Shown: piece by piece, positions 1-64,000 of the stretch
Layout of the letters: the number at the start of each line of letters is the position of its first letter
How positions within the stretch are numbered: position 1 is the stretch's first letter
Assembly: GCA_025054935.1 (NCBI GenBank)
Contig: JANWZD010000010.1
Location: 62,001 to 126,000, forward strand
Source of the DNA: Dehalococcoidia bacterium
Lineage (GTDB): Bacteria; Chloroflexota; Dehalococcoidia; SpSt-223
Length of the DNA stretch: 64,000 bases
Direction: 5' to 3'
Notes under the pieces: generated by a model
What the model was told of the DNA's origin: nothing
What the model saw: the letters and a program-made list of their open reading frames with translations, nothing else
Database searches by the model: none
Program-made: the position numbers and the translations under genes

Positions 1-432
1 GTCTTTTTCGGCTGGCATGTGCCCGTGCTCTACGACGCCGCGATCCGCATCACCGTGCTTCACGACTTCCAACATCTGACGTTCTTTTGGGCAGCGATCC
101 TCTTTTGGTGGGGCGCGGTCGACCCCGTCAACGGACGCAACCAGCGCCGCCGCTTCTTGAGCCTCGTCACGATTGCGCTCGCTTTCATGGCCGCCAATGC
201 GCTCGGCATCTGGTTCACCTTCACCCCCAACATCATCTACCCGAGCTATGAGGTGGGACCGCAGCTGTTCGGCGTCTCCTCGCGCGACGACCAAATCGTG
301 GGCGGGCTGGTGATGTGGGTCGCCGGCAGCCTGCTGTACGCAATCGCCGCGCTTGTAGTGCTCGGCGCCGCGATGCATGCCGAAGAACGAGCAGCGCGCC
401 GGCGCGAGGCGCAGGAGGCCGCGCTCGCGTGA
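1..432 (+). CDS. ctaG: Cytochrome c oxidase assembly protein, CtaG (caa3) type, 5' truncated
   Basis: The window opens inside this gene; the frame is already open at base 1 and reads VFFGWHVPVLYDAAI, the WHxPxLYdaA segment typical of caa3-type CtaG membrane proteins. The visible 143 residues hold about four hydrophobic segments, including one with HDFQHLTFFWAA, whose His residues resemble the metal-associated helices of the family, and a charged tail after the last helix (EERAARRREAQE). CtaG assists copper-centre assembly of haem-copper oxidases in the cytoplasmic membrane. The stop TGA overlaps a GTG start of the next gene by 4 nt, so the two are translationally coupled. Family assignment is by motif; the N-terminal part is missing. 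Confidence 0.8.
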   Translation, partial: VFFGWHVPVLYDAAIRITVLHDFQHLTFFWAAILFWWGAVDPVNGRNQRRRFLSLVTIALAFMAANALGIWFTFTPNIIYPSYEVGPQLFGVSSRDDQIVGGLVMWVAGSLLYAIAALVVLGAAMHAEERAARRREAQEAALA

Positions 433-1013
433 GCAGCCGGCCTCTGCTGAGCACGTCTGCTCTTGCCATCATCGTCGCTGCGCTTGCGCTCGCCCTCGGG
501 GTGACCGAGGCGAGCGCCAACGGCCTCGGGGAGATCCGCGTCGCCGACGCACCAGTGGGCAGCTACCGCTTGACCGTCGCCACCAGCCCTTCCCCCCTCG
601 AAGCGGGGGATGCCCTCCTCACCATCCTCGTGCAGGATGAGCACCGCTTCCCCGTTCTCGATGCTGCTGTCTCGGTTCGCGCCGCTCGCGAAGGCGAGCC
701 GCTCGGTCCCCCCCTCTCCGCCCGAACCGGGCTCGTCGCGAACCGCCTGCTCTACGCAGTGACCGTCCCTCTCGACCGCCCCGGACGCTGGCAGCTCCTC
801 ATCCGAGTCGAGGGGAGCGCGGGCAGCGGCGAGCTGCCGCTCGCGCTTGATGTCTCGCCTCCCGGACCGCTGCGCTTCCTTGGCCCCGCGGTGCTGATCG
901 CGCTCCCCTCGCTCCTCGTGATCGCCGGTTTCCTCGCGCGCCGAGCGCGATACCATCGCGAGTCGAAGCAGGCCGTCTCTTCCCACCTGAGCAGCAAAGA
1001 GGGAACCCCATGA
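429..1013 (+). CDS. Exported YtkA/FixH-like protein with C-terminal anchor
   Basis: The GTG start at 429 lies in a GTGA overlap with the upstream ctaG stop; a longer reading of the same frame would run antisense-like through ctaG and is rejected. The 194-aa product has a signal peptide (LLSTSALAIIVAALALALG), a beta-rich ectodomain of about 120 residues resembling YtkA/CopC-like folds often encoded beside oxidase assembly genes, and a C-terminal transmembrane helix (about residues 153-175) followed by a basic tail. The context with ctaG suggests a periplasmic-side role in copper handling or oxidase maturation. This is inference: no Met/His copper motif is obvious. Confidence 0.6.
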   Translation: MSSRPLLSTSALAIIVAALALALGVTEASANGLGEIRVADAPVGSYRLTVATSPSPLEAGDALLTILVQDEHRFPVLDAAVSVRAAREGEPLGPPLSARTGLVANRLLYAVTVPLDRPGRWQLLIRVEGSAGSGELPLALDVSPPGPLRFLGPAVLIALPSLLVIAGFLARRARYHRESKQAVSSHLSSKEGTP

Positions 1014-2857
1014 TGATGGGCCATGGCCTCCGCGGACGGGGGCCAATGGCGGGAGGGCGTCCTGAGCGGCTTGGCCTTCCCAAAGCCTTGCCTCGCTCCC
1101 TGCGATTTCTCCGTCCCTACTGGCGATCAACTCTGGTCGCCTTTGGCGGGCTTGTCCTTGTCACCGTGACAACGCTCGCCAGCCCGCAGCTGGTGCGGCT
1201 GGCGATCGACCGCGGGCTGGAGCCCCGCGACCTGACGTTGCTCCTCCTTACAACCGGCGGTATGCTCGCCATCGCGCTCATCCGCGGCGCGGCGAGTTTC
1301 GCCCAGACTTACGGCTCTGAACGCGCTGCACAGGGGCTCGCCTACGAACTGCGCGACGCGCTGTTCACCCACATCCAGCGCCAGAGCTTCAGCTTCTACG
1401 ACTCGATCCAGACCGGCCAGCTGCTCACCCGGATCACGAGCGATGTCGAACAGGTCCGTCTCTTTGCGAGCGCCGGCCTTCTCCAAGCGATCAGCGCGGT
1501 GACGCTCTTACTTGGGAGCGTCGCCGTGCTCGTTGCGCTGAACTGGAAGCTCGCTATCCTTGCCCTGCTGCCCATCCCGCTTGTTCTCCTCCTTGTCTTC
1601 GGGTTTCTGGCCAAAGCCGGCCCCCTCTTTGGACAGCTGCAGCAGAAGGTCGGCGAACTGAATTCCATCCTCCAAGAGAACATTGCCGGTGTTCGGGTCG
1701 TCCGCGCGTTCACGCGCGAGCGCGTCGAAGAGGCGAGGTTCGGCGCGCGCAATCGCGAGTTGCTAGAGACCTCGCTGCGCACGCTGCACATGATCTCCCT
1801 CAACTTCCCTCTCGTCTTCTTCCTCGGCAACCTCGGCGGGGTTCTCGTCGTGCTTGTCGGCGGCATCGACGTCATCAATGGCGCTCTCACCATCGGAGAA
1901 CTGATCGCGTTCAACAGCTATCTCGCTTTTCTGCTCTTCCCCGTCCTCTCACTCGGCTTCCTGTCGATCGCCGCGGCGCGCGCCGATGCGTCGGCGGTTC
2001 GGATCTTTGAGGTGCTGGACTCCAACATCGAGGTTGCGGACAAGCCCGGGGCCATCGACCTGCCGCCAATCCAAGGGCGGGTTGAGTTCGATCACGTCTG
2101 GTTCCGCTATCCGGGTGACCAGCGCCCCGTGCTGGAGGATATTTCGTTCGTCGTCGAGCCGGGGCAGACCGTTGCGATCCTCGGCGCAACCGGCTCGGGG
2201 AAAAGCACGTTGGTCAATCTTCTCCCGCGGTTCTATGACCCGACGTCGGGAGCAGTGCGGATCGACGGGCACGACCTTCGCGATGTCACACTTGCCAGCC
2301 TGCGCTCGCAGATCGGGATCGTCCTGCAGGAAACTCAGCTGATTCGCGGCACCATCCGCGAGAACATCGCCTTCGGCAAGCCCGATGCGACGGACGAAGA
2401 AATCCGCGCCGCCGCCGAAGCAGCGCAAGCCGCTGAGTTCATCGACCAGCTGCCTCAGGGCTACCAGACGGTCGTCGGTGACCGGGGCGTGGGGCTGTCG
2501 GGCGGCCAGAAGCAGCGGATTGCGATTGCGCGCGCCCTGCTCGTGCGTCCACGACTGCTCATCCTCGACGACAGCACCTCGGCCGTCGATGCCGCAACCG
2601 AGGCGAAGATCCAAGCTGCGCTCGATGCCCTCATCCGCGATAAGCAGAGCACAGTCTTCGTCATTGCCCAGCGGGTTAGCACGGTCCGCGACGCCGACCG
2701 GATCCTGCTGCTGGAAGAGGGCCGCCTTGTCGCGAGCGGGACCCATGAAGAACTGCTCGCCGACAGCCAGCTCTATAACGACATCCTCGGGTCGCAGCTA
2801 CGGCCTGATGCGCCTGAAGCGGTGGTAGGAGGAGGCACCGATGTGGGGTGGAATTGA
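1010..2857 (+). CDS. Heterodimeric ABC exporter subunit (degenerate Walker B)
   Basis: This 615-residue half-transporter has a six-helix exporter membrane domain (about residues 35-330) and a nucleotide-binding domain. The Walker A GATGSGKST lies near residue 391, the signature LSGGQ near 495, and the Walker B LLILDD near 515. The residue after the Walker B aspartate is Asp (DDSTSAVD), not the catalytic Glu, which is the mark of the non-hydrolysing site in heterodimeric exporters of the TM287/288, BmrCD and LmrCD group. The start overlaps the previous stop (ATGA), and the downstream half-transporter overlaps by 17 nt. ATG codons at 1013 and 1016 are alternatives. The exported substrate is unknown: multidrug or lipid are family-based guesses. 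Confidence 0.88.
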   Translation: MMMGHGLRGRGPMAGGRPERLGLPKALPRSLRFLRPYWRSTLVAFGGLVLVTVTTLASPQLVRLAIDRGLEPRDLTLLLLTTGGMLAIALIRGAASFAQTYGSERAAQGLAYELRDALFTHIQRQSFSFYDSIQTGQLLTRITSDVEQVRLFASAGLLQAISAVTLLLGSVAVLVALNWKLAILALLPIPLVLLLVFGFLAKAGPLFGQLQQKVGELNSILQENIAGVRVVRAFTRERVEEARFGARNRELLETSLRTLHMISLNFPLVFFLGNLGGVLVVLVGGIDVINGALTIGELIAFNSYLAFLLFPVLSLGFLSIAAARADASAVRIFEVLDSNIEVADKPGAIDLPPIQGRVEFDHVWFRYPGDQRPVLEDISFVVEPGQTVAILGATGSGKSTLVNLLPRFYDPTSGAVRIDGHDLRDVTLASLRSQIGIVLQETQLIRGTIRENIAFGKPDATDEEIRAAAEAAQAAEFIDQLPQGYQTVVGDRGVGLSGGQKQRIAIARALLVRPRLLILDDSTSAVDAATEAKIQAALDALIRDKQSTVFVIAQRVSTVRDADRILLLEEGRLVASGTHEELLADSQLYNDILGSQLRPDAPEAVVGGGTDVGWN

Positions 2858-4667
2858 CCAAATCGCCCAAACTCCCGAGGTGCGGGCGCGTCACCGCCAA
2901 GCTGTGCTGCGGCGCCTGCTCGCTGAACTGGCACCGTACCGCCCCCAGCTGTTCGGCCTGCTGGTGTTCACACTGATCAATGGCGCGGCGACCGCCGCCG
3001 GTCCTTGGCTGGTCGGCTTGGCTATCGACGACATCCTGCTCTACCAAGATATCGGCCGGCTCATCGTCATCGTCGGATTGCTCGCAGGCAGCTATCTGCT
3101 CGGCCTCCTCGCCGTGCGTGGCCAACTGCTCACCGTGGGCGGGCTCGGCGCTCGCGTCATGGCCAAGCTCCGGGGCGAGGTCTTCGCCAAGATCCAACGC
3201 CTCCCGATCGCCTATTTTGATACCCACGCCTCCGGTGACCTCCAGAGCCGTCTTGTCAACGACATCGACACGCTGAACCAACTGCTCAGCCCCGGCCTCA
3301 GCCAAGTGCTTAGCGTCCTCTTCGGCCTGGTCGGAACTCTCGTCGCGATGGCGGTGCTCGATTGGCGCCTCGCCTTGGCCTGCGCGCCGATCCTGCCGAT
3401 CATGGCGCTGACGACCAACGTCTTCACCCGGCGCGCCCGCCGCGCCTACCGGGTCACCCGCAAGACGGTGGGAGCGGTCTCTGCCGTGCTGGAGCAGGAC
3501 ATCACCGGCATCCGCGAAGCGCAGGCGTTCAACCGCACCGAGCAAAATGTGCGCCAGTTCCGCGAGTTGAATGCTGCCAACCGGAACGCCAACCTCCAAG
3601 CGGTCGCCATCACTTCCGCTTTCTCGCCCGCGATCGACGTGCTGAGCACGGTCGGCATCGCCATTGTCATCGGCTACGGCGGCTTCCTCGCGCTGCGCGG
3701 CGAAATCCAAGTGGGCGTGGTCGCAGCGTTCTTGCTCTATGTCCAACAGTTCTTCCGTCCCATTCAGATGCTGAGCCAGCTGGCAGCGCAAGTTCAGCCG
3801 GCCCTCGCCGGCGCAGAGCGCATCTATGAGCTTCTAGACCAGCCTGAACAAGAAGCCGACCCTCCCCTCGCGCGCCCCGTCGGCCGCCTGCGAGGCGAAC
3901 TTGTCTTCGATCGCGTCACGTTCGGCTATTCGCCGGACCGTCCCGTGCTGCATGAGATCTCTTTCGAGGCGGCGCCCGGAATGACTGTCGCGCTTGTCGG
4001 ACCGACCGGCGCCGGAAAGACGACGATCGCGTCGCTGGCTCCCCGCTTTTACGATGTCACGCACGGTGCTGTTCGGATCGATGGCATCGACGTCCGCGAC
4101 CTCCGGCGCGAGGACCTTCGCCGCAACATCGGGATTGTCCTCCAAGACCCGTTTCTGTTCAGCGGCACGATCGCCGAGAACATCGCCTTCGGCAAGCCCG
4201 ACGCGACGGACGAGGAGATCCGCGCCGCCGCCCGCGCGGTCTTCGCCGACCGCTTCATCGAGCGGCTGCCGGCCGGCTACGCGACCCGGGTGAGCGAAGC
4301 AGGACGCTCCCTCAGTCAAGGCCAACGTCAGCTCATCAGCTTCGCGCGCGCCGTGCTCGCCGACCCCAGCATCCTCATCCTCGATGAGGCAACGAGCCGG
4401 GTCGACACGCGCACCGAAGCACTGATCCAACAAGCGCTTGCCGTCCTCCTCCGAGGGCGAACCAGCCTCGTCATCGCTCATCGGCTCAGCACGGTCCGCA
4501 ACGCCGACCTGATCCTCGTGATCAACGGCGGCCGCATCGTCGAACGCGGACGTCACCCCGAACTGCTGGCAGCCGGCGGCCTCTATGCCGACCTCTATCG
4601 ACGACAGTTCCGCGACCCCCTCCCCGCGATTGCCGGGCAGAACCGATTTCGATCGCGCGCGTTGTAA
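2841..4667 (+). CDS. Heterodimeric ABC exporter subunit (catalytic Walker B)
   Basis: This 608-residue partner of the upstream half-transporter has an exporter membrane domain (about residues 25-320) and an ATPase domain. Walker A GPTGAGKTT is near residue 387 and Walker B ILILDEATS near 512, with the catalytic Glu present. The signature is LSQGQ rather than LSGGQ. That fits a heterodimer in which this subunit's altered signature faces the degenerate Walker B of its partner, while the canonical site is built from this Walker A/B plus the partner's LSGGQ. The ORF begins 17 nt before the first subunit's stop, behind the SD-like GGAGGAGGCACCG. Substrate unknown. Confidence 0.88.
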   Translation: MWGGIDQIAQTPEVRARHRQAVLRRLLAELAPYRPQLFGLLVFTLINGAATAAGPWLVGLAIDDILLYQDIGRLIVIVGLLAGSYLLGLLAVRGQLLTVGGLGARVMAKLRGEVFAKIQRLPIAYFDTHASGDLQSRLVNDIDTLNQLLSPGLSQVLSVLFGLVGTLVAMAVLDWRLALACAPILPIMALTTNVFTRRARRAYRVTRKTVGAVSAVLEQDITGIREAQAFNRTEQNVRQFRELNAANRNANLQAVAITSAFSPAIDVLSTVGIAIVIGYGGFLALRGEIQVGVVAAFLLYVQQFFRPIQMLSQLAAQVQPALAGAERIYELLDQPEQEADPPLARPVGRLRGELVFDRVTFGYSPDRPVLHEISFEAAPGMTVALVGPTGAGKTTIASLAPRFYDVTHGAVRIDGIDVRDLRREDLRRNIGIVLQDPFLFSGTIAENIAFGKPDATDEEIRAAARAVFADRFIERLPAGYATRVSEAGRSLSQGQRQLISFARAVLADPSILILDEATSRVDTRTEALIQQALAVLLRGRTSLVIAHRLSTVRNADLILVINGGRIVERGRHPELLAAGGLYADLYRRQFRDPLPAIAGQNRFRSRAL

Positions 4668-4750
4668 ACTCGGCGACACTGCCGCTTCGAGTGGCAGAGA
4701 AGAGAGGTCGCTTCTACGACGAGGGGGCGGCCAGGCGATGGAGGAAGAGG

Positions 4751-5242
4751 ATGCAGAGCGAGCCCAGTGCAACGCCCCCCGGCGTTTCCCCACCCGCGCC
4801 CCCGCGTTCCAACCGCAACCGTAATCTCCTGATCGGCGGCGGCTGCGCGCTGGTCGTGCTGTGCCTGCTCTGCGTCGGCGGCATTGCGGTGACCGGCGGG
4901 CTGGCGGCATTCGGCATCGGCGCCGCCTTCGGGCCAGTCGAAACCGCTGCCAACAATTTCATGTCCGGCCTGCGTGACGGCAACTGGCAACAGGCCTACA
5001 GCCAGATGGACCCGGCGCTCCAACGGGAAGTCGGCAACGTCAGTCAATTCCAGCAGCTGATCACCCGCGGCCAGGCGGTCCCCGAGTCGTGGAACTGGAC
5101 GAGACGCGATATCAACAACGATATCGCCGATTGGAGCGGCAGCGCCCAATTCAAAACCGGACGCTCCGGGACAGTCGAGCTCAGACTGCGCCGGAGTGGC
5201 GACGATTGGAAGGTCATCTCATTTGACCTTCAGCCGCGCTGA
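4751..5242 (+). CDS. Small membrane-anchored protein with extracytoplasmic NTF2-like domain
   Basis: The ATG at 4751 follows a purine-rich SD (GAGGAAGAGG); a GTG at 4691 in the same frame has no SD and would add 20 residues. The 163-aa product has a Pro-rich N-terminus, one transmembrane helix (LLIGGGCALVVLCLLCVGGI, about residues 28-50), then a roughly 95-residue domain beginning VETAANNFMSGLRDGNWQQAY and ending in DDWKVISFDL. That pattern (helix, DGNWQQAY, final WKV beta strand) is seen in DUF4864/DUF4878-like NTF2-fold extracellular domains. Function unknown; it lies downstream of the ABC exporter but may have its own promoter. Confidence 0.6.
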   Translation: MQSEPSATPPGVSPPAPPRSNRNRNLLIGGGCALVVLCLLCVGGIAVTGGLAAFGIGAAFGPVETAANNFMSGLRDGNWQQAYSQMDPALQREVGNVSQFQQLITRGQAVPESWNWTRRDINNDIADWSGSAQFKTGRSGTVELRLRRSGDDWKVISFDLQPR

Positions 5243-5270
5243 TCCTCCCCTCACGAGCTGTCGAGAGAAC

Positions 5271-5290
5271 GCGCCGCTCGCAAGCGGCGC
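5271..5290. terminator. GC-rich hairpin between convergent genes
   Basis: A perfect 8-bp stem, GCGCCGCT, loop CGCA, AGCGGCGC, lies between the end of the plus-strand gene at 5242 and the end of the minus-strand epimerase at 5410. There is no T-tract on either side, so it is at best a weak or factor-assisted bidirectional terminator. Confidence 0.35.
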
Positions 5291-5409
5291 TCCATCCCGC
5301 GACACTGCGCGCAGCGCCGCCGGCGCTCGGGAGGCGAGGGCGCTCCCTGCAGTTCACCGCATCCGGTACCCCGGATAAGCACCCCTCTCCCTGCACCTGC
5401 AGCGAGCGC

Positions 5410-5829
5410 CTAGGCCGGCTCGGGGATATCTTCCCACACCTCCTCGAGCAGTTGGAAGAGCACTCCGTAGGCATGCTTCGGATGAATAAAGGCTTCCTCG
5501 ATGCCGCCCTCGGTCTTCTGCCCGAAGGTAGGGATCCCCCGTTCCGCAAGGCGCTCGCGCATTGCGGCAAGGCTCTCCACCTGTACCGTCACATGATGGA
5601 CGCCAGGGCCTCGTTGCAGAAAGCGGTGCAGAAAGCTGTCTTCCCCTTTGGGCGAAAGCAGCTCGAACTTGCTCTCGCCGACGCGGAAAATCGCGCCGAA
5701 AAAGTCCTGCGACTCAAAAAACTTGACCCGATCGCGCTGCACGTCGAAGACCGCCTCAAAAAAAGTGAGCGCCTCGTCGATCGACGGGACAGCGATGCTG
5801 ACATGATCAATCCGTTTCGCTCGCGGCAC
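5410..5829 (-). CDS. mce: Methylmalonyl-CoA epimerase
   Basis: This 139-aa vicinal-oxygen-chelate (glyoxalase fold) protein interconverts (R)- and (S)-methylmalonyl-CoA in propionyl-CoA metabolism. It has the two beta-alpha-beta-beta-beta modules of the family: module one starts IDHVSIAVPSIDEALTFFE and module two starts GVHHVTVQVESL. The putative metal ligands are His in DHVSIAV, His in HHVTV and a Glu near the C-terminal strand (FQLLEE). Start is GTG at 5829 behind AAGGTGG. Length and motifs fit the short bacterial epimerases. No mutase genes are visible in the window, but two acyl-CoA dehydrogenases lie 11 kb away. Confidence 0.85.
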   Translation of the reverse strand: MPRAKRIDHVSIAVPSIDEALTFFEAVFDVQRDRVKFFESQDFFGAIFRVGESKFELLSPKGEDSFLHRFLQRGPGVHHVTVQVESLAAMRERLAERGIPTFGQKTEGGIEEAFIHPKHAYGVLFQLLEEVWEDIPEPA

Positions 5830-5907
5830 AATCCACCTTCAGCCAGAGTGTTGTCGGCGCCCGTTGCATGCTTTCTACCACGAACCGGCGCCCGAGCGCG
5901 CCCCCTC

Positions 5908-7158
5908 TCAGCTGGGGGTCGGTGTTGGCGTCGGCGTTGCAGTTGGGGTGGGGGTGAGCGTTGGGGTCGAGGTGGGGGTTGCTGTTGACGTCGCGGTCGG
6001 AGTGATTGTCGGCGTCGGAGAAACGGTCGCCGTCGGCAGCGGCGTGACTGTCGGGGTTGGAGAAGCGGTCGCCGTCGGCGTCGGGGTCCGCCCATCGCGC
6101 ACCAGCACCGCCACCACTTGGATCGACCGTACGGTCGGCGTCGAGGTCGGGGGCACTCCACCGCTCGCGGATGTCGTCCAGCCCATGTCGGTGAGCATGC
6201 CGAGTGCAATCGGACCGGGATTGTGGATCGCCTCGCCGCGCCCAATCGCCGGCGTCATCAGCGCGTTCGGATTGCCTCGCCCGTACGTCGCCTCGTCAAG
6301 ATGCGAGTAGCTTGAGCCAGGCTGCCAAGGATTCGGCGCGTACAGCTTCGCCGGCGCGCCGCCGTTCGCGGCGTTGGTCGCCGGCGCCGAGAAAAACACA
6401 TTGTTGCTCGTCACCTGCGCAGCAAGGGCAGGGGATCGGTTCGGGAAGGAGAGGATTGGCTGGCCGGCGCCATTCTGGGTGAAGCGGTCATAGATGGCCG
6501 GCCACTCGTTGACACCGAACCCATAGCCAATGACCCCCTCATACTGGCGCACCGACCCCGCGAAGCCAAGGCCGTGAGCCAGTTCGTGGAGGACGACCGT
6601 CACGAAGTCGATCTTGTCGGCTGGCGTTCGGCCATCTATTCCAAAATACCAATCGCGGTACTCCGCATTGAAGCGCACGACGATATCGACGCGGGTTGGG
6701 TCGAGATCGCGGCTCGCAAAGTGGTTTGCGAGCGCAGCGGGATAGAATGTCTGCCCGCGCGGCGCGCCCGGGAAGTTCGCGAAGTAGGCGCTCGCTCCCG
6801 CAGCGGCGAGAGCGCCGGGTTCGAACCCCCCTGTGAACGTTGCCTCAACTGTGATTGGCGTCTCCGATGAAAGAAGCGCCCGCCAAATGGTGACTGCGTA
6901 GTCGAAGGCAGCCTGCGCCTGCGGTGTGAAGCCAATGTAATTGACCACAATCTGAGCGGCTTGAGGGCGAATCGCGGCGAGGTCATCGGGTGGAGGAATA
7001 AAGAGCGGACCGACCGACTCGCGCTCGCGAAGGATGACCTCGACCCCCTCGGCACGCGCGAACGCCTCGGCGCCGTCTGCGGTCTGGGAGAGCGCAACTG
7101 GAAAGAGAGCGACCAGCAGCGCAACGGCGAGTGCCGCAAGCCCGAGCCGCGCGCTCAT
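5908..7158 (-). CDS. Secreted zinc metalloprotease with Thr-Pro-rich tail
   Basis: The 416-aa product starts with a signal peptide (LGLAALAVALLVALFPVALS). The central region carries HELAHGLGFAG (around residues 192-202), an HExxH zinc site with the catalytic Glu. Downstream are SHLDEATYG, whose His is a candidate third ligand, NALMTP and LGMLTDMGW, an ensemble seen in a family of secreted bacterial HExxHGLGF proteases. The last 59 residues are a Thr/Pro/Ser/Ala low-complexity tail with no sorting signal or C-terminal helix after it. The gene lies 15 nt after the CYTH-CHAD gene and is probably co-transcribed. Protease activity is predicted from motifs; the substrate is unknown. Confidence 0.72.
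   Translation of the reverse strand: MSARLGLAALAVALLVALFPVALSQTADGAEAFARAEGVEVILRERESVGPLFIPPPDDLAAIRPQAAQIVVNYIGFTPQAQAAFDYAVTIWRALLSSETPITVEATFTGGFEPGALAAAGASAYFANFPGAPRGQTFYPAALANHFASRDLDPTRVDIVVRFNAEYRDWYFGIDGRTPADKIDFVTVVLHELAHGLGFAGSVRQYEGVIGYGFGVNEWPAIYDRFTQNGAGQPILSFPNRSPALAAQVTSNNVFFSAPATNAANGGAPAKLYAPNPWQPGSSYSHLDEATYGRGNPNALMTPAIGRGEAIHNPGPIALGMLTDMGWTTSASGGVPPTSTPTVRSIQVVAVLVRDGRTPTPTATASPTPTVTPLPTATVSPTPTITPTATSTATPTSTPTLTPTPTATPTPTPTPS
5911..6087 (-). repeat. Low-complexity repeat encoding a Thr-Pro-rich tail
   Basis: About 177 nt of imperfect 6-nt repeats (ACN CCN and variants; on the plus strand GTCGGTGTTGGCGTCGGCGT) encode alternating Thr-Pro/Ala/Val residues at the end of the metalloprotease. 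Such tracts are prone to length change by slippage. Confidence 0.85.
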
Positions 7159-7173
7159 CAGCGCTCGAATCCG

Positions 7174-8673
7174 TCAATCGCGAGATGGGGCGGCGGAAGC
7201 AAGCGCGCGGCCGAGCAGGTCGCGAAAGGCGGGGCCGCCAAGCTCATGCCAGCGCGCTTGGACCTGCTCTGCCAAGGCCGCGGCAGCTGCGCGGCAGCGG
7301 GCGATGAACGCCTCGAGCGGCGCTCGATCGCTGCTGCGGTCAGCAAGGGAGCGGGCAAGGGCAAGAGCGACATACGCATCTTGGTGTGCCCCCAACAGTT
7401 CTTGAAATTCGGCAAGCAGAGAGCGGATCTGCTTTGCCTCCGCGCCGAGCGCTTCAGCGAAAAATTCGACCGCGTAGCGGAGCCGCTTAATAGCGATCCG
7501 CAGCTGATGGAGAGTTTCCGGCGTCGCAACGGGAAGCGCGGTCTCATAGGCGAGCACGGCCTCATAGCGGCGCCAGAGGAGGGAGCCGACAAAGTGACGG
7601 GCCAAGCTGGGAGAACCGTCGTGAGGGGGCGGGGATTCTCCGCGCTCGCGCAGCCGCGCGATCTCGGCATCGAGCCGCGCCAGCGCGCTCGCAGTCTCGG
7701 GGCTGTCGAGCGCGGCAAGCAGCTGAGCCCGCCCAGCTGCCCGCTGCTGCTCGACGGCGAGCACGAACTCGGCCGGCGCCTCAGCAGCGAACGCTTGAAG
7801 CTGGACATCAGCATCGCGCACCGCTGCAGCCGCCCGCGCAAGGGCGCGGAGCGCTCGACGGTGCCGGTCGAGCCGTTTCGGTGCAATGCCCGCTTCCGCC
7901 AGCAGCTGCAGTGCCGTCCGGAGGCGACGGGTCGCCACCCGAAGGTCGTGGACCCCCTCCGGGTCGATCCCCTCCCGCGCAATGCCTTCCGCCCGCCGCA
8001 GCCGATCGAGGTTCTTCCGGAGCGACTGGGCCCCCAACGCTGCCAGCTGCTGCCCGCCCGGAAGGGCGAGACGTTGCCGGAGCGCAAGCCCGCGCTCAAG
8101 CTTCGACCGCGGCTCCGGGACGACGTCGAGCTGCTTGCGGAGAAGCGCCTCGAGCGCGGAGAGATCCTCGGGCGTTCCCCCGGGGCGCAGCTCGACCTCA
8201 AGCTCGTGGAAACGCTCGCGAACCTCCGCGACGATCACCGCGCCTTCATCGAGCGCCAGCTCGGCAACCGCCCGCCCCTCCCGCTCAACCTGCCAGGCGA
8301 CACGATGATTGACCACGGTCACCCGCTCCTCAAGCGAACTAAGGTCGACCCCAACGAGAGCGGAGCGCACGTCGTCGGGCCAGACACCGGTTTCGGTGGG
8401 GTCGCGCTCCACCACCGCTTCGATCTCATCACGGCGATGGAGATGGCCCGTTCCCGCGGGAGGGCCCTTGACGGTGATCAGCAGGGAGGCGCCGTCACGG
8501 CGGATCCGAAGCGCCCGCTGTGTTGCAGCGAGGGCACCGTCAGGCGTATCGAGCAGGCGATCATGCAACTGGTGAACGCGCACCTCGCCGAGCTGGTACG
8601 GGCCGAGGTCGAGGGCGGCAATGCGCTCCGGCGGGACTGGCGCGAGCAGGCGGAGCTTGATCTCGATCTCCAT
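7174..8673 (-). CDS. CYTH-CHAD domain protein (inorganic triphosphatase/polyphosphate-binding)
   Basis: The 499-aa product starts MEIEIKLRLL, the ExExK signature of the CYTH triphosphate-tunnel fold, and continues to about residue 200 with charged tunnel strands (RIRRDG, TVKGP, ELEVELRPGG). From about residue 215 it is an all-helical CHAD domain rich in conserved His and Arg (VHDLRVATRRLRTALQL, LHQLRIAIKRLRYAVEFF), which in known members binds polyphosphate. CYTH-CHAD proteins such as E. coli YgiF hydrolyse inorganic triphosphate. The ATG overlaps the dxr stop as TGATG, so it is coupled to the isoprenoid/translation operon. Confidence 0.85.
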   Translation of the reverse strand: MEIEIKLRLLAPVPPERIAALDLGPYQLGEVRVHQLHDRLLDTPDGALAATQRALRIRRDGASLLITVKGPPAGTGHLHRRDEIEAVVERDPTETGVWPDDVRSALVGVDLSSLEERVTVVNHRVAWQVEREGRAVAELALDEGAVIVAEVRERFHELEVELRPGGTPEDLSALEALLRKQLDVVPEPRSKLERGLALRQRLALPGGQQLAALGAQSLRKNLDRLRRAEGIAREGIDPEGVHDLRVATRRLRTALQLLAEAGIAPKRLDRHRRALRALARAAAAVRDADVQLQAFAAEAPAEFVLAVEQQRAAGRAQLLAALDSPETASALARLDAEIARLRERGESPPPHDGSPSLARHFVGSLLWRRYEAVLAYETALPVATPETLHQLRIAIKRLRYAVEFFAEALGAEAKQIRSLLAEFQELLGAHQDAYVALALARSLADRSSDRAPLEAFIARCRAAAAALAEQVQARWHELGGPAFRDLLGRALASAAPSRD

Positions 8674-9833
8674 CAGGCAGCAACGGCCGCATGACGATAG
8701 ACAAAGTCGCGCGCCCAGCGGTCGGCGTCAAGGATTGCTTCGAGGGTGAGCTCGCCGCTCGGCCGGTAGGCATCGAGCGCGGCGGCGACCAGCGGCGCGA
8801 GGTCGCCAAATCGAACGCGATCATGCAGGAACAGGGTGACCGCCGCTTCGTCCGCGCCGCCTAGGACTGCCGGGTAGGCGCCCCCGGCTCTCCCCGCCTG
8901 CAGAGCAAGGTCGAGCAGCGGATAGCGGCCCGGCTCAACCGCATCGAAGTGCAGGCGTCCAATCGCGGCAAGGTCAAGCCGCGGCAGGCTGGCATTCGCA
9001 ACGCGCTCCGGAAAGGTGAGCGCGTATTGAATGGGGGTGCGCATATCCGGAACGCCAAGCTGGGCCTTCACCGAGCCGTCGATAAACTCGACGAGCGAAT
9101 GGATAACGCTTTCGCGGTGGAGGAGGACTGACAGCCGCTCAAACGGCAGCCCAAACAGCCAGTGCGCTTCGATCAGCTCAAACCCCTTATTGAGCAGGCT
9201 TGCGCTATCGACGGTGACCTTCGGCCCCATCGCCCACGTCGGATGATTCAGCGCATCTTTGGCGCGCAGGGAAGCAAGCTGTGAGGCGGGGAGGTCGCGG
9301 AAGGCACCGCCCGAGGCGGTAAGGATCAGCCGCTCGACAGTGGGCAGGCAGGAGACCGGCGGCCGGCACGGTTCGCGCTCGTGAAGGCATTGCCAAAGCG
9401 CGCTGTGCTCGCTGTCGATGGGGAGAATAGGCGCGCCGCTGCGCTGCGCGGCAGCGACTGCTAGCGCTCCGGCAGCGACAAGGGCCTCTTTGTTCGCCAA
9501 GGCGACAGCCTTGCCTGCGGTGAGCGCGGCAACGGTCGGGGCGATGCCCGCGCTGCCCGGCGTCGCCATGACCACCACGTCGACCTCGTCGCTCGTCGCG
9601 ATCTCGACCAGCGTCGCCGGGCGCGCCTCACCGCACGTCCAGCCGGGGACGTCTCGCGTTGCGACAAGCTTGGGCCGGAATTCCATCACCTGCGCCTGAA
9701 AGCGAGCCGTCGGCCGCCCAGCAGCAAGCGCAGTGATCGCAAATCGATCGGGATGAGCGCGAACGACGTCAAGGGTTTGGGTTCCGATGGAGCCGGTTGA
9801 GCCAAGAACGGCGACCCGGCGGCGCATACTCAT
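8673..9833 (-). CDS. dxr: 1-deoxy-D-xylulose 5-phosphate reductoisomerase
   Basis: Dxr converts DXP to 2-C-methyl-D-erythritol 4-phosphate with NADPH, the first committed step of the MEP isoprenoid route. The N-terminus has the nucleotide-binding loop GSTGSIGTQTLDVV. The central region has LPIDSEHSALWQCL (catalytic Asp/Glu metal ligands), LTASGGAF, MGPKVTVDSASLLNKG and the flexible-loop/substrate segment ALNHPTWAMG, all standard for the enzyme, and the roughly 386-aa length is normal. The ATG at 9833 was chosen; ATG 9827 is possible, and the longest frame would begin with TTG. cdsA ends 21 nt upstream. Confidence 0.95.
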   Translation of the reverse strand: MSMRRRVAVLGSTGSIGTQTLDVVRAHPDRFAITALAAGRPTARFQAQVMEFRPKLVATRDVPGWTCGEARPATLVEIATSDEVDVVVMATPGSAGIAPTVAALTAGKAVALANKEALVAAGALAVAAAQRSGAPILPIDSEHSALWQCLHEREPCRPPVSCLPTVERLILTASGGAFRDLPASQLASLRAKDALNHPTWAMGPKVTVDSASLLNKGFELIEAHWLFGLPFERLSVLLHRESVIHSLVEFIDGSVKAQLGVPDMRTPIQYALTFPERVANASLPRLDLAAIGRLHFDAVEPGRYPLLDLALQAGRAGGAYPAVLGGADEAAVTLFLHDRVRFGDLAPLVAAALDAYRPSGELTLEAILDADRWARDFVYRHAAVAA

Positions 9834-9854
9834 CAACGAACACTCGCAATGGCA

Positions 9855-10703
9855 TTATCGTGTGAGTAATGGTCCCAGGTAGTATACGACCACCACGACA
9901 AATGTCAGGCTGTCAATTCGGTCGAGCACCCCGCCATGGCCCGGAATGAGTCCGCTCGCATCCTTGACCTGGGCGGAGCGCTTGATCGCAGACTCGACGA
10001 GATCGCCGAGCTGGGCCGCAAGTGAGACGGCGACGCCGATGCCAGCAGCGAGAAGAGGCGTGAGCGGCGGGTTCAGCCCGATCGCCGCGAACGGCGGCAG
10101 CGCGAGGAGCGTCATCAGGCCGGCCGCAGCCAGCGGCGTGGCGATAAGCGACCCGATCGCGCCCTCCCAGGTCTTCTTCGGGCTGATTGCGGGCACAAGC
10201 CGATGTCGGCCGAGCGTCCGGCCCACCGCATAAGCCGCGGTGTCGGAGGTGAAGGTCAGGAGGAGCGCGACGATCACCCAGCTGCGGCCGTCGGGCTCGA
10301 CGTCGCGGAGCAGCACCCAGTGTGCAAGCAGCCAGCCTGTCCAGAGCGCGCCGCCCAGGGTGATCGCCCAATCGCCGAACGCTGTTGTCGCCTGTCTGCG
10401 CAGCAGCCGAACCGCGAGCACCGCAATGAGCGCGATGGTGAGGGCGATCGGGATCAGTTCGCGGCCGGTGTTCTGCAGGAAGTTCGCTTGAACGCTGGTC
10501 GCTCCGACGAACAGCAGCGCGATGAGGATCCCCGTTGCTTTGAGCGGTTCATACCCCGCGCGCTCGGCGAGCGTCATGAATTCATACGCCGCCGCCGCCG
10601 CAAATGTCGCAACGACAATGGTCGTCCACGGGTCGCCCAGCCACGCCGCCACGACGAGAATGGGGATCAAGACGAGAGAACTGGCGACCCGAAGACCGAG
10701 CAT
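9855..10703 (-). CDS. cdsA: Phosphatidate cytidylyltransferase
   Basis: This integral membrane enzyme forms CDP-diacylglycerol from phosphatidate and CTP. The C-terminal half carries the CDP-diglyceride synthetase signature SPKKTWEGAIGSL, then AAQLGDLVESAIKR and KDASGLIPGHGGVLDRIDS, the conserved Mg-binding Asp-rich region. About seven to eight hydrophobic segments are present in 282 residues. The ATG at 10703 has SD AGGAG overlapping the uppS stop; the longer open frame runs into uppS and is rejected. Position between uppS and dxr is the classical arrangement. Confidence 0.93.
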   Translation of the reverse strand: MLGLRVASSLVLIPILVVAAWLGDPWTTIVVATFAAAAAYEFMTLAERAGYEPLKATGILIALLFVGATSVQANFLQNTGRELIPIALTIALIAVLAVRLLRRQATTAFGDWAITLGGALWTGWLLAHWVLLRDVEPDGRSWVIVALLLTFTSDTAAYAVGRTLGRHRLVPAISPKKTWEGAIGSLIATPLAAAGLMTLLALPPFAAIGLNPPLTPLLAAGIGVAVSLAAQLGDLVESAIKRSAQVKDASGLIPGHGGVLDRIDSLTFVVVVVYYLGPLLTR

Positions 10704-10710
10704 CACGCTC

Positions 10711-11478
10711 CTATTGAGGGTCGAGGCCTCCAAACCGGCGCTTGCGCCGACTGAAGGCGAGAAGCGCCTCGCGCACGTCATCCTTCCCGAAATCCGGCCA
10801 GTAGACCGGCGTGGAGTAGTACTCGGCGTATGCCGTCTGCCAGATGAGGAAGTTCGAGAGACGCATTTCGCCGGCGGTGCGGATGACGAGGTCGGGGTCT
10901 GGAGCGCCGGCGGTGTAGAGGTACGCTGCGAAGCGGTCCTCCGTCAGTTCGTTCGGGTCGATCCCGGCCGCGATGATCGAGCGGACAGCATCGAGGATCT
11001 CGGCGCGACCGCCGTAGTTAAAGGCGAGATTGACCGTAATCCGCGTATTGTTCCGTGTCAGTTCGATCGCGTCATTGACGGCGCGCTGAATATCTGGTGC
11101 CAGCACGTCGAGCCGCCCAAGATGGCGCAGCCGGGCTCCTTTTTCGTGCAGTTTCGCGGTTTCCCGCTCGAGCACTTCCGGGATGAGGTTGAGCAGAAAG
11201 TCGACTTCTTCGGGAGGACGCGACCAGTTCTCAGTCGAGAAGGCGTAGAGTGTCAGCATCTCGACGCCATGCTCGGCAAAACTTTCGATGATCCGGCGGA
11301 TATTTTCGGTGCCGGCACGATGCCCCGCCTGACGCGGAAGATTGCGCTGTTTTGCCCAACGTCCGTTGCCATCCATGATGATGGCAACATGGCGAGGAAG
11401 GGGCCGGATTACTGGTTCAGGCGCTCGTTCATTCTCTTCAACGAGCGCCGGCTCTTGGTCAGGGCGCGTTGCCTTCAT
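10711..11478 (-). CDS. uppS: Isoprenyl transferase (undecaprenyl diphosphate synthase type)
   Basis: This cis-prenyltransferase condenses IPP onto farnesyl diphosphate to make the C55 carrier lipid for cell-envelope polymers. It has HVAIIMDGNGRWAKQR with the catalytic Asp, GHRAGTENIRRI, TLYAFSTENWSRP, NLAFNYGGR, DPDLVIRTAGEMRLSNFL and WQTAYAEYYSTPVYWPDF, covering all five conserved regions. The 255-aa length includes a charged N-terminal extension of about 28 residues. Start ATG 11478 follows GGGGAAAG. cdsA follows after 7 nt. A link between this enzyme and the isoprenoid-related genes at 23-28 kb is only inferred. Confidence 0.95.
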   Translation of the reverse strand: MKATRPDQEPALVEENERAPEPVIRPLPRHVAIIMDGNGRWAKQRNLPRQAGHRAGTENIRRIIESFAEHGVEMLTLYAFSTENWSRPPEEVDFLLNLIPEVLERETAKLHEKGARLRHLGRLDVLAPDIQRAVNDAIELTRNNTRITVNLAFNYGGRAEILDAVRSIIAAGIDPNELTEDRFAAYLYTAGAPDPDLVIRTAGEMRLSNFLIWQTAYAEYYSTPVYWPDFGKDDVREALLAFSRRKRRFGGLDPQ

Positions 11479-11575
11479 CTTCGTACTTTCCCCACTATGA
11501 TGCCGCTGGGAGGAAGAGCTCGGACGCTTCAGTCATCGCCAGCTTTTCGCTATGCGATTGGCGCCATCTGTTGCG

Positions 11576-12133
11576 CTAGACCTCGAGCACTTCAGCTTCT
11601 TTCTGCTTCCCAATCCTTTCGATCTCGGCGGATGCCTGATCCGTCAGCTTTTGGAGACGGTCTTCCGCTCGCTTCTCTTGGTCCGACGAGATCCCGCCTT
11701 CTTTTTGCAGCTCGCGCATCGTCTTATCGGCATCACGCCGGATGTTGCGCAGCGCAACCTTATGTTCCTCGACATACTTGCGCACGAGCTTGACGAGATC
11801 GCGCCGGCGCTCCTCGGTAAGGGGCGGAAAGACGATACGGATCACTCGGCCGTCATTCGTTGGGTTCAAGCCGAGATCGGATTTCTGGATCGCTTTCTCG
11901 ATGCTCGCGAATGCGCCCCGGTCGTAGGGCGTGATGACGAGGGTGCGCGCCTCGGCGACGGTGATCTGGGCCAACTGCTGGAGCGGCGTCGGAACGCCGT
12001 AGTAGTCAACCGGCAAGCGCTCGATCAAGGCAGGCGAGGCGCGACCCGTTCGGATAGTAGCGAGTTCGCGCTTCAGCGACTCGACGGTCTTCTGCATCCG
12101 TTGCTCGGCGTCGGCAATGACGTCCTCGATCAC
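11576..12133 (-). CDS. frr: Ribosome recycling factor
   Basis: A 185-aa protein of two-domain RRF form. The long helix begins [33 protein letters not shown], the beta domain carries [18 protein letters not shown] and LVITPYDR, and the C-terminal helices contain [18 protein letters not shown]. With EF-G it splits post-termination ribosomes. GTG start at 12133 with a strong SD (GGAGGAG). It lies between pyrH and uppS in the rpsB operon in the usual order. Confidence 0.96.
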
Positions 12134-12173
12134 AACACTCCTCCGTCCAGCTGCGGCGGCGCCGCATCCCGTA

Positions 12174-13407
<1,234 letters not shown>

Positions 13408-13497
13408 CGTTCCTCCATCAGCGGTTCAATTCGAGATCTGCCTCGGGTTGAGCGTACCGCAACGCTGCTGCTCGCGCCGCGCGCGGCGCTTCACTGG

Positions 13498-14265
13498 CTA
13501 CGCCTCCTCCTCTGCTTCTCCTCGCTCTTTCTCCGGCTCGGCGAGCGCAGAGATGTCGGCACCTTCTTCAAGCTCCTGCGCGATGCGCTGGCCTTCGATA
13601 CAGGCGTCGGCAATCTTGCTGGTGAGCAGCTTGACGGCGCGGATCGCATCATCGTTGGCGGGAATGGGATAATCAATCTCTTCTGGATTGCAGTTGGTAT
13701 CGACCAGCGCAACGATCGGGATCTCAAGCCGGCGCGCCTCCGCCACCGCGATCCGTTCCTTGCTCGGGTCGACGATGAACAGCGCTTGCGGCAGCGAGGT
13801 CATTTCAAGGACCCCGCCCAGCAGCCGCTGCAGCTTTGCCAGCTCCTCTTCGAGCTTGATCGCCTCCTTCTTCGGAAGATAGTCGAACTCGCCCTTCAGC
13901 TTTCGGTCGTGCAGCCGCACCAAATAGGCGAGCCGCTGCTCGATGGTGCGGAAATTCGTCAGCATGCCGCCGAGCCACCGATAGTTGACGTAGAACTGCC
14001 CCGCCCGGATCGCCTCCTCTTTGACCGCGTCCTGCGCCTGTTTCTTCGTTCCGACGAAAATCAGTTTTCCGCCGGCAGCCGTTACATCGCGAACAAAGTT
14101 ATACGCTTCGTTCAGTTTGGTAACCGTTTGCTGTAAGTCGATGATATGGATGCCGTTGCGCTCGGTGAAGATATACGGCTTCATCCGCGGATCCCACCGG
14201 CGCGTTTGATGCCCAAAATGGACACCAGCTTCCAAAAGGGTTTTCATCGAGACAACAGAAGCCAT
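13498..14265 (-). CDS. rpsB: 30S ribosomal protein S2
   Basis: A 255-aa uS2 protein. The start is [24 protein letters not shown] at ATG 14265, behind SD AGGAAGGA; the open frame runs further upstream but only through non-coding sequence. Typical motifs are [43 protein letters not shown] and PDALFIVD-like [12 protein letters not shown]. It is the first gene of the rpsB-tsf-pyrH-frr-uppS-cdsA-dxr run. The acidic C-terminus ([10 protein letters not shown]) is common. Confidence 0.96.
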
Positions 14266-14614
14266 GTCGATTCCTTCCTCCTCCGCCCGCGCATACTCCG
14301 ACGGGACCCAAGGGGCAGGAACATCGGCGGCCGCGGGCGTGCGTAATCTTGAAAATCGTACCAAATGACGGTTGACAGGCTCAAGCAATGCCGGCACAAC
14401 GGGGCCGCTCCTCGCTTCCCGCAGCGTCAGCCTGCAGCCCCGCCCACGGCCGCTTCTGCGCGCCCTGCCAGCGCTTCCTCTCCGCAGCTGGCCGAAGAGC
14501 GAGGCGCCGGGAGGCGCTGTCTTCGGGCGGCGGGAAACGTCATCTCGCCGCCAGCCGCGCTTACCGGCAGCAACCTTCGTGACGTCGTCGGGAGAGGCCT
14601 GGCATACTGCTGGT
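14266..14614. other. Divergent intergenic region between rpsB and the ProA-like gene
   Basis: These 349 bases hold no supported gene. They contain the rpsB promoter (minus) and a -10-like box plus inverted repeat at the plus-strand start. The plus-strand open frame that crosses it has no SD, family similarity or codon pattern of its own. Confidence 0.6.
14355..14384 (-). promoter_or_regulatory. Putative rpsB operon promoter
   Basis: On the minus strand, TTGAGC (14379-14384) and TACGAT (14355-14360) are separated by 18 bp, about 90 nt before the rpsB start. The pheST promoter has the same -35 (TTGAGC) and the same spacing, which supports it. Confidence 0.5.
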
Positions 14615-14618
14615 ATGC
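14602..14618 (+). promoter_or_regulatory. Inverted repeat and -10 box at a start codon
   Basis: GCATAC-TGCTG-GTATGC is a perfect 6-bp inverted repeat covering the ATG at 14615. It also contains CATACT 6 nt before the ATG, a spacing that matches leaderless promoters elsewhere in this window. It could be an operator that overlaps promoter and start, or a coincidence of the -10 box. Confidence 0.4.
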
Positions 14619-16114
14619 TGACCGACGACACCGTGTTGACGACCCTCTCCCCCGGCATGCCAATCCTCTGGGGCGGGAACCGGTTTGTTACCGTTCCGGC
14701 CGAGCTTGCCGCGCAGTTCCGTCCCGGCGACCGGCTGGTCGTCGCCGACGGCGAGCTGCTGCACATTCCCGCTTCCATTGCCGCTGCGGTCGGCGCAGCG
14801 ATCGACCGGGCAACGGCTGCCTTCCTCGCCCTCGGCGCGGCCACAGACGCGCAGATCACAGCGTTCTACGAGGCATTCGCCCGCCGACTGGAAGATGACG
14901 CAATCTGGGCTGCCATCGCCGCCGCCAACGCTGAGGATGTCCAGCGCGCACGGGAGCGCGGCCGGCCGACCACACGCCTGGCGGTGAGCGCGCGAATGCG
15001 CGCCGACATGATCGCCGGACTACGCCTCTGGCGAGACCTCCCGAGCCGGCGCGGCCACGTGATCGAGCGGATCGAGCACGAGGGCTGGACAGTTGAGCAG
15101 GTGATCGACGGCCTTGGCGTTGTCGGGTTCGTCTTCGAAGGCCGCCCGAACGTCCTCGCCGACGCCACCGGAGTGCTCCGGAGCGGCAACACCGCAGTCT
15201 TCCGCATCGGCAGCGACGCCCTCGGCACCGCGCGCGCGATGATGGAGCAGGCAGTGCATCCCGCTATTGCCGAAGCGGGACTGCCGGCGGGAGTGATTGA
15301 GCTGATCGACAGCGCTGACCGCGCCGCGGGGTGGGCGCTGTTCTCCGACACCCGGATCGCGCTCGCGGTCGCGCGCGGGTCAGGACCAGCCGTCGCTCAG
15401 CTTGGGGCGGTCGCTCGCCAGCACGGTATTCCCGTGAGCCTTCACGGAACCGGAGGCGCTTGGCTGGTCGCCGACGAAACTGCAGACCCGGCCGCCTTCG
15501 CCGAAGCGGTCTATCACTCGCTCGACCGGAAGGTGTGCAACACGCTTAATGTCTGCGCGATCGTCCGCGCGCGCCCCGATCTCGTCCCGGTGTTTCTCGA
15601 CGCGCTCCGCCGAGCGGGAGAGCGGCGGCAAGGAGCGCGTCTCCATGTCGTGGCCGGTGCCGAAACCGCCGTTCCTCCTGAGTGGTTTCAGCGCGTGGTC
15701 ACCGTCTCCCGTCCCGACGGGCCACGGGAGGAGCCGCTGGCAGACATCATTCCTCTCGCTGCGCTCAGCACCGAGTGGGAATGGGACGAGACCCCGGAGG
15801 TGTCGCTCGTGCTGGTCGAGTCGGTCGAGGAGGCGATCCGGCTGTTCAACCAGTACAGCCCGCGCTTCATCGCGTCGCTCGTGAGCGCCCGCCCGGACGC
15901 GCATGCCGCCTTCTACCGAGCCATTGAGGCGCCGTTCGTCGGGAACGGCTTCACGCGCTGGGTCGACGGCCAGTATGCGCTGCGCCGTCCTGAACTGGGG
16001 CTCTCCAACTGGCAGTACGGTCGGCTGTTCAGCCGAGGCGGCATTCTCTCCGGCGACGGCGTCTTTACTATCCGCACCCGGGCCTTCCAGCACGACCCGA
16101 GCGTCCACCGCTAG
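14615..16114 (+). CDS. ProA-like aldehyde dehydrogenase (glutamate-5-semialdehyde dehydrogenase family)
   Basis: The 499-aa product starts at ATG 14615; the same open frame extends upstream through non-coding sequence. Residues about 140-430 show the aldehyde-dehydrogenase pattern nearest to Pro[33 protein letters not shown] (cofactor region), then [16 protein letters not shown] with the probable catalytic Cys, [12 protein letters not shown] and [11 protein letters not shown]. ProA reduces gamma-glutamyl phosphate in proline synthesis. The N-terminal 80 residues ([18 protein letters not shown] and [15 protein letters not shown]) are an extra segment not found in standard ProA of about 420 aa, and no proB is adjacent. 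It may therefore act on another acyl phosphate or semialdehyde. Confidence 0.65.
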
Positions 16115-16202
16115 AGGGCGGCCAGCCGCGTCGCTTCGGCTGCCTCCCGCCGTACGGGCGAGCGCGCCGCCGATTATCTTGGTCGTTCCGCCCTGCTCAC
16201 GC

Positions 16203-17282
16203 CTACACCCCGTGAGCGGCGAGCACGCGCTCGCGATGGTAGTGGGTGTCGCCATAGGAGAGGCTGGAGAACTTCAGCCGGCGCAGCGCCAGCTGAAGGT
16301 CATACTCCCACGTCATACCCATCGCCCCGTGCACTTGAAAGCTCTCCTTGATGATGCGCTCGGCGGCACTGTTCAGCCAAGCTTTGGCGTAGTGGAGAGC
16401 GAGTTCCGCCTCCTCGGGCGCCTTTTCAACAGCCCACGCGGCGCGGTAGGCGAGGAAGCGCCCGCCTTCGACATCGATGCCGAGATCCGCGATCTTGTGC
16501 TGAACAGCTTGGAAGGCGCCGATCGGACGGCCGAATTGCACGCGCGTCTTGGCATAGTCGACAGCGAGTTCGAACGCCTTGCTCGCCAGCCCGACCATCC
16601 ACGCGCAGTCAATTGCGGCGAGCTTGGGGAGCACATCGGCGAGCACCTGCCGCCCGTCGGCCGGGTAGACTTGGAGCGCGCGGGCGCCGTCCAACTGAAG
16701 CGCGAACAGGCGGTCGCCGGTGGAGGAGGGCGTTTCAACCCGCTGCACCGCCCCCGCATCGACGAGCACAAGCCGGAGCGCCTCCCCCTGCCGCGCGAGG
16801 ACCAGCAGCCGGTTCGCGGCATTGGCGTAGGCGACAAGCACTTTCGTGCCGGCAAGGGCGCCTGTCGCGTCGACAGTCGCCGCCGTCGCCTCCGGGTCGA
16901 ATGGGCCGTCCGCCTCCCAGAGCGCGGGCACGCCGACCTGCCGCCCGGCGACGAGGGCGCGCAAGTTGCCGTCATCGCCGAGGCGCTCCAAAAGGAGCCC
17001 ATACGCCCAGACAGCGCGGAGCGGTCCGGGATAACAGGCGCGGCCGAGCTCCTCCGCCAGCACCGCGACGGAGGTGAAGCGGGCGCCCGCGCCGCCCACC
17101 TCGGCGGAGAAGGGCAGCCCTACCCAGCCGAGGTCTTGGATCTCCTTCCAGACCGCCTCGTCGTAGCCGAGCGGCGAGCGCTCGACCTCGCGCACTTCGC
17201 GCGTTGGAACGCGGTCGCGCAAAAAGTCGCGCGCGACACGCTGAATGAACGCTTCTTCCTCATTCAACTGAAGCTCGAGCAC
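16203..17282 (-). CDS. Acyl-CoA dehydrogenase, probable non-catalytic subunit
   Basis: A 359-aa acyl-CoA dehydrogenase fold protein; the GTG at 17282 follows AGGAGG and the longer frame overlapping the upstream gene is rejected. The N-terminal helical domain, a middle beta domain and a C-terminal helical domain (DYAKTRVQFGRPIGAFQAVQHKIADLGIDVE, QVHGAMGMTWEYDLQLALRR) are recognisable. The C-terminal FAD-contact sequence GGTSEIQR and an active-site Glu at the usual helix position are missing. It follows the other dehydrogenase gene by 8 nt, as in the alpha2beta2 acyl-CoA dehydrogenases (for example FadE26-27 or FadE28-29 of mycobacteria) in which one subunit lacks catalysis. Substrate unknown. 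Confidence 0.8.
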   Translation of the reverse strand: MLELQLNEEEAFIQRVARDFLRDRVPTREVREVERSPLGYDEAVWKEIQDLGWVGLPFSAEVGGAGARFTSVAVLAEELGRACYPGPLRAVWAYGLLLERLGDDGNLRALVAGRQVGVPALWEADGPFDPEATAATVDATGALAGTKVLVAYANAANRLLVLARQGEALRLVLVDAGAVQRVETPSSTGDRLFALQLDGARALQVYPADGRQVLADVLPKLAAIDCAWMVGLASKAFELAVDYAKTRVQFGRPIGAFQAVQHKIADLGIDVEGGRFLAYRAAWAVEKAPEEAELALHYAKAWLNSAAERIIKESFQVHGAMGMTWEYDLQLALRRLKFSSLSYGDTHYHRERVLAAHGV

Positions 17283-17290
17283 GCTTCCTC

Positions 17291-18475
17291 CTAGCGCGGC
17301 AGGCCGAGGCCACGGGTCGCGATGATATTGCGCTGGATCTCCGAGGTGCCGCCCGCAAGGGTTGTCCCCGGCGCGCTCCAGTATTCCTCGTCCCACAGCC
17401 CGTCGAGCTCCGCCCATGGCGACCCCTTCGAGAGGAGGCCCAACGGACCGAGGAGGTTGACCCCAAGGCGCTGGATGCGCTGCTGGGTCTCTGTCGCGAA
17501 CACCTTCGACATCGATGCCTCTGCGTTCGGCACCTTCCCCTGATCCTGCAAGTACGCAATGCGGTAGCCGAACCAGCGCGCCATCTCGAGATTGACCAGC
17601 TCCGCGCTGATCGCATCGCGAACGAACGGGTCGCGGAGGATCGGTTCCCCATGCTTCTTTTTGTCCTTGAGATAGGCGATCAGATCATGGAGGAGGCGCC
17701 GGGCTTGCCCGACCCACGCCATCTGCGAACGCTCAAAGTCGAGCGAGGTCGCCGTCTGATACCAGCCGCGGTTCACCTCTCCCACGACGGCGCTCCGCGG
17801 CAGGCGGACATCTTCCAACGTCAGCAGGGTCCAGCGCTCGTTGCCGTAGGCATCGAGGATTGGCTGGACGGTTACCCCCGGGGTATGGCGCGGCAGAATA
17901 AACTGGGTGATCCCTTTGTGCTTCGGAGCGTCCGGGTCCGTTCGCGCCAGCAGAAAGATGTAGTCGGCGTGCTGCGAGTGGTTCCAGACCTTCGAACCGT
18001 TGATGACGAATTCATCGCCGTCGGCGACCGCCCGCGTTCGGAGCGAGGCAAGGTCCGACCCTGCATCAGGCTCGGAGTAGCCTTGCGACCAGCGGATCTC
18101 GCCGCGCGCGATCATCGGCAGGAAGGTGCGCTTCTGCTCCTCCGAGCCGTAGAGCATAATCGTCGGCCCAATCGTCGAGACCCCAAGATTGGCATTGCCC
18201 GTGCCGCGGATACGGTGGTAGGCGGCGAGCTCGTTGAACAGCGCCTGCTTCACCTTCGGCCAGCCGCCGCCGCCGTACTCGACCGGCCAGGCGCCGGTCA
18301 GCCAGCCGCGCTGCCCCAGCTCGCGCTGACACTCCGCCGCCTCGTCCCAAAACTGTTTCTCGGCTCGCCCGCCGACCCGGATCGGCGGCGCCAGCCCATC
18401 CGGCGGCCATTTCTGCCGGCACCACTCGACCACTTCCTGACGAAAGCCGTCGTATTCGCGGAGATCGAACTCCAC
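17291..18475 (-). CDS. Acyl-CoA dehydrogenase, probable catalytic subunit
   Basis: A 394-aa acyl-CoA dehydrogenase. It shows GYSEPDAGSDLASLRTRA and FVINGSKVWNHSQHADY of the beta domain, and LAGGTSEIQRNIIATRGLGLPR at the C-terminus for FAD binding. The Glu of the MCAD-type YEGT site is replaced (LAGGT), but SLDFERSQMA holds Glu248 at the position of the alternative catalytic base known from isovaleryl-CoA and long-chain dehydrogenases. GTG start at 18475 behind GGAGG. Paired with the downstream subunit, it likely forms an alpha2beta2 enzyme oxidising a bulky or branched acyl-CoA. Confidence 0.85.
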   Translation of the reverse strand: MEFDLREYDGFRQEVVEWCRQKWPPDGLAPPIRVGGRAEKQFWDEAAECQRELGQRGWLTGAWPVEYGGGGWPKVKQALFNELAAYHRIRGTGNANLGVSTIGPTIMLYGSEEQKRTFLPMIARGEIRWSQGYSEPDAGSDLASLRTRAVADGDEFVINGSKVWNHSQHADYIFLLARTDPDAPKHKGITQFILPRHTPGVTVQPILDAYGNERWTLLTLEDVRLPRSAVVGEVNRGWYQTATSLDFERSQMAWVGQARRLLHDLIAYLKDKKKHGEPILRDPFVRDAISAELVNLEMARWFGYRIAYLQDQGKVPNAEASMSKVFATETQQRIQRLGVNLLGPLGLLSKGSPWAELDGLWDEEYWSAPGTTLAGGTSEIQRNIIATRGLGLPR

Positions 18476-18496
18476 AAGGCCTCCTTCGCGCCTCAG

Positions 18497-19579
18497 CTAA
18501 AGTCCTACTTCTGCTCGTATCGCCTGGGCGGCAAGCGCCATCGTTCGGATCTTGCGGAACGCTACTGCGCGCGGCAGATGCCAGAGACCGCAGTCAGGCG
18601 CGAGCGACAGCCGCTCCGGCGGCACGACGCGCAGCGCCGCGCGCACCCGCTCCAGCACGTGGTCGACGGTCTCCACCGCCTCGACGCCCAAGTTGAGCAC
18701 GCCGAGAACAACGATTTTGTCTCCGCACGCGTTCAGGATCGTCTCGTCGTAGCCGGGCTCCTCCCACTCAAGGCTGATCGCGCAAGCGCGGGTTTTCGCC
18801 AGCGCGGCGAGCGACTCGCCGTAGAACTGACTGACCCGTTTGTTGATCGCGCTCGTCGGGTAGCCATGGCAGAGATGGACAACGGTGGGTACCGTAATCC
18901 CCTCTAGCGCTCGGTTGATGGCCTGCTCGGCAAGCGGCAGCGTGCGCGTTCGGCGCAGGAAGAGGTCTGGTTCGTCCAGCTGCAGCAGCTGGGCACCGGC
19001 ATCCTGCAGCGCTCGAAGCTCCGCATTGACAGCGACCGCGAAGTCGAGAACGAGTTCAGCGAAATCGTCGTAGTACTCGTTCGCTACCCGGCAGGCGGAC
19101 GTGAGCGGCCCGAGCACTGTCATCTTCGTCGGGCGGTCGGTGTGGCGCTGGAGAAAGCGCAGGTCCTCGACAGCGAGGGGGCGTTCCCAGCGCACCGGCG
19201 CAAAGACGCGCGGCGCCAGCGCGCGGTTCGGGTCGTGCCACGCCGCGCCGAATTCCGGGCGGACATCGGAGCCAGACGTGTCGCGGTCAGCGCCGAATTC
19301 GCGCCGCCCCATCCGCACCGTGTCGATGCCGCCATAGCGCAGGAAGTAGAGGTCGAACCGGCCGCGCCGCTGCTCTCCATCAGTGATGATGTCTAGGCCT
19401 GCCTCCTCCTGGTCATAGATGGCAAGAAGGGTGGCATCGTCTTGCGCTTCCCGACGCAGCTCAGGAGGCGGCCGCCACGCATCCTCTTCGCGAAAGAACG
19501 GGTAGCGCTCGCGGGCAAAGAGCCAAGGTGGCTTGCTGTAGCTTCCGACCAGCTGGGTCGCCAGCGGCGTCAACGGCAT
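18497..19579 (-). CDS. MetE-like cobalamin-independent methionine synthase family protein
   Basis: A 360-aa TIM-barrel protein resembling the C-terminal catalytic half of MetE. Zinc ligands can be placed in VVHLCHGY (His and Cys), LEWEEPGYDE (Glu) and LAPDCGLWHLP (Cys). VGSYSKPPWL and TDGEQRRGRFDLYFLRYGG match the archaeal-type short MetE or related methyltransferases that use a corrinoid protein or small methyl donor. It lacks the N-terminal folate-binding half. ATG 19579 follows GGGAGG; an upstream in-frame start at 19597 is less likely. It precedes the acyl-CoA dehydrogenase genes by 21 nt and may share their transcript. Confidence 0.72.
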   Translation of the reverse strand: MPLTPLATQLVGSYSKPPWLFARERYPFFREEDAWRPPPELRREAQDDATLLAIYDQEEAGLDIITDGEQRRGRFDLYFLRYGGIDTVRMGRREFGADRDTSGSDVRPEFGAAWHDPNRALAPRVFAPVRWERPLAVEDLRFLQRHTDRPTKMTVLGPLTSACRVANEYYDDFAELVLDFAVAVNAELRALQDAGAQLLQLDEPDLFLRRTRTLPLAEQAINRALEGITVPTVVHLCHGYPTSAINKRVSQFYGESLAALAKTRACAISLEWEEPGYDETILNACGDKIVVLGVLNLGVEAVETVDHVLERVRAALRVVPPERLSLAPDCGLWHLPRAVAFRKIRTMALAAQAIRAEVGL

Positions 19580-19760
19580 CGACCCTCCCCCGAGCAAGTG
19601 GCCCAGTCTAGCACGGCGTCGCTCCTCCCTCTGCCAGCGATGAATGTATACCAGAACGCGCAGCGCGCGACAGCGACGCGGAGCCTCCGCTCGCGGGAAA
19701 TGCGGAGAGAGACGCAGCGCAGTCAGGCATCTCGGCGGCCCGCACGCGGCAGCGGGATGG

Positions 19761-19790
19761 TTGAGCCGGAGCAGGTCCTCCGCCTACAAT
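19761..19790 (+). promoter_or_regulatory. pheST promoter
   Basis: TTGAGC (19761-19766), 18-bp spacer, TACAAT (19785-19790). The predicted start is near 19797, giving a leader of about 143 nt to the pheS ATG. Confidence 0.6.
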
Positions 19791-19801
19791 CGCTGCGCGC
19801 A

Positions 19802-19877
19802 GCATCGCGACGACGATGCGCCGGCGACCATCCTCCTGGGTGGAGTGAACGTGCCCTCACGCGGCTGATACGTGAGG
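19802..19877 (+). promoter_or_regulatory. Structured 5' leader of pheST
   Basis: Two perfect hairpins lie just after the predicted transcription start: GCATCG-CGACGA-CGATGC at 19802-19819 and CCTCACG-CGGCTGATA-CGTGAGG at 19855-19877. No T-tract follows, no Phe-rich leader peptide is visible, and the T-box core sequence is absent. The mechanism, if any, is unknown. Confidence 0.4.
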
Positions 19878-19939
19878 ACCGCTGCTTGTCCGACCCACGC
19901 TGCAGCGCGGAGAAATGCAGGATCTCTCGGAGAGCAACG

Positions 19940-20980
19940 ATGCTGGATCGGCTGAGGGCCCTCGAACAGGAAGCGCGGACGCTGCTCAGCGCGGCGGCGA
20001 CGAGCGAGGAGCTCGAGCGCTGGCGCATTCGATTTCTCGGACGGAAGAGCGAACTGAGCGACCTCCTGCGCCAGCTAGGCAGTTTGCCGCCAGAGGAACG
20101 CCCGAAAGTAGGCGCTGCCGCCAACCAGATAAAGAGCGCGCTCGAGACCGCTTTCACAGAGCGCCAGCGCGCGATCGAAGCAGCGGCACGGGCAGCAGCG
20201 ATCGCCGCCGAAGCCGTCGACGTCACCCTGCCCGGTCGTCCGGTGCCGATCGGCGCGCTACATCCCACCACCCAAATGATCCGCCGGATCACCGAGATCT
20301 TCTCTTCCCTCGGCTTCGACATCGTCACCGGCCCCGAAGTGGAGTGGGACTACTACAACTTCGAAGCGCTCAACATCCCGCGCGGCCATCCGGCGCGGGA
20401 CCAGTGGGACACCTTCTGGATCACGCCAGAAGAGGAATCGGAGCGGCCGATGCTGCTGCGCACCCACACCTCGCCAATGCAGGTGCGCATCATGGAACGC
20501 CAGCAGCCTCCGATCCGCGTCGTCGTTCCGGGGCGGGTCTATCGGTATGAGGCGACGGACGCGACGCACGAGTCGGTCTTCTTCCAGTTTGAGGGACTGG
20601 CCGTCGGCGAAGGCGTGACGATGGCCGACTTGAAAGGGACGATCTACACCTTCGTTCGGCGCATGTTCGGCGAGCGGCGGCGGGTGCGCTTCCGATGCGA
20701 CTTCTTCCCCTTCGTCGAGCCGGGTGTCGATGTCGGCGTCGACTGCTGGGTGTGCGACGGGGCGGGCTGCTCCTTCTGCCGGCGAAGCGGCTGGATCGAG
20801 GTGATGGGCGCAGGAATGGTTCATCCGCGCGTGCTGGAATACGCCGGCATCGACCCAAAGCGCTATACCGGCTTCGCCTTCGGCGGAGGGGTCGAGCGGT
20901 TCAGCCTGCTGCTCCACCGCATCGACGATATTCGGCTGTTCTACGCCAACGACATCCGTTTTCTGCGGCAGTTCGCATGA
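19940..20980 (+). CDS. pheS: Phenylalanine-tRNA ligase alpha subunit
   Basis: A 346-aa class II synthetase subunit. It has an N-terminal coiled-coil (residues 1-90) that contacts tRNA, then HPTTQMIRRITEIFSSLGFD, GPEVEWDYYNFEALNIPRGHPARDQWDTFWI (motif 1), LLRTHTSPMQVR, VVVPGRVYRYEATDATHESVFFQFEGLAV (motif 2) and GFAFGGGVERFSLL (motif 3). ATG 19940 follows GGAGAG. It charges tRNA-Phe as an alpha2beta2 enzyme with PheT. CWVCDGAGCSFCRRSGW carries four Cys, as in some PheS proteins with a zinc-like loop. Confidence 0.96.
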   Translation: MLDRLRALEQEARTLLSAAATSEELERWRIRFLGRKSELSDLLRQLGSLPPEERPKVGAAANQIKSALETAFTERQRAIEAAARAAAIAAEAVDVTLPGRPVPIGALHPTTQMIRRITEIFSSLGFDIVTGPEVEWDYYNFEALNIPRGHPARDQWDTFWITPEEESERPMLLRTHTSPMQVRIMERQQPPIRVVVPGRVYRYEATDATHESVFFQFEGLAVGEGVTMADLKGTIYTFVRRMFGERRRVRFRCDFFPFVEPGVDVGVDCWVCDGAGCSFCRRSGWIEVMGAGMVHPRVLEYAGIDPKRYTGFAFGGGVERFSLLLHRIDDIRLFYANDIRFLRQFA

Positions 20981-21047
20981 TGTCCAGCTGTCCCTCTCGA
21001 TCGCGAAGCGCTGTCCCTGCTCTCCTGTGCCCCCGGAAGCCATCTCC

Positions 21048-21067
21048 CCTCTCGCCGTCGGGAGAGG
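21048..21067 (+). promoter_or_regulatory. Hairpin between pheS and pheT
   Basis: CCTCTC-GCCGTCGG-GAGAGG, a 6-bp stem in the 115-nt gap between pheS and pheT, ends 28 nt before the pheT start. It may influence the relative yield of the two subunits; there is no T-tract. Confidence 0.25.
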
Positions 21068-21095
21068 AGCGAAACTCGGAGCGCCGCGAGGACCC

Positions 21096-23480
21096 ATGAC
21101 GATGAAAGTCTCTCTCAAATGGCTGCGCGAGTACGTGCAGTGGACCGTGCCCGTAGATGAGTTGGCGCACCGGCTGACGATGGCTGGCGACGAGGTCGAG
21201 AGCATTCACCGGATTGGCGCCGACTGGGAAGGGGTGGTGGTCGGCGAGATCGTGCGCTTAGCTCCTCACCCCAACGCCGACCGGCTCCTGCTCGCCACGG
21301 TCGACCTCGGCGGGCGTCAGCAGACGGTGGTGACGGGGGCGCCGAACTTGGCAATCGGCCTGCGCGTGCCGTTTGCACCGGTCGGCACGCTGCTCATCGA
21401 CGGCACGACAGGAGAGCGAAAGCGGCTCAAAGCAGCCAAGATCCGCGGCATCGAATCGGCAGGAATGGTCTGCTCGGCGAAGGAGCTCGGGCTCGGCGAC
21501 GACCACAGCGGCATCCTCATCCTGCCGCCCGACGCCCCGGTGGGAACCCCCCTGAGCGACCTCTACGGCGATGTCATCTTCGAGTTCAAGACTACCCCCA
21601 ACCGGCCGGACTTGCTGTCGATGCTCGGCGTTGCCTGGGAAGTGTCGGCGCTGACCGGCTCCCCTGTCCAAGCGCCGCCCCTCGACCACCCGGTCGTCGA
21701 GCCCGGGATCGCCGCTCAATTCTCGGTCCGGATCGATGACCCCGATCTCTGCGGGCGCTACAGCGCGGCCCTCGTGCGCGGCGTTCAGATCGGTGAATCG
21801 CCCCGCTGGCTGCGGGAGCGGCTCGAGGCAGCGGGAATGCGGCCGATCAACAACGTCGTCGATATCACGAACTATGTCATGCTCGAGTTCGGTCAGCCGA
21901 TGCATGCCTTTGACGCGGCGACGATCGCCCAGAACACGATCATCGTGCGGCGCGCGCGAGAGGGCGAACGGCTGACAACGCTCGACGGGGTCGAACGGGA
22001 ACTCGACCCCTCGATGCTCGTGATCGCCGACGCGGAGCGGGCGATCGCGCTCGCAGGCGTGATGGGAGGGCTCGACACCGAGGTGACCGAACGGACCACC
22101 GAGATCCTGCTCGAGTCGGCCAACTTCCATAACTACACCATCCGGCGAACGGCAAGACGCCTGCGGATGCGGTCGGAGGCCTCGACCCGGTTCGAGAAGG
22201 GGATCAGTCCCGAACTGACCATCCCCGCCCTCCAGCGCGCCTGTCGGCTCCTCACCGAGATCGCGGGCGGGCGCGTCGCTGCGGGGTTCTTGGACGTCTA
22301 TCCTGGCTGCGTCCCGCTCGAACCCCGGCCTCTTTCGAGCGCCGATGTCGCGCGCGTTCTCGGGGTCACCTGGCCGCTCGAGCGGATTGAACAGATCTTC
22401 CGCTCCCTCGGCGCGACTGTCGAGCGTCACGGAGCGCAGCTGCTGATTACGCCGCCTCCTTGGCGGCGCGACCTGAACCTGACCGAGGACCTTGTCGAGG
22501 AAGTCGCGCGCATTATCGGCTACGACGAGCTCCCGGCGACCGGACTGCGCGGCGAGGTCCCGGCCACTCCCCCCGACCCCGTGATGGCAACGAGTGAACG
22601 GCTGCGCGACCTGATGGTAGCGGCCGGACTTCAAGAGGTGATCACCTACCCGCTGGTCAGCCGCGAGCTGCTCACCCGCGCTGGGCCGGTGCCCGAGCCG
22701 ATCGCGCTGCTCAACCCGATGACCAGCGACCAGTCGGTGCTGCGAACGAGTATGCGGCCGAGCGTGCTGAAGACGATCGCCGACAACAGTCGCCGCCAAG
22801 AGGACGGGCTCGCGCTCTTCGAGATCGGGCTGATCTATCTTCCCCGGGAGAACGACCTGCCGGAGGAGCGGCCGCTGCTCGCCTTCGCGCTCGCTGGTCC
22901 GCGCGGCCGCAGCTCATGGCTCGGCGTGAATGAGCCGTATGATTTCTTCGACGGCAAAGGGATCGTCGAGGCGATCGGTGAACGGCAGCGGCTCTCCCTC
23001 AGCTTCGCCCGTTCGTCCGACCCGTTTTACCATCCCGGCCGCGCGGCCGAGGTGCGGCGCGACGGCATCCTGATTGGCACGGTGGGCGAGGTCGCTCCGG
23101 AGGTGTGCGCCGCGTTCGACCTGAGCGGGCGGGTCGTTTACGGCGAGCTGGAAGTGCGGGCGCTCGTTAGCGACACGATCCCCATCTACCAGCCCGTATC
23201 GCGCTTTCCCGATGTCGTCCAAGACCTCGCCATCGTGGTCGACGAGCCGGTGGAGGCAGAGCAGATCCGCTCCCTCCTCGCGAGCGGCCGCTACGTTCAG
23301 GAAGTCCGGCTGTTCGATGTCTACCGCGGGGCGCCGCTTGCCGCCGGGAAGAAGTCGCTCGCTTTTACCCTGCGCTTCCGCGCCCCCGACCGCACCCTGA
23401 CGGAGGAGGAGGTGTCCCGCATCCGCACCGGGCTGGTTGAGCAGCTGGCGCAGCGCTTCGGCGCAACGCTGCGGAGCTGA
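21096..23480 (+). CDS. pheT: Phenylalanine-tRNA ligase beta subunit
   Basis: A 794-aa subunit with an N-terminal MKVSLKWLREYV segment, a tRNA-binding OB domain (GEIVRLAPHPNADRLLLATVDLG), the B3/B4 editing region (GMRPINNVVDITNYVMLEFGQPMHAFDA), B5 (ISPELTIPALQRAC onward), the catalytic-like core (ITYPLVSRELL, LLNPMTSDQSVLRTSMRPSVL) and a C-terminal FDX-ACB anticodon domain (RFPDVVQDLAIVVDEPV). ATG 21096 has SD GAGG; ATG 21102 (MKVSLK) is an alternative. Full length for the family. Confidence 0.96.
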   Translation: MTMKVSLKWLREYVQWTVPVDELAHRLTMAGDEVESIHRIGADWEGVVVGEIVRLAPHPNADRLLLATVDLGGRQQTVVTGAPNLAIGLRVPFAPVGTLLIDGTTGERKRLKAAKIRGIESAGMVCSAKELGLGDDHSGILILPPDAPVGTPLSDLYGDVIFEFKTTPNRPDLLSMLGVAWEVSALTGSPVQAPPLDHPVVEPGIAAQFSVRIDDPDLCGRYSAALVRGVQIGESPRWLRERLEAAGMRPINNVVDITNYVMLEFGQPMHAFDAATIAQNTIIVRRAREGERLTTLDGVERELDPSMLVIADAERAIALAGVMGGLDTEVTERTTEILLESANFHNYTIRRTARRLRMRSEASTRFEKGISPELTIPALQRACRLLTEIAGGRVAAGFLDVYPGCVPLEPRPLSSADVARVLGVTWPLERIEQIFRSLGATVERHGAQLLITPPPWRRDLNLTEDLVEEVARIIGYDELPATGLRGEVPATPPDPVMATSERLRDLMVAAGLQEVITYPLVSRELLTRAGPVPEPIALLNPMTSDQSVLRTSMRPSVLKTIADNSRRQEDGLALFEIGLIYLPRENDLPEERPLLAFALAGPRGRSSWLGVNEPYDFFDGKGIVEAIGERQRLSLSFARSSDPFYHPGRAAEVRRDGILIGTVGEVAPEVCAAFDLSGRVVYGELEVRALVSDTIPIYQPVSRFPDVVQDLAIVVDEPVEAEQIRSLLASGRYVQEVRLFDVYRGAPLAAGKKSLAFTLRFRAPDRTLTEEEVSRIRTGLVEQLAQRFGATLRS

Positions 23481-23517
23481 ATGCCTCCCCGCCACCTTGA
23501 CCCATGACGGAGGCGAG

Positions 23518-23715
23518 ATGTTGCAAGGACTACTCTACCTCTTGGCCGCCCTCCTCGCGCTCGGCGCGGCGGCCGCCGCGCTGGCCTACGCGCAAGGCCC
23601 GATGAGCATCGTCTGGGCGATCCAGATTGCTGGGCTCGCCGTCATTCTCACCGTGCTCGCGATCTTCGCTTTCGCTCCCGACCGCCCGGTGCAGTTGAAG
23701 AGCGGCAAACGCTGA
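23518..23715 (+). CDS. Small two-helix membrane protein
   Basis: A 65-aa product with two hydrophobic segments: LLYLLAALLALGAAAAALAY and VWAIQIAGLAVILTVLAIF. A short loop separates them and the tail is basic (KSGKR). ATG 23518 follows GGAGG. The stop TGA (23713-23715) overlaps the CTG with which the following terpene-synthase-like protein seems to begin, implying coupled translation. Function unknown; a membrane partner for the terpene enzyme is a guess from position. Confidence 0.6.
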   Translation: MLQGLLYLLAALLALGAAAAALAYAQGPMSIVWAIQIAGLAVILTVLAIFAFAPDRPVQLKSGKR

Positions 23716-24830
23716 AGCGCGCGTCCCTCACCGCCGATTACCTCCTGCGCGGCATTCCGGGCGCCGCGCGGCGCCTCGACCGGCTCTGGCTGCCGCGCGC
23801 CCTCGCGATCCCGGACCCCGCCCTGCGCCAGCACGCGCTCGAGGCGATGACAACCAAGCGGTTCCACTGCGAGGGAGGCGCCGCCTACGCTGCCTTGGTC
23901 GACCGGCACGGGCCGCTGCTGAGCGCCATCGTTGCGCTTCAGACGATCAGCGACTACCTCGATACGCTCTGCGACCGCGGGGAGTCGGAGGAGGGCGCCG
24001 ACTATCGCCGCCTCCATCAGGCCATGCTCGACGCCGTGCAGCTTGCGCCTCCCTGCCCCGATTACTACGCTCTCCATCCCCGCTGCGAGGACGGCGGCTA
24101 CTTGCCAGCCTTAGTCACCGCTGCGCGTCGGGCCCGCCGGCGCCTCCCGGGCTACGCTGCCGTCGCGGAGGCGCTCACGGAGCTCGTTCACCGCTATGCC
24201 GACCTCCAAGAGTACAAACATCTGCGCCCTCGCGCCGCGGGAATGGCGGCGATGGAGCAGTGGTATGCGCCGCGCCGCCGCCCCGGACTGTCGTGGTGGG
24301 AATTCGCCGCTGCCTGCGGCTCAACGCTCGGGATGTTCGCCCTTCTGCGGCTTGCCGCGCGCGGCGTGCCCAGCCGCGCCGCCGTCCGCGCGGTCGTCGA
24401 GGCGTACGTCCCTTGGATTGGCGGGCTCCATATCCTGCTCGACTACTTCATCGATCAGGAAGAAGATGCGAGCGTGGGCGAAGTGAACCTCGTCGCCCCC
24501 TACCGCACCGAGGCAGAGCGCCGGACCCGGCTGCTCTTCTTCTTCCAGCATGCGCGGCGGGCCGCCGGCTTCCTACCCGATCCCGCGTTCCATCAGTGGA
24601 TCGTCGACGGCCTCCCCGGCCTTTATCTCGCCGACCCGAAAGCGCTCCGTCCTCGCCAGCGGCCGACTGCTCGCGCTCTTCTCGCGGCGACCCCGCCCTA
24701 CACGCGCCTTGTCTGGGCAGTGACGCGGCTGCGCCATCTCGTCCGCGAAGGCCGCGCTTCCTCGCAGCGAACGCGGCTAGCCAAATCGTCCTCTCCCCGG
24801 CGCGCCAAAGCGGGACTTCCTTCCCGATAA
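23712..24830 (+). CDS. DUF2600 family large-terpene synthase (tetraprenyl-beta-curcumene synthase type)
   Basis: The protein is recognised by SKKFHCEGG-type TTKRFHCEGGAAYAAL, the Asp-rich ISDYLDTLCDR and the second acidic motif LLDYFIDQEED, hallmarks of the YtpB/TetS family that cyclises C30-C35 polyprenyl diphosphates. The first in-frame ATG (23847) is too late: 45 codons upstream match the family N-terminus (LRGIPGAARRLDRLWL ... IPDPALRQHALEAM). No ATG, GTG or TTG exists in that stretch, so a CTG at 23712, overlapping the upstream stop as CTGA, is the likely start. A sequence error or lost start is the alternative. Product terpene unknown. Confidence 0.78.
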   Translation: MKRASLTADYLLRGIPGAARRLDRLWLPRALAIPDPALRQHALEAMTTKRFHCEGGAAYAALVDRHGPLLSAIVALQTISDYLDTLCDRGESEEGADYRRLHQAMLDAVQLAPPCPDYYALHPRCEDGGYLPALVTAARRARRRLPGYAAVAEALTELVHRYADLQEYKHLRPRAAGMAAMEQWYAPRRRPGLSWWEFAAACGSTLGMFALLRLAARGVPSRAAVRAVVEAYVPWIGGLHILLDYFIDQEEDASVGEVNLVAPYRTEAERRTRLLFFFQHARRAAGFLPDPAFHQWIVDGLPGLYLADPKALRPRQRPTARALLAATPPYTRLVWAVTRLRHLVREGRASSQRTRLAKSSSPRRAKAGLPSR

Positions 24831-24873
24831 CTTCCGCTTCCTTCACGCCGAACGGGATTGTGGAGGAAGGTTG

Positions 24874-25161
24874 ATGACCGAACCGCCGTTTGTCCGCTTC
24901 GCAACTGCGTATCACGCCCTCAGCCGAAATGCGGACGAGGGCGCGATCGACCGTTTAGTTGCCCCGCATTTCCAGCTTGTGCTCGACCTTGCTCCCGATA
25001 TCATCCGCGGCGCTGTCCGCCGCGCCGTCGATCATGGAATGCCGCCCTCTGCCCTCTGGAACGCGCTGCGCGCTATGGAGCAGGACATCGCCGCGCTCCC
25101 GCCTTCGGACCGCCACCCTCCGCCGCGTCCCTTTGCTGCCCCCCGGACCGGCGTCGCGTGA
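24874..25161 (+). CDS. Small helical protein of unknown function
   Basis: A 95-aa product; ATG 24874 has a strong SD (GGAGGAAGG). Predicted mostly helical (FATAYHALSRNADEGAIDRLVAPHFQLVLDLA, RAVDHGMPPSALWNALRAMEQDI) with a Pro/Arg-rich tail. No transmembrane segment or known motif. It lies 43 nt downstream of the terpene-synthase-like gene and ends convergent with lgt. Confidence 0.5.
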   Translation: MTEPPFVRFATAYHALSRNADEGAIDRLVAPHFQLVLDLAPDIIRGAVRRAVDHGMPPSALWNALRAMEQDIAALPPSDRHPPPRPFAAPRTGVA

Positions 25162-25194
25162 GCAGCGCCGTCCTCGAGCTGTCCGCGTCTCCGG

Positions 25195-26055
25195 TCACCC
25201 AAGCGGCGGAGAAGAGGTTGGCCCGCCGGCAGCCTCGGCGGAAGCGGGCGCGCTCGTCGCCGCGCTCTTCGGCTCGGGGAGAGGGGCGCCTTTGCCACGC
25301 TGATACGTCCAGAACGCCAAGGGGAAGCCGAGCGCAATCCCGAGAATGCCGAGCACCTGCTGCTGCGTCAGCCCGAACAGCCAGGGAGCGGTATCGATGC
25401 GGTAGAAGCTGGTCACAAGCCGGATGACCGAGTACAGCGCGATATAGAGCCAGAAGATAACCCCCCCGGGCAGCTTCCGCCAGAGCGCAAGCAGCAGGCC
25501 GAAGAGCGCAAAATCGAGCACCATCTCGTAGCCGACCGCGAGGTGGACCGGCACGCCGATCTGACCGAGCGTCTGGGGATGGGTGTAGACGACCGCCCAC
25601 GGCACATCGGCCGGGCGTCCCCAATGCTCCCCGTTGATGATGTCCCCAATGCGCCCGATGCCTTGGCCGAGAATGAGGCCGACGGCTGCCGCGTCGGCAA
25701 ACCAAGGAACGGGCAACTTCGCGAAGCGGGCGTAGAGATAGCCGGCGATGACGCCGCCGACGACGGCGCCATAGATCGCAATCCCCCCTTCCGTGATCAT
25801 GAGGATCTGGAGCGGGTTCTGAGCGTAGTAGTCCCAGCGATCGACAACATGGAAGAGGCGAGCGCCGATAATGCCGCCGACGACCGCCCACGGCGCACCG
25901 TTGTAAATGTCATCCGCGGTCAGACCCACGCTCGGCGCGAGGCGGGCCGCAACCCATACCCCGATGAACAGACCAACGGCCGAGAAAAACCCGTGCCAAG
26001 TGATGGCGAATGGCCCGAGGGTCACCATTGTCGGGTCGATATTGATCTCGATCAT
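25195..26055 (-). CDS. lgt: Prolipoprotein diacylglyceryl transferase
   Basis: This integral membrane enzyme transfers diacylglycerol to the lipobox Cys of prelipoproteins. Conserved features are GIIGARLFHVV, the GGIAIYGAVVGGV segment and the signature GQGIGRIGDIINGEHWGRP (an Asp stands where many enzymes have Asn in GRxGN). About seven hydrophobic segments in 286 aa. ATG 26055 was chosen because MIEINIDPTMVTLGPFAITWHG is the normal N-terminus; the longer frame starts inside the neighbouring gene. The C-terminal roughly 30 residues (PEPKSAATSAPAS) are a variable tail. Confidence 0.93.
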   Translation of the reverse strand: MIEINIDPTMVTLGPFAITWHGFFSAVGLFIGVWVAARLAPSVGLTADDIYNGAPWAVVGGIIGARLFHVVDRWDYYAQNPLQILMITEGGIAIYGAVVGGVIAGYLYARFAKLPVPWFADAAAVGLILGQGIGRIGDIINGEHWGRPADVPWAVVYTHPQTLGQIGVPVHLAVGYEMVLDFALFGLLLALWRKLPGGVIFWLYIALYSVIRLVTSFYRIDTAPWLFGLTQQQVLGILGIALGFPLAFWTYQRGKGAPLPEPKSAATSAPASAEAAGGPTSSPPLG

Positions 26056-26096
26056 TCCGCCCCCAGACAGCCTGTCAGCTCCTGCAATTGTATCGC

Positions 26097-26939
26097 TCAG
26101 CTCCCCAATCCGGCCCACATCAGGCGAGCGCCCACCATCCCCAGCGCTGCTGCGAGGAGGCGGATGATCCAGCGCGCGCTCAGCCGGCGGGAGAGCGCGG
26201 CGCCCGCTTGGGCGCCGAGAACCACGCCGAGCGCGAGGGGAAGCGCGAGGTCGAGATGGTCGAGGGGAGAGTCGCCGCCGTTGAGGATATCGGCCGCCAC
26301 CGAGATTGCAGAAGTGGTCAGGAGATAGAGCTGGGAGGTCGCCGTGGCAATCGACGCCGGGATCGACATCAGCGCCACCATCGAGGGCGTCATCATCAAT
26401 CCCCCACCGACGCCGAAAAGGGCCGCGAGCACGCCGATCACAAAACTGACGAGCGCCCCGACGCGCAAGTCGACATCAACCGTCTCGACATGAGCGCCGA
26501 CGACATACTGCCGGCGCACCACTCCCCACGGCGGAGGGCTCGTCCCAGCGGGCGCATGCTGAGGCGGACGCCGCACTACGAGGTAGACTGCAATCGCGAC
26601 CAGCAGCGCTCCAAACAGCACCTCAAACAGCCGGCGATCGAGCCGGCTCACAAGGATGCGACCAAGCACGCTGCCCGGGAGCGCAAAGACGCCGAGCGTG
26701 AGCGCAACCCCGACGTCAATCCGGCGTTGACGGCTGTACGCAATCACGGCCGAGACCGCACTGCAGACGACAGCGACAAGGGAGACGCCGGTAATAGCCT
26801 CGGCGCTATGTTCCGCATACGCCGGCACCCAGGCGAGGGCGGGGACGATAATGAACCCGCCTCCCGCGCCGACGACCGTGCCGTACGCGCCGGCAAAGAG
26901 CCCCAGCAGAAGGAGCAGCGCCGTCTCGATGAGGTTCAT
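26097..26939 (-). CDS. TauE/SafE-family membrane transporter
   Basis: A 280-aa protein with two copies of the TauE/SafE four-helix repeat. The first contains LLGLFAGAYGTVVGAGGGFIIVPALAW and the second VIGVLAALFGVGGGLMMTPSMVAL, both with the Gly-rich GxGGGfxxvP loop. The family exports or imports sulfite, sulfonates, sulfoacetate or other small organic anions. Its start overlaps the stop of the upstream flavoprotein by ATGA. Substrate not deducible; sulfite is the commonest family assignment. Confidence 0.82.
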   Translation of the reverse strand: MNLIETALLLLLGLFAGAYGTVVGAGGGFIIVPALAWVPAYAEHSAEAITGVSLVAVVCSAVSAVIAYSRQRRIDVGVALTLGVFALPGSVLGRILVSRLDRRLFEVLFGALLVAIAVYLVVRRPPQHAPAGTSPPPWGVVRRQYVVGAHVETVDVDLRVGALVSFVIGVLAALFGVGGGLMMTPSMVALMSIPASIATATSQLYLLTTSAISVAADILNGGDSPLDHLDLALPLALGVVLGAQAGAALSRRLSARWIIRLLAAALGMVGARLMWAGLGS

Positions 26940-28102
26940 GCTGCGGCAGGCGGCAGAAGCCGGTCGAGCAGCCGCCAGCCGATCCGAAACGTGCCGCCGC
27001 CCAGCCGTCGGTAGTTCCTTTCGCCGCGCATCAGGCGCACAAGGTTGCGCCAGACAAGCGGGCCCATGCCGATCAAGCGGTGCGCAAGGTGGGGCATGCG
27101 GTCGAAGACGCGCAGCACAATCCGCGCTTCCAGCAGCTCCGGCATCAGTTCGCGGTCGACCGCCCGCTGATAGTCAGCAAGCGCTCTGATCTCCCCGCCG
27201 GCCGCGCGGACAACGGGGTCAACCGCGAGGCGGGCGCTCAGTACTGCGCCGAGCAAACCTTCGCCGGTGAATGGGTCGACAAGCCCGGCTGCATCCCCAA
27301 GCAAAAGCGCGCGGCCGGCCACGATCGGCGCGCCCGGCCGCCGCAGTGCCAAGTGATGCCCGCTGAAGCGCGTCATCGGCACCGTGTCTAGGCCGAGAAA
27401 CCGCCGCAGCCGCTCGTAGTACGGGCGGAAGAGCGCGCGGTCGCTAAGCGGCCCGCCAACGCCAACAGAGAGCCCATCGCCTTTGGGGAAAAGCCAGCCG
27501 TAGCCGCTGGGCAGCGAGCCAAGATCGAGCAGGGCCGTCGTCTTCCAGCGGTCGCGCGCCCAGGCCGGCGCGATGAACTCCCCTTCGAGCGCGAGATCGA
27601 GGTCGACGCCGCCGGCTAAGCCGACATCGCGCGCGACACGGCTGTTCGCGCCATCAGCGCCGACGACGATGCGCGCCCGGACTGTGCCGCTGCTTGTCCT
27701 CAAGGTGACCCCTTCCGACGAGCAGTCCACACGGTCCACGCGCGTCCGGTCGCGGACTTCGGCGCCTGCCGCTGCCGCACGCTCCACAAGATGCGCGTCA
27801 AACTCATCGCGCATCACCATATAGACCACCGGGTCGGGAGAACGGCGCTCGATCGGGCGGCCAAGCCGATAGGTAAACACCATCCGGTCGACGGCGACCC
27901 GCACGACCGGCGTGAGGTCCTCGCCCAGGAGGGCGGCAACTCGATGCTGCACTCCTCCGCCGCACGTCTTATAGCGAGGGAGGCGCTCTTTCTCGAGCAG
28001 AACGGTTTTCAGGCCGGCGGCTGCCGTTCCTCGCGCGAGCACCGCCCCGGCCGGTCCGGCGCCAACAACGGCGACATCAACGTAGTCAGAGGGAGAAGTC
28101 AC
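26936..28102 (-). CDS. Geranylgeranyl-reductase family FAD-dependent oxidoreductase
   Basis: A 388-aa flavoprotein with the N-terminal dinucleotide motif VAVVGAGPAGAVLARGTAAAG, the substrate/FAD segment KTCGGGVQHRV (CGGG as in GGR), the GD motif VVGADGANSRVAR and ALLLGDAAGLVDPFTGEG. Family members saturate double bonds of polyprenyl chains (menaquinone or archaeal-type lipids, chlorophyll tails) or act as monooxygenases. The GTG at 28102 was preferred because a promoter (TTGACT-18-TATACT) overlaps the two upstream in-frame ATGs. It is cotranscribed with the TauE-like gene. Confidence 0.78.
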   Translation of the reverse strand: MTSPSDYVDVAVVGAGPAGAVLARGTAAAGLKTVLLEKERLPRYKTCGGGVQHRVAALLGEDLTPVVRVAVDRMVFTYRLGRPIERRSPDPVVYMVMRDEFDAHLVERAAAAGAEVRDRTRVDRVDCSSEGVTLRTSSGTVRARIVVGADGANSRVARDVGLAGGVDLDLALEGEFIAPAWARDRWKTTALLDLGSLPSGYGWLFPKGDGLSVGVGGPLSDRALFRPYYERLRRFLGLDTVPMTRFSGHHLALRRPGAPIVAGRALLLGDAAGLVDPFTGEGLLGAVLSARLAVDPVVRAAGGEIRALADYQRAVDRELMPELLEARIVLRVFDRMPHLAHRLIGMGPLVWRNLVRLMRGERNYRRLGGGTFRIGWRLLDRLLPPAAA

Positions 28103-28126
28103 GCTCGTCGCTGCAACTTTTCCACG

Positions 28127-28156
28127 AGTATAAGAATCCATTGCAGTTGAAGTCAA
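28127..28156 (-). promoter_or_regulatory. Promoter of the flavoprotein-TauE operon
   Basis: Minus-strand TTGACT (28151-28156), 18 bp, TATACT (28127-28132); near-consensus. The -35 box shares bases with the plus-strand -35 box of the divergent gene. Confidence 0.6.
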
Positions 28157-28175
28157 ACCGCAGAACTGCTACAGT
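28147..28175 (+). promoter_or_regulatory. Promoter of the zinc-ribbon membrane protein gene
   Basis: TTGAAG (28147-28152), 17 bp, TACAGT (28170-28175); the predicted transcript start falls a few bases before the GTG at 28185, giving a practically leaderless mRNA. Confidence 0.5.
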
Positions 28176-28184
28176 TCTGATGCC

Positions 28185-28643
28185 GTGCAGGACATCGGCT
28201 TTCTCATCACCCTTGTCGTCGCCCTCATCGTCGCCTATCTCTTTGCCTTCTGGGTTGCGCTGATCATCTGGACGTTGCGCGACATTCGATCACGAAGCCG
28301 CAACCTTTTTACCGCGTTTTTTGCCGTTCTTCTCGTCGTGATCTTCAATATTCCCGGCCTCGTTCTCTATTTGCTCCTCCGACCTCGGGAAACGATCGCC
28401 GAACAGTATGAACGAACGCTCGAAGAGGAAAGTCTGCTCGCGGAGATCGAAGAGCAGGGCGCATGCCCGAAATGCAAGGCGCGCGTTGAAGACGACTTTC
28501 TGCTCTGCCCTAACTGCCGGACCCGGCTGAAGAAGATCTGCGCCGGCTGCGGACGCGCGCTTCATCTCCGCTGGAGCATCTGCCCCTACTGTGCCCGCGA
28601 GGCCGGCGCGCCGCTCGCCGAACTGACAAGCCGCCTCAATTAG
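28185..28643 (+). CDS. Membrane protein with tandem zinc-ribbon motifs
   Basis: A 152-aa protein with two transmembrane helices (about residues 8-30 and 42-64; LIWTLRDIRSRSRNLFTAFFAV between), then a short acidic helix and three CxxC/CxxxC knuckles: ACPKCKARVEDDFLLCPNC, ICAGCGR and ICPYCAR. The CxxC pairs make double zinc ribbons of the type found in small membrane-anchored bacterial proteins. GTG start at 28185. Function unknown; a protein-protein or nucleic-acid binding role on the cytoplasmic face is likely. Confidence 0.75.
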   Translation: MQDIGFLITLVVALIVAYLFAFWVALIIWTLRDIRSRSRNLFTAFFAVLLVVIFNIPGLVLYLLLRPRETIAEQYERTLEEESLLAEIEEQGACPKCKARVEDDFLLCPNCRTRLKKICAGCGRALHLRWSICPYCAREAGAPLAELTSRLN

Positions 28644-28748
28644 CCGAGCGCCGAGCGCGCTCGATACGGACGCCGCCGCCGGATGAGGAGGGCGGCGGCC
28701 CCCAGTTCGCCGCTCCCTCCATCAGCCGAGGAGGGGCAGCCGCTGCAG

Positions 28749-29198
28749 CTAGGCAGCGAAGTTCCGAAACACCTCAGGACGCGGGCCGGCCGCAAACCCC
28801 TCGGCGCGCAGGAAGGTCGGAACAACGCGGATGACGACGCGCTCGAACTCTGCCGGCGGAACCGGCGTGCCCGTGGCAGCGGCGCGCCGCTCGAGAAACG
28901 CCTGAACCTCGGCCGGGTCCGACACGATCTCGGCGACGCCGTTGACCCAAACGTTCTTGGCGCCGAACTGCGGACGCTGTTGTACCCAGAGGTAGCTCAC
29001 TGCCGGATTGTTTCGGATATGCCGCACCTTAAGATTGGCGGCATTAGAGACCGTTTGGATGGTCCACCCCTCGATGAAGGTCGAAACTTGACGGATAAAG
29101 GGGGTGCCGTCACTCCGGAGAGTGATCAGGAAGGAATTCACGGCAGGCGGCCGTTGGCCGATGAACTCACGGATCTCCTGAAGTCGCTGGTGGTCCAT
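28749..29198 (-). CDS. PPOX-fold flavin/F420-dependent oxidoreductase family protein
   Basis: A 149-aa split beta-barrel protein of the pyridoxamine-5'-phosphate-oxidase superfamily, beginning HQRLQEIREFIGQRPPAVNSFLITLRSDGTPFIRQVSTF and with HIRNNPAVSYLWVQ. The lone-domain form and the WTIQTVSNAANLKVRHIRNNP segment resemble F420/FMN-binding PPOX proteins that reduce small organic molecules. The cofactor cannot be decided from sequence, but the genome makes F420 (cofE at 47.5 kb). Confidence 0.72.
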   Translation of the reverse strand: MDHQRLQEIREFIGQRPPAVNSFLITLRSDGTPFIRQVSTFIEGWTIQTVSNAANLKVRHIRNNPAVSYLWVQQRPQFGAKNVWVNGVAEIVSDPAEVQAFLERRAAATGTPVPPAEFERVVIRVVPTFLRAEGFAAGPRPEVFRNFAA

Positions 29199-29239
29199 TC
29201 TCGCTCCGACTGATGAGATATGCGCCTGTGCGCACTGTA

Positions 29240-29701
29240 TCAGAAAGAGGCGCCGTTTGGCCGGGAGCGCTTGTCTGCCGGGAGGTGCTCAAGCGCAAGG
29301 CGCTTCATATGGGCGAGGATGGCAGACATGCCGTTCAGCCGCTGATGGCTCACCACCTCTGCCAAGCCCATGGGGAGGAAGAAATCGCTTGGCAGCGCCA
29401 GCACCTGTTCCGGCGTCGCGCCGCGCAGCCCTTCCGCCAGCACCCCCGCATACCCGCGGACTGTCGGCGCCTCTTTCGGCACATCGAAGTAGAAGACCAG
29501 CCCGTCTCGGTTTTCCGCCGCAACATAGACGGGCGTCTGGCATTCGTGAACGAATTCCATCTGGTCGCGATTCGTCGCGAGCCACTCCGGAAGGGGCGGC
29601 ATCGCTTCGGCAAACTCAAGGAGCAGCTCGAGCTTTTCCCGCCCGCGCGCTGCCTGAAACAGTTCGACAATCTCCGCCAGTTTGGGAGGAAGCGCGGTCA
29701 T
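29240..29701 (-). CDS. sufE: SufE-like sulfur acceptor protein
   Basis: A 153-aa SufE-fold protein. The conserved core is PEWLATNRDQMEFVHECQTPVYVAAE with the Cys that accepts persulfide from SufS, then VRGYAGVLAEGLRGATPEQVLALPSDFF and the C-terminal LNGMSAILAHMKRLA. Start ATG 29701 follows a GGAAGG region; the longer frame runs antisense to the neighbour. No sufS is next to it. It stimulates cysteine desulfurase in Fe-S cluster assembly. Confidence 0.85.
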   Translation of the reverse strand: MTALPPKLAEIVELFQAARGREKLELLLEFAEAMPPLPEWLATNRDQMEFVHECQTPVYVAAENRDGLVFYFDVPKEAPTVRGYAGVLAEGLRGATPEQVLALPSDFFLPMGLAEVVSHQRLNGMSAILAHMKRLALEHLPADKRSRPNGASF

Positions 29702-29794
29702 CAGCAGCCTTCCCTCGGCACGCTCGGCGTGCCAGCCTCTTGAATGAGCGAGGTCGCGCCGAAAACTGTACCAGATGAACGAGAGACAGCAACG

Positions 29795-29989
29795 ATGAAG
29801 CGGCTCGGGCTGTGGGTCGTGCTCGTGATCGCCCTCCTTGCGATGGTCGGCTTCACCGGCGCGGCGATGATGATCGAGATTGCCAGCGAGCAGGCGCGGA
29901 TCGAGGCGGTCGCGCCGCGCGCTGCTTCGACATTCAAAGTGCACGAAACGGTGACGCTCGGACGCACTGGCTTCGTCTCCGCCCCCTAG
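29795..29989 (+). CDS. Small secreted or membrane peptide
   Basis: A 64-aa product with a hydrophobic N-terminus (LWVVLVIALLAMVGFTGAAMMI) and a short polar tail (EQARIEAVAPRAASTFKVHETVTLGRTGFVS). It may be an exported peptide or single-helix membrane protein. ATG 29795 is preceded by GAGAG. Divergent from sufE; convergent, by a few bases, with the GT39-like gene. Function unknown. Confidence 0.45.
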   Translation: MKRLGLWVVLVIALLAMVGFTGAAMMIEIASEQARIEAVAPRAASTFKVHETVTLGRTGFVSAP

Positions 29990-31737
29990 CGCTCCAGCGT
30001 CATGACGACAGTGCTGCCGACAGCCCGGGACGCGCTGACGCGAAACCCGGCGCGCGCGAGCGCTTGCTCTAGCGCTTCGGGCGTCGCGTCCGGGAAGCGA
30101 GGGCTGGGAGTCGGTACCAGCGCGACCGCCCGCTCAAACGGACGGCGCCCTGTTGCGCCAACGACCGCGGTAGAGAGCCCCCCAGCCCGCAGTTCAAGGT
30201 CCGGCGCATCTAACGGCAAGCCGATATAGAGCGTCGCCGCGCCGCGTTCGCCGGGCCACCGAGTTGGCAAGCGGCCAAGGGGCTGCCGCACCGCTTCGGG
30301 AAGGCGCGGCAACACTCCGCCGGCAAAGCGGATCTCGCTCGCGAGGGTGAGCGCGCCGGCGCCATCGACGGTGAGGACCCCCCGGCGCAGCAGCTCCCAA
30401 TCGAGGGTGGCAGGGGAGTACGGGAGATCGATATTGCCCACCACGATTGTCGCAGGCCCGACCGCGTCGACCGCAGCTGCCAGCGCCGCACGCGCCGCGG
30501 GGTCTCCCACCGGCCGCAACCCGGGAAGCACCATCGCGGCGTGAACCCCGAGCAGCGCCGCAAGGGCGCCCGCCGTCAGCCGCGGCCAGCGCGCGCTCAG
30601 GCGCGCCGCCTGTGCTCCGACGAGGATCGCAAAGGCGGGAACGAGCGGAAGGATATGGCGCGCAATCTTCGTTGCCGACAGCTGCGCGAAGAGAAGCTGG
30701 AAGGCGATCAGTACCACGAGGATCCAAATCCGGCCATCAGCCAGCGCGCGGCGGCGCAACACGGCGCCAAGCGCTGCCAGCCACACCCCCGCCATCAGCC
30801 AGGAGCCCGCAAGCCAGCCAAACTGTCGGGGGTAGAAGAGAACGCCTTCAAGCGTCGAGGCATCGGGTCCCCACGGCGTGTTGCGAAGCGACTGGAGCGT
30901 TTGGACGATTTTCTGCGGATAGGCAAACCAGAGGAGCAGGAGGAGAGCGGTTGTGCCCGCCGCGAGGAGGTGGCCGCGCCGCCGCGTGCGTGCCGCTGCG
31001 CTCGGCTGCCGGCGCAGCCATTCCCCCTCAACAAGGAAGGCGCCGGCAACGGCAAGCCCGAGAAGGACGCCGTAGTTCTGCTTCGCGAGAAAGGTGAGCA
31101 CGATCGTCGCCCCGAGGCCTCCCCACGCAGCGGGCGGAGGAGCAGGCGATCGCCAGAGCCAGCCGTACAGCCAGAGCCCGAGGACGAGGAAGAAGAGCGC
31201 GGGGAGTTCGAGCATTGCCTGGGGCGCAAGCTCGAGAGCGGCGCTTGAGAACAGCAGAACAGCGCCGGCCGCAACGCCGCCCACCTCGCCCGCCCTGCCG
31301 GAGGCGAAGGGTCGCGCTGCGGCGTAAAGCAGCAGCGCCGTTCCGATGAGCGCGACGAGGCCGATGGCGCGCACCAACTCGGTCGAATAGCCGGCAAAGA
31401 AGATGACAAGACCGGCCAGCCACGAGTAAAGCGGCGGCCAATACACCTGCCGATAGCTGTCGTAAAGGAGGGCGAGAACATCGCCCGCGCGCGCATCGGC
31501 AGCGATCCGGGCGCCCCACAGCGCATGATAGGCCTCGTCCCAAAGCAGCGGCCCCGCCGGCAGGAGAGACTGGACGAGCACTGCCGCAGCGATCGCGAGC
31601 GCAGCGAGAAGAACGAGCAGCCAACCGCGAAGAATCGACCGCGCCAACGCGACCAGAAGCCTAGCAGAGCGGCTGACCGCTCGGCGATCTCGGTTGGATT
31701 CCTCCCCATTACGGCTGCTATACTGCGGCCCGCACAT
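29986..31737 (-). CDS. GT39-like multi-membrane glycosyltransferase family protein
   Basis: About 583 aa with roughly 10-12 hydrophobic helices. Near the N-terminus, LLWDEAYHALWGARIAADA carries an acidic Asp-Glu motif and is followed by YWPPLYSWLAGL, the pattern of ArnT/PMT/GT39 lipid-sugar-dependent transferases. LSATKIARHILPLVPAFAIL is the second landmark. A roughly 150-residue extramembrane C-terminal part follows. The start is uncertain: ATG 31737 lacks an SD and lies in the cobT promoter area; TTG 31647 (MARSILRGWLL) is possible. Acceptor and donor are unknown. Confidence 0.7.
   Translation of the reverse strand: MCGPQYSSRNGEESNRDRRAVSRSARLLVALARSILRGWLLVLLAALAIAAAVLVQSLLPAGPLLWDEAYHALWGARIAADARAGDVLALLYDSYRQVYWPPLYSWLAGLVIFFAGYSTELVRAIGLVALIGTALLLYAAARPFASGRAGEVGGVAAGAVLLFSSAALELAPQAMLELPALFFLVLGLWLYGWLWRSPAPPPAAWGGLGATIVLTFLAKQNYGVLLGLAVAGAFLVEGEWLRRQPSAAARTRRRGHLLAAGTTALLLLLWFAYPQKIVQTLQSLRNTPWGPDASTLEGVLFYPRQFGWLAGSWLMAGVWLAALGAVLRRRALADGRIWILVVLIAFQLLFAQLSATKIARHILPLVPAFAILVGAQAARLSARWPRLTAGALAALLGVHAAMVLPGLRPVGDPAARAALAAAVDAVGPATIVVGNIDLPYSPATLDWELLRRGVLTVDGAGALTLASEIRFAGGVLPRLPEAVRQPLGRLPTRWPGERGAATLYIGLPLDAPDLELRAGGLSTAVVGATGRRPFERAVALVPTPSPRFPDATPEALEQALARAGFRVSASRAVGSTVVMTLER
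31694..31724 (+). promoter_or_regulatory. cobT promoter
   Basis: TTGGAT (31694-31699), 19 bp, TATACT (31719-31724), with an extended TGC directly before the -10. Predicted start about 31731, just before the riboswitch. Confidence 0.5.
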
Positions 31738-31817
31738 TGCCGGGGAAAGCCGGTGCGAGGCCGGCGCTGTCCCGCAGCTGTATGCGCCTTGGGCGCGAGC
31801 CAGAATGCCCGGCAATG
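31735..31817 (+). ncRNA. Cobalamin riboswitch (compact aptamer)
   Basis: The aptamer is closed by a perfect 10-bp P1 stem: CATTGCCGGG (31735-31744) with CCCGGCAATG (31808-31817). Inside are GGGGAAAGCCGGTGCGAGGC and GCTGTCCCGCAGCTGT, matching the conserved cobalamin riboswitch core (GGGAA-CCGGTGnGA-CCGG-CTGnCCCGCAACTGT), and GAGCCAGAATGCCC of the B12 box. At 83 nt it is a small variant. It lies directly upstream of cobT, a cobalamin-lower-ligand gene. Confidence 0.88.
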
Positions 31818-31839
31818 GATTCCCGGCCGCCCGGCCGGC

Positions 31840-31853
31840 CTACCGAGGAGTAG
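31840..31853 (+). promoter_or_regulatory. Hairpin holding the cobT Shine-Dalgarno
   Basis: CTAC-CGAGGA-GTAG places the SD (GAGGAG) in a small stem-loop 6 nt before the ATG, as expected for a translational expression platform. No T-tract terminator was found between the aptamer and cobT. Confidence 0.45.
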
Positions 31854-31858
31854 GGGTC

Positions 31859-33196
31859 ATGAACGACATCATCCGCCAGACTATCGCCGCCATCCCCGAG
31901 CCCGACCTTGCCGCAATGAACTGGGCCCGCCGGCGTCACGAGCAGTTGACGAAACCGCCCGGCAGTTTGGGTCGCCTCGAGGAGCTGGCTATCCGCTTCG
32001 TCGGGATCACCGGGCAGATCCCGCCAGCCATCCGGCGCAAGGCGATCGTTACTGCCGCGGCTGACCATGGGGTGGCAGAGGAGGGCGTTTCCGCCTACCC
32101 GCGCGAGGTAACCGCCCAGATGGTACTGAACTTCCTGCGAGGCGGCGCCGCGATCAACGTCCTCGCGCGCGGAGTAGGCGCCGAGGTGATTGTCGTCGAC
32201 GCCGGTGTCGCCGCAGAGGTGCCGGAGGAGCCCGGCCTCCTGCGTCGCGCCGTCCGCCGCGGGACCGCAAATTTCGTCCACGGGCCGGCAATGGAGCGCG
32301 AGGAGGCAGAGCAGGCGGTTGTCAATGGCATCGCCATCGCCACCGAGCTTCACCAGGGCGGCGTCGACCTCCTCGGAACCGGCGATATGGGGATCGGCAA
32401 TACCACTGCCTCGAGCGCGATCACCGCAGTGATGACGGGCCGGCCGGTCGCAGAAGTAACCGGGCGCGGCACCGGGATCACTGTCGAGCAGCTTCGCAAG
32501 AAGATCGCCGTCATCGAGCGCGCAATCGCTGTCAATCAGCCCGACCCCGCTGACCCTCTCGATGTGCTGGCAAAGGTGGGCGGACTTGAGATCGCGACGC
32601 TGGTCGGCGTGATGATCGGCGGCGCAGCCTGCCGCGTCCCTGTCGTCATCGACGGCTTTATCTCCGGCGCCGCCGCGCTCATCGCCGTCGCCCTCGCCCC
32701 CCACGCAAGCTTCTCCCTGATCGCGGCGCACAGTTCGGTCGAAGTTGGCCACCGCGCGATCCTCGAGCACCTCGAGAAGGCGCCGCTGCTGAACCTGGAT
32801 CTGCGGCTCGGGGAAGGAACAGGAGCAGCGCTGGCCTTTCCGATCATTGAGAACGCGCTCCGCATCCTGAACGAAATGGCAACCTTCCAGGAGGCAGGAG
32901 TTTCGGGCCGCTCCGCGCCGCGAGAAACCGCCGTCCGCTTCCCGAAACGCCGTCTCGGCTATTTCTACGCTCTCGAAGGCGGCATCTGGGACGACCCGTT
33001 TCAGCATGCGGACGGCCGGCGGTACCGCCACATCGTCAGCACCGACTTCGATCGCCTTGTTGCCTGGGCAGAAGCGCGAGGGATCTCGCGCTCGCGCATC
33101 GTGCGGCGGGACTTGCGCGATTTTCGCCACAACCGCGAGCCGGTCGCGGCATGGCACATCGACCTCGGAGGACCGTTCCTCGACGTCGACCCCTAG
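31859..33196 (+). CDS. cobT: Nicotinate-nucleotide--dimethylbenzimidazole phosphoribosyltransferase with C-terminal extension
   Basis: CobT makes alpha-ribazole 5'-phosphate for the lower ligand of cobalamin. Residues 1-350 have MNWARRRHEQLTKPPGSLGRLEELAI, ITAAADHGVAEEGVSAYP-like VTAAADHGVAEEGVSAYPRE, LLGTGDMGIGNTTASSAITA, IGGAACRVPVVIDGFISGAAA, and SVEVGHRAILEHLEKAPLLNLDLRLGEGTGAALAFPIIENALR with the catalytic Glu. About 94 further residues follow (from RSAPRETAV), with RYRHIVSTDFDRLVAWAEARGI and REPVAAWHIDLGG, absent from standard 350-aa CobT. ATG 31859 has SD GAGGAG. Expression is set by the riboswitch. Confidence 0.9.
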   Translation: MNDIIRQTIAAIPEPDLAAMNWARRRHEQLTKPPGSLGRLEELAIRFVGITGQIPPAIRRKAIVTAAADHGVAEEGVSAYPREVTAQMVLNFLRGGAAINVLARGVGAEVIVVDAGVAAEVPEEPGLLRRAVRRGTANFVHGPAMEREEAEQAVVNGIAIATELHQGGVDLLGTGDMGIGNTTASSAITAVMTGRPVAEVTGRGTGITVEQLRKKIAVIERAIAVNQPDPADPLDVLAKVGGLEIATLVGVMIGGAACRVPVVIDGFISGAAALIAVALAPHASFSLIAAHSSVEVGHRAILEHLEKAPLLNLDLRLGEGTGAALAFPIIENALRILNEMATFQEAGVSGRSAPRETAVRFPKRRLGYFYALEGGIWDDPFQHADGRRYRHIVSTDFDRLVAWAEARGISRSRIVRRDLRDFRHNREPVAAWHIDLGGPFLDVDP

Positions 33197-33975
33197 AGCA
33201 GCGCTGGCTCCGGGAGGGCGATATCGACCAGCCGGCTGACCGTCTGCTCGCGAGAGCGCGGCAGCCATACGACCTGTTCGCTGCCGCTTCCCCGACGGAC
33301 CAAGTCGAAGTGCGCTGCCCATTCCAGCATTCGATAGACCGCACCGGCCGGCGCCAGCGTCCGCGCTACCACGCGCGACTCAAAGATCTGAGAAAGGGTC
33401 GTCTGACCGGGGGCGCGCAGTTCGCGCAGCAGCCCATAGAGCAGCACCGAGGCCGAAGGCGCCGGCGGCTCAAGCACCCAGGCCCGGTCGAACGGCCGCA
33501 GGTATCCCGCTGAGCGCAGCACCGCCAGCAGCCGCGAGGCCGAGGTCGGGTCATCCTTGCCGCGGCGCTCCGCCAGCCAAGCGCGCAGACGGCGCGGCGT
33601 AAACCAGCGCCATGTCGGGTCGGGCAGCCGCTCATCCAAAAAGCAGGCGAGCGCTGGCTCCACTTCCGCAAGGCACACGAGCGCCAGCTGCCGCTTCGCT
33701 TGGTCGCGGAGCGGGCTGCCGAGCAGGAGAAGCGCCGACCGGTCGACCTCCTCGCCCTGAACGTAGGGACGGGCAAGGTAGCGGGCAAATCGCTCCCGGC
33801 TTCCTGCCCCGATCGTTGAGGGAAGATGCTCCGCAACGAAGGCGAGAAAGTCGCTCCGCCTCGCGGGGATCTCGGCGCGGCTGAGGATCTCGACAGTGTC
33901 GTCGATCAAGTCGGGACCGACCGGGGGGACGCGGACTATCGGCGGCGGCTGCAGCGGCGCTTGGACGAGATACAT
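33193..33975 (-). CDS. Unknown orphan protein with distant BrxA/DUF1819-like features
   Basis: A 260-aa soluble, mainly helical protein (start ATG 33975). It has two helix-rich halves: SRERFARYLARPYVQGEEVDRSALLLLG and the region around SASRLLAVLRSAGYLRPFDRAWVLEPPAPSASVLLYGLLREL, which looks like a winged-helix with a basic recognition surface. The order and spacing faintly recall DUF1819/BrxA, but no brxB, pglX, brxC or brxL is near. It ends tail-to-tail with cobT (3-bp overlap). Function unknown; I put low weight on the BREX comparison. Confidence 0.5.
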   Translation of the reverse strand: MYLVQAPLQPPPIVRVPPVGPDLIDDTVEILSRAEIPARRSDFLAFVAEHLPSTIGAGSRERFARYLARPYVQGEEVDRSALLLLGSPLRDQAKRQLALVCLAEVEPALACFLDERLPDPTWRWFTPRRLRAWLAERRGKDDPTSASRLLAVLRSAGYLRPFDRAWVLEPPAPSASVLLYGLLRELRAPGQTTLSQIFESRVVARTLAPAGAVYRMLEWAAHFDLVRRGSGSEQVVWLPRSREQTVSRLVDIALPEPALL

Positions 33976-34125
33976 ACCAGAGACCCCAAGGGATAGGGAT
34001 CGATGGAGCTCCGACCCCAATTTGTTGCGTTAGTCTACCAGACTGCCTGCCTGGATGCTAGAAGGATCGCCGGGCGAAACGCGCTGCTGCCGGCCGATCT
34101 GCTGGAAAGCCATCGCTTTGGCGGA

Positions 34126-34131
34126 TACCAT
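34126..34131 (+). promoter_or_regulatory. -10 box of the Nudix-hydrolase gene
   Basis: TACCAT lies 6 nt before the ATG at 34138 and no SD is present, consistent with a leaderless transcript. No clear -35. Confidence 0.4.
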
Positions 34132-34137
34132 CCCGGT

Positions 34138-34620
34138 ATGCGTCAGGGGATTGAGGGGCGCCTTGCGCAAGCGGCGGGCTGGCTGCTCAGCCGGCTGACC
34201 TTCGGCGCGCTGCCGCCATTTGCCGCCACCGCAGCTCTTATCGAACGGGATGGCCGAATCCTCACCATCCAGCGGAGCGACGGGCTAGGCTTCAACTTGC
34301 CGGGAGGGTTCCTCCGCTGGCAGGAGCGCGTAGAAGACGGCCTCCTTCGCGAGGTGTTCGAAGAGACCGGCTTCCACATCGCGATCGATCATCTGGTCGG
34401 CGTCTACTCCGGACCCGCGCCGAACCAACGGCTCTCCTCGGTCTGCCTCGCCTATGCCGCCTCGATCATCGGCGGGGTGCAGCGCGATTCGTTCGAAGGC
34501 CGCGTTCTCTGGCTCGAGCCCGCCGAGCTGATTGGACAGATGGCATTCGGCAACGAGCAGATGCTGCTCGACTATCTCGCAAGCAGTCGGCGCAGCCGCG
34601 CCGGCATCCCTCGCGGGTGA
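34138..34620 (+). CDS. Nudix hydrolase
   Basis: A 160-aa protein with the Nudix box GGFLRWQERVEDGLLREVFEETGFH (Gx5Ex7REVFEETG), so it hydrolyses a nucleoside diphosphate linked to another moiety. A hydrophobic N-terminal stretch (LAQAAGWLLSRLTFGALPPFAA) precedes the domain. ATG 34138 is favoured by the -10 box; the open frame begins earlier but without coding signs. GTGA coupling to the following alpha/beta hydrolase suggests a shared pathway. Substrate unknown. Confidence 0.8.
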   Translation: MRQGIEGRLAQAAGWLLSRLTFGALPPFAATAALIERDGRILTIQRSDGLGFNLPGGFLRWQERVEDGLLREVFEETGFHIAIDHLVGVYSGPAPNQRLSSVCLAYAASIIGGVQRDSFEGRVLWLEPAELIGQMAFGNEQMLLDYLASSRRSRAGIPRG

Positions 34621-35492
34621 GCCTGCCGACCCCCCAGCAGCGGCGCGTACCAGCCAATGGCATCACGCTTGCCGTCCACGACTGGGGCGGCAGCGGCGCC
34701 CCGCTCCTCGCTGTCCACGGCAACTCGTTCCACGGAAGGATTTGGGATGTCACGCTCCGTCAGCTGTGGCCCGACTACCGTTCCTACGCGCTCGATCTGC
34801 GCGGCCACGGCGACAGCGACACCCCTGAGCAGGGGTATAGCCGGTTCGATCATGCTGCCGACATCGTCGCGGTCGTAGAGGCGTTGGGGCTGCGCCGTCC
34901 CGTTGTCCTTGCGCATTCGGTGGGCGCAATCTCCACCCTCCTCGCGGCCAGCATGGCTCCGGATCGCTTTGGCCCCATGGTGCTGATCGAGCCGGTGATC
35001 CGCCCGAAAACGGCGGCGGCGCCATGGCTGCCGTCAGCCGCAACGGCGACGCTCGCCGAGCAGGCACGCCGCCGCCGCCACCGCTGGCCATCGCGCGAGG
35101 CGGCGGTCGCGCACTACCGCACGAAGCCGGCATTCGCCTCGTGGCAGCCCGAGGTGCTCGCCCTCTACGTTGAGCACGGCTTTCGCGACCAGCCCGACGG
35201 CAGCATCGAACTCAAATGCCCCGGCTGGGTCGAAGCGCTCGGCTACGAGGCAAGCCCGGCGGCCAATCCGTGGCCGCACCTTCCGGCGGTGGCGTGTCCT
35301 GTCCTTCTTGTTCGGGCGGGCACCTCGCGACTCTTCTCAGAGGCGATCGCCGCCGATCTCGCGGCCGCGCTCCCGAATGCCCGCGTTGTCACGGTGCCGG
35401 ATCGCTCGCACGCGCTCCCGATGGAAGACCCTGCGCTTGTCGCCCGCATAGCGCGCGCGTTCTTCGCCGAGCATCAACGGGAGATGCGCTAG
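34617..35492 (+). CDS. Alpha/beta hydrolase
   Basis: A 291-aa alpha/beta-fold hydrolase. The oxyanion motif is AVHGNSFHG, the nucleophile elbow is VVLAHSVGA (Ser), and the catalytic His probably lies in DRSHALPMED; the acid is likely Asp around residue 100 or 235. The CAP region (TATLAEQARRRRHRWPSREAAVAHYR) is helical. GTG start at 34617 overlaps the Nudix gene stop. Related to epoxide hydrolases/esterases; the substrate cannot be told. Confidence 0.82.
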   Translation: MSLPTPQQRRVPANGITLAVHDWGGSGAPLLAVHGNSFHGRIWDVTLRQLWPDYRSYALDLRGHGDSDTPEQGYSRFDHAADIVAVVEALGLRRPVVLAHSVGAISTLLAASMAPDRFGPMVLIEPVIRPKTAAAPWLPSAATATLAEQARRRRHRWPSREAAVAHYRTKPAFASWQPEVLALYVEHGFRDQPDGSIELKCPGWVEALGYEASPAANPWPHLPAVACPVLLVRAGTSRLFSEAIAADLAAALPNARVVTVPDRSHALPMEDPALVARIARAFFAEHQREMR

Positions 35493-35518
35493 GAGCGCAG
35501 GACAGGCCGGACGGCTGG

Positions 35519-35902
35519 TCAGACGCTCGCTGCAGGCGGCCGGGTCAGCCACCCTTGTTGCACCATGAAGTTGGTGAGCGCCGGGATCTCAAAATAGCGG
35601 TTCTGCGATGCTTGATAGGCGTAGTAGATCATCGGAATGAGCGGAGCGAAGTAGAAGATCCAGAGGCACAGCCCAAGGATCCCGAAGGTGATCGCAGTCA
35701 GGATGGTATAGACGATCGTGAAAAGGAAGAAATAGGCGATGATGGCGATGCCAAAGCCGATCGACTGCACCGCATGATAGCGCGCGAACGGCCGGTTCTT
35801 ATAGTCCTCGAGGAGAAGCACGATGATCCCTACAATGGGCGTGAAGATATAGCTGAGAATTGCCCAGAGACGATCGTTCGGCGAAATTGCTTCTGACTGC
35901 AC
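35519..35902 (-). CDS. DUF4870-like small membrane protein
   Basis: A 127-aa protein with three to four helices. The N-terminus NDRLWAILSYIFTPIVGIIVLLLEDYKNRPFARYHAVQSIGFGI, with the RPFxRyHAxQ motif, is the DUF4870 (Tic20-like) hallmark. The C-terminus (IYYAYQASQNRYFEIPAL) is also typical. No enzymatic function is known for the family. Confidence 0.82.
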   Translation of the reverse strand: MQSEAISPNDRLWAILSYIFTPIVGIIVLLLEDYKNRPFARYHAVQSIGFGIAIIAYFFLFTIVYTILTAITFGILGLCLWIFYFAPLIPMIYYAYQASQNRYFEIPALTNFMVQQGWLTRPPAASV

Positions 35903-36145
35903 TGCTTGGAACCTCCGCTACGAGCCCGACTCGGCCGAGCTACTTTCACCAACGGCGGCCACCGCATGAAGGTTCCGCCGCTCTCTGCCTGCCTCTCCCT
36001 TCGTCGGGCGCGAGCAGCCGCACCACCGGCTGACGCGAGGGAGACGAACGGGTCGCGGTGCACGGCCCGCGCTGCCATTCCTCCAGCCGCCCCCAAGGGG
36101 GAGCGCGTCGGGCGCTCGCCAGGGGTCGCCTCCGCCCGCCTGAAA

Positions 36146-36826
36146 CTAGACTGCGGGCGCCCGCTCAAGCTCCTGCCATACCTGCCCCTCGAGATGGCCG
36201 TTAACGTAATAGGCATACGCGAACGTCACAAAGATCCCGATAAAGCAGGCGATGACACCAAGGTACGCGATGATCCCAGTGACAATCCCCAGCAGAGCGG
36301 TAATCACCACGGGGGCAGGAATCCGGCGGAGGATGCCGAACACATCGCCAAACCGCAAGGCGGCGCCAATCTCGCTTGTCCGCACGTATTGGACCACGAT
36401 CGCCGGCCGCATAATGAAGAGAAAGAGGGCATACAGGCCCATCAGACAACTGAAGGCCAACGAAATGACCCCCGCCAAGGCGCCAAGCGCATCCGCCGCT
36501 TGACGTCCTCCGCCCCCTGCTACGCCGGTGACACCGAACGAGACCACAATCTGGCAGCAGTAGAGCACAATGAGCGGCAGCGCCCAGACGACAAACACGA
36601 CGAAGAGCTTCAGCCCTTCGGTGAACTTCTCGCCGAGATTTGTCCACTCCGGCAAGGGGTTCGGGTTGCCGCGATGAACATTCCGGATGATCTCGACGTT
36701 GTAGCCGAGCACGAACGGAATGCCGATCAGCACCAACGAGAGCAGCTGAAATAGGGCGCCGACGAGCACCTTCTGAAGCCATTGCGGGTCTTCAAAGACG
36801 TAGCTAAAGGCCTTCCCGATGTTCAC
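36146..36826 (-). CDS. DUF4013-like integral membrane protein
   Basis: A 226-aa protein with six helices; GTG 36826 gives MNIGKAFSYVFEDPQWLQKVLVGALFQLL, the usual N-terminus of DUF4013 proteins. The longer open frame upstream is crossed by a promoter and is not coding. Contains NPNPLPEWTNLGEKFTEGLKLFVVF and a polyglycine segment GGGGRQAADALG. Function unknown. Confidence 0.75.
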   Translation of the reverse strand: MNIGKAFSYVFEDPQWLQKVLVGALFQLLSLVLIGIPFVLGYNVEIIRNVHRGNPNPLPEWTNLGEKFTEGLKLFVVFVVWALPLIVLYCCQIVVSFGVTGVAGGGGRQAADALGALAGVISLAFSCLMGLYALFLFIMRPAIVVQYVRTSEIGAALRFGDVFGILRRIPAPVVITALLGIVTGIIAYLGVIACFIGIFVTFAYAYYVNGHLEGQVWQELERAPAV

Positions 36827-36887
36827 AGACGTCGCCCTCCCCACAGCTAACGGGCTGCCTCTCGAGCGGCAGCCCGACCGCTCGCGC

Positions 36888-36916
36888 ATTATAGGGATGC
36901 CCCTTCCGACACGCAA
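36888..36916 (-). promoter_or_regulatory. Promoter of the DUF4013-like gene
   Basis: Minus-strand TTGCGT (36911-36916), 17 bp, TATAAT (36888-36893), a consensus -10. Start near 36881, 55 nt before the GTG at 36826. Confidence 0.55.
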
Positions 36917-37110
36917 TCCGGTCGCCCTGTGACGGCGAGGCGGCGCTCGTCGGCCAGCGCCTCCTGCCGGAAAGCAGCCGGCACGGCTTGCTGATCCTCC
37001 GAGGAGAACAGGACGCCGTGCCGCCCCCCTTCGCGCACTGGCTTGGGCGCTCCCGCTCCTCGCCAGTCCAGCCGCGGCAGGGGATGACGAATCGCGGGGG
37101 CCGCCGGTGG

Positions 37111-37116
37111 TACAAT
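37111..37116 (+). promoter_or_regulatory. -10 box of the SCO1664-like operon
   Basis: TACAAT ends 5 nt before the ATG at 37122 with no SD: a likely leaderless start. Confidence 0.45.
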
Positions 37117-37121
37117 GTGGC

Positions 37122-37850
37122 ATGACCGGTTCGAGGCTTGATCAGGCGCCTGAATGGCTGAAGACCGGCAAGATCGTCGGCATTGGCCGCGTGCCCGCTG
37201 GCTCGAACGCCACGTTCGCCGTCGCCATCGACGACGGCACGACCGAGCGGCTGGCGATCTACAAACCGGTGCGCGGCGAACGCCGCCTCTGGGATTTTCC
37301 CGACGGCACCCTCTATAAGCGGGAAGTCGCGGCCTACCTCACCTCGGAGGCGCTCGGCTGGGGGCTCGTGCCTCCGACCGTCATCCGTGAGGGGCCGTAC
37401 GGCATCGGGTCATTCCAAGTCTATTGCGAGCCCGATGAGCGGCACGACTTCTGGCGCGTCCGCAAGCGGCGGCGGGACGATCTTTTCCCGATCGCGCTTT
37501 TTGACATCATCACGAACAACGCCGACCGGAAAGGCGAGCACTGTCATCTCGCCGCCGACGGCAAGATCTGGGCGATCGATAACGGCCTCACCTTCCATAC
37601 CGACTTCAAGAATCGGACCGTGCTGATCGAGTTCGTCGGCGACCCGATCCCGGCTTCGCTGCTTGAGGATATGGAAGAGCTCGCGACCGACCCCGCCCGG
37701 CGGCGGGAGCTCGAGACCAGTCTGCGCGACCTGCTCGCGCCTGACGAGATCGCCTGCTTCTTCGGCCGGATCGAGATTGTCTGCCGCACCGGCCGAATGC
37801 CCCGCGTCATTCCCCATTGGGAGCTGTATTACTGGGCGGGCGAGGAGTGA
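37122..37850 (+). CDS. SCO1664-family protein (PI3/4-kinase-like fold)
   Basis: A 242-aa protein with KTGKIVGIGRVPAGSNATFAVAID, IYKPVRGERRLWDFPDGTLYKREVAAYL (the kinase-like Lys in IYKPVRGE), FPIALFDIITNNADRKGEHCHL with the NADRK loop, and IWAIDNGLTFH (DN metal motif). These match the actinobacterial SCO1664 family, distantly related to phosphatidylinositol kinases. Real substrate unknown. GTGA overlap with the following inositol-phosphatase gene is noteworthy for a phosphoinositol-like theme. Confidence 0.8.
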   Translation: MTGSRLDQAPEWLKTGKIVGIGRVPAGSNATFAVAIDDGTTERLAIYKPVRGERRLWDFPDGTLYKREVAAYLTSEALGWGLVPPTVIREGPYGIGSFQVYCEPDERHDFWRVRKRRRDDLFPIALFDIITNNADRKGEHCHLAADGKIWAIDNGLTFHTDFKNRTVLIEFVGDPIPASLLEDMEELATDPARRRELETSLRDLLAPDEIACFFGRIEIVCRTGRMPRVIPHWELYYWAGEE

Positions 37851-38902
37851 CGCTCGGCCTCCGCCAGGCGGTCGTCGACGCGATCGCCGATGCTGCGCGC
37901 GCTTGGGCTGCCGAATGCGGCGAGCTCGCGAGGGGGATGCTCTCCTCCTCGCTCCGCGTCGAGTTCAAAGAGGCGAACCGGCGCAACCCTGTCACCGCCG
38001 CCGACCACGCTGTCGAGGAGCGGCTGCGCGCGCTCGTCGCCGAACGGTTTCCCACCCACGCGGTGCTTGGCGAAGAGGGCACCCCCGGCGTCAGCCACAG
38101 CCTGCCGGCAATCCTCTGGGTTGTCGACCCGATCGACGGGACCGCCAACTTTGCCTCCGGCTTGCCCTTCTGGGCGGTGTCTATCGGCGTGCTCTATCGC
38201 CGCGTCCCGGTCGCAGCCGCAATCTACACTCCTGCCGGCCCGGAAGGCCCTGCTGTCTATCACGCCCGGCGCGGCGGAGGCGCGTTCTGTGACGACCGGC
38301 CGCTCGCCGTGCGCGCCAACGAACGCCCCGAGCCCGCCACAATCATTGCAGTTCCGGGAAGCTGGCCGTGGCTTTTCCGCCTCGACCCGCCTCTCCGGCA
38401 GGGGCCAGGCGAGCCGCGCGTGCTGGGCAGCATCGCGACCGAGATGGCGCTCACCGCCGCCGGCAACTTCCAATGGGCGCTTTTCGGCGGCCCCAAGATT
38501 TGGGATGCTGCCGCCGGCGTGCTCCTAATCCAGGAAGCCGGCGGGGTCGTACTTCAGCGGCAAGGCAAGCGGTGGGTTCCTCTCGAGCGGTTTGCACTGC
38601 CGCCCCGGCCATGGTTCCCGCGCCGCCAAGAAACCCCGCTCGAGCGGCTCGCCCGCTGGCGCGCGCCGCTTCTTTGCGCGAACCCCGTCCTCGCCGATTT
38701 CCTCGCCCGCCACCTCCACCCTCGCTTTTTGCTGCTGCTTCGCGCGCGGCTGATGCTCCGCCGCCTGCAGGCACTGCAGCGGAAGGTCCTCCGATGGCCG
38801 ACACCCACGACTACCTCGAAGACCAACTGCGCGATGTCGAAGCGGACGCCAAGCGCGCCGCCCGCCGCGCCGAAGCGCTCGTCCGCGCCATCAACCCCGT
38901 GA
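37847..38902 (+). CDS. Inositol monophosphatase family protein, extended C-terminus
   Basis: The 351-aa product shows NPVTAADHAVEERLRAL, VLGEEGTPG (metal Glu), VDPIDGTANFASGLPFWAVSIGV (DPxDGT) and FGGPKIWDAAAGVLLIQEAGG (WD motif). Substrates in the family are inositol phosphates, histidinol phosphate, FBP or PAP. The domain ends near residue 270; the rest (HLHPRFLLLLRARLMLRRL) is a basic tail. Its last 109 nt overlap the next gene in another frame, where the tail becomes Ser/Pro-rich (SKRTPSAPP), so the true end may be earlier or a frame disturbance may exist. Start GTG 37847. Confidence 0.8.
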   Translation: MTLGLRQAVVDAIADAARAWAAECGELARGMLSSSLRVEFKEANRRNPVTAADHAVEERLRALVAERFPTHAVLGEEGTPGVSHSLPAILWVVDPIDGTANFASGLPFWAVSIGVLYRRVPVAAAIYTPAGPEGPAVYHARRGGGAFCDDRPLAVRANERPEPATIIAVPGSWPWLFRLDPPLRQGPGEPRVLGSIATEMALTAAGNFQWALFGGPKIWDAAAGVLLIQEAGGVVLQRQGKRWVPLERFALPPRPWFPRRQETPLERLARWRAPLLCANPVLADFLARHLHPRFLLLLRARLMLRRLQALQRKVLRWPTPTTTSKTNCAMSKRTPSAPPAAPKRSSAPSTP

Positions 38903-39054
38903 GCCCGTTCGGCCACGAGCTGCGCCTCGAGATCTTCTCGGTCCATCAAGCGCTCGAGGCTGCCCTCGCGCGGATCGACGAAGCGCGCGCCAAAATCCGC
39001 GCAGACCGAAAGACGAGGAAGCGCCGGGCGCTGAAGGAGAGCGATGCCCCTTGA
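38794..39054 (+). CDS. Small charged helical protein
   Basis: An 86-aa product with ATG 38794 after GGAAGG; its frame is distinct from the overlapping phosphatase tail. Sequence is largely one or two amphipathic helices: EDQLRDVEADAKRAARRAEALVRAIN and LRLEIFSVHQALEAALARIDEARAKIR, with a basic end (DRKTRKRRAL), so it may form a coiled coil. Overlaps the M20 peptidase start by 11 nt. Function unknown. Confidence 0.55.
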   Translation: MADTHDYLEDQLRDVEADAKRAARRAEALVRAINPVSPFGHELRLEIFSVHQALEAALARIDEARAKIRADRKTRKRRALKESDAP

Positions 39055-40405
39055 CCCTACGCTTGTTCAGTATGTCGACACCCACTTGGAGCGCTTTGTC
39101 CGCCTTCTCGAGCGCTTCGTCGCCCAGCCGAGTGTCTCCGCCCACGGCGAGGGGATCGAGGCGATGGCGTCGCTTGTTGAAGCTGCCCTTGCCGATGCCG
39201 GGCTCGACGTCGTTCGCGGCGCCACGGCCGGCAATCCGATCCTCCTCGGCACAAGCGAAGGTGCAAGTCCGCGGCGGGTGTTGTTCTACAACCATTACGA
39301 CGTCCAGCCCGCAGACCCGGGCGACGGCTGGGAGAGCCCGCCGTGGACACCGACCCGACGCGAGGGGCGGCTCTTCGGGCGCGGCGTTGCCGACAACAAA
39401 GGCAACCTTGCCGCCCGCATCGCCGCCGTCCACGCCCTCCGCGCCGTGCGGGGAACGCTTCCCGCCGGCGTCACCTTCGTCGTCGAAGGAGAAGAGGAAA
39501 TCGGCAGCCCCCATCTCCCGGCGTTCGTCGCCGACCACCGCGACCGTCTCGCCGCCGACGGCTGCATCTGGGAGACGGGCGGCGTCGATTGGGAGGGCGC
39601 GCCGCTGCTCACGCTCGGCTGTAAGGGAGTGCTCGTCGTCGAACTGCGGGCGAGGGGCGCCAACCGCGATCTCCACTCATCCTACGGGCCGATCGTCCCC
39701 AACCCCGCGTGGCGGCTCGTCTGGGCACTCGCGTCGATCAAGGGTCCCGACGAGCGGATCCTGGTCGACGGCTGGGAGGACGACTGCATCCCGCCCCGCG
39801 AACGCGAACTGGCGCTCGCCGATGCGCTGCCGGACGAGACGGCGGCGCTGCTGACGAACCTCGGCCTCCCTCGCTTTCTTGACGGCCTCGAGGGACGAGC
39901 GCTGCGGCGGCGGCTCCTCTTCGGCTGCTCGGCGACGATCAACGGGCTCTCTGCCGGCTACGCCGGCCCCGGCGTGAAGACCATCCTCCCTCATGAGGCG
40001 CGCGCCAAGCTTGACTTCCGCCTCGTCCCCGGTCAGCGCCCGGCCGATCTCGCGGCCAAGCTGCGCCGCCATCTCGATGCGCACGGCTTCGACGACATCG
40101 AAATCCTCTCCGCCGACGGCGAGCCGGCCGCCCGCTCCGACCCCGATGCGCCTTTCGTCCGTCTCGTCATCGACACCGCAGCAGCAGTCTACGGCCGTCC
40201 TCCCGTCATCTCGCCGACGATGACCGGCGCCGGGCCGATGGCCGCCTTCACCGACCTGCTCGGACTGCCGGTGGCGACATCGGGCTGTTCCCACCCGGAT
40301 TCGCGCGCTCATGGGCCGAACGAGAATATCCGGCTCGATGACTTCCGTCAGGCGATCCTCCACGCCGCCGCCATTCTCGACGCCCTGCCCGCACTGCCGG
40401 GCTAA
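39044..40405 (+). CDS. M20 family metallopeptidase (dipeptidase-like)
   Basis: A 453-aa two-metal peptidase. Metal and catalytic sites are YNHYDVQPADP, GRGVADNKGNLAARI, VEGEEEIGSPHL and TSGCSHPDSRAHGPNENIRLDDF. An internal dimerisation domain (KGVLVVELRARGANRDLHSSYG) is present. Related to carnosinase/CNDP-type dipeptidases and ArgE/DapE. ATG 39044 has SD AAGGAGAG. The last gene of the SCO1664-phosphatase operon; its substrate is not known. Confidence 0.88.
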   Translation: MPLDPTLVQYVDTHLERFVRLLERFVAQPSVSAHGEGIEAMASLVEAALADAGLDVVRGATAGNPILLGTSEGASPRRVLFYNHYDVQPADPGDGWESPPWTPTRREGRLFGRGVADNKGNLAARIAAVHALRAVRGTLPAGVTFVVEGEEEIGSPHLPAFVADHRDRLAADGCIWETGGVDWEGAPLLTLGCKGVLVVELRARGANRDLHSSYGPIVPNPAWRLVWALASIKGPDERILVDGWEDDCIPPRERELALADALPDETAALLTNLGLPRFLDGLEGRALRRRLLFGCSATINGLSAGYAGPGVKTILPHEARAKLDFRLVPGQRPADLAAKLRRHLDAHGFDDIEILSADGEPAARSDPDAPFVRLVIDTAAAVYGRPPVISPTMTGAGPMAAFTDLLGLPVATSGCSHPDSRAHGPNENIRLDDFRQAILHAAAILDALPALPG

Positions 40406-43272
40406 GGGCGGATCACGATCGAATCGCCGCCGCGCGTCGCGAGCCGCTGGCCAGTGTGGGGATCGTAGAGACCGAGGCGGAGCGTTCCCCGATGAGGGGG
40501 AAGCGGGCGACGGTCTTCGATGAGCGCGCCGATCGGCCACGCATCGGTTGGGAACGCCCCTGCGGCAGGCGGCCCGTCAGACTGGCCGAGGATCTGGCCC
40601 GTCTCATCGAGACCGTGCACAAAGACATGGTACCGCCCCGTCGGCGGCCGAACCGCCTGCCAGACGAGCCGAAGCTCCCCGCCCTGCCGATCGACATCCC
40701 ACCCTTCGAGCCGCGCCCACTCTCCGAACGGCACCTCGAGCCGGTGAGCAGGAGGGGCGACGGGCCTGACGACAGCGACCTGCGCCAGAACCACAGTCGA
40801 CCCGCTAGATGTCTCGAGCCGGGGACCGCCGCCAGGCTCGTACCAGCCACCCTCTACTCGGTAGACACCCGCCGGGAGGTCAAGCGGAAGGATGCCACGC
40901 CGCCGATCGACCCGCTTGTCCCCCGCTTGCCACGTCGTCGGCGCGCTCACGCCGCCGCCAATCCGGCTGTCGGACTGCCACCATCGGCGACCGTCCATGG
41001 CATAGAGATGGACGAAGAAGACATAGTCGTCGTCCGGCGAGCGCACCGCTCGCCACTGGGTCTCGAGGACAAGTTCATCACCCGGCGCGGCCGGCCCTTC
41101 CGCCGGCGAGCGTCCAGCGACGCGCACAGTCGCCGCTTCAAGCGCCAGCTGTCCGCCGAAGACCGCCACCGGCGGGGGCGGCGTTGCGGTCGTCGCCGCG
41201 GGCAGCTGCGCCGCGGCCACCGCAACCGGCGGGCCGTCGTCGAGCGAGACCGTCAGCGTATAGCGGCCGGCCGGCCGCGACGCCGGCAGCCTAAACCAGA
41301 CAGGATCGGGGATGATTTCATTGGCGCGCCATTCCGACGTCGGCTCTAGGCCATAGCGGGCGGGACCTGCCCGCTCGGCGACGATAGCGCCTCGCTCGTC
41401 GCGCAGGGCGAGCACCAAGCGGTGGTCGCGCTCGGGCGGCCGCGTCGCCAGCCAGTAAAGGCGCGCGGCGATCTCTTCTCCGTTGAGGGCGGCAGTCGCT
41501 CCGAGCAACCAGAGGCCAGGCGCGAGCTCCTGCCCGCCCCCCTGAGGCGCGACGGGCAGCGGGCGATAGCCGAAAATGGCGAGCGCGAGCAGGATGACTG
41601 CACCCGCAGCCGCCCCGGCGAGACGACGGCACGGCCACAGCAGCGCGACGGCGAGCAGGAGAAACGAGACGGTCGTCACGACCGAGCCCACGACGACGAT
41701 GGGGGTCTCCACGAAGCGAAATTCGACCTGAGATCGGCCCGCGGGAAGGTCGACTGTGACAAGGCCAAGCGCCGTCTCCGGGCGAACCGCCGCCGGCGCC
41801 CCGTTCACGCGGGCAGTCCAGCCGGGAAACAGGAAACTGTGGAGGCGGAGGACGGTCGGCTGGGTCGACGTGACCGTCAGCGACAGGTCAAGGCCCGCTA
41901 CCGTCTCAAGACGAGCAGATTCGATCGTCGGCGCGCCGACGCTTCGCGGCACGTCGCTCGCTGCACCAGGGCCGCGAGCTGACCACAGAGGCAAATATTC
42001 CGCTCCTGTCGTCGTCCCGATGCGGCCGAGTTGGTGCTCCCGGCGTTGCCAGCCCGCGGTCGTCACCTCCTCTGCGAGCAGCGGGATCGGTTCGGGCAGC
42101 GTCTCCGTTACGCTCGTCACCGCGAGGAGGAGAATACTCACCCCGGCAGCAACCGGCCGCGCGAGCGGCGGAACGAGCAGGACACCCCCCGCGGACGCGA
42201 CCGCCCCGAGCAGCCCGACAAACGCCAGCAGCCGCCACGGATAGGCGATGAGCGAGAGGAGAGGCAGCGCCTCCCAGAGCGGCGCGGCCGGAGCGCTGAT
42301 GCTGACCGCCACCGTCAGCGCGGCAAGAGGGAAGAAGAGGGCCACGCGTCGCTCCCGGCCGCGCAGCCGCAGCATGCCGAGCGTGCCCGCGCCGGCAGCC
42401 GCTGCCTGAACCAACCCGATCGCAAAAGGAAACTGTTCGTGCCGATACTGCCAGCTCATTTGGACGAGCTGGCCGAGCGCGAGAAAGTTCTCGCGCGCGT
42501 AGTTGAGATTGCCGATCGTGACGACGCGCTGGTCGACGAGCGCCGGCAGCCAAAACCACGCCGCGAGACCGAGCCCAAGAGCGAGACCGAGCCCGGCGCG
42601 ACAGAGCCCGCGCCAGCCGCCGCACCAGAGGGCGAAGGCCCCGGCAAGCGGCAGCCCGACAAGGGCGAGAGGGTTATACGTCGCGACCGCGAACGCTGTG
42701 CTTGCTGCCGTCGCTAGCCAAGCGCGCCGGCTCGAACCGCGCGCCAGCCGATGAACGCCCCAGAGCAGCGGCGGGTAGGCGGCGAGGGAAACAGCCTCGC
42801 CGAATGCGCCGCGAACATAGACGTCTGCTAGTAGATACGGCGCAAGCGCGTATGCCGCGCCCGCGACGGCCGCCCCCCAGCGCCCCGCCGTCGGGGCAAC
42901 CTCGCGCGCCAGAGCGAAGGCGCCGAGCGCTGACAGGAAAAAGAGGAGCGCATAGACGACCTTAACCGCTTCCGGCAAGGCGACGCCGGCGCGGGAGACC
43001 GCCCACGCGGCGTAGTGCGCGAGCGGACCGTAGAAATGAAAGACGGGGTAGCCGTACCCAAGCGCGAGGTCAGCTGCCCAGCGCGGGTAGAGGACCCCCC
43101 GGCCGATCTCCTCGGCAAGAATGGCAACGCGAAAGAGATGCGCCACCCCGTCGTGCCCCTCGTAATACCCCGGCTGGAGCAGCGGGGAGGCAGCAGCGCC
43201 GGCGGCCGCAAGCGCGACGATCACCGGCCCGACGGCGCCTGCCGCGCCTCGCAGCGTCGCCTCGCGCTTCAT
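40402..43272 (-). CDS. Large membrane protein with PTPS-related N-terminus and C-terminal beta-sandwich repeats
   Basis: A 956-aa protein. The first roughly 430 residues hold about 12 helices and include GYYEGHDGVAHLFRVAILAEEI and YPRWAADLALGYGYPVFHFYGPL, the pattern of the 6-pyruvoyl-tetrahydropterin-synthase-related membrane family (GT-C-like). A periplasmic region follows, then about three beta-sandwich repeats, each ending like FVHLYAMDGRRWWQSD or FVHGLDETGQILGQSDGPP. The same repeat closes the DUF2079-type gene at 56 kb. ATG 43272 is 7 nt after a -10 box (leaderless). Role: envelope polymer or lipid glycosylation is inferred. Confidence 0.72.
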   Translation of the reverse strand: MKREATLRGAAGAVGPVIVALAAAGAAASPLLQPGYYEGHDGVAHLFRVAILAEEIGRGVLYPRWAADLALGYGYPVFHFYGPLAHYAAWAVSRAGVALPEAVKVVYALLFFLSALGAFALAREVAPTAGRWGAAVAGAAYALAPYLLADVYVRGAFGEAVSLAAYPPLLWGVHRLARGSSRRAWLATAASTAFAVATYNPLALVGLPLAGAFALWCGGWRGLCRAGLGLALGLGLAAWFWLPALVDQRVVTIGNLNYARENFLALGQLVQMSWQYRHEQFPFAIGLVQAAAAGAGTLGMLRLRGRERRVALFFPLAALTVAVSISAPAAPLWEALPLLSLIAYPWRLLAFVGLLGAVASAGGVLLVPPLARPVAAGVSILLLAVTSVTETLPEPIPLLAEEVTTAGWQRREHQLGRIGTTTGAEYLPLWSARGPGAASDVPRSVGAPTIESARLETVAGLDLSLTVTSTQPTVLRLHSFLFPGWTARVNGAPAAVRPETALGLVTVDLPAGRSQVEFRFVETPIVVVGSVVTTVSFLLLAVALLWPCRRLAGAAAGAVILLALAIFGYRPLPVAPQGGGQELAPGLWLLGATAALNGEEIAARLYWLATRPPERDHRLVLALRDERGAIVAERAGPARYGLEPTSEWRANEIIPDPVWFRLPASRPAGRYTLTVSLDDGPPVAVAAAQLPAATTATPPPPVAVFGGQLALEAATVRVAGRSPAEGPAAPGDELVLETQWRAVRSPDDDYVFFVHLYAMDGRRWWQSDSRIGGGVSAPTTWQAGDKRVDRRRGILPLDLPAGVYRVEGGWYEPGGGPRLETSSGSTVVLAQVAVVRPVAPPAHRLEVPFGEWARLEGWDVDRQGGELRLVWQAVRPPTGRYHVFVHGLDETGQILGQSDGPPAAGAFPTDAWPIGALIEDRRPLPPHRGTLRLGLYDPHTGQRLATRGGDSIVIRP

Positions 43273-43279
43273 CGCCGGG

Positions 43280-43289
43280 AGTCTACAAT
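43280..43289. promoter_or_regulatory. Overlapping divergent -10 boxes
   Basis: Minus-strand TAGACT (43280-43285) drives the large membrane protein (start 43272); plus-strand TACAAT (43284-43289) drives the alcohol dehydrogenase (43322). They share two base pairs, so only one polymerase could be placed at a time. Confidence 0.5.
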
Positions 43290-43321
43290 CTCCCGAGGCC
43301 GCGCTCGACGGAGGAGGACCG

Positions 43322-44272
43322 ATGCGCGCCGTGCTGTTCGACGGCGAGATCCGGCTCAAGCGAGACTATCCCGACCCGGCCCCCCCGCCGGGTGAGGCGC
43401 TGATCCGCGTCCGCCTTGCGGGAATTTGCAATACCGACCTCGAGATCGCGCGCGGCTATCTCCAATTTCGCGGCGTGCTCGGCCACGAGTTCGTCGGTGA
43501 AGTTGTCGCCGCTGCCGAGCCAGGGTGGATCGGCCGGCGAGTCGTCGGCGAGATCAACGCAAGCTGTCGTGCGTGCGCGCGCTGCGCCGCTGGGGATGCA
43601 TCCCATTGCGCGCAGCGAACAGTGCTCGGCATTCAAGGCCGCGACGGCGCATTCGCCGATTTCCTCTGCCTGCCCCTCGCCAATCTGCACCGTCTCCCCG
43701 ACACGATCGCCGACGAGGAGGCGCTCTTCGTCGAGCCGCTCGCCGCCGCATTCGAGATCGTCGACCGGGTGCAGGTGCGGCCAACCGACCGCGTTCTTGT
43801 GCTCGGCGACGGCAAGCTGGGCCAGCTCGTTGCGCGCGTCCTTGCCGCTACCAGCGCGCAGCTGACCGTCGTCGGCCGCCATGAGGAGAAATTGGCAATC
43901 CTCCGCGCCGCCGGCATCGATGCCTGCCGGCGCGACGAGCTTCCGGCGATTGCGGCCGACATCGTCGTCGACTGCACCGGCACGGCAGCGGGATTTCAAG
44001 ACGCGCTCCAGTTCACCCGCCCACGCGGCACTATCGTGCTGAAAAGCACGGTTGCCGAGGCCCTGCCCCTTAACCTCGCGCCAGTCGTGATCAACGAGGT
44101 GACGGTGGTCGGGTCACGCTGCGGCCCGTTCGCGCCAGCAATTCGGGCACTTGCCGACCGCCGGATCGAGGTGACCCCCTTGCTGACCGCCATCTATCCT
44201 CTCGATGAGGCGCTGGCAGCGTTCCAGCGGGCGCAAGCGCCGGGGGTCCTCAAGGTGGCGCTTCGGCCGTAG
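43322..44272 (+). CDS. Zinc-dependent alcohol dehydrogenase family protein (MDR)
   Basis: A 316-aa medium-chain dehydrogenase/reductase. The catalytic-zinc region is LAGICNTDLEIARGY and VLGHEFVGEVV (Cys, His-Glu), the structural-zinc lobe is CRACARCAAGDASHC, and the NAD(P) loop is VLVLGDGKLGQLVARVLA. EPLAAAFEIVDRV follows the usual pattern. SD GAGGAGGA before ATG 43322. Substrate unknown; the shorter length (about 340 is usual) results from short loops. Confidence 0.88.
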   Translation: MRAVLFDGEIRLKRDYPDPAPPPGEALIRVRLAGICNTDLEIARGYLQFRGVLGHEFVGEVVAAAEPGWIGRRVVGEINASCRACARCAAGDASHCAQRTVLGIQGRDGAFADFLCLPLANLHRLPDTIADEEALFVEPLAAAFEIVDRVQVRPTDRVLVLGDGKLGQLVARVLAATSAQLTVVGRHEEKLAILRAAGIDACRRDELPAIAADIVVDCTGTAAGFQDALQFTRPRGTIVLKSTVAEALPLNLAPVVINEVTVVGSRCGPFAPAIRALADRRIEVTPLLTAIYPLDEALAAFQRAQAPGVLKVALRP

Positions 44273-44407
44273 CTGCCCCAGGTGGAACGCAGAGCAGGCA
44301 TCGTTCGTATCATGAGGTGAGCACAGGGGAGACGGCATTGAAGGGGAACGGCCAGCCTCTCTAAAATTGGTTGGGGAACGAACGAGACGAGGAAAGGAAA
44401 AGCCGCC

Positions 44408-44521
44408 TTGAGTCCGATGAGCGAAAAGCGGCGCAAGATCGCCCGGAAGCGCCGAAAGCACCAAGCAAAGGTGAAGCTGAAGGAACGTCTGGAGCGAGCC
44501 GCCGCCTCAAAGCGACCCTAG
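44408..44521 (+). CDS. Tiny highly basic protein
   Basis: A 37-aa product starting with TTG 44408 (SD AAAGGA) or a 34-aa form from ATG 44417: MSEKRRKIARKRRKHQAKVK followed by LKERLERAAASKRP. Over half of the residues are Lys, Arg or His. Size and composition resemble tiny ribosome-associated proteins (bL34, bS22/COX24-type). Transcription may start after TAAAAT near 44361. It is followed after 63 nt by another small gene and then a strong terminator, which supports a real two-gene unit. Confidence 0.5.
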   Translation: MSPMSEKRRKIARKRRKHQAKVKLKERLERAAASKRP

Positions 44522-44584
44522 CGGAAGGCTGTTCGCCCCTCCGATCTCCGCTCAGAGATCGTCTCAGCCACCGAGGAGAGCGAC

Positions 44585-44833
44585 ATGAACGCAGAACAGG
44601 AGCGCAAGCGAGAGAGAGGAAACGAAACCCAGCCGGTTGAGCGGGTTGAGTTCGTCGACCAAGTTGGGCCGGAGGAGGCGCGGCGGATCATCAACGAGGC
44701 GATCGAACAGTTCGCCGCTGCCAGCCGCGCCGAGAGCTGGGCTCGCCGGCGCGAGCGGATTCTCCGTCTGACGCGTCTCCTCGAGCAGCGGCTCGACTAC
44801 GATCTCGAACAGCTCGGGATACGCTCTCGCTAG
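44585..44833 (+). CDS. Small acidic/basic helical protein
   Basis: An 82-aa product with SD GAGGAGAG and ATG 44585. The N-terminus is hydrophilic (EQERKRERGNETQP), then two predicted helices (VGPEEARRIINEAIEQFAAASRAESWARRRERILRL and TRLLEQRLDYDLEQL). No homology recognised. It ends 24 nt before a perfect terminator hairpin and probably shares a transcript with the tiny basic gene upstream. Confidence 0.5.
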   Translation: MNAEQERKRERGNETQPVERVEFVDQVGPEEARRIINEAIEQFAAASRAESWARRRERILRLTRLLEQRLDYDLEQLGIRSR

Positions 44834-44857
44834 CCAGCAACGAGCGCTGTTGCGCCC

Positions 44858-44891
44858 GAGGGCAGGCCGACTGGCCTGCCCTCCTCTTGTT
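44858..44891 (+). terminator. Rho-independent-type terminator
   Basis: A perfect 11-bp stem GAGGGCAGGCC-GACT-GGCCTGCCCTC (44858-44883) followed by CTCTTGTT. It closes the small-protein unit (44408-44833). The T-run is interrupted but the stem is strong. Confidence 0.8.
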
Positions 44892-44984
44892 AATGCGCGC
44901 CTTACCCCAACCGCGCCGGCAACTTCCTCAACGCTCCCGCCCTAACTGCTTGCTCCCTTGCTTGCGCGGTCCTACAACTGCTTC

Positions 44985-45000
44985 GGCGCCAAAAGGCGCC
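44985..45000 (+). promoter_or_regulatory. Hairpin in the 5' region of the beta-helix gene
   Basis: GGCGCC-AAAA-GGCGCC, 17 nt before the ATG at 45017, directly ahead of the weak SD. May modulate translation; function unproven. Confidence 0.3.
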
Positions 45001-45016
45001 CGGGAGTCGAGCAGCG

Positions 45017-46879
45017 ATGAAGGTAGGACGGCCTCTTGTTTTCTTGCTCGCGGTGATAGTCAGCGGAGCGATGCCGCCGGCGCCCGCGCGCGCTGCTGGC
45101 GTAGTGACGAATTGCGGCGACTTCTGGGGCCCAGGCGGACTTGGCGCAGCAGTGGCGACCAGCGGGGTCGTCACCTTCGCCTGCAGCGGCACCATCGCCG
45201 TTCCTGCCCAGATCGAGATCTCTGCCGCGAACAGCCCTCTCGTCATCGACGGCAGCGGCCAGAACGTCACGCTGACCGGCAGCGGCGGAACGCGGCTGTT
45301 CCGCGTTGGGAGCAACCGGTCGCTCACGCTGCGCAACCTGACCCTTCGCGACGGCAAAGCCGAGAATGGCGGCGCGATCCTTGCCTTGGGCAGCGCGACC
45401 GTTACCCTCGAGCGGGTCGTCTTCCTCGACAATCGCGCCGACTCCTGGGGAGGCGCGCTCTACCTCGAGTCCGGGACGGCCGCGATCCGCCACAGCCGGT
45501 TCGAGGGGAACCGCTTGACCTCCCCCAGCGGGCTGGGAGGCGGCGCGATCCGGGCGATCGACATGACCCTCACCATCGAAGCCTCAACGTTCATCAGCAA
45601 CTCGGCCGTCGTCGCGGGAGTTCCCGACACCACAGGGGGCGCCATCGACTTTGCTGGCGGACTGAACACGGCCACCATCCAGAACAGCACCTTCGTCAGC
45701 AATACCGCGGGGATCGGCGGAGCGATCGCCGGCAGCCAGATCAGCCACAACCAGCAGAGCATCATCCGGTTGCACCACCTCACGCTCGTGGAGAACGCCG
45801 CCCCAGTCGGCAGCGCAATCGCGGCCCAGACGGCGACAGTCCGCCTCGCGAACAGCGTGATTGCCGGTCCGGGACCGCGCTGCGCTGCCGGCACCGGTGT
45901 AATCGTCAATGACGGCGGCAACTGGGAGAGCGGTGCCGGCGCAGCCGGATGCGGCAGCTCACCGCCGCAGGTCGTCCCGCGGGATGACCTTGCCCTTGGA
46001 ACGCTCGGCGACTACGGGGGGACAACCCCGACGATCCCGCTGGGAACCACGAGCATTGCCCGCGCGAGCGGCGTTGCCGCCTTCTGCCAGGCTGTCGGCG
46101 GCGTTGACCAACGCGGCGCCCGCCGGCCGGCCACCCACTGCAGCAGCGGCGCCTACCAGCAGGCAAGCGCGCCCGTCGTGACCGGGGTCAGCCCGAGCCA
46201 AGTGCCTGCCGGCAGCCCGAGCGTCATCCTCACGATCACCGGCTCCCATTTCATCCCGGGCAGCACCCTCCGCTGGAATGGGATCGACGTCGGAACGACA
46301 TGGGTGAACAGTTCCACCCTGACCGCCACTATCCCTGCCGGCTATCTCCTCTCTGGCGGAGAGTTCCCGCTCACAGTCCGGTACCCGGGGCTCGGCGACC
46401 TCGACTCGTCGCCCCCCATTACCATCACTGTCGCCAGAGTGAGCCAGTCGATCACGGTTGCTTCGCCTCCCAGCGACCGGCCGCTGGGCGCTGGCCCCTT
46501 CACTCTCAGCGCCACCGCCTCTTCGGGGCTCCCCGTCTCCATCGTCAGCACGACGCCGGCCGTCTGCACCGCGTCGGGAACGACGATCACCGTGATCGCC
46601 CCGGGCGTCTGTTCGCTGACACTCAGTCAGCCGGGGAACGGCATCTATCTGCCTGCGCCCGACGTCGTGGTCAGCTTCACCGTCACGGCGCCAACCCCAA
46701 CCCCAACCCCAACGCCCTCTCCCGCTCCGACTGCCACCCCAACCGCGGCGCCGACCAATCCGAACGCGCCGCGCCCGCCTGACCTGCGCCCGGGCACCGG
46801 CGGGCTCAGCTGGCTTGCGCCGATTGTGTACGCCGATACCCGGCTCAATGGAGAAGTCGTCCCGTTCCGGGGGGAATAA
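45017..46879 (+). CDS. Exported beta-helix protein with Ig-like/TIG domain and Pro-Thr linker
   Basis: A 620-aa exported protein: signal peptide (FLLAVIVSGAMPPAPARA), a right-handed beta-helix of about 300 residues with repeated VTLERVVFLDNRADSWGGALYLESG, IEASTFISNSAVV and TIQNSTFVSNTAGIGGAIAG motifs (polymorphic-outer-membrane-protein-like FxxNxAxxGGAI), an IPT/TIG domain (PVVTGVSPSQVPAGSPSVILTITGSHFIPGSTLRWNG), a second Ig-like domain (QSITVASPPSDRPLGAGPFTLSATASSGLPVS) and a PTPTPTPSPAPT linker. It ends in a polar tail with no sortase motif. Likely surface or secreted. Confidence 0.8.
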   Translation: MKVGRPLVFLLAVIVSGAMPPAPARAAGVVTNCGDFWGPGGLGAAVATSGVVTFACSGTIAVPAQIEISAANSPLVIDGSGQNVTLTGSGGTRLFRVGSNRSLTLRNLTLRDGKAENGGAILALGSATVTLERVVFLDNRADSWGGALYLESGTAAIRHSRFEGNRLTSPSGLGGGAIRAIDMTLTIEASTFISNSAVVAGVPDTTGGAIDFAGGLNTATIQNSTFVSNTAGIGGAIAGSQISHNQQSIIRLHHLTLVENAAPVGSAIAAQTATVRLANSVIAGPGPRCAAGTGVIVNDGGNWESGAGAAGCGSSPPQVVPRDDLALGTLGDYGGTTPTIPLGTTSIARASGVAAFCQAVGGVDQRGARRPATHCSSGAYQQASAPVVTGVSPSQVPAGSPSVILTITGSHFIPGSTLRWNGIDVGTTWVNSSTLTATIPAGYLLSGGEFPLTVRYPGLGDLDSSPPITITVARVSQSITVASPPSDRPLGAGPFTLSATASSGLPVSIVSTTPAVCTASGTTITVIAPGVCSLTLSQPGNGIYLPAPDVVVSFTVTAPTPTPTPTPSPAPTATPTAAPTNPNAPRPPDLRPGTGGLSWLAPIVYADTRLNGEVVPFRGE

Positions 46880-46928
46880 CCTCCGGGGCGCCCGCTGGCA
46901 GAGCCCCGGCGTGCTCGCCGGCCGCAGA

Positions 46929-47441
46929 TCACGAGCGGGCGAGGAGGCGGAGCATCTTCGGCGTCAGGAGCCAGCGCAGCGTTCCCCCGCGAGCGTGAGC
47001 GCCATCGTCAAACGCGATGCAGGCGACGCCGCCCTTGCGGAAGGCGAGGAACGGAGCGGCCCCTTCCCCCACAAGGAGGGCAGCCGCCAGTTCGGAGAGA
47101 TGCGGCTCGTGGCCAACCGCGGCAATCCGCCGCAGAGAGTAGAGTGCCGCCAGTGCGGCGATCGTCTCGCTCGGCGGGGTCTCAGGAGCGAGCGCTTCAA
47201 GCACCTGCGGTTCCGGCCAGTCTGCCTCGGCGACGAGGATCTCCGCAGTCTGGCGCGCCCGGACGAGCGGGCTCGTCAGCAGCGCCTCTACGCTCGGAAC
47301 CAGCCGGCGCAGTCCCCGCGCTGCCGCTTCAAACCGCCGGATCCCTTTGGCGGTCAGCGGCCGCAGCCGATCGTCCGGCCAGCGGAGAGGGTCGCGCTCC
47401 TCAGCGATGGCATGGCGCACCAGATACAGTTCAAGCGACAT
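46929..47441 (-). CDS. SixA-like histidine phosphatase
   Basis: A 170-aa histidine-phosphatase fold protein beginning MSLELYLVRHAIAEERD with the RHG-like RHA site. TSPLVRARQTAEIL and AAVGHEPHLSELAA (second catalytic His) follow. Members remove phosphate from phosphohistidine or small substrates. It follows cofE by 28 nt and may be the last gene of that operon. Confidence 0.82.
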   Translation of the reverse strand: MSLELYLVRHAIAEERDPLRWPDDRLRPLTAKGIRRFEAAARGLRRLVPSVEALLTSPLVRARQTAEILVAEADWPEPQVLEALAPETPPSETIAALAALYSLRRIAAVGHEPHLSELAAALLVGEGAAPFLAFRKGGVACIAFDDGAHARGGTLRWLLTPKMLRLLARS

Positions 47442-47469
47442 CGCCCCATCCCCTCAACGAGAATCCGGG

Positions 47470-48222
47470 TCACCGAAAGAGGTCATGCTCTGGAGCGCGC
47501 ACCAACTGCCGCGCATTGCCGTCGCCCGCCGGAGCGCGATAGCCGCGGATCAGAACTGCCGGAATGCCAGCCACTTTCCCCGCCGCTAATTCGGCAGCCG
47601 AGGCAAGCTCGTCGGCGACCGCAACCATAGTCACCTTCAGTTCGCGGCCGTAGGGGTCGCACCGACCGCGGAAATCATCGAGCGGCAGAAACCCTGCCAC
47701 GCCAATCGCTACATCGGTCAAGCCGGCGCGCCACGGCCGTCCGAAAGTGTCGGAGATGACCACCCCCACCTGAGCGCCGGTCCGTTCGCGAATGCCTGCC
47801 CGAATCCGCTCCGCCGACGCGTCAGGGTCAAGCGGCAGCAGCGCGAGCACTCCTTCTCCTGCCACATTCGACTCGTCGACCCCCGCATTAGCGCAGACAA
47901 AACCGTGCCGCGTTTCAGCGATGATCAGGCCGCGGTCCATCCGGACAATGCGCGCGGATTCGCGCAGCACCACCTCGATCCGGCGCGGGTCCTTGCCCCA
48001 GCGCGCGCCAAGCGATTCGGCAAGGGGCGACGGAACGACGTCCTCCACCCGGACAAGCCGCCCTTCCGCTTTCGAGACGATCTTCTGCGTCACCACCAGA
48101 ATGTCGCCGTCCTCGAAGCCGACCCCGGTCGCTTCCGCTGCGGCAAGGATCAGCGCAACGAGATCGGCCCCTGGCTGCACTTCGGGGATCCCGCGCAGCC
48201 CGACGATCCGCAGCTCACTCAT
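47470..48222 (-). CDS. cofE: Coenzyme F420-0:L-glutamate ligase
   Basis: A 250-aa CofE/FbiB N-domain-type ligase that adds gamma-linked glutamates to F420-0. Key segments are ILVVTQKIVSKAEGRLVRVED, HGFVCANAGVDESNVAGEG, LLPLDPDASAERIRAGI, VVISDTFGRPWRAGLTDVAIGVAGFLPLDDFRGRCDPYGRELKVT and ADELASAAELAAGK, all characteristic. It lacks the FbiB C-terminal nitroreductase domain. Its start overlaps the ABC permease stop by ATGA, placing it in an ABC-transport operon, which is unusual. Confidence 0.92.
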   Translation of the reverse strand: MSELRIVGLRGIPEVQPGADLVALILAAAEATGVGFEDGDILVVTQKIVSKAEGRLVRVEDVVPSPLAESLGARWGKDPRRIEVVLRESARIVRMDRGLIIAETRHGFVCANAGVDESNVAGEGVLALLPLDPDASAERIRAGIRERTGAQVGVVISDTFGRPWRAGLTDVAIGVAGFLPLDDFRGRCDPYGRELKVTMVAVADELASAAELAAGKVAGIPAVLIRGYRAPAGDGNARQLVRAPEHDLFR

Positions 48223-49043
48223 CCCCGCACCGACTCGTGCCAGCGGAGCATCCGCCGCTCGGCAAGGGAGAGAAGGCTCGTCAGCCCCACCCCGAGCAGC
48301 GTCAGCACGACAACGGCGGCAAAGAGCGACGGCATATCAAGATTGGTGTTGGCGAGAAAGATGATCCGGCCGAGCCCCTCGCTCGCTCCCCACCATTCTC
48401 CGACAACAGCGCCGATCAGAGAGAGAGGGACTGCAACGCGCGCGGCAGCGAAGAGGTAGGGCAACGACCCCGGCACGCGCAGGGTCAGAAAGATTTCGAC
48501 CGTTGACGCCCCGACAGAGCGCAGAAAATCAAGCGCCGCCGGGTTTGCGGCGCGCAGCCCCGCAAGCGCGTTGACGAGCATAGGGAAGAACGTGATGAGC
48601 GCGGCAATCAAGATCTTGGGGAGAGGACCAAAGCCGAACCAGATAACAAAGAGCGGCGCGATGGCGACAATCGGCGTCACCTTGATCAAAAGAGCGATCG
48701 GATACAGCACACGCTCCGCAAGCCGCGAATGCGCCATCGCGGTGGCAAGGACGAACGCGACCAGTCCCCCCACGCCAAACCCCGCAAGCGCCTCAAGCAG
48801 GGTCGTAACGCCATTGCCGACAAAGAGTGTCCAGCGCGAGAGCAGCCGCTCGAGGATGACGGTCGGCGCCGGGAGGAGGTAGACCGGCACGCCGCCCAGA
48901 CGCACAATCCCCTCCCACGCGCTGACCAGCGCGACAAACACTGCTGTTGTCGTCGCCCAGACGGCAACGGTCAGCCGCCCTTCTTGCAGAGGACGAACCA
49001 CAATCAGTTCATCGTCGAGCCGAGACGGCGCGTTCGTCGTCAT
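48219..49043 (-). CDS. ABC transporter permease (SsuC/TauC type)
   Basis: A 274-aa permease with about six helices. The conserved binding-protein-dependent transport segment is SVGASTVEIFLTLRVPGSLPYLFAAARVAVPLSLIGAVVGEWWGASEGLGRII, and MVNALAGLRAANPAALDFLRSVG precedes it. It belongs to the nitrate/sulfonate/taurine-type permeases. Overlaps the ATPase gene and cofE by 4 nt each. No substrate-binding protein gene lies nearby. Confidence 0.88.
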   Translation of the reverse strand: MTTNAPSRLDDELIVVRPLQEGRLTVAVWATTTAVFVALVSAWEGIVRLGGVPVYLLPAPTVILERLLSRWTLFVGNGVTTLLEALAGFGVGGLVAFVLATAMAHSRLAERVLYPIALLIKVTPIVAIAPLFVIWFGFGPLPKILIAALITFFPMLVNALAGLRAANPAALDFLRSVGASTVEIFLTLRVPGSLPYLFAAARVAVPLSLIGAVVGEWWGASEGLGRIIFLANTNLDMPSLFAAVVVLTLLGVGLTSLLSLAERRMLRWHESVRG

Positions 49044-49825
49044 GCTGCCGATCGTAGCAAGGATTTCAATCGTGCTGTCAGCGCAACAAACAGGGCGCTT
49101 GCCTCTGTCGAGTCGTCCCGCGGCCGCGGCAGCGGCACGGGCTCAACCGCGCGCACTCGGCCAGGCCGCCCCGTCAGCACAACAACGCGGTCAGCGAGAT
49201 AGACCGCCTCCGCGATGCTATGGGTCACGAAGACGACCGTCGGCCGGCGGACGAGCCAGATCTGCTGGAGCTCATCGCGCAGGCCGTCGCGCGTGATCGC
49301 GTCGAGTGCCCCAAACGGCTCGTCCATGAGCAAGACCGAGGGGCTGAACGCAAGGGCGCGCGCAATCGCGACGCGCTGCTGCATGCCGCCAGAGAGCTGA
49401 TGCGGAAGATAGTGAGCAAAGCCGCGCAGTCCGACGAGGTCGATCATTGCGGCTACCTGCCGCTGGCGCTCCGCGCGCGTCGACCGCCCGCCGTGCGGGT
49501 TCACCTCCCATGGAAGGGCGATGTTGGCCTCGACCGTCCGCCACGGCAGGAGCGACGGGTCCTGAAAGACAAAGCCGATCGCCTTGCGGCGCCGCGCCGC
49601 CTCAGGGGGGAGACCGTCAATCGAAACCGATCCCGACGAGGGAACGAGCAGCCCCGCCATGATCCGCAGCAAGGTGCTTTTCCCGCAGCCGCTTGGACCC
49701 AAAATTGCGACAAACTCACCGGAGGCGATCGTCAGGTCGATGCCCGCGAGAACAGGGAGCGGCGCCCCGGGAGCAGGGAAGGCATGAAACAGGCGTTCGA
49801 CAAGTATCGTGCCGAGGTCGCTCAC
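49040..49825 (-). CDS. ABC transporter ATP-binding protein (SsuB/TauB type)
   Basis: A 261-aa ATPase with Walker A GPSGCGKST, Q-loop FVFQDPSLLPWRT, signature LSGGMQQRVAIARALA, Walker B VLLMDEP and FVTHSIAEAVYLADRVVVLTGRPGRV (H-loop). GTG 49825 follows an extended -10 (TGCTATACT) by 6 nt, indicating a leaderless message; the longer frame begins at 49870. First gene of an ATPase-permease-cofE-sixA operon. Confidence 0.9.
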   Translation of the reverse strand: MSDLGTILVERLFHAFPAPGAPLPVLAGIDLTIASGEFVAILGPSGCGKSTLLRIMAGLLVPSSGSVSIDGLPPEAARRRKAIGFVFQDPSLLPWRTVEANIALPWEVNPHGGRSTRAERQRQVAAMIDLVGLRGFAHYLPHQLSGGMQQRVAIARALAFSPSVLLMDEPFGALDAITRDGLRDELQQIWLVRRPTVVFVTHSIAEAVYLADRVVVLTGRPGRVRAVEPVPLPRPRDDSTEASALFVALTARLKSLLRSAA

Positions 49826-49831
49826 GAGGCG

Positions 49832-49837
49832 AGTATA
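49832..49837 (-). promoter_or_regulatory. -10 box of the ABC-cofE operon
   Basis: Minus-strand TATACT with a preceding TGC (extended -10), 6 nt before GTG 49825. Confidence 0.5.
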
Positions 49838-49945
49838 GCAATCTGACCAGCCGAGAAGGGGAGCGGCCATCGCGGCGAGAGCGTGCCTGCGGGAGAAGCG
49901 TCGGAGAAGGGCAGCCGGCAGGTCCTGCGTCGCTGCCGCTCCGTT

Positions 49946-50542
49946 CTAGCGGGTCCCGATGTCAGCCGGCTCGTTCTCCGCGAAGCGGGAACGGTGCCTC
50001 TCTAACAGCGCGAACACGTTCGCCCGCTCTTCGGCGCTCAAGCCGCGCAGCGGGAACACGATCGCGTGCCCGAACGGAACAATGTCAAGGGGAACGAAAA
50101 AGAAGAGCCGCTCGCTTGCCTCGATTACCGTCCGAACGTCGCCCCAGCCGAAGCGGAGGTCGCCGTAGCGAGAACGAACTCGCATCCCGCCCTCCTCGAC
50201 CTCAAGCTGGAAGTGAGGCGCGCCGTCCCGGCTCAGTTCCTCGCGAATGACGCCGCGCACGGTTCCTTGGCGCAGCTGAGGAAGGACGACAGCGAAGAGC
50301 AGCAGCCACAGCAGCGCTGCCCCCCCGACGATCAGAAGAGTGTGCGTTTGGATGCCGGCCCCAGGCAGGAGGGCGAGAGTGGCGGCCGCGATGAGCGCCA
50401 GCCCGGCAAAGAAGAGAAACCAGATTGCAACCGTGGTTCGGCCGAAGATCTGGAGTGCCGTCGAGCGGCGGCGCTGAAAGCGGCGCTGCTCGGCCGCGAG
50501 CGCCGCGAGGTCGTCCTCGGTCAGCTGAACAGCGAACAGCAC
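49946..50542 (-). CDS. YcxB-like membrane protein
   Basis: A 198-aa protein with two central helices (TTVAIWFLFFAGLALIAAATLALL and LLIVGGAALLWLLLFAVVL) and a cytoplasmic beta-rich C-terminus (FQLEVEEGGMRVRSRYGDLRFGWGDVRTVIEASERLFFFVPLDIVPFGHAIVFPLRGLS) in the pattern of the YcxB-like domain. Function unknown. Confidence 0.72.
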   Translation of the reverse strand: MLFAVQLTEDDLAALAAEQRRFQRRRSTALQIFGRTTVAIWFLFFAGLALIAAATLALLPGAGIQTHTLLIVGGAALLWLLLFAVVLPQLRQGTVRGVIREELSRDGAPHFQLEVEEGGMRVRSRYGDLRFGWGDVRTVIEASERLFFFVPLDIVPFGHAIVFPLRGLSAEERANVFALLERHRSRFAENEPADIGTR

Positions 50543-50653
50543 AGCGGGGAGTATACGGTGCTGCGCTCCTTAGCGACAGATACCGCTCCCGGCAGGCGAG
50601 CGCGCTGGAGCAGCAGCCGCCCCGGCGGGGCGGGAGAACTGTTAGCGCACTGT

Positions 50654-50682
50654 TTGACAACCCGGCTGCTCCGGGGTACTAT
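50654..50682 (+). promoter_or_regulatory. Near-consensus promoter
   Basis: TTGACA (50654-50659), 17 bp, TACTAT (50677-50682); the best -35/-10 pair in the window. Start near 50688 with a leader of about 120 nt to the ATG at 50809. Confidence 0.75.
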
Positions 50683-50687
50683 CGACT

Positions 50688-50725
50688 GCGGACAGTTTGC
50701 CGAAACGGCGGCGAGGCTCGTCCGC
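50688..50725 (+). promoter_or_regulatory. Hairpin at the start of a leader RNA
   Basis: GCGGAC (50688-50693) pairs with GTCCGC (50720-50725), with an inner GCCG-AAA-CGGC stem (50699-50709). It would form at the extreme 5' end of the predicted transcript. Confidence 0.35.
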
Positions 50726-50808
50726 GCAACCCGGCAGCACGGGGAGGGCGGGCAGCAACGCAGAGGACACCGAAGCGCAGATTGCCTTGAGGCGATCAGG
50801 AGGCGAGC

Positions 50809-51063
50809 ATGCAGCCCACAACGCACGAACCGCGGGTCGTTGACGAAGCGATCAAGATCATCCAGGAGCACCTTGACCGCGAGGCGCGCAACCGCCGGCA
50901 AACGACCCTCGAACCGAAGGATCTCTGCCCGATGCAGAAGGCGCGGCTCGTCAGTGACCTTATCGCGACGCTCGACACCTCGAGCGGTGGGTCTGGGTTG
51001 ACGCGAGCGGTGCGCTCCGCCTGGAACAGCCTTGTGAGCAGCTTCCGGGGACGATCGCGCTAG
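50809..51063 (+). CDS. Small protein of unknown function with strong promoter
   Basis: An 84-aa soluble protein, ATG 50809 with SD AGGAGG. Contains VVDEAIKIIQEHLDREARNRRQTTLEPKDLCPMQKARLVSDLIATLDTS and a basic Ser-rich tail (NSLVSSFRGRSR). No family recognised. Ends exactly before the moaE stop (convergent). The consensus promoter and structured leader suggest an abundant or regulated product. Confidence 0.6.
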   Translation: MQPTTHEPRVVDEAIKIIQEHLDREARNRRQTTLEPKDLCPMQKARLVSDLIATLDTSSGGSGLTRAVRSAWNSLVSSFRGRSR

Positions 51064-51489
51064 CTACTCCCCTTCGATCCACTCCTCGCCGTCCTCGGCG
51101 ACTTCTTTCTTCCAAATCGGCACCCGCTGCTTGATCGCATCGATGACAAACCGACAGGCAGCAAACGCCTCGGCGCGGTGCGCCGAAGCGGCCGCGATCG
51201 AGACACTCACCTCGCCGATCTCGAGCCGCCCGGTGCGGTGGATTGCTCTCACTTCTGTCTCGGGCCAGCGCTCCCGTGCCTCCGCGAGGATAGCAGCGAT
51301 CTGCCGGTCGGCCATCTCAGGATACGCTTCGTATTCGAGATACCGGATGCGCTTCCCCCGGGAATAGCCGCGCACAACCCCATCAAAGGTGACGACTGCC
51401 CCGTGCTCCGGAGCAGCAAGCCCTGCCGCCAAGGCAGCAGCAGAGATCGGCTCACGCGTGATATGGCGCAAGCGGTCAGTCAGTGTCAT
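51064..51489 (-). CDS. moaE: Molybdopterin synthase catalytic subunit
   Basis: A 141-aa MoaE protein. GAVVTFDGVVRGYSRGKRIRYLEYEAYPEMADRQIAAI and the C-terminal AFAACRFVIDAIKQRVPIWKKEV (conserved Lys residues) are typical; the RVPIWKKE segment holds the active site that receives the MoaD thiocarboxylate. Its start lies inside moaD (14-nt overlap), so translation is coupled. Confidence 0.93.
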   Translation of the reverse strand: MTLTDRLRHITREPISAAALAAGLAAPEHGAVVTFDGVVRGYSRGKRIRYLEYEAYPEMADRQIAAILAEARERWPETEVRAIHRTGRLEIGEVSVSIAAASAHRAEAFAACRFVIDAIKQRVPIWKKEVAEDGEEWIEGE

Positions 51490-51745
51490 CGGTCAGCTCC
51501 GCGCCGCCGCTGACCGGCGGCAAGATCGCAAGCTCCGCTCCATCAAAAAGCGGGCGTTCCGGCGAGGCATACTCGCCGTCAACCGCGAGCCGCGAAATTG
51601 CGGCAAAGCGGCGCAGCGCAGGGTACTCGCGCACCAGCGCTTCCACCGCCTCTCCGGCCGTTGTGCCCGCCGGCAGTTCAAGAAGCGCTGTCGGCGCGCC
51701 CACTGCCTCCCGCGCGCCCGCAAAGAGCCGCACTGTCACTCGCAT
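51476..51745 (-). CDS. moaD: MoaD sulfur-carrier subunit of molybdopterin synthase, extended C-terminus
   Basis: An 89-aa ubiquitin-fold protein (VRLFAGAREAVGAPTALLELPAGTTAGEAVEALV; LAVDGEYASPERPLFDGAELAILPPVSGG). The Gly-Gly that should be the C-terminus is followed by AELTDDTD because the stop lies inside moaE. A MoaD with this tail needs cleavage or an alternative end before MoeB/ThiF-type adenylation. ATG 51745 sits 6 nt behind TAGACT (leaderless). Confidence 0.88.
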   Translation of the reverse strand: MRVTVRLFAGAREAVGAPTALLELPAGTTAGEAVEALVREYPALRRFAAISRLAVDGEYASPERPLFDGAELAILPPVSGGAELTDDTD

Positions 51746-51751
51746 AGCGAA

Positions 51752-51757
51752 AGTCTA
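51752..51757 (-). promoter_or_regulatory. -10 box of moaD-moaE
   Basis: Minus-strand TAGACT, 6 nt before ATG 51745, without SD; leaderless. Confidence 0.45.
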
Positions 51758-51778
51758 CCATTCGGCGCCAGCACCGTT

Positions 51779-51807
51779 TTGCGGCCGAGAGAGGGGTGAT
51801 CTAGAAT
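51779..51807 (+). promoter_or_regulatory. Promoter of the membrane-protein gene at 51814
   Basis: TTGCGG (51779-51784), 17 bp, TAGAAT (51802-51807), 6 nt before GTG 51814; leaderless. Confidence 0.5.
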
Positions 51808-51813
51808 AGCCGC

Positions 51814-52275
51814 GTGACGGAGCGGCGAGACCGGGGCGTAAGTCGGCGCATCGAGCAGGAGATCGAGGAGATCCTCGCGAAAGCTGGCGATCTTGGCGAG
51901 GAGCCCGCGCCGTCGCGTTCCTTTGCGAGTTCCTCCCGCGCGTCTCATGACACGAGAAAATGGACCCCCGGAGCGTCTCGCGCCACCTCATTCTGGGGTC
52001 GGCTGAGCGGGACGAGCCGGCTGATGCTTCTCGCGATCATCTTCACCATCGCGGCCTACATCGCCTACTATCGCGCTCCGCTTCTCGGCATCCTGTGCAC
52101 GCTTGTCGCCGTCGGCTGCTTCATCAGCGCCTACCTCATCGCCTTTCGCGGTCCGCGCTACCTCGACAGAGAGCGCCGCTGGCGCGGGCAGCCGATCGAC
52201 TACGGCGACCCTCCCGGCGGCTCCCTGTTCCTGGCGGTGCGCCGCTGGTGGAGCCGCCTGACCCGCCGCTGGTGA
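51814..52275 (+). CDS. Small membrane protein of unknown function
   Basis: A 153-aa protein. A charged N-terminal 60 residues (IEQEIEEILAKAGDLGEEPAPSRSFA) precede two helices (LMLLAIIFTIAAYIAYY and LLGILCTLVAVGCFISAYLIA) and an Arg/Trp-rich end (GPRYLDRERRWRGQPIDYG, RRWWSRLTRRW). GTG start at 51814 next to a clear -10. Its 3' half is overlapped antisense by the reading frame from 52788. Codon pattern is normal. Function unknown. Confidence 0.6.
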   Translation: MTERRDRGVSRRIEQEIEEILAKAGDLGEEPAPSRSFASSSRASHDTRKWTPGASRATSFWGRLSGTSRLMLLAIIFTIAAYIAYYRAPLLGILCTLVAVGCFISAYLIAFRGPRYLDRERRWRGQPIDYGDPPGGSLFLAVRRWWSRLTRRW

Positions 52276-52788
52276 GCGGCGCCGACGCAGCAGGGGCGCT
52301 TGCGCTTTTCTCCCGTGCCGACGCGGCACGCTGGGCAGCCCAAGCACGGCAGCTATCCCCAGCCCAACCGCCAACGCGATAACCAGCAGCGCGCCCGGAG
52401 CGCGCCGAACGACATACCACAGGTCAGTCGGGCTGGTAATCCCCTGGGACCCCACCGCAGCGAGCGGGTCGCCGGTGCCGACTACGTAGAGGGTCGCTGA
52501 CCACGGCGGCGGCGGCACCGTTACGTCCGCCGCAAAGATCTCCCCGCTCGGGCGCAGAATGACCTCCGCCTCGCCCGCAGGGGAGCGCAGAATAACGAAG
52601 GGCTCGCTCCGCACAAGAGCGCGGCAGGACGGGTCCGGCGAATCGACATCGGCGACAAAGCGGGCGCGCTCGCCTGCAGGCGCGCCCGCCGGCTCGAGGC
52701 GAAGCCAGCCCGAGGCAGGACAGGGAGACGCCTGAAACGCCGCAGCGCCAAGGAGCCACGCCAGCAGGGAAGGCAGGATGACACTCAC
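51988..52788 (-). CDS. Exported membrane-anchored protein, doubtful C-terminal half
   Basis: Residues 1-160 look real: a signal peptide (ILPSLLAWLLGAAAFQASPCPAS), a beta-rich ectodomain (RFVADVDSPDPSCRALVRSEPFVILRSPAGEAEVIL) and a transmembrane helix (ALLVIALAVGLGIAAVLGL). After about 52300 the frame becomes low-complexity (RRRRSPAAGQAAPPAAH) because it runs antisense to the gene ending at 52275, which it overlaps for 288 nt. Either the two genes truly overlap tail-to-tail or the stop was lost. Function unknown. Confidence 0.5.
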   Translation of the reverse strand: MSVILPSLLAWLLGAAAFQASPCPASGWLRLEPAGAPAGERARFVADVDSPDPSCRALVRSEPFVILRSPAGEAEVILRPSGEIFAADVTVPPPPWSATLYVVGTGDPLAAVGSQGITSPTDLWYVVRRAPGALLVIALAVGLGIAAVLGLPSVPRRHGRKAQAPLLRRRRSPAAGQAAPPAAHRQEQGAAGRVAVVDRLPAPAALSVEVARTAKGDEVGADEAADGDKRAQDAEKRSAIVGDVGRDGEDDREKHQPARPAQPTPE

Positions 52789-52844
52789 GTGCCGGCAGTA
52801 TAGTCAATCGCGCACTGACTCGTGCTGCCGGAGAAGGAGCGACG

Positions 52845-53399
52845 ATGGACCCGACTGCGCGCGCGCGCCTTCACGCCCTGATCGAACGCCACGCTATTTC
52901 CCGCGGAGAGTTCGTCCTGTCGTCCGGCAAGCGGTCGTCCTACTACGTCGACCTGCGGCGCATTTCGCTCTCCCCCGAAGGCGCCTATCTTGCCGCCCTC
53001 GCCTTGCTCGACCTCGTTGACGGCGTGGCGATCGACGCTATCGGCGGGCCGGTCGCCGCGGCAGTGCCGCTCATTGGCGCAGTCGCGGCGGTCAGCTATC
53101 AGCTGGGCCGTCCGCTGCCGGGGTTTATGGTGCGGAAAGAAGCGAAGGCGCACGGCGCCGGCCAGCAAATCGAAGGGCCATTCGCGCCGGGCATGCGCGT
53201 CGCCGTCGTAGACGACACCGCGACTACCGGCGGCTCGCTCCTCTGGGCGGTCGAGGCGGTGGAACGGGCAGGAGGGAGCGTGGAACTGGTCGGCGCGCTG
53301 CTCGACCGCCACGAGGGCGCAGCCGAGCTGTTCGCGGGGCGAGGCTATCGCTATCGAGCGGTGTTCACCATCCGCGAGTTTGGGCTCGCGCCCAGCTGA
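52845..53399 (+). CDS. pyrE: Orotate phosphoribosyltransferase
   Basis: A 184-aa OPRTase converting orotate and PRPP to OMP. Sequence includes GEFVLSSGKRSSYYVDLRRISL, AIGGPVAAAVPLIGAVAAVSYQ, FMVRKEAKAHGAGQQIEG and the PRPP loop VAVVDDTATTGGSLL. ATG 52845 with SD GAAGGAG. A TATAGT about 45 nt upstream may be the -10. The other pyrimidine gene in the window, pyrH, is in another operon. Confidence 0.94.
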   Translation: MDPTARARLHALIERHAISRGEFVLSSGKRSSYYVDLRRISLSPEGAYLAALALLDLVDGVAIDAIGGPVAAAVPLIGAVAAVSYQLGRPLPGFMVRKEAKAHGAGQQIEGPFAPGMRVAVVDDTATTGGSLLWAVEAVERAGGSVELVGALLDRHEGAAELFAGRGYRYRAVFTIREFGLAPS

Positions 53400-53448
53400 G
53401 GAGCAGGGGGTATGATTCTCGCAGCACGCGGCCGAGGGAGAGGCGAGG

Positions 53449-54006
53449 GTGATCGATAAGCACCGCGCGCGGCTGGTCTTTGCGGCAGCCGCTCATGGGT
53501 CCCTAACGGCGTTTGTGATGACGCACGGGCTCTTCCTCCATCTCATCCCCCTGCTCTCCCCCCTCCTGCTGATCGGCGCGCCCATCATTGGCGGCATGCG
53601 CGCGCGGGGACGCGCCCGGCTCGGCCTCGGCGGCGCGATCGTGGTCGCATTCTGCATCACGATCGCGAATGTCTTCCCCTACCTGCTCGTCGTGCCGCTC
53701 GTGCTGGCCAACCAGCACCTTTTCTCCAGCCCGGCGACCGCCGCTCAGGTGACATCGTTCTTCCTTTGGCTTGTCGGCGGGTTCGTCGTCTACTCCATGG
53801 TCGCCGCCTTGATCGGGATCCTCGTTCGCCATCTCCGCCCGCCGAAAGTGCCGGTCACCCCGGAACTGGTGCTGACCAAGCCGCACCTCGTCAGCGAGCA
53901 GGAGCTTTGGGTCGGCGACCGCCGCCTCGCCGCCGAGCCGAGCGCACTCCGCAGCGCAGTCGCGCACCATGCGGACCCCTACCCTGCCTATGCTCGCCAC
54001 AACTGA
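53449..54006 (+). CDS. Polytopic small membrane protein
   Basis: A 185-aa protein with about three to four helices (FLHLIPLLSPLLLIGAPIIGG, GLGGAIVVAFCITIANVFPYLLVVPLVLA, FFLWLVGGFVVYSMVAALIGILV) and a polar C-terminal 60 residues. GTG 53449 with SD GAGAGG. No family recognised; it may follow pyrE on one transcript (49-nt gap). Confidence 0.6.
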   Translation: MIDKHRARLVFAAAAHGSLTAFVMTHGLFLHLIPLLSPLLLIGAPIIGGMRARGRARLGLGGAIVVAFCITIANVFPYLLVVPLVLANQHLFSSPATAAQVTSFFLWLVGGFVVYSMVAALIGILVRHLRPPKVPVTPELVLTKPHLVSEQELWVGDRRLAAEPSALRSAVAHHADPYPAYARHN

Positions 54007-54154
54007 GCGGGGCGCTCTCCTTCAGGAGCGGGCTGCGCACCATTAGGCGCTCCCCGTTCGTCAAGCGCGACGCGCCGAGGACGGCAAGCAGCGCCGCGTT
54101 CCGTCCCCTCTTCTCTGCCGCGCTCCAGCTGGCCAAGCACAGCGCTGCATCGGC

Positions 54155-54160
54155 TACACT
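54155..54160 (+). promoter_or_regulatory. -10 box of the methyltransferase-GT4 operon
   Basis: TACACT, 9 nt before GTG 54170; no SD, leaderless likely. Confidence 0.4.
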
Positions 54161-54169
54161 CCGGCCGCC

Positions 54170-54943
54170 GTGACCACGATCCCGCCCTATCGCGAGCCGT
54201 TCATCTGGGGCCATAAGACCGTGCCGCGCGGCAACACCGCGCTCGGCCATGCGCTCGAAGCGATCGGTCCGCGCGGCGGGCGCCTCCTCGAGGTCGGGTG
54301 TGGAGCCGGCCGGTTTATCCGGACGATTGCCAGCCTGCGGCCCGATTTGGAGCCGCACGGTTCAGACCTCGGGCCGAAATCGATCCGGCTCGCGAGCCGC
54401 TACCGCGACGGCGTTGCCTATACGCTCGCAAGCGCGACGGCTCTCCCTTACCGCGACGAGTCGTTCGACACCGTCATCCTGTTCGACGTGCTCGAGCACA
54501 TCCCCGGCGCCGGACCGGAGGAGGCGCTCAGCGAAATCCATCGCGTGCTGAAGCCAGCGGGCGTGTTCCATGCCCTCGTTCCCTGCGAGGGCCAGCCCGG
54601 CACGCTGTTCTGGATCCTCTGGAAGCTCCATTTCGGCGGCGACCTGAAGGTGCGCCATGGGGATCATGTCCAGCGGTTCGACCGTCAGGAGGTGATTGGG
54701 ATGGTCGAACGCCACGGCTTCCACGTGACGGAGCTTCGGTTTAGCATGCACCCGATCGGCCAAGTGAAAGATATTCTCACCTATGTCGCTCGAGAGCCCT
54801 GGTTTCGCCGGCTGCGGCTGGGCGGCCTGCCGTTTCAGGCATTGATGGCTGCGCTCTGGGCTGCTGGGGTCGTCGAAGCGCGCGTGCTCAGCCGGGTCGA
54901 GCGCGGTGCCGCGGTCGTCCATCTGACTGCCGTCCGACAATGA
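54170..54943 (+). CDS. SAM-dependent class I methyltransferase
   Basis: A 257-aa methyltransferase. Motif I RLLEVGCGAGRFIRTIASL and the post-I segment SDLGPKSIRLASRY bind SAM; YRDESFDTVILFDVLEHIP (motif II) and EEALSEIHRVLKPAGVFHALVPCEG (motif III) follow. Its ending overlaps the GT4 start (ATGA), so it likely modifies a glycan or lipid made by that pathway. The C-terminal HERHGFHVTELRFSMHPIG-type tail is common in polyketide/sugar methyltransferases. Confidence 0.85.
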   Translation: MTTIPPYREPFIWGHKTVPRGNTALGHALEAIGPRGGRLLEVGCGAGRFIRTIASLRPDLEPHGSDLGPKSIRLASRYRDGVAYTLASATALPYRDESFDTVILFDVLEHIPGAGPEEALSEIHRVLKPAGVFHALVPCEGQPGTLFWILWKLHFGGDLKVRHGDHVQRFDRQEVIGMVERHGFHVTELRFSMHPIGQVKDILTYVAREPWFRRLRLGGLPFQALMAALWAAGVVEARVLSRVERGAAVVHLTAVRQ

Positions 54944-56097
54944 GTGCAAGGCCCCTGCGCGTCCTCATGCTCTCGAAGGCGTGCTATGTCGCCGCCTACC
55001 GGACAAAACTGGAAGCGATGGCGTCGCTCCCGGAGGTCGAGGTGACGCTCGCTGTTCCGCCCTACTGGCAGTTCGGGCGGCGGCGCGAGCCGCTTGAGCC
55101 GGGCAATGACCGCAACTACCGCTTGATTGTCCTCTCGCCTCTGCTGAACGGCAACCACCACCTCCATTTCTATCCCGGCATCGGACGGCTTCTCGATGAA
55201 ACGCAGCCCGACCTGTTCCACATCGACGAAGAGCCGTACGACGTTGTCACCGTCCATGCTCTCTGGGCCGCACGGCGGCGAGGCATCCCGGCGCTGTTCT
55301 TCACCTGGCAGAACCTCGACCGCCGCTACCCGCCGCCGTTCGAATGGTTTCGCCGCTGGACACTTGCGCACGCGGCGGGCGCGATCGCCGGCAACGCCGA
55401 AGCGGCAGCGATCCTCCGGCGCCGTGGCTACCGCGGTCCGCTGACCGTGCTTCCGCAGTTCGGCGTCGACCCCGACCTTTTTCCATTTCGGCCGCCACGC
55501 GACGCTGTGCCGGTCCGGATCGGCTATGTCGGCCGGCTCTGGCGAGGGAAGGGAGTAGACCTCCTGATCGAGGCGGCAGCCGGGCTGCGCGGCGACTGGC
55601 AGCTCGACCTCCTCGGCGCGGGCGATGAAGCGCCCGCGCTCCGCGCCCTCATCGATCGCCTCGGTGTCCGCGAGCGCGTCCGCTTGCTGGGAAGCTGGCC
55701 CTCCCACCAAGTCCCCGCCTTCTACCGCACCCTCGACCTGCTCGTCCTCCCCTCGCGCACCCTCCCCAACTGGAAGGAGCAATTCGGCCGCGTCCTGATC
55801 GAAGCGATGGCCAGCGGCGTCGCCGTCGTCGGCAGCAATTCGGGCGAGATCCCGAACGTGATTGGCGATGCCGGCTGGATTGTGCCGGAAGGAGACGTGG
55901 CAGCGCTGCGCGCTCAGCTGCAGGCGGTGATCGACTCGCCGGCGCTCCGCGCGGCAGCCGCCGAGCGCGGGCGGCGACGCGTGCTCGACCGGTTCACTCA
56001 GCAGCGCATCGCGACGGCGACAGTCGCGTTTTACCGCTCGATCCTCGGGCAGACGCCGGGCTGCAGCGACGCCGCGCCCGCGCTCAACCCCGCCTAA
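54940..56097 (+). CDS. Glycosyltransferase family 4
   Basis: A 385-aa GT-B transferase. The C-terminal Rossmann half has IGYVGRLWRGKGVDLLIEAAAGL, LDLLGAGDEAPALRALIDRLGV, LLGSWPSHQVPAFYRTLDLLVLPSRT and the EX7E-type EQFGRVLIEAMASGVAVVGSNSGEIPNVIGDAGWIV that contacts the nucleotide-sugar donor. The N-terminal half holds HALWAARRRGIPALFFTWQNL. Starts coupled to the methyltransferase; acceptor unknown. Confidence 0.9.
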   Translation: MSARPLRVLMLSKACYVAAYRTKLEAMASLPEVEVTLAVPPYWQFGRRREPLEPGNDRNYRLIVLSPLLNGNHHLHFYPGIGRLLDETQPDLFHIDEEPYDVVTVHALWAARRRGIPALFFTWQNLDRRYPPPFEWFRRWTLAHAAGAIAGNAEAAAILRRRGYRGPLTVLPQFGVDPDLFPFRPPRDAVPVRIGYVGRLWRGKGVDLLIEAAAGLRGDWQLDLLGAGDEAPALRALIDRLGVRERVRLLGSWPSHQVPAFYRTLDLLVLPSRTLPNWKEQFGRVLIEAMASGVAVVGSNSGEIPNVIGDAGWIVPEGDVAALRAQLQAVIDSPALRAAAAERGRRRVLDRFTQQRIATATVAFYRSILGQTPGCSDAAPALNPA

Positions 56098-56108
56098 TAG
56101 GCAGCACC

Positions 56109-57956
56109 GTGCCTTCTTCTCCCTCTGCCTCCCCCTTCGCGAGCTGGCCGGGACGGGCGCTCATCGCTGCGACAGCGCTCGCCGCGCTCAGCTTTGCCGC
56201 GTTCTCGCTCTACCGCCACGCGACCTTCAACAGCGGCGCGTTCGATCTCGGGATCTTCGACCAAGTCGTCTGGAATTCCTCCCAAGGCCGCCTGTTTGCC
56301 AATACTCTCAGCGAGTCGCGCAACTTCCTCGGCCAGCATCTGTCGCTCATCCTTCTGCTGCTGGTGCCCCTCGCATGGGTCGGCGCGAACGCCCCGGGAC
56401 TGCTTGTCGTCCAGGCGATCCTGCTTGCGGCGGCCGCGCTGCCTATCGGCTGGTACGCCCTGCGCCGAGTGGGAGGATGGACCGCCCTGATCATTCCCGT
56501 CGGCTATCTCATCCACCCGACCCTGTTCGCGACGGCGTCGTTCGACTTTCATGAAGTCGCGTTTGCGCCGCTGCTGCTCGCCGTTGCCCTCGGCGGGCTC
56601 CTGACGCGTCGGCGCTTGCCGTTCTACGGTGCCGCTCTCGTCCTCCTCACGGTGCGAGAGGACATGGGGATTATCGCCGCCGGCCTCGGGCTGTGGGCGG
56701 CCTGGCGCGCCGGCTGGCGAGACGCGCTTCTCCTCGCCGGGGTCGGGCTGCTGTGGACCGCGCTCGCGGTCCTCGTCGTCATCCCGGCATTCAGCGACAG
56801 CGGCCGGTACTTCTACTTCTGGCGGTTCGGGGCTCTTGGCGATACCCCGGATGCAATCGGCGCGTCGCTGCTCACGAACCCGCTTGCGGCTGTGACAACA
56901 ATGCTCGCTCCGCGCAAACTTCTCTTTCTCTTCGAGCTTCTCGTCAGCTGGGGAGGGCTGCCGCTCGCCGCGCCGGCGACGCTGCTGCTCGCCCTGCCGA
57001 ACCTCGCCTATCTGCTGCTCGGGCAGTATCGCCCCTTAACCGAGCTGATCAGCCATTACCCCGTGACGCTGCTGCCGCCGCTCGCCTTCGCCGCCGCCGA
57101 CGGCCTCGCCTGGATGCGGCACCGGCTCCCCCGCCTCGCGCCGCTTGCGGCCGCAGCGAGCCTCGCCGCGATGGCCGTCATGGCCGGCATGCGTCTGCCC
57201 GAGACCGCGGCGCGCCGACTGAACAACGGCCTTGCGGGAGACACGGCTCACCTTCGGCTGGCGCGGGAGATGCTGCGCCTGATCCCGCCGACAGCCAGCG
57301 TCAGCGCCCAAACGGGGCTCGTCCCTCACCTCTCCGCCCGGGAGAAGATCTTCCTCTTCCCGCGCTATGCAGATGCCGAGTTCGTGGCCCTCGACACCCG
57401 CGCCCAGCGCTATGCCCCGCCCGGCTCCCTCACCTATGAGGAAGGGTTAGAGGAAGTCCTCTGCGAGGAGGGGTGGGGCCCCCTGTTCGAGCGCGATGGC
57501 CTCCTGCTGCTGCGGCGCGGCTCAGGCGGCATCCTGTTCCCTGCTGCTGTCCCCAGCTACGCGCAGCCTCGGGGCGACCGCTTCGATGACGGGCTGATCC
57601 TCGAAGCAGTCGAACTGCCCCTCGGCGCTCTCCGGTCCGGCGCAGTGCCGCGCATTGTGCTCTACTGGCGCGCCGAGCAGCGCCCCTCCCGCGACTGGAC
57701 GGTCTTCGTCCATCTCGTCGACGCAGAGGGAAGAGTGCGCGGCCAACTTGATGCGCCGCCTCACTGCGGGGACTCCCCAACCAGCGGGTGGGAGCCGGGG
57801 CGTTTGCTCCGCGACGACATTTGGATCGTGCCCCAGCGCGTCATGCCGCCCGGCCTCTATCGGATTGTGCTCGGCCTCTACGACCCCAGTACCGGCGCCC
57901 GAGCGCTCAGTCAGGGCCAAGAGGCGATCGAGCTCGGAGGGCTTACGGTGCGCTAG
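56109..57956 (+). CDS. DUF2079-family membrane protein with C-terminal beta domain
   Basis: A 615-aa protein, GTG 56109, 11 nt after the GT4 stop. The N-terminal part has AFSLYRHATFNSGAFDLGIFDQVVWNSSQGRLFANTLSESRNFLGQHLS, the diagnostic DUF2079 segment, and about ten helices. From about residue 460 to the end is a beta-sandwich with WTVFVHLVDAEGRVRGQLDAPP and GLYRIVLGLYDPSTGARAL, akin to repeats at the C-terminus of the gene at 40.4 kb. DUF2079 proteins are GT-C-like and probably handle polyprenyl-linked sugars. Ends 14 nt inside the convergent bactofilin-like gene. Confidence 0.75.
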   Translation: MPSSPSASPFASWPGRALIAATALAALSFAAFSLYRHATFNSGAFDLGIFDQVVWNSSQGRLFANTLSESRNFLGQHLSLILLLLVPLAWVGANAPGLLVVQAILLAAAALPIGWYALRRVGGWTALIIPVGYLIHPTLFATASFDFHEVAFAPLLLAVALGGLLTRRRLPFYGAALVLLTVREDMGIIAAGLGLWAAWRAGWRDALLLAGVGLLWTALAVLVVIPAFSDSGRYFYFWRFGALGDTPDAIGASLLTNPLAAVTTMLAPRKLLFLFELLVSWGGLPLAAPATLLLALPNLAYLLLGQYRPLTELISHYPVTLLPPLAFAAADGLAWMRHRLPRLAPLAAAASLAAMAVMAGMRLPETAARRLNNGLAGDTAHLRLAREMLRLIPPTASVSAQTGLVPHLSAREKIFLFPRYADAEFVALDTRAQRYAPPGSLTYEEGLEEVLCEEGWGPLFERDGLLLLRRGSGGILFPAAVPSYAQPRGDRFDDGLILEAVELPLGALRSGAVPRIVLYWRAEQRPSRDWTVFVHLVDAEGRVRGQLDAPPHCGDSPTSGWEPGRLLRDDIWIVPQRVMPPGLYRIVLGLYDPSTGARALSQGQEAIELGGLTVR

Positions 57957-59109
57957 CCGCAGCTGGCGTGACGCCGCCACGGCCAGCGCGGAACGCTGCC
58001 AAGAGCGCCGCCCCGAGCCCAAAGAGGGCTACCGCCAGCCCGACGACAAAGCCGACGACGGGCACCGCGCCGAGCACGGCGAGGATCGCCGCGCCGAGAA
58101 GAAGCCCGGCCCACTCTGCGCGAGACTGGCCGACGCGCCGAAGGATCGTTCGGCCGAGCCAGAAAGAAATGATTGCCCCAGCGATGACCAATCCCAAGAC
58201 GAGAAGTGCGGCCACTGCAATGAGCAGCGGTCCGAATCCGAGAAGAAGCGCGAGCAGCAGCAGAAGGAGAAGAGCAACTGGCGCCACCAGCACAACAAGC
58301 ACGCCGACGCCGAGGCTCGGAAGCGGCGCCCGCTCAAGCTGCTCGACGGTCGCGCGCACTCCGCGCGGAGCAACGAGCAGCCATCCGAGACCAACGGTCA
58401 CCACGCCAAGGAACGCCCGAATGATGTTCCAGATGATGCCAAGCACGACCTCCGCCGGCGAGGGCGGCGCCGGCGCCGCAATCGCGGTGCGTCCCCGATT
58501 CGTGGTCACCTGCGCGCCGGGCTGAATGGTCGCGTCACGCTCGCTGCGGTATTGGAGGCTTCCCCCAATCCGAGCGGTCGGACCGAGAGTAAAGGCGCCG
58601 ACCGTAAGGTCAACATCTCGGCGAACCGTTCCCGTGAGCTGCACCTCGCCGCCGCCGCCAAAGAGCGACCCGTCCACCGTTCCGCCAACGGTGATCCCGC
58701 CGGCCGAAACGACCAAGTCGCCGCCGACCCGCGCCGAGGGCGTCAGCTCAATGCTGCCCGCCGCGGCGAGAAGGTCGCGCTGGATCTGCCCATCGACCCG
58801 AACCGTTCCGCCCGCCGCCCGCACGCCGCGGCTGACTTGCCCGCTGATTTCGATCGTGCCCCCGGCAGCAGTCACTCCGCCCTCGATCCGGCCGCTGATG
58901 ACGACGGTCTGCCCCGCCGCGAAGACATCACCCCGCACCGTTCCTTCAATGCGAACGGTCGCGGCAGCGAGGTAGACATCGCTATCGATCGTCTCGGTCG
59001 CCCTGATGACGATGCTCTCTCCGGAACGAAAATCGCCCGCCGCCGCTGGTGCGGGAGCAAACAGCGCGCCCGCAAGACCAGCAAGAACAACGCCTCTCAA
59101 CCAGCGCAT
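57943..59109 (-). CDS. Bactofilin-like beta-helical exported membrane protein
   Basis: A 388-aa protein with an N-terminal signal (LRGVVLAGLAGALFAPAPAAAG), then about 180 residues of short beta repeats (DSDVYLAAATVRIEGTVRGDVFAAGQTVVISGRIEGGVTAAGGTI, SGQVSRGVRAAGGTVRVDGQI) of bactofilin/polymer-forming-cytoskeletal type, a linker, and four helices at the C-terminus (LGIIWNIIRAFLGVVTVGLGWLLVAP, VLVVLVAPVALLLLLLLALL, etc.). Unlike cytoplasmic bactofilins it appears exported. ATG 59109 with SD GGGAGG. Confidence 0.78.
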   Translation of the reverse strand: MRWLRGVVLAGLAGALFAPAPAAAGDFRSGESIVIRATETIDSDVYLAAATVRIEGTVRGDVFAAGQTVVISGRIEGGVTAAGGTIEISGQVSRGVRAAGGTVRVDGQIQRDLLAAAGSIELTPSARVGGDLVVSAGGITVGGTVDGSLFGGGGEVQLTGTVRRDVDLTVGAFTLGPTARIGGSLQYRSERDATIQPGAQVTTNRGRTAIAAPAPPSPAEVVLGIIWNIIRAFLGVVTVGLGWLLVAPRGVRATVEQLERAPLPSLGVGVLVVLVAPVALLLLLLLALLLGFGPLLIAVAALLVLGLVIAGAIISFWLGRTILRRVGQSRAEWAGLLLGAAILAVLGAVPVVGFVVGLAVALFGLGAALLAAFRAGRGGVTPAAASAP

Positions 59110-59367
59110 ACCCACCTCCCTCGGCTGTGATGGGTCCACTACTAGGACGTCGGAAAAGGCGCGGCAGTGAACGGCCGGCTCGTCCCCCTCCCTGCGGGAA
59201 GGCGGCTCGTCGCGACTCGCCTCGCGCACCTTCGAGGTGCAACGTACCCCTATGAATATGAGGATGGAATGCGCGGCTGGCGAAGCGCAATCCCCTTCTC
59301 CGGCGGGCTTGCCCGCGAGAGGCACAGTGCGGGACAGACGCGCCCTTCCTCGCCGAGCTCGCCGGCG

Positions 59368-59910
59368 CTACTCAGAGTTGCCCTGAAGACGCGGCAGCGC
59401 CAGCATCAGTGCGGCGAGCGTCTTGGCATCCTCGATCTCGCCTCGCCGAACGCGGGCGAGGAGATCGTGCAGGGGCACGGGAACCACCTCGATCGCCTCG
59501 TCAGCCTCCGGCGCAGCATCCACCGCACGCAGATCTTGGCACAGGAAGCAATGCAGCAGTTCTGTCGAGTAGCCGGGCGCAGCATAGAACGCGCCCAGCC
59601 GTTCGACGCGGCCGGCCGCCCGCCCGATCTCCTCGGCAAGCTCGCGCGCAACGGCCGCCTCCGGCACCTCCCCCGGCTGAAGCGTGCCGGCGGGGAACTC
59701 CAGCAATTCGCGGTCGGCAGCGCGGCGGTACTGGCGGACAAGCACCAGCCGCCCTGCCTCGTCAACCGGCGCCATCACGACGGCGCCGGGATGGACAACG
59801 ATCTCGCGCCCGACGCGCGCGCCATTCGGGAGCGCCACCGTTTCCACGCGCACAGAGAGCAGCTTGCCTTGGTGGACGGTCGTCGCTTCGACGAGACGCT
59901 CGCGGCTCAC
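59368..59910 (-). CDS. Nudix hydrolase, ADP-ribose pyrophosphatase type
   Basis: A 180-aa protein with Nudix box AGTLQPGEVPEAAVARELAEEIGR and upstream GAVVMAPVDEAGRLVLVRQYRRAADRELLEFP, the ADP-ribose/NDP-sugar pyrophosphatase pattern; YAAPGYSTELLHCFLCQDL follows. GTG 59910 overlaps the GNAT gene stop. End of the tlyA-nadK-recN operon. Confidence 0.88.
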   Translation of the reverse strand: MSRERLVEATTVHQGKLLSVRVETVALPNGARVGREIVVHPGAVVMAPVDEAGRLVLVRQYRRAADRELLEFPAGTLQPGEVPEAAVARELAEEIGRAAGRVERLGAFYAAPGYSTELLHCFLCQDLRAVDAAPEADEAIEVVPVPLHDLLARVRRGEIEDAKTLAALMLALPRLQGNSE

Positions 59911-60434
59911 GCGCGCTGAACCGGCATCACTGGCAGGAGCGGAAGCGCCGCCGCGCGTTCAGCGCGCTGCGCCGGCTCGCCGAAGACATCGCAGGTCATC
60001 GCGATCTCGTCGCAGCATTGGAATTTCGGACACTTCTGACACTCGCTCCACACCTTGCGCGGCAACTGGGCGACATCGACCGGCTTGAACCCAAAGCGGC
60101 TGAACACTTCGGGCCGATAGGTGAGGACGTAGACAGTCCGAATGCCGAGGGCGCGCGCCTCGGCAAGCGCCGCTTCCGCGAGAAGACGGCTGATACCCCG
60201 GCCTTGATACGGCTCGGCGACGGCGACAGAGCGCAGCTCCGCGAGGTCCGACCAGTTGATGTGCAGGGCAGCGCAGCCGACGACTTTCCCATCCACCCGA
60301 ACGACATGGAAATCGCGCACGGTTTCATACAGCTCGTGCATCGTTCGTGGCAGCAGGTCGCCGCGGTCGGCGAAGAAAGAGATCAGGCGGTGAATCTGGG
60401 GGACGTCGGCGATAACTGCCCGTTCTGCTTTCAC
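59907..60434 (-). CDS. GNAT N-acetyltransferase (ArgA-like short form) with Cys cluster
   Basis: A 175-aa GNAT-fold protein: acetyl-CoA loop AVAEPYQGRGISRLLAEAAL, FHVVRVDGKVVGCAALHINWSDLAELRSVAV. It resembles the actinobacterial short N-acetylglutamate synthase family (Rv2747-like). The C-terminal SECQKCPKFQCCDEIAMTC contains five Cys, likely a metal or redox site. GTG 60434 overlaps the recN stop (GTGA); an ATG at 60461 would overlap recN by 31 nt. Confidence 0.8.
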   Translation of the reverse strand: MKAERAVIADVPQIHRLISFFADRGDLLPRTMHELYETVRDFHVVRVDGKVVGCAALHINWSDLAELRSVAVAEPYQGRGISRLLAEAALAEARALGIRTVYVLTYRPEVFSRFGFKPVDVAQLPRKVWSECQKCPKFQCCDEIAMTCDVFGEPAQRAERAAALPLLPVMPVQRA

Positions 60435-62155
60435 GTTCGCACCGTCTGCGCGCGCTTCCACTCTTCGGCGCGCTCCAACAATTCCTCGGCGTTCTGGATC
60501 GCGGCCGCGACGCCGCCGAGCATCTGCGCCAGTTCCCGTTTGCGCCCGGCAGGGTCAAGCGCCTCGACCCGCACTCCTGTTCGGCCGTCGTCCGTCAACT
60601 TTACGATGGAAAGATGGTGGTCGGCAAAGCTGGCGACTTGCGGCAGATGGGTGATGCAAATCACCTGATGGCCGCGGGTCAGCCCCCACAGCTTCTGCCC
60701 CACAACCCGACCGGTACGCCCGCCGATGCCGACATCGACCTCGTCGAAGATCAGGGTCGGCACGCGGTCAAGGCGGCCCAGCACCGATTTCAGCCCCAGC
60801 ATAATGCGCGCCGTCTCTCCCCCGCTGGCAACCCGGTCGAGCGGTCGAAGCGGGCTGCCCGGGTTTGCCGAGAGCAGGAATTGTATCCGGTCGACCCCGC
60901 TCTCGTCGTAAGCGACGGCCGCGCCCTCGACCACAATCCCCTCGGGGTCAGGCAGACGGCGCAGTTCGACAGCGAAGCGCGCTTGCCGCAGGCCGAGGCT
61001 GGCCAGCTCTGCTTCCACCTCCCGAGCGAGACGGTCGGCGGCCTCGTGGCGGCGAGCCGACAATTCCTGCGCGACGCAGCTGAGCCGCTCGCGTTCGCGC
61101 GCCTCCTCCGCTCCGAGTTCATCCCTCCGCTCTGTCCGGCGCTCGAGTTCGGCCAGTTCGGCGGCAGCGCGGGTCCCAAAGTCGAGAATGTCGCGAACGG
61201 TCGGTCCGTACTTCCGCCGCAGGTCCATCAGCAGCCGCAGGCGCTCCTCAACCGCCGCGAGCCGCGCCGGGTCCGCCTCAACGCGCTCCTGATAGAGGCG
61301 GACCTGACGGGCGAGATCGTCGAGCGCTTCGGCAGCGTGGATTGCGGCTTCTTCGAGCGGCTGCGCTGCCCGATCGATCGCGGCGGCGTGCCGCAGGTCG
61401 GCGAGCGCGTTTGAGAGCGCCTCACCTGCTCGGTCGAGGGCATCGTAGGCAGCGCCGGCAAGCTTCTCGAGTTTCTCGGCCGAAGCGAGGACCCGATGCT
61501 CAGCTTCGAGTTCATCGTCTTCGTTCGGGCGGAGCGCCGCGCTCGCGATCTCTTCGACTTGGAAGCGCAGGAGGTCGATCCGCCGGGCGATCTCCCGCTC
61601 ATCGGCGAGCAGGGCGGCGCGCTCGCGCAGGATCGCGCGCAGCCGAGCGACCGCGGCCGCAACCTCGGCGCGAAGCTCCCCGACGCCGGCATAGCGGTCC
61701 AGAAGATCGAGCTGCGTGGCCGGCCGGAAGAGCGAGATGTGGTCGCCCTGCCCGTGGATATCGACCAGCAGCTCACCGATCCGCTGGAGAGTGCTGACCG
61801 GCGTCAGCCGACCGCCGACTCGGCCAAGCGAGCGGCCGGCGGCCTGCACCTCGCGGCTGAGGACGAGCACATCTTCTTCAGCCTCGAGGCCGAGCTCCGC
61901 GAGCACCGTCATCAGCCGATCGCGCACGCTCCGCTCGAGACCGCTGAGATCGAAGACGGCATCGACGCGCGCCGCCGCTTGGCCAGCCCGGATGACATCC
62001 GGTCCCATGCGCGCGCCCAACGCCGCGCTGAGCGCATCGATGATGATGCTTTTGCCGGCGCCCGTCTCGCCGGTCAGCACGTTCAGTCCCGGTTGAAACG
62101 GCACCCGCAGCCGCTCGACGATGGCGAAATCACGAATCTCTAGCTCAACGAGCAT
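60431..62155 (-). CDS. recN: DNA repair protein RecN
   Basis: A 574-aa SMC-like ATPase. Walker A is LTGETGAGKSIIIDALSAALG near the N-terminus; the signature and Walker B near the C-terminus are PLDRVASGGETARIMLGLKSVL and PTLIFDEVDVGIGG, followed by HQVICITHLPQVASFADHHL. Coiled coil lies between. ATG 62155 (MLVELEIRDFAIV) was chosen by family alignment; ATG 62161 is possible. Begins inside the nadK stop region. It supports double-strand-break repair. Confidence 0.95.
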   Translation of the reverse strand: MLVELEIRDFAIVERLRVPFQPGLNVLTGETGAGKSIIIDALSAALGARMGPDVIRAGQAAARVDAVFDLSGLERSVRDRLMTVLAELGLEAEEDVLVLSREVQAAGRSLGRVGGRLTPVSTLQRIGELLVDIHGQGDHISLFRPATQLDLLDRYAGVGELRAEVAAAVARLRAILRERAALLADEREIARRIDLLRFQVEEIASAALRPNEDDELEAEHRVLASAEKLEKLAGAAYDALDRAGEALSNALADLRHAAAIDRAAQPLEEAAIHAAEALDDLARQVRLYQERVEADPARLAAVEERLRLLMDLRRKYGPTVRDILDFGTRAAAELAELERRTERRDELGAEEARERERLSCVAQELSARRHEAADRLAREVEAELASLGLRQARFAVELRRLPDPEGIVVEGAAVAYDESGVDRIQFLLSANPGSPLRPLDRVASGGETARIMLGLKSVLGRLDRVPTLIFDEVDVGIGGRTGRVVGQKLWGLTRGHQVICITHLPQVASFADHHLSIVKLTDDGRTGVRVEALDPAGRKRELAQMLGGVAAAIQNAEELLERAEEWKRAQTVRT

Positions 62156-63029
62156 GGTCATCCCGTGGCTCAAGAAAGCGACGCGTCAGCCGCTCCCCCA
62201 ACTGGGCATAGAACGCCGACCGCGGCCCAAGGCGGACGAGCGAAGCCCGCGCTTCAGCGCGCGCTACTCGGACGCGGTCGCCATCTTGGAGCAAGACATC
62301 GTGCTGGCCGTCGACCGACAGATACGCGCCGTGGTCGCTGCGCACCTCGACCGTGACGGTGCTGTCGCCGGGCAGGACCACCGAATGCTGCAGGCCGAGA
62401 TGTGCCGCGATCGGGGTGATCATCAACGTCTCGAGCGAGGGATCGAGGATCGCGCCGCCGGCAGCGAGGGCGTACGCAGTGCTGCCGGTTGGCGTGGCAA
62501 AAATTGCGCCGTCGGCGATGTACGTCGTGTAGGGGGCATCGTCGATGGCGATCAAAAGCCGGATCACCCGCGCCGCCCCCCCGCGCGAGACAACGACTTC
62601 GTTCAACGCCGAGAAGCGGCGGTGATAATGCTCGTCCCACGGCGCCGCATCGCGCCCGGCGGGCGGCAAGATCTGGGCTTCGAGGAGGATACGGCGTTCG
62701 AGCCAGAACCGCCCGCCGAAATACGCCTCAAGCGCGTTCTCGATCTCGCTCGGCGGAACTTCGGTCAAAAAGCCGAGCCGCCCGAAGTTGACCGTCAAGA
62801 TCGGCACCTCAAATGGCGCCGAGAGGCGGCCGATGCGCAGCACTGTCCCGTCGCCCCCAAAGGTGATCAGCAGCGCGGTGTCGCGCAGCTGGGCCAGCAC
62901 TTCCTCTTCTGCCCACGCTGACGCCTTCCAGACATGGTGGCCCTCGCGCTCCAGCCGCAGCCGCGTCTGCTCGGCAAGCTCGAGGGCGGCCGGCGTGCGC
63001 GGCTGATAGACCAGCCCAATCCGGCTCAC
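62145..63029 (-). CDS. nadK: NAD kinase
   Basis: A 294-aa ATP-NAD kinase. TFGGDGTVLRIGR is the GGDGT motif; VNFGRLGFLTEV, LNEVVVSRGG, ADGAIFATPTGSTAYALAAGG and PIAAHLGLQHSVVLPGD follow. GTG 63029 overlaps the tlyA stop. Converts NAD to NADP. Confidence 0.95.
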   Translation of the reverse strand: MSRIGLVYQPRTPAALELAEQTRLRLEREGHHVWKASAWAEEEVLAQLRDTALLITFGGDGTVLRIGRLSAPFEVPILTVNFGRLGFLTEVPPSEIENALEAYFGGRFWLERRILLEAQILPPAGRDAAPWDEHYHRRFSALNEVVVSRGGAARVIRLLIAIDDAPYTTYIADGAIFATPTGSTAYALAAGGAILDPSLETLMITPIAAHLGLQHSVVLPGDSTVTVEVRSDHGAYLSVDGQHDVLLQDGDRVRVARAEARASLVRLGPRSAFYAQLGERLTRRFLEPRDDHAR

Positions 63030-63850
63030 GCGATCACCGCCTCCTCCCGCTCTGCCGCCCGGCGCGCCGCCTCCGGCACCGCGGGAAGCTCTGGCGCTTC
63101 TGGGGTTGCCAGCCAGAGAAACAGTTCGCGATTGCCTGCCGGCCCCGGCAGCGGGGAAGGGCAGACCCCGCGCACCCGCAGTCCGAGCGACCGCGCCGCC
63201 TCCGCCACAGCAACCACCGCCCCTGCGCGCGCTTGCGGATCGCGCACGACCCCACCCTTCCCCACCTGACGCGGCCCTACTTCGAACTGCGGTTTGACCA
63301 GCGCGATGATGTCAGCCGTCGGCGCAAGCCAGTGGCGCACCGCGGGCAGGATCTTGGTCAGCGAGATGAACGAGACATCGATCGTGACGAGCGAGACCGG
63401 CTCCGGCAAGGCATGCAGAGCGCGGGCGTTCGTCCGCTCGAGCACAACGACCCGCGGGTCAGCGCGAAGCGTCGGAGCAAGCTGCCCGTAACCGACATCG
63501 ATCGCATACACCTTAGCGGCGCCGCGCTGGAGGAGCACGTCGGTGAAGCCGCCGGTGGAGGCGCCGACATCGGCGCAGACCCGCCCCGCAGGATCAATCG
63601 GGAACGCGGCCAGCGCCCCCGCCAGCTTCTGGCCGCCACGGCTCACATACGGGGGCGGCGCCACCACCGTCAGCTGAGCATCGCGCGGCAGGAGCGTCCC
63701 GGCGCTGGTGACAACCGCGCCGTCCGCCACTACCTCTCCCGCAAGGATCAGCGCCTGCGCCTTCTCGCGCGTCGGCGCAAGCCCGCGCGCAACAAGCAGG
63801 CGGTCGACACGTTCCCGCTCCTTGCGCGCTCGGGTCGCCCCTGCGCTCAC
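63026..63850 (-). CDS. tlyA: TlyA family rRNA (cytidine-2'-O)-methyltransferase
   Basis: A 274-aa protein with an N-terminal S4 RNA-binding domain (RVDRLLVARGLAPTREKAQALILAGEVVADG) and an FtsJ-like methyltransferase (SRGGQKLAGAL, DVGASTGGFTDVLLQRGA, YAIDVGYGQLAPTLRADPRV, LVTIDVSFISLTKILPAV, ALVKPQFEVG). TlyA 2'-O-methylates rRNA; it is often annotated as hemolysin. GTG 63850 overlaps the stop of the upstream gene. Confidence 0.94.
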   Translation of the reverse strand: MSAGATRARKERERVDRLLVARGLAPTREKAQALILAGEVVADGAVVTSAGTLLPRDAQLTVVAPPPYVSRGGQKLAGALAAFPIDPAGRVCADVGASTGGFTDVLLQRGAAKVYAIDVGYGQLAPTLRADPRVVVLERTNARALHALPEPVSLVTIDVSFISLTKILPAVRHWLAPTADIIALVKPQFEVGPRQVGKGGVVRDPQARAGAVVAVAEAARSLGLRVRGVCPSPLPGPAGNRELFLWLATPEAPELPAVPEAARRAAEREEAVIA

Positions 63851-64000
63851 GTTTTGGCCTCCGCCGGCAGACGCACTATCGCGATGAGATCGTCCAACGT
63901 TAGCCGGGAGAGCGCGCGTGGCGGCGCTTTGCGGCTTCCATTCAGCAAGAGCTTATGGCTCGGATGGAGATACCAATCGACATCCGGCTCTCGAGCGCGC
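63847..64000 (-). CDS. 3' end of an unidentified gene
   Basis: Fifty C-terminal residues are visible (ending LTLDDLIAIVRLPAEAKT) with a TGA that overlaps the tlyA GTG (GTGA). The rest lies beyond the window. Not recognised; the overlap indicates it begins the tlyA-nadK-recN operon. Confidence 0.55.
   Translation of the reverse strand, partial: RAREPDVDWYLHPSHKLLLNGSRKAPPRALSRLTLDDLIAIVRLPAEAKT

Follow-up and report, generated by a model that had tools for sequence, protein, structure and literature searches.

The window (the whole 64,000-nt stretch that was analysed) carries a moaD gene without a stop codon after its Gly-Gly codons, so that the open reading frame runs 14 nt into moaE and the predicted MoaD bears eight residues beyond its expected mature C-terminus. 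Most likely, this tail is a by-product of the gene overlap and is trimmed by the JAMM metalloprotease encoded in the same genome, a reading that we consider probable; we infer that the tail is translated, that it is removed and that JAMM is the protease removing it. The following features of the window are relevant here:

51476..51745, minus strand: moaD (89 aa), MPT synthase small subunit (ORF; Pfam ThiS; NCBIfam)
51503..51508, minus strand: Gly-Gly codons GGC GGC, expected mature C-terminus (profile end at residue 81)
51479..51502, minus strand: tail codons, AELTDDTD (from the sequence)
51478-51476, minus strand: moaD stop TGA, within moaE
51497..51500, minus strand: GGAG, likely Shine-Dalgarno sequence of moaE, in the tail codons, 7 nt 5' of ATG
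51476..51489, minus strand: 14-nt overlap of the moaD end with the moaE start, in different frames
51064..51489, minus strand: moaE (141 aa), MPT synthase large subunit (Pfam MoaE, 4e-39)

The predicted MoaD ends in ...ILPPVSGGAELTDDTD, with eight residues following Gly80-Gly81 (SGG-AELTDDTD). The Pfam profile ThiS (PF02597) covered residues 5-81 (1.2e-14), that is, up to the second Gly with the tail outside, and the solved chains of MoaD2, SAMP1 and MoaD aligned with the window MoaD up to the last Gly. Among its three NCBIfam matches, TIGR01682 (moaD) scored highest, with 61.6 bits just below the cut-off of 66.15. The protein thus has the ThiS/MoaD fold and is encoded next to moaE, while it lies below the equivalog cut-off and its product does not end in Gly-Gly. 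A single MoaD-MoaE polypeptide of the MoaX type is not encoded, as the two frames differ and moaE has its own start. This moaE was the only MoaE match of the genome at E <= 1e-8 in the profile search, and MoaC was found in the genome as well. The ORF coordinates and Pfam matches bore out the sequence-only reading, which had proposed a MoaD tailed by its 14-nt run into moaE. The tailed precedents that it named were less fortunate: CysO terminates at Gly-Gly, the substrate of Mec being the CysO cysteine adduct, and the last residue of SAMP1 (3po0_A, 89 residues) aligns with Gly81, so that this carrier looks untailed.

The genus sample consisted of three genomes, which were also everything that the order search covered. 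In the congener G001, moaD and moaE occur in the same order, with 61% (MoaD) and 74% (MoaE) identity to the proteins of the window. Its junction reads AGC GGA GGG TAA GCCG ATG, with the moaD stop directly after the Gly-Gly codons. The GGAGG inside these codons is the likely ribosome-binding site of moaE, and the spacing from Gly-Gly to the moaE ATG is 7 nt, compared to 13 nt in the window. In the other congener (G002, 80% complete), the profile search gave no moaE match. Since the moaD of G001 ends at Gly-Gly, the tail is not conserved in the genus. Of the traits expected of a JAMM-matured carrier, residues after Gly-Gly were found, and the genome also encodes a JAMM whose catalytic motif is intact, whereas the tail is not kept in the sole congener with a moaD-moaE pair, where MoaD is flush (ending at Gly-Gly). 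This congener has a JAMM in addition to its flush MoaD, indicating that JAMM permits tails without requiring them. A relative with a stop after GG had been named beforehand as grounds for rejecting a processed tail; the one found in the genus indeed speaks against a conserved propeptide, but it does not count as an argument against trimming in the window. A conserved propeptide was ruled out, as the congener is tail-less and the tail residues are the moaE start read in another frame.

Tails on MoaD and whole fusions are common among relatives. MoaE was present in 230 of 294 class genomes, and 178 of these 230 were read, with JAMM-lacking genomes deliberately oversampled. Genomes were scored as JAMM+ when the best PF14464 match had E <= 1e-10; weaker matches (by eye, probably RadC) were scored as JAMM-, as were nine genomes among the rows of the PF14464 survey without a match. 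In 44 of the 178 class genomes, the moaD next to moaE had a tail of 1-12 residues. In the 121 JAMM+ genomes, the moaD beside moaE was flush in 27 cases, carried a tail of 1-12 residues in 42 and a longer one in 6, and was fused in 46. The 57 JAMM- genomes comprised 5 flush, 2 short-tailed, 1 long-tailed and 4 fused cases, and in 45 no MoaD was detected beside MoaE. A set of 80 loci from many phyla (one of them from G001) contained 44 fused, 19 flush, 5 short-tailed and 6 long-tailed cases, together with 6 loci that showed no MoaD beside MoaE. At six Thermus loci (L071, L073, L077, L080, L083, L088), MoaD and MoaE form one open frame with the junction SGG-QDS.

Among class genomes with separate genes, the moaD stop lay inside moaE in 40 of 44 short-tailed versus 6 of 32 flush cases, and in 43 of 44 short-tailed pairs the two genes were read in different frames. 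For instance, the tails SDAV, SRAV and AHAV of one family (f59) correspond to a frame-shifted reading of the moaE start ATG or GTG-CTG-TTT-GAG; the start GTG-CTG-TTT-GAG, read in the other frame, gives ...AV and then a stop. A moaD without its own stop thus acquires a short tail if it is out of frame with moaE, and becomes a MoaD-MoaE fusion if it is in frame. We also considered whether a Shine-Dalgarno sequence within the Gly codons brings about the tails. Such a cause is unsupported: flush genes (37 of 51, class and other loci) showed a Shine-Dalgarno-like string over these codons at least as often as short-tailed ones (28 of 49).

A Mec+/JAMM protease, for which the sequence-only reading had proposed to search the genome, was indeed found: a JAMM with an intact motif is encoded next to the only E1 found. 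The PF14464 search hit two places in the genome, this JAMM and a second one (4.8e-5) that by eye resembles RadC. The corresponding features are:

G000:C1:360807-361133: JAMM candidate (PF14464 match, 3.2e-21)
G000:C1:359307-363802 (L001/L007): cysteine synthase - ThiS::MoeB - JAMM cluster (cysteine synthase and Rrf2-like genes named by eye)

The motif E...HSHx7Sx2D was present in all 29 class JAMM rows, including that of the window's genome (some rows are one gene at two loci), and the JAMM alignment showed 20 invariant columns among 24 sequences. An AlphaFold model of the JAMM (mean pLDDT 87) had 2kks and P. furiosus JAMM1, with SAMP2 and alone, as its best solved neighbours. The profile Desampylase (NF041370) scored 66.2 bits against a cut-off of 130, suggesting a related protein outside this family. 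Directly upstream of JAMM, after the cysteine synthase gene, lies a ThiS::MoeB fusion of 378 aa (ThiS-type carrier plus MoeB), which represents the only E1 above cut-off in this genome (96.8% complete) and gave no rhodanese match. The Rrf2-like gene lies upstream in the same cluster. JAMM and moaD are located on different contigs.

Seven ThiS-family carriers were detected in the window's genome: one flush ThiS-like carrier (GGG), five with tails of 2, 5, 6, 8 and 11 residues, and the E1 fusion. Hence six of the seven have residues after GG, and only the ThiS-like one is flush. An eighth ThiS-family match (L010) resembles, by eye, the TGS part of a Rel-type protein. The sole E1 found, itself made behind a Gly-Gly, would have to serve all carriers. 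One of the tailed carriers (L008, G000:C16) ends in VGG-ALTCS, and a carrier of the congener G002 (L013, G002:C1) ends in VGG-ARQCA. Both are MoaD/ThiS-like, neither is encoded beside moaE, and their five-residue tails share a Cys at the same position in the two congeners.

We then compared carrier ends with the presence of JAMM. Of 248 carriers, 242 were counted; four without GG and two cut at a contig end were left out. For 30 genomes, carriers were taken among the matches listed (30 loci and 60 regions were read, some with several genes), and 16 of the 32 JAMM- genomes searched for carriers had a match. A family was scored as JAMM+ when at least one of its sampled genomes was JAMM+. Among the matches listed, 138 of 193 carriers were non-flush in JAMM+ genomes versus 15 of 49 in JAMM- genomes (Fisher 2.7e-7), and with genomes at least 90% complete the corresponding values were 99 of 150 and 10 of 43. 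At the level of families, again among the matches listed, 46 of 49 JAMM+ versus 1 of 10 JAMM- families had any non-flush carrier. When moaD beside moaE was considered alone, 94 of 121 were non-flush in JAMM+ and 7 of 12 in JAMM- genomes (p = 0.16; 57 of 80 versus 2 of 6, p = 0.07, in genomes at least 90% complete). An independent-pair test on a FastTree tree of MoaE from the 178 genomes, 146 of which had both traits, yielded 8 supported pairs (3 strict), too few independent contrasts, with a median p of 1, so that the association with JAMM may reflect few shared ancestries. The link between non-flush carriers and JAMM presence is therefore suggestive, not proven.

Fourteen of the 15 non-flush JAMM- carriers, among the matches listed, came from eight genomes whose families otherwise have JAMM. 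Five of these eight are less than 90% complete, including G289, in which the end of a contig carries a partial JAMM match; in G168, another of the eight, the contig ends inside the fusion gene. The fifteenth carrier has a single Ala after GG (genome G108). The remaining two of the eight, G140 (94% complete) and G211 (90%), stand as exceptions on present data: they keep a carrier-E1 fusion, and PF14464 found no JAMM in either; G211 additionally has a MoaD-MoaE fusion. Either JAMM is missing from these assemblies, or the two genomes are a natural test of the JAMM requirement. Both G140 (L355) and G211 (L354) also encode tailed carriers together with cysteine synthase genes (named by eye).

These observations can be explained by a sequence of steps. 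Without a stop after its Gly-Gly codons, moaD runs 14 nt into moaE, where it terminates at the first out-of-frame stop. The eight tail residues would then be a by-product of an overlap that also holds the likely ribosome-binding site of moaE. The resulting pro-MoaD would be unusable by E1 until a JAMM metalloprotease cuts after Gly81, and the likely cutter is the JAMM at G000:C1:360807-361133, which adjoins the only E1 found. It is conceivable, with the prospects a little short of even, that JAMM is a general maturase of nearly all carriers of the lineage, including the E1-fused one, while stops drift and moaD slides between flush, tailed and fused states. In this case, carrier stop codons would be free to drift, since JAMM would generate the correct C-terminus post-translationally, and the Gly-Gly codons (often GGA GGN) would double as the moaE ribosome-binding site.

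In the pairs QbsE/QbsD and HcyS/HcyD, a JAMM protease removes the one or two residues that follow GG in a sulfur carrier; these pairs belong to siderophore and methionine pathways and do not involve MoaD. JAMM trimming of MoaD-type carriers is likewise known in principle. As described in the excerpted text of PMC8832034, DRJAMM (DR0402) cuts the MoaD-MoaE fusion DR2607 in Deinococcus radiodurans. The window MoaD resembles DR2607 as a bacterial MoaD that would need a JAMM cut after Gly before working. In contrast to DR2607, in which MoaD and MoaE form one chain, it is a separate protein whose short tail comes from a different reading frame. In Haloferax volcanii, HvJAMM1 cleaves SAMP1-MoaE precisely behind the C-terminal Gly, thereby restoring active MPT synthase; this archaeal fusion is artificial, samp1 and moaE being separate genes there, and the excerpted text of PMC4443979 lists Chloroflexi among bacteria with Ubl-MoaE fusions. 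MoaX of Mycobacterium tuberculosis, which differs from the window MoaD in being a fusion, requires a cut between Gly82 and Ser83 for activity, and the protease is not identified in the excerpted text of PMC4326299. With cleavage published for MoaX, the Deinococcus MoaD-MoaE and SAMP1-MoaE (PMC4326299, PMC8832034, PMC4443979), the earlier suggestion that MoaD processing would be new could not be maintained. The accompanying argument that the tail must go before activation is sound, in agreement with E. coli deletion, insertion and substitution data cited in the excerpts of PMC4326299.

The gene cluster also has a counterpart. Iyer et al. 2006 described a type 4c operon (ThiS/MoaD - E1 - JAB - cysteine synthase) with Chloroflexus included, and suggested that fused ThiS or MoaD is freed by JAB (PMC1779556, excerpted text). 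The cysteine synthase - ThiS::MoeB - JAMM cluster resembles this operon; the type 4c E1 is described there as fused to rhodanese, whereas in the window's genome E1 is fused to a carrier and moaD lies outside the cluster. In Thermus, a JAMM mutant had altered TtuB conjugates, according to excerpts of PMC3980101. No title or abstract opening in our literature searches dealt with short MoaD tails. If our reading holds, the novelty would at most lie in the short out-of-frame tail of a MoaD encoded separately, and in the place of such a MoaD on a series from flush end to fusion.

Could the tail be removed by another peptidase, i.e., a carboxypeptidase, a processing protease or a rhodanese-linked enzyme, with JAMM acting only on the cysteine-synthase carriers and the carrier-E1 fusion? 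The JAMM gene indeed lies in the cysteine synthase - ThiS::MoeB cluster away from moaD, G211 combines a MoaD-MoaE fusion with no JAMM found by PF14464, and the MoaX case is compatible with such an enzyme. We nevertheless regard this as unlikely, as one JAMM for all carriers is simplest when one E1 was found for all of them, and as hardly any carrier of the JAMM-lacking families is non-flush; among the apparent exceptions, G168 and G289 are affected by contig ends. It is highly unlikely that the tail stays, leaving MoaD inactive or marginal while a different carrier feeds MoaE. Although the genome offers seven carriers, including the flush ThiS-like one that needs no trimming, moaD is intact, adjoins the only moaE found and has kept Gly-Gly and its family match; MoaC is present, and the other MoaD-/SAMP1-like carriers are likewise tailed or fused.

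A regulated propeptide, in which pro-MoaD is kept inactive and JAMM activity gates cofactor synthesis, would fit the reactivation of MPT synthase by JAMM in Haloferax and the joint rise of the Deinococcus JAMM and its substrate under oxidative stress (excerpts of PMC4443979 and PMC8832034). Its prospects appear very slim, because the tail varies in the class, is absent in the congener and is dictated by the moaE start sequence. Finally, an assembly or sequencing error masking a true stop after GG, which the sequence-only reading had named as a refutation, is hardly credible despite the draft state of the genome (93 contigs) and the congener's stop after GG. We altered single bases in silico (456 substitutions, insertions and deletions, between 30 nt upstream and 27 nt downstream of the Gly-Gly codons), and not one change placed the end exactly at SGG (the nearest outcome was SGG-A, 2 of 456). 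Moreover, the 13 nt from GG to ATG versus 7 nt in the congener call for several changes, and short tails recur across the class.

If tailed MoaD is indeed matured by JAMM, ends of MoaD-type carriers that resemble annotation errors would be pro-forms. The protease, known mostly for deconjugation, would then perform a housekeeping step in cofactor synthesis in much of a bacterial class. The frequent origin of MoaD-MoaE fusions would also have a simple reason, and loss of JAMM would be predicted to force carriers to end at Gly-Gly.

Two further genes flank the pair. At 50809-51063 (plus strand), a gene for an 84-aa protein is convergent with moaE. The protein matched neither Pfam nor NCBIfam profiles at E <= 0.001, and its congener counterpart (L012:2180-2458, minus strand) is 85% identical over 81 residues, exceeding the 61% of MoaD. 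Adjoining moaD, the gene at 51814-52275 (plus strand) encodes a small protein that is predicted, by eye, to be of membrane type (MTERRDRGVSRR...). Searches against Pfam and NCBIfam were likewise negative at E <= 0.001, and a look-alike occupies the same place in the congener (L012:954-1403, minus strand).
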